DNA from: Cochliopodium minus
Lineage: Eukaryota; Discosea; Himatismenida; Cochliopodiidae
Reading direction: 5' to 3'
DNA length: 20,651 bases
Assembly: GCA_024220525.1 (NCBI GenBank)
Contig: JAMYWO010000214.1
Coordinates: 21,953 to 42,603 of the forward strand
The notes below the pieces were generated by a model. It was not told where the DNA came from. It saw nothing but the letters and a program-made list of their open reading frames with translations, and did not search any database. Positions 1-20,651 of this stretch are shown here, in pieces. The translations under genes were made by a program, and so were the position numbers. The first letter of the stretch is position 1. Each line of letters begins with the position of its first letter.

Positions 1-142
1 TTTTAATTATTTTAATTATTTTAATTATTTTAATTATTTTAATTATTTTAATTATTTTAATTATTTTAATTATTTTTTAATTTTAATTATTTTAATTATT
101 TTAATTGTTTTTTAATTTTAATTATTTTAATTATTTTAATTA
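1..142. repeat. AT-only tandem nonamer array at the left edge
   Basis: The window opens with about eight uninterrupted copies of the nonamer TTTTAATTA. Irregular, partly expanded copies follow to about 142. No coding potential is visible. It could be intergenic satellite-like sequence or simply where an assembly ended, because repeats like this often terminate contigs. Nothing telomere-like (G-rich) is seen. Confidence 0.85.
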
Positions 143-697
143 ATTTATTTTTAACAAAACTTTATTTTTTAAAATCTCCGTACATTATTTTTAATAGTTT
201 TATTTCAGTCAAAATTTTTTTAATTACAATAACAAAAAGGAAATTTTTTTCTTTTTTAATACATTCACATATTAAAAAAGAAAAAATACCTCCAGACACA
301 TATTTTTAACACGATAAAAAAATGATTCATCTCTATATTGGAGATATATCTTCAAATATACAATTGATATGTACATACAGTGTATGGTGATTCGCATAAT
401 TATGCAAATTATTTTTCCTTATGAACTTTATCAATAAACTTTATTTATCAATAAACTTTATTTAATTTATTTTAATATTTTATTTTTTATTTTTTTTTAT
501 TTAAATTTTAATTTATTTTATTTTAATTTATTAAGATATTTTATTAATTAATTTTTTTTAATTATTAATTTATTTTAAATTTAAATATTATTATTCATTT
601 TTTATTTTTTTAATTTTAATTTTAATTTATTTTAATATTTAATTCAAATTTCAATTCTTTAAATTTTTGTTTTAATTAATTTTATTTTTAAATTTAT
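143..697. other. Unassigned AT-rich stretch with a less biased patch at 280-420
   Basis: Most of this stretch is T/A low complexity. The patch 280-420 has more balanced composition. On the minus strand it gives a short open stretch between a possible acceptor (TTTGAAG, near 350) and a possible donor (CTGGAG then GTATTT, near 290). If real it could be a further exon of the CID gene to the right, whose last certain exon ends in phase 0 at 734. The predicted residues match nothing I recognise, so I do not call it. Confidence 0.4.
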
Positions 698-2011
698 TCA
701 CATGTGAATTTTAATTTCAATTTTAATTTTTACCTTGACATCAACAGATTTATAAACAGTAGAAGAAGGAAGAACAACATTAGGATGATGAGACAAAGAA
801 GGAGGAGAAGAAGGAGAAGGAGAAGTGGTGAGGCTACGAGGAGGGGTGTCTTGTTTGGAACTGAGAGAGTTGATTTTGAGGTAAATTGATTCGATGATGC
901 CTGCGTCGATGATGTTTCTGTCTTTCCAGATGTTCAACAACTTTTTGACTAACTCTCTTTTGTCTGTCTTTGGGTTTGGTGCTGGCAACTTTCCTTTTTG
1001 GACAAAAAAAAAAAAATTTAAAAAAAAATAAAATGCAATATTGATCAATAAAAATAAAAATAGATACAAAATAAAATAAAATTATTTTTTAAAAAAAGAA
1101 ATTAAAAAAATTAAAAAATAAAACAAAGAATATAAATGAAACAATTATCCAAAAAATTAAAAATTAAAATAACAAAAAATTAAAGTAAAAATAAATATAA
1201 TGTGAAAATAAAATTAAAAAATTTTTAAATAAAAAATAAACAAATAAATTAATGAAAATCAAAAATTAAAATGAGAAGATGTATTTTAAAAAAAATTTTT
1301 TTGAAGAAAATAAACAAGAGCTAAATTGAAATCATATCTTTTATTGTTTATTTACCTTGTTTATAAGCTTCATTGATTTGAGAAAAACAATTGACGATGA
1401 CGGAGTGGAGAACCTTGGAGAACTCTTGTATGTATGGAGGATATTTCTTTCTTGCGCTTTGCATTACGTCATTCACAAGGTAAAGAATTGTGATTTTATT
1501 GTCTGGAGATGCTAATTTTTTTTTTAAATTAAAAAAAATTAAAAAATAATGAAGGAAAATGTTGTTCGAATGAAGAAAATGTTGTGAGATTTGAATCATT
1601 ACTGAAAAAAAAATTATATATTCAAAATTAATTCCTTTATCATTTCAATCTTTTATTAATTATTTTTCATTCACCAAATTTTAATTTATCATTCATTCTT
1701 CTTTAATCTTTTTTTTTTTCTTACCTTCATTTATACATTTTTCGAATATTTTCACTGCTTCCACATTCTTCCTTTTATGGAACATGAGCCAATATGATGA
1801 TCCTGATAATTCATAAGAAAAAAAATATTGTATGATTAAATTGGAGGCTTATAAATTAATTTTGGGTCAATTATATCAATATTTATAGATCCTATCATTA
1901 TGCATTTAGAAATATTTTTAATTTTTCTTGAGTTTATATACCCTGTATACTATCTTGAGCAACAGTTAATTTTGATAATCTTTCTATCAATTCTTCCCTA
2001 AATTCTGACAT
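698..2011 (-). CDS. CID-domain protein, RPRD1/Rtt103-like RNA polymerase II CTD binder
   Basis: Four minus-strand exons join in phase: 2011-1942, 1802-1725, 1511-1356 and 993 to either a donor at 734 or an in-frame stop at 698-700 (199 residues if read to the stop). Residues 1-130 read as a CTD-interacting domain. It starts MSEFREELIERLSKL, with the hallmark core ILYLVNDVMQSARKK and the closing helix VKKLLNIWKDRNI, matching the order in human RPRD1A/B and yeast Rtt103. Those family members bind phosphorylated RNA polymerase II C-terminal repeats and act in CTD dephosphorylation (RPRD1) or termination (Rtt103). A Ser/Pro-rich linker (TSPSPSSPPSLS) follows. The RPRD coiled coil is not visible, so the true C-terminus may lie in an unseen exon below 698. 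The start is the first ATG in the CID frame. The family call is firm, but orthology within CID proteins is less certain. Confidence 0.85.
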
Positions 2012-2150
2012 TTCTTGATTATAAAGAGTTTAATTCCAAATTTTTTTTTAATTTTGTCTATTTATTTTGACAATTCACAAAATTTGAAAAATACTTTTAG
2101 TTTGATGTTTCTGACCATAATACAAATATAAATTTGAAAAAATCTTTGTA
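2012..2150. other. Intergenic spacer between two minus-strand genes
   Basis: These 139 bases lie between the stop of the two-pass membrane gene and the ATG of the CID gene. The spacer must hold the 3' end of one and the promoter of the other. I see no distinct motif in it. Confidence 0.5.
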
Positions 2151-3208
2151 TTAGTTGACATAATTAGGATTATAAGGAGGTGGACGAACAAATCCTTGAT
2201 CATTTCGATTATTTTTATCTCCAAGAGGATTATTTGGATTCGTTTGATCATTAACTGAAGGAGCAGGTGTGTAATTGGGATCATTATTTTTTTTTAAGTG
2301 ATGATCATAAATATAATCTTCTTTTGACTCGTTATTTGTTGTCCCATTGTGATTTGATAGAGATACCCTTATGAAATTGACTAAACATCCAATGAATACC
2401 AAAAAGAGTGCAATGCTGATGGCTATCAATACATATGCAGTTATCTTTACATCATTATAGGGTTTGGTTATGTATGAATTGCCCTAATAATGAATTTCAT
2501 AAAGTTTTGAAAGTGAATCTTGTTTGGTTATGAGGTTATATTGAAAATAAAAATAAAATGGATGAATTCTTTTCTGACCTTTGGATAATTATAGATTAAA
2601 TATGTCCCATACTCCCAATTTTGGATAAGAATCTGATTTTGGAGATGTGAAACAATCGATTGGTCTGTCATATAATGAAGCATTATTCTGAAATCCTATT
2701 GCCACCTCATTATCAACAGAATAGACTTGATATGCTGCATTTCCTTGCATTGATTTCGTTTCGCCATTTTTATATATCACTACAGGGAAGATTGTCATAT
2801 ATCCTAGGGTTATATTGGGAAAGATTGAATCATCTATTTCAAATCTTGTAATATATTTTTGAAATGATCAAATTATGATAACAATAATAATAAATTATGA
2901 AACGATCAAATTAGGAAATATTCCAAAATATTCAAAACTATGTTTATAGAAGAGATAAATTTATTTTTACTTTATTTATCAAATTTACCATCTCCATATC
3001 TCAATACATTCACATAATTACTTTGGCCAGATGATATGTTGCATTTGGCATAGTACCATGTAGAATCAGGTGGAATGGGCTCTTTGGAGGTTTTCAATCT
3101 TATCACGCCGCCTATCAAGAAAGCAAAACTAATTATCAAAGCAAACATCATGCACATTACCAAGCACATTTGCTTTGAGGATTTCTTTTGTTGGTTGCTC
3201 GTCTCCAT
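2151..3208 (-). CDS. Two-pass membrane protein with glycosylatable loop and PPxY tail
   Basis: Three exons: 3208-2989, 2833-2579 and 2483-2151, about 268 residues. The N-terminus is short and basic (QQKKSSKQ), followed by a hydrophobic segment at about residues 14-37. Then comes a polar loop of about 125 residues with three N-glycosylation sequons (NIS, NIT, NAS). A second membrane segment follows (YVLIAISIALFLVFIGCLV). A hydrophilic Asn/Pro-rich tail carries the PPPY motif six residues before the C-terminus. The layout suggests N-in/C-in topology with the loop outside or in the lumen. PPxY motifs bind WW domains, for example of NEDD4-type ligases, so trafficking control by ubiquitin is a reasonable inference. 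Exon 2 needs one base removed from the A4 run at 2619-2622 to keep frame into its AAG/GTCAG donor. Otherwise a weaker GTATGG donor must be used. I do not recognise the family. Confidence 0.75.
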
Positions 3209-3505
3209 TTTATTAATTTTTTTTTTTTAAAAATTTTAAAACTATTTTTTCAAATTTGATTAAAAACAAAATTAATCGCTGAATTTGAAGAATTCCAAAC
3301 TTTATTTTTCAATCTTAGCACTAAAAAAAAAATTAAATTCAAAACTATGTTTCATTTTTAAAATTAAATAAAAGTAGTAATAATAACTTGCTGATTGTTG
3401 GCAATTTTGGAATATTAAAGGAACAGGAAAGAATGATAAAGGAGAAAGTAAACAAATTTGTTTCATTTTGATAAAATTTTAAAATTATTTTGAACTTCCA
3501 ATAAG
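3209..3505. promoter_or_regulatory. Divergent intergenic region
   Basis: This AT-rich region separates the minus-strand membrane gene (ATG at 3208) from plus-strand coding sequence. It presumably carries both promoters. No TATA-like or other motif stands out from the background composition. A stretch at 3420-3447 (GAACAGGAAAGAATG onward) looks exon-like and could precede the small frame at 3506, but it is too short to call. Confidence 0.35.
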
Positions 3506-3610
3506 ATGGATTCAAATTTTAAAAGAATCGTTCAAATTTACTTAAAACAACAATTGTTTAAGAGTGGAATTGAAATAGGAAACTTTGAAGTTACAAGAGT
3601 TCTTGACTAA
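3506..3610 (+). CDS. Possible 34-residue small protein or terminal exon
   Basis: An ATG frame of 35 codons ends with TAA at 3608-3610. It predicts a mixed-composition peptide starting MDSNFKRIVQIYLKQQ and ending FEVTRVLD, unlike the Lys/Asn/Ile/Phe-only frames that come from the introns. A canonical acceptor (CCAATAAG) sits directly before the ATG. A short exon-like piece at 3420-3447 with a GTAAAC donor could feed into it, so it may be the last exon of a small spliced gene. I recognise no family, and a chance open frame cannot be excluded. Confidence 0.3.
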   Translation: MDSNFKRIVQIYLKQQLFKSGIEIGNFEVTRVLD

Positions 3611-3715
3611 AAAATATTTGATTTAAAGATAAATTTTTTAAAAATTTTTAACTGAGAAAATTCATAACAGAAAAAAATTTTCAAAATAAAAAAAAATTTG
3701 AAATAGAAAATTCAA

Positions 3716-6700
3716 ATGAACACTAACAATATCAATAACATCAACAAGAATTTGATCATAAAGAAGAAAGATCAGGATGGGAAATATAAAATTACTTTCA
3801 AAAAAGATTCCAGTGGCAATAATGAAAAGAATGGAAATACAAAGGGAGAAAGCAAGAATAAAGGGAATTTAAATGTCAATGATAAAGGTAAAATTAAAAT
3901 TTATATAAATTTATTTTAAATTTAAAGTGGGATGCAAAAATTAATTTGATAGAAAATGATCATTTGCACATTAATTAGAATATGATCCATTTTATCTTTT
4001 GATGGCAGAGGGGAATTTTTTTATATTTTTTATTTATGCTATATAAAGCGATAATTATAACTTCAAAAGCTTGATTGATTAATCATCATTAAGATCCAGT
4101 TGGATGGATAATAATTTTCTACAACAAAGGATTACAAAATTTGAAAATTTTATAAATATTAGACGAAAATTAAGTGAATTAATATTTAAATTCGATTAAA
4201 TAATTGTTTAAAAGATAAACTCTTCTATATCATCAATTCATTCATTTATAAGATGAATTATATTTCGCCCTATTAAATAATAAATTTTTTTAATTTTCAT
4301 TCTGATTTGAATAAAAAAATTTTTTCATTAAAATCAATCAAATTTAATTATTAACAGACAAAAAGAAGAAAGAAATAATAATAAAGTATAGAGGTAATGT
4401 GGAGAAAACAAAGAAAATCTCCGAAATCCTTCAAGATTTGAGACCCAATAACTACGAAGAAATCAGCGAAAGAATTGAAAAGGTATTAATCAATAATTAA
4501 AATTAAAATTAAAATTAAAATAATTAATCAAAAAAATTTTTCAGACTTTTTAAAATTGAAACAATAAATAAAATGAGATTAATATTCTTCCAAATGAAAA
4601 ATATTAATTAGATTTAAAATTAAAAATATATTTTAAACAAAAAAAAAATTTTAAAGAAATTTAAAGAAATATTTTTAAAAATTTCTTTTAAAATATTCAA
4701 TAAATTTACAAAAAAAAAAATTTAAATTTTTAAAAAACAAATTTTTTGAAGGTAGGAATAAACACTGTGGAACTCATACAAGACGCCTCTAGAGTGATCT
4801 TCGAGCACGCCATCTTAGAAGAGGACCATTGCATCACATACTCTCAGTTGTGCATCCGTCTCAATGAAAGGGTGGGAGGAATCAAATACTTTGAGTCCAA
4901 TGATGTCGAGCGTGAGGCTACTGTTAAGAAGCAGCTTCGAGAGTCTTGTGAGACTTACATCGACAAGTTATTAGAGAGTAAATCTGGTAACAAAATTTTT
5001 TCACCTTTTTTTATTTTTTATATTTTTTTTAAATTTAACATTTTTATTATTTTTTTTTAATTTTTTAATTGCATTAATTGCATTAATTTTTGTTTTTTGT
5101 TTTTTATTTTATTTTTTTAATTTTTTTTGAATTGTTTTGTTTTTTGTTTTTGTTTTTTGTTTTTTTGTTTTTTGTTTTTTGTTTTTTATTTTATTTTTTT
5201 AATTTTTTTTTGAATTGTTTTGTAGGAAACAAAAACGAAAAATTGGATAGCATTTTTACTACTGTTAAATTTCTCGCAGAACTTTTCAAGCAAGAGTTTT
5301 TGGGACGTATGTTCATTCACAATTTCATCAAAAAACTCGAAAAAGGTAAAAAAATAAAATTTAAAAATAAAAAGAAATGAATAAATTTTTTAATTTAAAT
5401 TAAAAAAAATAAAAAATTAATAATCATGAATTAAAAAAAAATAAAAATTAATAATAATAAATCAAAAAATTATCAAAAATGAACAAAATAATTTTTTTAA
5501 AATAAAAATTAAAAACATTAACAAACAATTAATAAAAAATTTTATCAAATAAAGTAAAAAATTTGATAATAAAAAAATTAAAAATTTTTTTAAAATAAAA
5601 ATTAAAAAATTAAAAACTATGACAAAAATTTGATTTGTTAATAATAAAAAATAAAAAATTTAAAACTAATTTATTTTTAGCATCAGAAAAATTTCCTTCG
5701 GATTGTTGTGAAGCAATTTGCAAAATGTTAGTTAACGTAGGAAATTTGCTTGATACAGGCAACTTCACAACTTGGGTTGACGAATACTTCAAATTGTTGA
5801 GGTCAAAGACTCACGACGTCTCCAAAAATGTCCGCACTATGATTGACCATCTTCTTTTGTTGAGAAAAAACAATTGGGTTAACAATGATAGAAATTATAG
5901 TAACAATAAAAATAAAAAAACTAAAAAGGTTGTGGTTGTCAAGAAAAAAGAATCTGTAAAAATATTTTTTATTTTTTTTTGTTTCTTTTCTTTTGGTTTT
6001 TTGTTTTTTGTTTTTTTGTTTTTATTTTTTATTTTTTATTTTTTATTTCAAATTTATATTTTTTATTTTTACATTTTACAACATTACATTTTACATATTA
6101 ATTGTCATTATATGTTTGTTTTTTTTTGTTTATTTTACATTTTTTCATTTTTTTATTTTTATTTATTTTTTTGTTCAGAACTCCAATAACGACCAAAACA
6201 ATGGAAATAACCACGAAAACCCTACTAAAACCAACTTTGACCCATCTTCCAGAATTTTCAATCCCTCCAACAACAACAATTACCAACAAAACAATAAATA
6301 CAACAATTATAATAATTATAATGAAAACAATAATGGTAAAATTGAGAAAAAAAAAATTTTAGTTTTTAATATTTTTATTTTTTTTCTATTGTTTTCCAAA
6401 AATTTTTTTTTAAAAGTTTTTATTTAGAAAAAAAAAAGTTTTTATTTTGTTTTATTTTTACTTTTTATTTAAGAATTTTCTTCAAATTTCATTTTTAATG
6501 TGATCTAAATTTTTTAAATTAAATTCTTTGTTTTATTTTAAAAAAAAGGATACAATAATAATTATAATTACAACAATTTTGGCCAAAATCCAAACAACCC
6601 TAACAACAACGCCAATAACAATATCAACAACAACAAACCTTCCTTGACCGCGGAACTTCCCAAGCGAGAGAAAAAGATCCTCTTCAGTGTAAACAAGGAG

Positions 6701-6802
6701 GGCAAAGTCTTCACTGGCTCTTCTTCTCCTAACGGTGAACTAAATGTTGGGAACTCTGTTTCTACTTCTCCATCTTCAAACGAAAATGAGAAACAAAATT
6801 AA
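3716..6802 (+). CDS. MIF4G-domain protein, eIF4G-like translation factor
   Basis: Seven exons: 3716-3887, 4358-4482, 4752-4986, 5226-5345, 5681-5955, 6179-6335 and 6549-6802. They total 1338 nt, exactly 446 codons. Residues 1-70 are Asn/Lys-rich. Residues about 71-284 form a MIF4G HEAT-repeat domain. It has the family opening KISEILQDLRPNNYEEISERI, then ELIQDASRVIFEHAILEEDHCITYSQLC, FLAELFKQEFLGRMFIHNFI and a final helical pair ending in LLLLRKNNW. In eIF4G this domain binds eIF4A and RNA. The rest is an Asn/Tyr-rich low-complexity tail ending in a short charged segment (KREKKILFSVNKEGKVF). At 445 residues it is far shorter than animal or yeast eIF4G. No clear eIF4E-binding site (YxxxxL plus hydrophobic) or MA3 domain is seen, so it could also be a PAIP1- or eIFiso4G-like protein. 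The start follows an A-rich leader. Confidence 0.85.
3888..4357 (+). other. Intron 1 of the MIF4G gene, long and compositionally mixed
   Basis: At 470 nt this is the longest intron in the window. Unlike the others it is not a plain T/A repeat: 3925-4250 has mixed composition, including TTTTGATGGCAGAGGGG near 4002. No frame on either strand gives a convincing exon. It could hide a small RNA or an alternative first exon. I see nothing identifiable. Confidence 0.5.
5346..5680 (+). other. Intron 4 of the MIF4G gene
   Basis: This 335-nt intron is made almost entirely of A/T with AAAATTAAAAA-like units. It runs from a GTAAAA donor to a TTTTTAG acceptor. Nothing else is visible. Confidence 0.75.
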
Positions 6803-6928
6803 ATTCTTTTTTTAAATTTTTTTTAAAAAAAAAAGTAAAAAATTTTGTTTAAACAAATTTATTTTTTTTGAATTAATTTTATATGAAATTATTTTAATTT
6901 TAAATTATAAAATATTTAAAAAAAAAAA
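6803..6928. other. Short intergenic spacer
   Basis: These 126 AT-rich bases lie between the MIF4G stop and the LYRM9-like ATG on the same strand. The spacer ends in a run of A directly before the ATG, as at several other starts in this window. Confidence 0.5.
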
Positions 6929-7202
6929 ATGTCAACCAAAATAAAGGTTATCAGATTGTATAGGGATATCATGAAGAATATCAAAAAATTGCCAACTGAA
7001 TCACAACAATATTATAAAAATCATACAAGGGAACATTTCTTCGCATACGTATATAAAATTAAATATATCAATTATAACGAATATCAAACACTATATCCCT
7101 TTATTATAGTATAATGAGACTAATGAAGAATTGATTAATAATCTATTGGAAAGAGGAATTGAAAAAAGAGACTGGATAATTAATAAATATGCAAATAAAT
7201 AA
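6929..7202 (+). CDS. LYR-motif protein, LYRM9-like
   Basis: Two exons, 6929-7048 and 7110-7202, separated by a 61-nt intron, encode 70 residues. The LYR motif sits at residues 9-11 (IRLYRDIMK). It is followed by KKLPTESQQYYKNHTREHF, then after the splice NETNEELINNLLERGIEKRDWI and the closing NKY. Length, the LP..QQ.YK block and the final DWI.NKY match animal LYRM9 closely. LYR proteins are small helical mitochondrial proteins. Many bind the acyl carrier protein and help assemble respiratory complexes or deliver Fe-S clusters, while LYRM9 itself is poorly characterised. The splice (TAC then GTATAT; TTATAG then TAT) keeps phase 0. The gene implies a mitochondrion or related organelle. Confidence 0.88.
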
Positions 7203-7711
7203 AGCAAAAATTGATATCACATCAAAATTTATTGTTTCCAATGGGTGATAGGGCTTTTTGATAATCCATTTATTGGATATTCTTTTGAAATCTGAACTTT
7301 ATTTCAAAAAAAAAACTTCTCCAACATTTTCGCTGCCCATGTATAAATCTACCTTAATTTTTTTTAGATTAGGTTCTCTTCACTTTAAACCTTTATTTAT
7401 TTCTCTTTTGTCTTTTTTGGTTTTATAGATGAAGTTTTTCTATTCATGTTCTTTTTATCAAACAACAAGTTTTCTACTTTCTTGAAGCCTTCATTTGCTT
7501 TCTTTTCTTTTTTACAGAGGCAAAGTACGAAAAGTCTAGATTGAACGTTCAATCCATAAGTTTCGCTTTTAATTATTAAAAACTATTTCCTTAGACTTTT
7601 GTTAGCGGATATCAAACTTTTAACTAAACTTTTGTAAATTTTTAACTTTTCCATTCTAATCCGTTTTTAGTTTTTTTCAGATTTTTTGAATTTCTTTAGA
7701 GATAAAAAAAA
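7203..7711. other. Intergenic region with dispersed short repeats
   Basis: This 509-bp non-coding stretch is less AT-biased than the introns. It contains a 16-base word, ATTTATTGGATATTCT (7268-7283), found again exactly at 8643-8658. It also contains TTTGTTAGCGGATAT (7598-7612), found again at 8102-8116. A short exon-like piece follows a TTTTTACAG near 7519, but I cannot build a frame through it. No tRNA-like A and B boxes could be paired. Confidence 0.5.
7598..7612 (+). repeat. Direct repeat, copy 1 (TTTGTTAGCGGATAT)
   Basis: This 15-base word recurs exactly at 8102-8116, and similarity continues loosely for about 20 more bases (AAA..TTTT.ACTAA). In copy 2 the TAG is the stop codon of the small membrane protein. 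Copy 1 may be a relic of a duplicated gene end. Confidence 0.6.
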
Positions 7712-8109
7712 ATGAATCTCTTTTTGATCATTATTATAATCTTTATTTCTTCTATCTATTACATTTATAAGGTGTGATAATCCATCCCATTCATTATTCT
7801 TATTTTTATAATTGTCACTTTCTTTTTAAGAAATTTTTCTCCACAGATGATCCTTCCAAAATTACGAGGGTGGATGATGAATTGATAAACAAATTGAGAA
7901 ATATGATCAAAGAACAAAAGAGAGTAAAAAAATATTCACAAAATAAAAATCATATCATTATCTTCACTTTATTTTTATCATAGAGACATAAATATCCTTA
8001 TAAACATCATTATGAAATATTACATTTGAATACTAAAGATAATACTAATTTATTTAATTTTGAAATTTCACATTTTACTAGACATGTCCAAATATTACAA
8101 CTTTGTTAG
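7712..8109 (+). CDS. Small single-pass membrane protein, unknown
   Basis: Three exons, 7712-7771, 7831-7923 and 7984-8109, join in phase 0 throughout and give 92 residues. Residues 1-20 are a continuous hydrophobic segment (MNLFLIIIIIFISSIYYIYK), either a signal anchor or an uncleaved leader. A charged helix-like region follows (DDELINKLRNMIKEQKR), then a His/Tyr-rich C-terminal part (RHKYPYKHHYEILHL) ending in QILQLC and a TAG. The acceptor of intron 1 is the TTTTTAAG before 7831. The later CCACAG would break the frame. The stop lies inside a 15-base word repeated at 7598. I do not recognise the family. Its position after the LYR gene is suggestive of an organelle membrane role, but nothing more supports that. 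Confidence 0.6.
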
Positions 8110-8116
8110 CGGATAT
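8102..8116 (+). repeat. Direct repeat, copy 2 (TTTGTTAGCGGATAT)
   Basis: This is the second exact copy of the word at 7598-7612. It overlaps the stop of the 92-residue membrane protein and runs into its 3' flank. Confidence 0.6.
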
Positions 8117-8155
8117 AAAATTTTTACTAAGAAAATTTGAACTGTTGTAATATTN

Positions 8156-8162
8156 TTTATTT

Positions 8163-8199
<37 letters not shown>

Positions 8200-8293
8200 A
8201 CTTTTTATTTTTTATTTTTTATTTTTTATTTTATTTTTTATTTTTTATTTTTTAATTTTTATTATTTTTTATTTTTATTTTTATTTTATTCAT
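8156..8293. repeat. TTTTTTA heptamer microsatellite after an ambiguous base
   Basis: Near-perfect tandem TTTTTTA units, with occasional six-base and variant copies, start directly after the N at 8155. The N and the repeat together suggest an uncertain consensus or a collapsed repeat in the assembly. Confidence 0.8.
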
Positions 8294-8308
8294 TTTTAAC
8301 TATGTAGG

Positions 8309-8395
8309 CACTACCACAGAACTACAGACACCATAGACAAAGTTTCCAAGTCAGTGGGAGTGTGGGTCTTGCAGTTTGCCACACTTTCCTTTTTT
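8309..8395. other. GC-richer island, unassigned
   Basis: This stretch of about 87 bases starts GCACTACCACAGAACTACAG and ends GTTTGCCACACTTTCC. It stands out sharply from the AT background and is not part of any gene I can build. One plus frame stays open across it but becomes Phe-rich beyond. It begins just after TATGTAG, so it could be an isolated exon. Otherwise it may be a small non-coding RNA, because the internal GTGGGAGTGTGGGT and GCCACAC segments could partly pair. No snRNA, SRP RNA or tRNA hallmark was found. Confidence 0.4.
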
Positions 8396-8742
8396 TCTCT
8401 TTTATCCAACTTTCATTCCTTTTTTGGGGTCGAAGAAAATTGATTTTTTTTTTTTGATATAAAGATTTTTCTGTGAAATAAAATTAAAATAATTGAATTT
8501 TTTTTTTTCATAATAGTTTCAAAGGGTTGATTTTTACCTCAAAAATAAAATGAATAAAAGTTCCAAAATTTAATATTTCATTTTGAAAACAACATTAACA
8601 TCTGCAACTATTCCTTTCTTTTGGGATTTCTCTTGAGATTATATTTATTGGATATTCTAATTTAAAATTTTTTTTTTTTTACACAACAATTTAAATTTTG
8701 AGCCAAAAAAAAAACCGCCATTATTTGAGAAAAATAAAAAAA
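8396..8742. promoter_or_regulatory. Upstream region of the LRR gene
   Basis: This is an AT-rich non-coding stretch before the LRR start. It holds the second exact copy of ATTTATTGGATATTCT (8643-8658), 85 bases upstream of the ATG. The other copy is at 7268-7283. Its role is unknown; a promoter element is one possibility. Confidence 0.35.
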
Positions 8743-9795
8743 ATGGAAATCGAACAAATTTCTTTATTTGAATCTTTAAAAACTGATACATTTTTCACTC
8801 AGATTGATTGTTCTAATATTGGAAAAGATTTTGGGGTTGAATATTTTTCTGATTCTTTAAAAAAAAATACATCCCTTACTTCAATAAATCTGTCAAATAA
8901 CAGAATGGGAGATAAAGGAGTAGAATATCTTTCTAATGTTTTAAATATTAATTCTTCAATAGCACATATTGATTTAGAAAATAATAAAATAGGGGATTGG
9001 GGAGTAAGACATCTTTCTGATTCACTCAAAACAAATTTTTCTTTGACATCCATCAATCTTTCAAATAATAAAATAGGAGAGGATGGAATGAAATTTCTTT
9101 GCAAATCTTTAAAAACAAATTCCTCTTTGACTGAACTCTATCTTAATCACAATTTTATCTGTGAAAGTGGAATGAAATTTTTGTCGGAAGCATTAAAACT
9201 AAATTCCTCTTTGATTTCTATTCATCTTTCTGATAATACAATAGGAGAGGAAGGAATGAAATTTCTTTGCAAATCTTTAAAAACAAATTCTTCTTTGACT
9301 TTTCTTGATGTTTCCAACAACGAAATAAGAGATAAAGGAATGGAATTTCTTTGCGAATCTTTAAAAACAAATTCCTCTTTGACTGAAGTCTTCGTTAACC
9401 TTAATGGAATAGGAGATTTGGGGGTCAAATATTTATCTGATACTTTAAAGATAAATTCTTCTTTAACATCTATTCATCTTTCTGATAACAAAATAGGAGA
9501 CAAGGGAGTGGAATATCTTTGTGAATCTTTAAAGGTAAACACATCCTTGCTTCAAATCAAAATTGAAAATAACGAAATGGGAGAAGAATCGATGGATTAT
9601 CTTAAGAGTTTTTTTATAAATTCAAATTTGTTTGAAAAAGAAGGAAGAGAAACCCAAGAAGATGTGGAGATACAAGAATTAAAGCTGATCATTCAAAATC
9701 AAAAACAAATGATTGAAAATCTCCAAAAAGAAAATGAAGACCTAAAACAAAAAAACAAACTAATACTTGAAAGAGCTGATCAGATTATTTTTTAA
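8743..9795 (+). CDS. RI-type leucine-rich-repeat protein with C-terminal coiled coil
   Basis: A single uninterrupted frame of 350 residues. The first ATG in frame is at 8743 (MEIEQISLFESL). The frame stays open upstream to 8698, but that stretch has no ATG. About nine ribonuclease-inhibitor-like LRR units of 28 residues follow the pattern L..SLK.NSSLT.I.LS.N.IGD.G...L. The last 50 residues are a predicted coiled coil (ELKLIIQNQKQMIENLQKENEDLKQKN). LRR horseshoes of this kind are protein-binding scaffolds, and the partner is unknown. DNA copies 168 nt apart (from 9073 and from 9241) are nearly identical, showing recent expansion by two-repeat blocks. It is the only confident multi-domain gene here without introns, and its codons are more AT-rich than those of the CLU or ligase genes. 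No signal peptide is seen, so it is likely cytosolic. Confidence 0.88.
   Translation: MEIEQISLFESLKTDTFFTQIDCSNIGKDFGVEYFSDSLKKNTSLTSINLSNNRMGDKGVEYLSNVLNINSSIAHIDLENNKIGDWGVRHLSDSLKTNFSLTSINLSNNKIGEDGMKFLCKSLKTNSSLTELYLNHNFICESGMKFLSEALKLNSSLISIHLSDNTIGEEGMKFLCKSLKTNSSLTFLDVSNNEIRDKGMEFLCESLKTNSSLTEVFVNLNGIGDLGVKYLSDTLKINSSLTSIHLSDNKIGDKGVEYLCESLKVNTSLLQIKIENNEMGEESMDYLKSFFINSNLFEKEGRETQEDVEIQELKLIIQNQKQMIENLQKENEDLKQKNKLILERADQIIF
9073..9300 (+). repeat. Recently duplicated two-LRR DNA block
   Basis: The sequence from 9073 (ATAGGAGAGGATGGAATG) recurs from 9241 with few changes over about 57 bases. The 168-nt spacing equals two 84-nt LRR units. A third related copy of the TCTTTAAAAACAAATTCC word occurs near 9358. 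Confidence 0.75.
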
Positions 9796-9930
9796 GTTTT
9801 TTTCCAAATTAAAAGTTTTTAATACTTAAAAAAATAGAAGTTATGTTGGTTAGAAATTATTTAGTTTCTGAAATAAATGGTAAGATTTGAAGAACCATTT
9901 ATTTTTGAATCATTTGAATCCACAAATTTT
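9796..9930. other. Convergent intergenic spacer
   Basis: These 135 bases lie between the LRR stop and the stop of the RCC1-containing gene on the opposite strand. The spacer must hold both polyadenylation regions. No clear signal separates from the AT background. Confidence 0.5.
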
Positions 9931-10784
9931 TTAATTTTCCACCAAACCAATGATAATGAACAAAACAGGTTTTGGTATTTTGAAAAGTATGTTGAAAAAA
10001 GAAATCTTTTTCAAACACAACACAAACACTTTAATTCTATCTTTGAATTCTTTTGGAAAGTATTTGTGTTCTACTGGAGACCAATCCTAATAAAGTGAAA
10101 TTAAAAAAAAATTATAAAATAATAATTATAAAAAAAAGATTTTTTTTTTGTACAAATAAAAGAAGATTGTTTTGAATCATTTTGATATCAAATTCAAGTC
10201 TAGAAGCAATGTTTCTGTTTATTGTATCTCCTATTCCTAATTGATAACTATCTGCATCTCCACAAACAAATATTTCTTTATTTCCTAACAATAAAAATTG
10301 ACAGAAATTTATTTTTATTTAAAACAATAAACAAAATAAAAATTAATAATTATAAAAAATAAATTTTTTTTACTGTTAACGAAAATAGAATGACTGTATC
10401 CAGTGGTAATGAAAGAAATGTTTTGAAGATTAGTTTTTGTAAAAGAAGAATAATCATTGTAATTTCCTAATCCTAGTTGTCCATATTGATTATGTCCACT
10501 CCCATAAACTTCTCCATCTCCTAAAATTGATATTTTTTTTATATTTTTTTATATTTTTTTATATTTTGATTTTTGTATTTTTTTTATTTTTTTTTTAATA
10601 TTTTTTTAATATTTTTTATTACTTGTTAAAATCAAAGTAAAATTTCCACCACAATGTACAGAAGAAATATTTGGAAAAGATTTTATTGTATGAATTGAAA
10701 ATGTATTATTGGTATTCTCAATTCCTAATTTCCCAAACTTATTATTTCCAAAGCATTTCAAGATTGTATTTCCTTTTTCTTCTC
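9931..10784 (-). CDS. RCC1-repeat C-terminal part of the RNA ligase fusion gene
   Basis: Four minus-strand exons, 10784-10623, 10520-10374, 10284-10154 and 10086-9931, join in phase and end in TAA. The first three each encode one RCC1-like unit of about 50 residues (CFGNNKFGKLGIEN, GSGHNQYGQLGLGN, CGDADSYQLGIGD). The first two also carry the partner strand (SSVHCGGNFTLIL, FITTGYSHSIFV). The last exon encodes a box starting DWSPVEHKYFPKEFKDRI and ending IPKPVLFIIIGLVEN, which resembles, from memory, a C-terminal element common in amoebal RCC1/BTB and ankyrin proteins. There is no in-frame ATG at the 5' side. The first exon begins after an AATAG acceptor in phase 1, so it must continue an upstream exon. 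Three repeats are too few for the usual seven-bladed propeller. The phase matches the donor of the inverted ligase exon at 11381. Confidence 0.8.
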
Positions 10785-10943
10785 CTATTTTTGGTTTTAA
10801 TTTATTTTTTATTTTTTATTTCAAATTTTTTCTTTTTTTTAAATTTTTATTTTTTATTATTTTTTTTTTCATTAATTTTGAATTTTCATTTTTTTTATTT
10901 GTTATTTTCATTTTTAAATTTTTTTTTGCATTTATTACTTTAG

Positions 10944-11381
10944 GAGGAAAGATTGATGACATCAAAGAATGGATGAAAAATATCAAAAGTGAAGAAAAAA
11001 TAGAGGGGTTTGTCATCCAATTCAACGATGGAAGAATGTACAAAGTCAAAACTGAATGGGTAAGAAAAATATTTTTTTAAAAGAAAACAATTTTAAAAAT
11101 TAAACTTAAAATATTAAAATTAAGATTAAAAATTAAAAAATTAAAATTAAATAAATATTCAAAACAAAAAATTTAAAAAAATTTAAAAAATTTAAAAAAT
11201 TTAAAAAAATTTAAAAAAAATATAAAAAAAATTGAATTGAATTTATTTTTTTGGTTTTAGTATTTTGAAAGAACCAGAAAGGATAAACAAGAATATTCTT
11301 TTAATTCAGAGAGAAACATTTGGAACATCATTTTGAAGCAGGAAATCGACGACGCTGCTCCATACATGGATACCAAACTAA
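10944..11381 (+). CDS. Inverted ligase exons carrying motifs IV and V
   Basis: Two plus-strand exons, 10944-11059 and 11261-11381, encode the second half of a T4 Rnl1-type nucleotidyltransferase. They contain motif IV (EGFVIQFNDG), motif V (KVKTEWYFERT) and the start of the C-terminal domain (NSERNIWNIILKQEIDDAAPY). They have no start codon and no confident stop. The first begins after a CTTTAG acceptor in phase 1 and the second ends at CTAA before GTAAAA in phase 1. The rest of the same ligase is on the minus strand immediately to the right (11438-12891). Its last exon ends AATGAAG in phase 1, an exact phase fit to the exon at 10944. These exons are therefore inverted relative to their own gene. 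Confidence 0.88.
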
Positions 11382-11437
11382 GTAAAAAAAAAAAAAATTA
11401 TTTTTAATTCATAAATGAAAAATAAAAAAATTTTTAC

Positions 11438-11796
11438 CTTCATTGTTCCACCTTTCGGCAACAAACACATTTTTGAAATTTTTTGCAGAATTTACAACTT
11501 CCTATATTTAAAATCAATTAATGTTTTTTTTTTTTGTTTTTTTTTTTATTTTTTTTAATTTTTTAAATTTATCATATTTTTTGTTTTTTTTTCTTACATT
11601 GTAAGGAATGTAGTTTCCAGAGACGTTCTCACGAATGGCCAACAACACCAAAAGATCGTTTTCATACTCCAACACAATTCTTGTTCTCAGAGAACACCAC
11701 TCAAAAAGAGGTGTACACCCTTAAGTTCAAAAATAAAAATAAAAAATTTGAAATAAAAAAAAAAAATAAAAAATAAAAAATTTGAAATAAAAAATG

Positions 11797-11827
<31 letters not shown>

Positions 11828-12891
11828 TAAAAATAAAAATTTTTAAACAAATTATCTTTTTTAAAATGAGAAAGAAAATACCTTTGTTGATCCATTCATC
11901 GCAGAAGTCGTAGATGGATTTACCTTTGTCTTCGTATTGGAGGAGATATCTTTCTTCAATGATTTTCTTGATGTTATTGTCTCCAGACTTTGAAGCGAAA
12001 ATTACATTTCCCTTTGTTTTCACTTTTATAATAAAATATAAATAAATAAATAAAATAAAAATAAAAATAAAAATAAAATAAAAAATTTGTAACCAAATGA
12101 ATAAAAAAAATTCTTTTAAAATATAAAATAGGATAAAATGTAAATTAAAAATTAAATACAAAATAATAAAAATAAAATAGAAATAAAATGTAAAGTAAAT
12201 ACAAGAAATAAATTGATATAAAATACTAAATTTAAAAAAAATAAAAACCTGGTGAAACTAATGTCCTTTATTGTTTGATTAGAATTGTTTAAAAAAAAAA
12301 AAAAAAGATTTTAGATTTATTTTTATTATTTCTTTTTTTACCCATCATATTTTGTAACGATGGTATGTGGTTGGGAAAGATCTATTTTTTCCTCTGCTGT
12401 CTCATCAGATTCTCCGATGTTGAAAAACTTGTGGAATCTTCTCGCAGCTACCAATCCTGTTTCTTTGAAAAAGATGATCCCTCTGCATTCTCTTTAAAAG
12501 AAATTTGAAAGGAAAATTTATATTTTGTTTATTTTATGAGTTAATAGCATATTAACTCATATTCTGATTGTATTATCAACCTTTTTTATAAGAGATAATT
12601 TTATTCTAGATATATAAGAAATAATATGAAGGAAAATTGATCAATTCTTATGAATATACATTATTTTGGCTTAGGAAGATTAATTGTTTTATACCTCTTT
12701 ATATGCCACAATCTCTTTGTTTTTTCATCTTTTGCCGTTTCTGGATCCGGGAAGGTCGATTTGTTGCAAAATCTGTAATTGATGTAGACGAGATCATCTA
12801 TCTCTGTTACCTTGAATTCTCTGCAATTCTTGATGCATTCCAACGCTTCTTCCAATTTGATATTCACTGCAAAAACTGAATTTGTCTCCAT
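11438..12891 (-). CDS. T4 Rnl1-type RNA ligase, N-terminal and catalytic part
   Basis: Six exons: 12891-12695, 12491-12342, 12265-12249 (17 nt), 12022-11882, 11719-11598 and 11501-11438. Seen in order are a short N-terminal region (METNSVFAVNIKLEEAL), the pre-motif ECRGIIFFKETG, and ARRFHKFFNIGE. Motif I follows as TKYDGTLVSP with the AMP-accepting Lys at residue 113 (Lys99 in T4 Rnl1). Then come TKGNVIFASKSG, motif III (TPLFEWCSLRTRIV) and LLVLLAIRENVSGNYIPY. This is the full Rnl1 order up to motif IIIa. Motifs IV and V are missing downstream on this strand and lie inverted at 10944-11381. Enzymes of this family join RNA ends by Lys-AMP, AppRNA and phosphodiester steps, and act in tRNA splicing or RNA repair. 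No kinase or cyclic phosphodiesterase domain is fused. The start is the only ATG ahead of the conserved region. Confidence 0.9.
12249..12265 (-). other. 17-nt micro-exon in ligase motif I
   Basis: The exon lies between an AATAAAG acceptor and a GTTTTT donor. With two bases from the exon before and one base into the exon after, it codes for GTLVSP, which completes motif I (KYDGTLVSP). Without it the frame breaks and the motif I strand is lost, so the exon is well supported despite its size. Confidence 0.75.
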
Positions 12892-13186
12892 TTTTTTTAT
12901 TTCATAATATTATTATTTGGATGAGATGATTTATTTGGTTTTGATTTGGAATTGATAAAAAATTGAGATTTAGTGCTAAAATATTCAATTTTAATAACCG
13001 TTATAAATATTTGATTGTTTTCCATGATATTGCATTTGAGATATGTTTATATCTATTAAAAATAGATAATGAAGATGAGTGTTTTTAATCATGTAATTAG
13101 AAAGGATATCAAAAATTTGAAAGAATGATAGGAAACAATTAATTTATTAAAAAAAAAAAAGTTAAAACAAAATTCTTTGAATTAAG
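12892..13186. promoter_or_regulatory. Divergent promoter region, RNA ligase and CLU genes
   Basis: These 295 bases separate the ligase ATG (12891, minus) from the CLU-gene ATG (13187, plus). The composition is mixed rather than repetitive, with patches such as TGGATGAGATGATTT near 12918. Both promoters must lie here. No recognised motif is identified. Confidence 0.5.
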
Positions 13187-14939
13187 ATGTATTTCAATGA
13201 TGATCTTGAATTGAGTGATTCAGATTCAAATGATAACCCCAATGAAATTGAGAAAAAGAAAGATTTTTCAAGATATCTCCATAAATCATCAGTGGGAGAT
13301 AATAGATACTCCCCATCTTCATTATCTAATGAAGGGAAGTATTTGGCTCAATCGAATTATAACAATGACGAAGATATATTTACCGAAAATAACACAAGTG
13401 AAAAGAATGTTGGGTATCAAAAGGATCAAGGGGATAATTATAATTATAATGAGGATGATAGCAATTATAATACAGATACAAATCAGGATCCATCCCATTA
13501 TACCAATTATAACGAAGATGAAGACGATAATTACGATCTCGATAAGATTAACTATGAATTTGGAACTGATGGAAAGAACACTGATGATGGGAACAATGAA
13601 TCCGCAAAGATAGATACTCCCTCTGGCAAAGAATCAGAGAAATATGAAAGAAATTGGATAGAGGATTTCTATTTCTCCAACTTATCTGATCAGAAGGATT
13701 CAGGGGAGAGTTATTATGAGAATATAAGCAAAGTGGGAACACAAGTAAATAATTTTTGCAAAGGAAAATATATTATATTATATTATAAAATTAATACTTT
13801 GAATTTTAATAGTTTGTTGAATGTGCTGAATACTATGGAAGGTATTGAATTCAAAAAAATTAAATTTTTTGAATTTATTTAATTTTGATTTGAAATAGAA
13901 TTATTATTAGTGAGAAGAATCTTCCGACAGAACAAAAAACAATCAAAGTAAAACAAAAAATTAAAAAATTAAAAGCAAAATTTTATAAAAATTTTTTTAA
14001 AAAAGCCAATCAACCTTGGTGGTGTTGCAGGAGGTTAAAAATTTTTTATTTAAAAAAAAAAAAAATGTGATTAATTTGATTTACATTGAAATAAATAGGA
14101 GAAAAATGTAAGAATTAGAAAAATATAAAAGTTAATCTTTCAAAATAACAAAAAAATTATAAACAAGTTTCTGTGCAAGGTTACAGTTAAAAAAAAAATA
14201 CATTTTTGAATAAAAACTAAAGTGTTAAAAAATAAAGGAATAATTTTCAAGGTATAAAAAACTTTAAAAAAAAACAATTATTTTATTTTATTTTTATTTT
14301 TATTTTTTAGTTTGCTGTTGATGTTCTGATTAGAGAAGAGCCTCAAATGTACTTGTACGGAGGTACAAAACCCTCAGACGAAAACAGTAGAAAAGCAGCA
14401 GGAATGGAATTGGTATGTTTAGAATCCATCTATTCTTCTCACGTGTATGGATTCTATCTTCCATTGATGGTTTGATATATTTTTTTTATTTTTATTTTTT
14501 TTATTGATTTAATTTATAATTTTCTTATTAAAGGCTCTTGTAGATTTCAAGGGATTTCGTTTGATTTGTATTACTAAGCTACCAATTAAAAAAGATACTA
14601 TAATATATGGAAGTTCAGACGGTAAATTTCAAATTAAAAATTTTATTTCATTATTTAATATATTTATTTTTTTATATTACATTTTTTTATTTCAATATTT
14701 ATTAATTTTTTATTTTTTATTACTAATTTTTTATTTTTTATTTCATATTTTTTTTTTCATATTTTTATTCAATTTTTTAAAGGTGGAGCAACAATTCATT
14801 GCAACCCATCTATTTCTGAAACTATGAAAAAGTTAGGGGAGAGATTAAATTTGAGGGAACATCAAGTGGGAAAAGACAAAGATTGCATCATTTACGGTCC
14901 TGGTGACATTGAAGGTAAAACAAATTCATTCAAAATAAA

Positions 14940-14970
<31 letters not shown>

Positions 14971-17900
14971 TAAAAATAAAAATAAAAATAAATAAAATTA
15001 AATAAAATTAAAATTAAAATTAAAATAAAATTATAAAAAATAAAAATTATTTATTTCCTTTTTTTTAAAAAAAGTGCATTTGGGAACTGATAATAACTAT
15101 TATCTCATTGATTTTGGTGTAAAATTTTTTCATTCAAATTATTTTTTTAATTCATTTTTTTTTTCAATAAAAATTTAGAGGGTCATGGTAATATATTTTT
15201 TAATTATTTCTCAAAAAATATTATTCGAATCAAAATTTCATTTTAAATAAAAAAGCCTCCTGAATCTCCATACGTGAACAAACAAGACAGAGATAAAAGG
15301 TACCAGAATCAAAATTTGTTCATTTATTTTTTTAAATTAATTTTTACTATTTTTTAAATATTTTCTTCAAATATTTTAAATCATTTTTGTTAATTTAATT
15401 TTTTCAAATTATTATTTACTATTTTTAAAATTATCTTCAAATATTTTTTTTGATTTTTTTTTTAAAATTTTTTTTTTGATTAAAATTTTTTATTCTAGAT
15501 CGATATTTTACAAATTTTTGAGACCAGAGTTTGTCAAATACTACGAAAAGAAGCTTTGCAGTGACACCTACTCCGTTTGGGACTCCAACGACCCTTATAA
15601 AAAAGAGCACCAAATAGATCTGAACAAAGCAACCTTGTATCTTTATCACCAAGTCATCCCTCACGTTTCTTTTTTGATAAATAAGAAGATGGATCAATAT
15701 ATCAACGAAAATTATCCTAAACAAGGAAACGTCATGTTCAAACATATCTTGCAAAATGTAATACATTTTTATTTTATTTGTTTATTAATGTTATTTCTGT
15801 TCATTTTTTATTTTTATTTATTTTTTTATATTTATTTTCATTAATTTTATTTGTTTTATTTTATTCATTTATTTTTATGTATTTTTTATTTTTTGTGTAT
15901 TTTTATTTTTTTTATTTTATTTTTAAATTTTTTTCTTTCATTTTTTTATATTTATTTTCATTTATTTTTATTTATTTCATTTTTTATTTTTTTTTTTAAT
16001 TGATTTTATTTGTTTATTTTCTTTTATTTATTTTCATTTATCTTAAAATTTTTAGGTGAGATTGTTTAACGTGTCAAGTATTCTTCATTCATCAGGGGTA
16101 AATGTGAGACATTTGGGAAAAGTAAGAAAGTTTATAAGTACAGAATACACTTGGTAAAAAATAAAAAAAAAACAAAAATAAATAAAAATAAATAAAAATA
16201 TTATTTTATTTTTTTAAAAAAAAAAATTAGTACAAGAGCTTATCTGTTAGAAAATGCTGTTGCAAGAGTTTTGAAGAACATTTTAAACAAAAGAATGAGA
16301 AAACTGATGACAGTGCTAAAAGTTCCATGCGATGAACCATTCCAAGAACTGATAGGTAAAAAATTAAAAATCAAAAATCAAATATGATAATTAAAAAAAA
16401 AATAAAAAAAAAATACTATTATAAAAATTTTAAAAATAAAAAGCTTTTTAAACAATTTTAATGTCAAACAGCTGGGATATTAAATATGTTGAGTTTGGGA
16501 CAAGATAAAGAGAAATTGATGAAGTTTTGGAACGTTTTGATGAAAAAAAAGTTGATAGAACAGTTCGGAGCGGAGATATTAGAAGATCCTTCCGAAAAAG
16601 AACTCTTGCTCGTCAAGGAAATCGAAAGGAAAGAAAACGAGCTGTCTAAAGAGTTGTCTAGCGAGTTTGAAAAGGAGATTAAGGAGGAGAAGAAGGATGA
16701 GAAGGAGAAGAAGGAGATGGAGAGGAAGGAGATGGAGAAGAAGAGGGAAATGGACAAGAAGGACAAGAAACATAAGAAAGATAAAGATATTCCTGAAGGT
16801 CAAGAAGGTATTTTTTATTAATATCCTATTAATTATTTTAAAATGTTTCATGATTATTTATGAATATTTATTTTTTATTTTTTATATTTTATTTCAAAAT
16901 TTTTATTAATATCTTATAATTATTTTAAAATATTTCAATTTTATTTTTATTTTTTATTTTTTTAGATTTTTAAGATTTTTTATTTCTATATTTATTAATC
17001 ATTTTTTAAATTTTTTGTTAATCATTTCGTCAATTTACTTTGATTTCATTAAATATTTTAAAAAAAAAAATCTGATTAAAAACTTATTGAATTTATTTTT
17101 ATCAAAGTTTTAATTTAATTTTTTTTTTTTCATTTTTTGTTTTCTATTTTATTGTAATCATTTTAATTTCATTTTAAATAATTAAAGGAAAAGAAAAAGA
17201 GAGCATTTTCAACATAATTAAAAAAACGGGGAGCAAGGTCGGAGACCAACTGAAGAGTAAGACGAAAACTCTGATCAACATGGGAAGAGAGTTCAAGCAA
17301 GACTTCAACGTGAACAACATCAACAAGAACGCCAAAAAAGAAATGAAAAAAACTTTTGAGAGAATGTCCATTGATATTCCTATCTTTGCTGAGATAAGAC
17401 TTCCTTTCGTGTTTGCAATGTTTTTGGTAAATAAATATTCATTTATTATTTTTTTAATTTATTTTTTATAATTTTACAATCTTTTTTTTGTTTTTTGTTT
17501 TTCATTTTTTATTTTCATTTTTATTCATATTTATTTTCATTTTTATTCATATTTATTTTATATTTTTAATTTTTTATTCTTATTTTTTTATTTTTTTATT
17601 TTTTATTTTTTATTTTTTATTTTTTATTCTTATTTGTTTATTTTTTTTATCAATTTTTCTATTATTATTTAAATACTTAATACATTTAAATATTTTTTTT
17701 ATTAATATTTTATTTAATTTTTATTTAAATATTTTTTTTATTAATATTTTTTATTTTAATACTAACTTTGATTATTTTTTGAAATTTAGGATATGACAGG
17801 AATAAAGGTTTTATTATTTATTTATTATCTCAATTTTTATCTTTTAAATTCTCCTTTAGTTGACAAACAATGCAATGAAAGTCTACACAAAAGACGACTT

Positions 17901-19023
17901 AAAAAACAGTTTTTCTTTTGGAGACGTAGAAAAGTTGAATGTACAAGTTAAACACTCTTACTACGTAGAACTTGCTTGTATTTATTTTTTCATTTTGTCT
18001 TTATTCATATTTTTTATTATTTTATTTTTTTATTTTTTTATTTTTTATTTTATTTTATATTTCCTATCTTTTTGTTTTATAATTTTTTATTTATTTTTGT
18101 ATTTTCTAATTTACTTTTTATTTTTATCTTTTATTTTTTATTTTTTATTTTATTCAATTAGCTGGTTTGAGAAGAATTTTCATCGCAAAAAAAGAGCAAG
18201 AAGAGTCACTAGCACTAAGAATTTATAAGAGGGCATTGCCTCACTTGGAAAAAGGAATATCCAGAGGAAGTTTAAATCCTTTGATGGGTTGTGCCTTTGC
18301 AGATGCACATACACTAATTGCAGGTAATTGAACAAAATTTTTTAGATTATTTTTAATAATTTATTTTTTAATAATTTATTTTTTTAAATTTTTTTATTTT
18401 AATAATTTATTTTTTTAAATTTTTAATATTTTAATTATTTTTTCAAAAATTTACTTTATTTTTTCTAGATATTTATGCAAACAGAAAGAATCTAGAAAAA
18501 GCATTGGAATATTATAAAAAAGCTGCAGAGATCTACAGGACTTTCGACAGTGAAAGATCAAACAGTTTAGAAGGTTTTTTCAAATAATTTGAAAATTTTG
18601 TATTAATTTTATTTTTTATTTTTATTTAATTTTAAATTTAATTTTTATTTTTAATCCATTTTTTAATTTACTTATTTATTTATTTTTAATTTATTTATTT
18701 ATTTATTTATTTATTTTTTATTTTTTATTTTTTATTTTTTATTTTTTTATTTTTTCATCTAAATTTATATTTTAATTTAATATTTATTTTTTTAAAAATT
18801 TTTTTTTTGATTAGCAAATGTTTGGGCTTTGTTAAAAAACAATAACGCGGTCTGTTTATACAAATACGTGAAAATGTTGGAACAACCTCTGAGGTTAGAC
18901 CACGGAATAACTGCGGGATTCGCTTTGGGGAGAGCCAAAAAGATGACAGACCAAAGAGACTATATCATTAAGAACAGAGTGGTTGATTTCAAAATTATTT
19001 TTAATGAGGCTCTTTTGTGGTAA
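13187..19023 (+). CDS. CLU-domain (CLUH/Clu1-like) protein with TPR-like C-terminus
   Basis: About 20 exons: 13187-13744, 13813-13841, 13899-13947, 14006-14033, 14311-14412, 14534-14621, 14783-14914, 15075-15118, 15179-15187, 15256-15299, 15499-15757, 16056-16153, 16231-16355, 16472-16807, 17188-17426, 17790-17807, 17860-17977, 18162-18323, 18469-18573 and 18815-19023, about 916 residues. Residues 1-186 are Asp/Asn/Glu-rich. About 200-365 is a CLU domain: NLGGVAGG, ALVDFKGFRLI, IIYGSSDGGATIH, RLNLREHQVG, HLGTDNNYYLIDFGRVMPP and FLRPEFVKYY, in CLUH order. A CLU-central part follows (GVNVRHLGKVRKF), then a Lys/Glu-rich helix (about 550-635) and TPR-like helices with RIYKRALPHLEKG and KALEYYKKAAEIY. 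CLUH binds mRNAs for mitochondrial proteins and controls mitochondrial distribution. This protein is shorter and lacks the usual N-terminus, so its role is only inferred. The junction 14033/14311 is out of phase, so a small exon is probably missed. Confidence 0.85.
15179..15187 (+). other. 9-nt micro-exon in the CLU gene
   Basis: The sequence AGGGTCATG sits between an ATTTAG acceptor and a GTAATA donor and is in phase 0 on both sides. It codes for Arg-Val-Met, giving DFGRVMPPESPY. The equivalent human CLUH segment reads DLMRVTPRDANY, so the conserved Arg-Val lies on this exon. Skipping it keeps the frame but removes the conserved residues. Confidence 0.7.
16808..17187 (+). other. Intron 14 of the CLU gene
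   Basis: This 380-nt intron is T-rich, from GTATTT to ATTAAAG. Only low-complexity T/A is visible. Confidence 0.75.
17427..17789 (+). other. Intron 15 of the CLU gene
   Basis: This 363-nt T-rich intron has TTTTTTATT-type repeats between a GTAAAT donor and a TTTAG acceptor. Nothing else is seen. Confidence 0.75.
17790..17807 (+). other. 18-nt micro-exon in the CLU gene
   Basis: GATATGACAGGAATAAAG lies between a GAAATTTAG acceptor and a GTTTTA donor, in phase 0, coding for DMTGIK. It bridges two well-supported exons. Being a multiple of three, it could be alternatively spliced. Confidence 0.55.
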
Positions 19024-19093
19024 ATTTATTTATTTTTGATTTTATTATTTATTTTTAATTTTTAGATTTTTTATTTTTTATTTTTTTATTTTT

Positions 19094-19268
19094 TTATTTT
19101 TTTATTTTTTTATCTTCATTATTATTATTATCAATACTGTTATCATTATTGTTATTATTATTATTATTATTATTATCATTGTTGTNGCAAGATTAGCAGC
19201 ACCTACTTCTTCTTTACCACAAGGATAACCTCTGCATGGATAACCTTGGTTCAAGTATGGATGCCCTC
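19094..19268 (-). pseudogene. Orphan terminal exon with Asn-repeat tail
   Basis: This minus-strand exon-like block follows a canonical TTTTTCAG acceptor at 19269-19270. It first reads GHPYLNQGYPCRGYPCGKE. It then reaches an ambiguous base at 19186, beyond which a one-step frame change gives Asn/Asp-repeat sequence ending NNNNEDKKIKK and TAA at 19094. It has no start and no upstream exon: the next sequence on its 5' side is an A-rich repeat, then the oppositely oriented DHHA1 gene. It is most likely the last exon of a gene cut off by a rearrangement or misassembly in 19272-19430. The family is not recognised, and the reading frame at the N is uncertain. Confidence 0.45.
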
Positions 19269-19271
19269 CTG

Positions 19272-19422
19272 AAAAATAAAAAATAAAAAGTAAAAAATAA
19301 AAAATAAAAAATAAAAAATAAAAATGTAAATAATAAAAAATAAAAAATAAAAAGTAAAAAATAAAAAATAAAAAATGAAATTAAAATAAAAAATAAAAAA
19401 TAAAAAATAAAAAATAAAAAAT
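19272..19422. repeat. AAAATAA-type heptamer repeat at a probable breakpoint
   Basis: Tandem AAAAATA/AAAATAA units with a few variants (AAAAAGT). On its left is the 3' part of a minus-strand gene, and on its right the 3' part of a plus-strand gene. Both lack their 5' parts. A T-rich counterpart in inverse orientation lies at 19040-19112. Confidence 0.75.
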
Positions 19423-19438
19423 TCAAATCTTATTTAAA

Positions 19439-20068
19439 AAAACATTATTAGGAGTTTGTTTGTGGTGTTTCTTCTTTTGGATTTGATTTGGATACTGGAA
19501 CAAACCCAAAGATTTTTGATGATATTTTCAATAATTGGAACATCAAAAAGTTCATTGATGTTGGTAAAAAAAAAAAATTATTTCAAATAAAAATAAAAAA
19601 ATTATTTCAAATAAAAATAATTAAAAATAAAAAAGGTGTTGAAAAACTCAAAGAGGAGAATATTTTGATAGAAGAAATTGTCAAGCAATGTTTTATTGTT
19701 TGGTTGGAGGGGAAGGAAGAGAACGCTTGCTATGCTGTTTTGACTGACCAAAGTAAATTCAGATCGAAATTAGGAAATATTTTAGCAATAAAATCGAAAG
19801 AAAATGTAAAAAAAAAAAAAAAAAATTTTATTTATTTTTGTTTATTATTTAATTTTTTAAAAAGGGAATGTTGCCTGTAGGTTGTGTTGTTTATGATTGT
19901 GGTGTTCCAGAATTGTCAGAGAGTTACAAAGTCTCATTGAGATCTGTTGCTCCTTTTGATACTATCACTTTTTCTTCAAAGTATGGAGGTGGAGGACATG
20001 CACAAGCTTCCTCATTTCTTTTTAATAAAATAGAATTTGAAAAATGGAGACAAAATGGAAATAAATAA
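19439..20068 (+). pseudogene. DHHA1 half of a DHH-family phosphoesterase, 5' part missing
   Basis: Three exons are readable: from 19439 (after a TTATTAG acceptor) to the donor near 19563, from about 19636 to 19806, and from about 19865 to TAA at 20066-20068. The first has the linker typical after a DHH core (NPKIFDDIFNNWNIKKFIDVG). The last has the DHHA1 signature: YKVSLRSV, then DTITFSSKYGGGGHAQASSF, whose GGGGH motif contacts substrate in this family. DHH/DHHA1 enzymes hydrolyse phosphoesters such as short oligoribonucleotides or cyclic dinucleotides. The catalytic DHH half (Asp cluster and DHH), normally about 180 residues before this point, is absent. The 415 bases between the CLU stop and 19439 cannot hold it. 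Either the gene is broken or the assembly is misjoined here. The last exon's start is taken from the AAAAAG acceptor. Confidence 0.75.
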
Positions 20069-20122
20069 TTTAAATCTTTTTTTCAAAATTTTTTTTTTTT
20101 GTAAGTAAATTTTTATTTTTTC
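20069..20122. terminator. Very short convergent 3' spacer
   Basis: Only 54 AT-rich bases separate the stop of the DHHA1 gene from the stop of the minus-strand gene to the right. Transcription ends of both must overlap here. No discrete signal is visible. Confidence 0.45.
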
Positions 20123-20566
20123 TTAGTTTTCAATAAATTTAATATTTCCAAGAATTCTTTGAATGGTGTAAAAAGTTTTTTGATTAGTAAGCAGTTTCAG
20201 AACCCATTCAATAGTTGCCTCCAGAGCATCGAAATCTCCGTCACGTGCAAACAATTCATAAAATAAAGGTTTCAACTAAATTCAAAAAAATTTCAAAAAA
20301 ATAAAATTTAAAATAAAAAAAAATAAAAATAAAAAAAAATAAAAATTAAATAAAAAAAATAAAAAAAAAAAAAATTACTTTTTCCATATCTTTTTTGATT
20401 TCTTCTCCTTCAACACCGAAAGGATTTGCAGGAACGTTTTTGTGGCAATGAGAAACAAAGTCCTTTTTGTCCATGTGAGCATATTTTTTGACATACTCAG
20501 TAGCCCAGTCGCTCAATTCCTCAATCTTCTTGTATAATTGCACAGAAAAATTTTCAACAGAATTTT
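20123..20566 (-). CDS. C-terminal part of an unidentified protein, runs off the right edge
   Basis: Two minus-strand exons, 20566-20379 and 20275-20123 (phase 0 between them, TAA at 20123-20125), give the last 113 residues or so. The first begins in phase 1 after a TTTAG acceptor, so upstream exons lie beyond the window or in the AT-rich 20567-20651. The sequence is charged and mostly helical (YKKIEELSDWATEYVKKY, PFGVEGEEIKKDMEK, FDALEATIEWVLKLLTNQ). It has no membrane segment, and its balanced composition marks it as real coding sequence. I do not recognise the family. Confidence 0.65.
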
Positions 20567-20651
20567 CTAAATAAAAAAAAAAATAAAAATTAAAAAAAAA
20601 ATAAAATTTAAAAAAAATTATAAAAAATAAAAAAAAATAAACAATAAAAAA

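Follow-up and report, generated by a model that had tools for sequence, protein, structure and literature searches.

Predicted pieces of a T4 Rnl1-type RNA ligase gene on opposite strands, beside part of an RCC1-repeat gene, in the genome assembly of Cochliopodium minus

Gene content of the window

The stretch analysed here (the window) comprises 20,651 nucleotides of Cochliopodium minus and corresponds to positions 21,953 to 42,603 of contig JAMYWO010000214.1 (C214:21953-42603) in GenBank assembly GCA_024220525.1, which totals 44,654,751 bases in 598 contigs. It is AT-rich, the GC content per kilobase ranging from 0.18 to 0.27. A 12-exon gene model had been proposed for this DNA (the original prediction); it was rebuilt base by base and all of its exons and splice sites were verified. 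The features are listed below.

12695..12891, minus strand: ligase exon 1 with the ATG; open frame, GT donor, aligns with the C531 and C2 paralogues
12342..12491, minus strand: ligase exon 2, ending in KYDG, which aligns with TKEDG of the T4 Rnl1 chain 2c5u
12249..12265, minus strand: ligase mini-exon 3 (17 nt), defined solely by its frame and GT-AG borders; its counterpart in 2c5u is LVS
11882..12022, minus strand: ligase exon 4 (splice sites, paralogue alignment, profile)
11598..11719, minus strand: ligase exon 5, FEWCS..RIVL region (splice sites, Pfam, paralogue alignment, profile)
11438..11501, minus strand: ligase exon 6, the last ligase exon on this strand, with a phase-1 end (paralogue alignment; weak profile match, E 0.021)
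11382..11437, no strand: right junction, 56 nt separating two splice donors that face each other, no N
11261..11381, plus strand: ligase exon P2, with a phase-1 end (splice sites, paralogue alignment, profile)
10944..11059, plus strand: ligase exon P1, containing EGFV and KVKTEW (Pfam, 2c5u match, paralogue alignment)
10785..10943, no strand: left junction, T-rich and intron-like, separating the RCC1 fragment from P1, no N
10623..10784, minus strand: RCC1-repeat exon R1, from an RCC1 gene truncated at its 5' end (91% identical to the C476 copy; Pfam RCC1)
10374..10520, minus strand: RCC1-repeat exon R2 (family alignment, splice sites, Pfam)
10154..10284, minus strand: RCC1-repeat exon R3 (family alignment, splice sites)
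9931..10086, minus strand: last RCC1 exon, R4, with the stop (C-terminus the same as in the C476 copy)

The six ligase exons on the minus strand sum to 691 nt, contain no stops and are separated by GT-AG introns. The two on the plus strand, of which the second starts at 11261, sum to 237 nt and are open, with a GT-AG intron; taken singly, these two exons were stop-free by chance in 176 and 156 of 3000 shuffles. KYDG at the close of exon 2 is taken by us to be motif I, and EGFV and KVKTEW in P1 are presumably motifs IV and V. There is no ATG ahead of P1 in the plus frame, and reading through the P2 donor leads to a stop within 24 nt (frame 11261-11404).

Elsewhere in the window, positions 8743-9792 of the plus strand hold a single open frame that encodes leucine-rich repeats (PF13516, 6e-36) and is convergent with the RCC1 fragment, and positions 1351-1644 of the minus strand hold an exon matching the CID domain (PF04818, 1.3e-10). 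A tRNA scan of the window found none; the promoter scan used a bacterial pattern and has no bearing on a eukaryotic window.

Two strands, one ligase

The minus-strand piece matches PF09511 (RNA_lig_T4_1) over profile positions 1-169 with 104.6 bits, against a family cut-off of 28.3. Its KYDG aligns with KEDG of T4, and the nucleotidyltransferase domain lies above the curated cut-off. The plus-strand piece matches positions 180-227 with 18.8 bits (E 0.0016), which is under the cut-off of 28.3. Joined, the two pieces cover the whole profile (1-227, 127.4 bits) and match T4 RNA ligase 1 chain 2c5u with an E-value of 1e-24 (query 66-300 on chain 52-274); no match to the last 100 of the 375 residues of this chain was found in the joined pieces.

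The pieces were aligned with the proteins of three paralogues, on C531, C2 and C400, deduced by splicing by eye. In this alignment P1 continues directly from exon 6, without a gap or an overlap. The plus-exon residues EG, YK and K-W are identical in the window and all three paralogues, to which the joined ligase is 39% (C531), 37% (C2) and 41% (C400) identical. The proposed fit between the exon end at 11438 and the exon start at 10944 holds, both being phase 1.

By profile search, the N- and C-terminal ligase parts share a strand at C531, C2, C400 and C14, the four loci of close paralogues, and occupy opposite strands in the window. The paralogue profile was built from an alignment containing the window, so that the window's own scores with it are circular; C14 stands outside that alignment. 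At five more divergent loci (C8, C1, C45, C223 and C118), the C-terminal part gave no useful profile score. The genome contains at least 10 loci with Rnl1-type ligase matches (11 matches), an unusual number; none of the 14 control genomes was matched.

Judged by domain profiles, phase and paralogue alignment, the pieces on the two strands complement each other as parts of a single Rnl1-type ligase, and on this point the original prediction is borne out. The window departs from T4 Rnl1 in that motifs IV and V lie on the strand opposite to motif I, outside its reading, and in that the tail is unmatched; the position of these motifs makes the gene, as assembled, a broken member of the T4 Rnl1 family. 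As assembled, no single-strand transcript can encode the complete ligase domain.

With several ligase loci in the genome (11 matches at 10 loci), the plus-strand exons might instead come from another gene, such as a second ligase remnant lying head to head with the first. The plus piece, however, begins exactly where the minus piece stops in the domain, the phase fits, the plus frame lacks an ATG before P1, and the four close paralogues retain their own motif IV-V part; we regard this origin as very unlikely.

The C531 and C400 paralogues carry a C-terminal tail of about 75 to 100 residues that is absent after P2: the exon ends near the end of the profile, a donor and a stop come next, and the neighbour is RCC1. 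When the tails of C531 and C400 served as queries for an orphan ligase tail, the matches were the query loci themselves, the first part of the tail on C2 (E 6.1e-7) and hits no better than chance (E of 0.12 or above). This failure proves little, since neither query recovered the tails of all paralogues.

The RCC1 fragment

The exons from 10784 to 9931 had been counted as part of the ligase. They match RCC1 repeats instead (PF00415, 2.7e-18; PF13540, 2.3e-16), with 90.3 bits to PF25390, below its cut-off of 150. Each of R1-R4 aligns with its counterpart in the 3' half of an extensive RCC1 gene family of the same genome, with shared intron places and C-terminus; the nearest relative among the matches listed is the C476 copy. 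By its Pfam matches and family alignment, this stretch is the 3' half of an RCC1-repeat gene and not ligase.

In intact members of the family, R1 is preceded by at least four additional RCC1 exons (X1-X4). These are absent from the window, which leaves an incomplete repeat set of R1-R4 only, and there is no start codon in the RCC1 frame upstream of R1 in the window. Of the 80 R1 exons inspected, 67 are preceded by X4 on their own strand (median gap 88 nt), and at most 13, the window included, have no upstream X4; this count used 80 of 118 R1 and 91 of 150 X4 matches, from the best 150 of 257 and 150 of 388 candidates, respectively. The figure of 13 is therefore an upper bound; the decayed C353 copy, for example, has weak X4 pieces.

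Two further observations concern this family. On C353, two RCC1 copies offset by 2916 nt (L037, 3393-5594 and 6309-8510) agree at every one of 2202 nt; either a tandem duplication took place very recently or the assembly has duplicated the sequence. C476 carries a further RCC1 copy (L036, 5963-6606), which consists of X1-X3 only and ends at a single N.

The original prediction held that flipping one segment rebuilds a gene of 12 exons and 508 codons. The arithmetic is right, in that the six minus, two plus and four further minus exons sum to 1524 nt, stop included, but the product spans two unrelated genes and no ligase is rebuilt. The proposed join of 11381 to 10784 fares similarly: P2 ends and R1 starts in phase 1, but R1 belongs to RCC1, and the match is a one-in-three coincidence, the phase of R1 coming from the phase-1 intron that the RCC1 family has there.

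A single inversion could nevertheless have split one ligase-RCC1 fusion gene of 508 codons. The phases would fit at both joins, and the RCC1 half is undecayed without having an in-frame start of its own upstream of R1. In none of the four close ligase paralogues, however, does the ligase continue into RCC1; the RCC1 part would supply an incomplete repeat set, the C-terminal tail of Rnl1 would be absent and the phase match is of the coincidental kind just described. A fusion gene is therefore considered unlikely.

The two junctions

Both breakpoints lie in AT-rich introns, as had been stated. The short inverted repeats proposed at the breakpoints did not stand up: the inverted similarity between the junctions scores 41 against a background mean of 33.0, a score at least equalled by 32% of 2000 random AT-rich pairs and by 64% if the better orientation is taken. 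Inverted-repeat pairs numbered 102, yet this is at background. Intron strand asymmetry was tried as a means of placing the breakpoints and rejected, the sense AT skew of the introns spanning -0.48 to +0.55.

These values bear on a heterozygous or switchable inversion that flips the motif IV-V exons. Such a switch would accord with the undecayed state of the exons, but a junction similarity matched by about a third of random pairs does not favour it, no second copy of the ligase part was present among the best 40 of 3056 DNA-match candidates, and flipping the segment back would leave an RCC1 fusion. We consider it highly improbable.

Alternatively, the two strands might be transcribed separately and joined by trans-splicing, leaving a working gene. 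Splice sites and frames are intact in both pieces, and the abstracts of two papers on Giardia describe split nuclear genes that are trans-spliced (PMC5224939, PMC4085374). The likeness, as far as those abstracts go, lies in gene pieces that stand apart and retain intact half-introns; unlike theirs, the intron halves of the window do not pair. Among 300 shuffles, duplexes of equally low energy arose in 12.7% and 24% of cases (z -1.18 and -0.63), and a product joined in trans would still lack the complete ligase tail. In none of the 80 R1 exons examined was X4 found on the opposite strand within 3 kb, so that no general habit of scrambled genes is seen in the RCC1 family. Trans-splicing is accordingly rated as exceedingly improbable.

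Because both junction similarity and intron pairing are at background, neither a switch nor Giardia-like trans-splicing gains positive support. Among the papers listed by literature searches on inversions within genes and opposite-strand trans-splicing, no case matched the window. That the arrangement is real and the gene functional, whether through opposite-strand exons joined in trans or through a segment that flips amid low-complexity introns, is a reading to which we give very little credence.

Sequence divergence

No piece shows decay, all exons being open and all splice sites intact. Over 190 codons, the RCC1 fragment differs from the C476 copy by dN 0.074 and dS 0.145; the values are 0.114 and 0.304 for the fragment against the C316 copy, and 0.13 and 0.269 for the intact control pair C476 and C316. 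No dN/dS ratio is given for the ligase against C531 since the synonymous sites are saturated. The undecayed pieces fit an artefact or a very recent event, and would equally fit a working gene.

Contig ends and single Ns

Among the matches listed, four of the 13 closest RCC1 copies have no X4: those of the window, C259, C589 and C90. The C259 copy has a contig end 98 nt upstream of R1, the C589 copy a contig start 133 nt upstream and the C90 copy a single N 30 nt upstream. Contig ends so near R1 are expected in 0.026 of 13 copies and were observed in two, the 150-nt limit for nearness having been chosen after the data were seen. Conversely, inspection showed that five of the 16 closest X4 exons among the matches listed (C4, C127, C47, C336 and C36) are not followed by an R1 within 1.2 kb; split halves of both kinds therefore exist.

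Ten single Ns were seen in the window and the loci examined (220,332 bases), seven bordering low-complexity sequence and three in ordinary sequence. Those of the window are at 8155 and 19186. Single Ns seem to mark some joins elsewhere in the assembly; the three in ordinary sequence mean that N as a join marker is not proven. SSPACE-LongRead inserts one or more N at joins according to gap size (PMC4076250). Conceivably the present assembly was built with a tool like it.

The assembly error offered as one option by the original prediction thus gains some support from contig ends and an N at the same RCC1 intron, but there is no N at either window junction. A small false inversion is unusual if an assembly is made from long reads.

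Origin of the arrangement

The break in the ligase gene is probably one compound junction, at which the fragment carrying motifs IV and V is turned round and the RCC1 half adjoins. The ligase would have been cut after exon 6 and the RCC1 gene before R1, the sequence between them being lost, and the P1-P2 fragment would have been placed backwards between the ligase and RCC1 remnants. The 3' end of the ligase and the 5' half of the RCC1 gene may both have disappeared in this same junction. An inversion alone is insufficient, because the first half of RCC1 and the ligase tail are missing; a deletion or misjoin is also needed, and it presumably ran from the ligase intron to the RCC1 intron before R1. 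We infer that deletion and inversion were linked in one event.

Lost flanks with an inverted piece kept between them are reported for a deletion-inversion-deletion at CEP78 (PMC6286558). The likeness to such variants lies in the lost flanks and the retained inverted piece, whereas in the window the deletions are deduced from missing exons and no wild-type allele is seen.

An assembler that turned and misjoined pieces would yield the same picture. An assembly error at the AT-rich introns has close to an even chance of being the cause, and a real, recent deletion-inversion that killed this ligase copy is a plausible though somewhat less probable one; we lean slightly towards the former, the latter being almost as likely.

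Implications

Most simply, the locus joins a broken copy of one known gene family to a broken copy of another, whether in the chromosome or in the assembly, and is not a new kind of gene. In AT-rich genomes, gene models may join pieces of unrelated genes when the phases chance to fit, and the RCC1 intron before R1 is a place where this assembly tends to break. If the arrangement were real and expressed, it would represent a rare case of nuclear opposite-strand trans-splicing or a flipping exon block.
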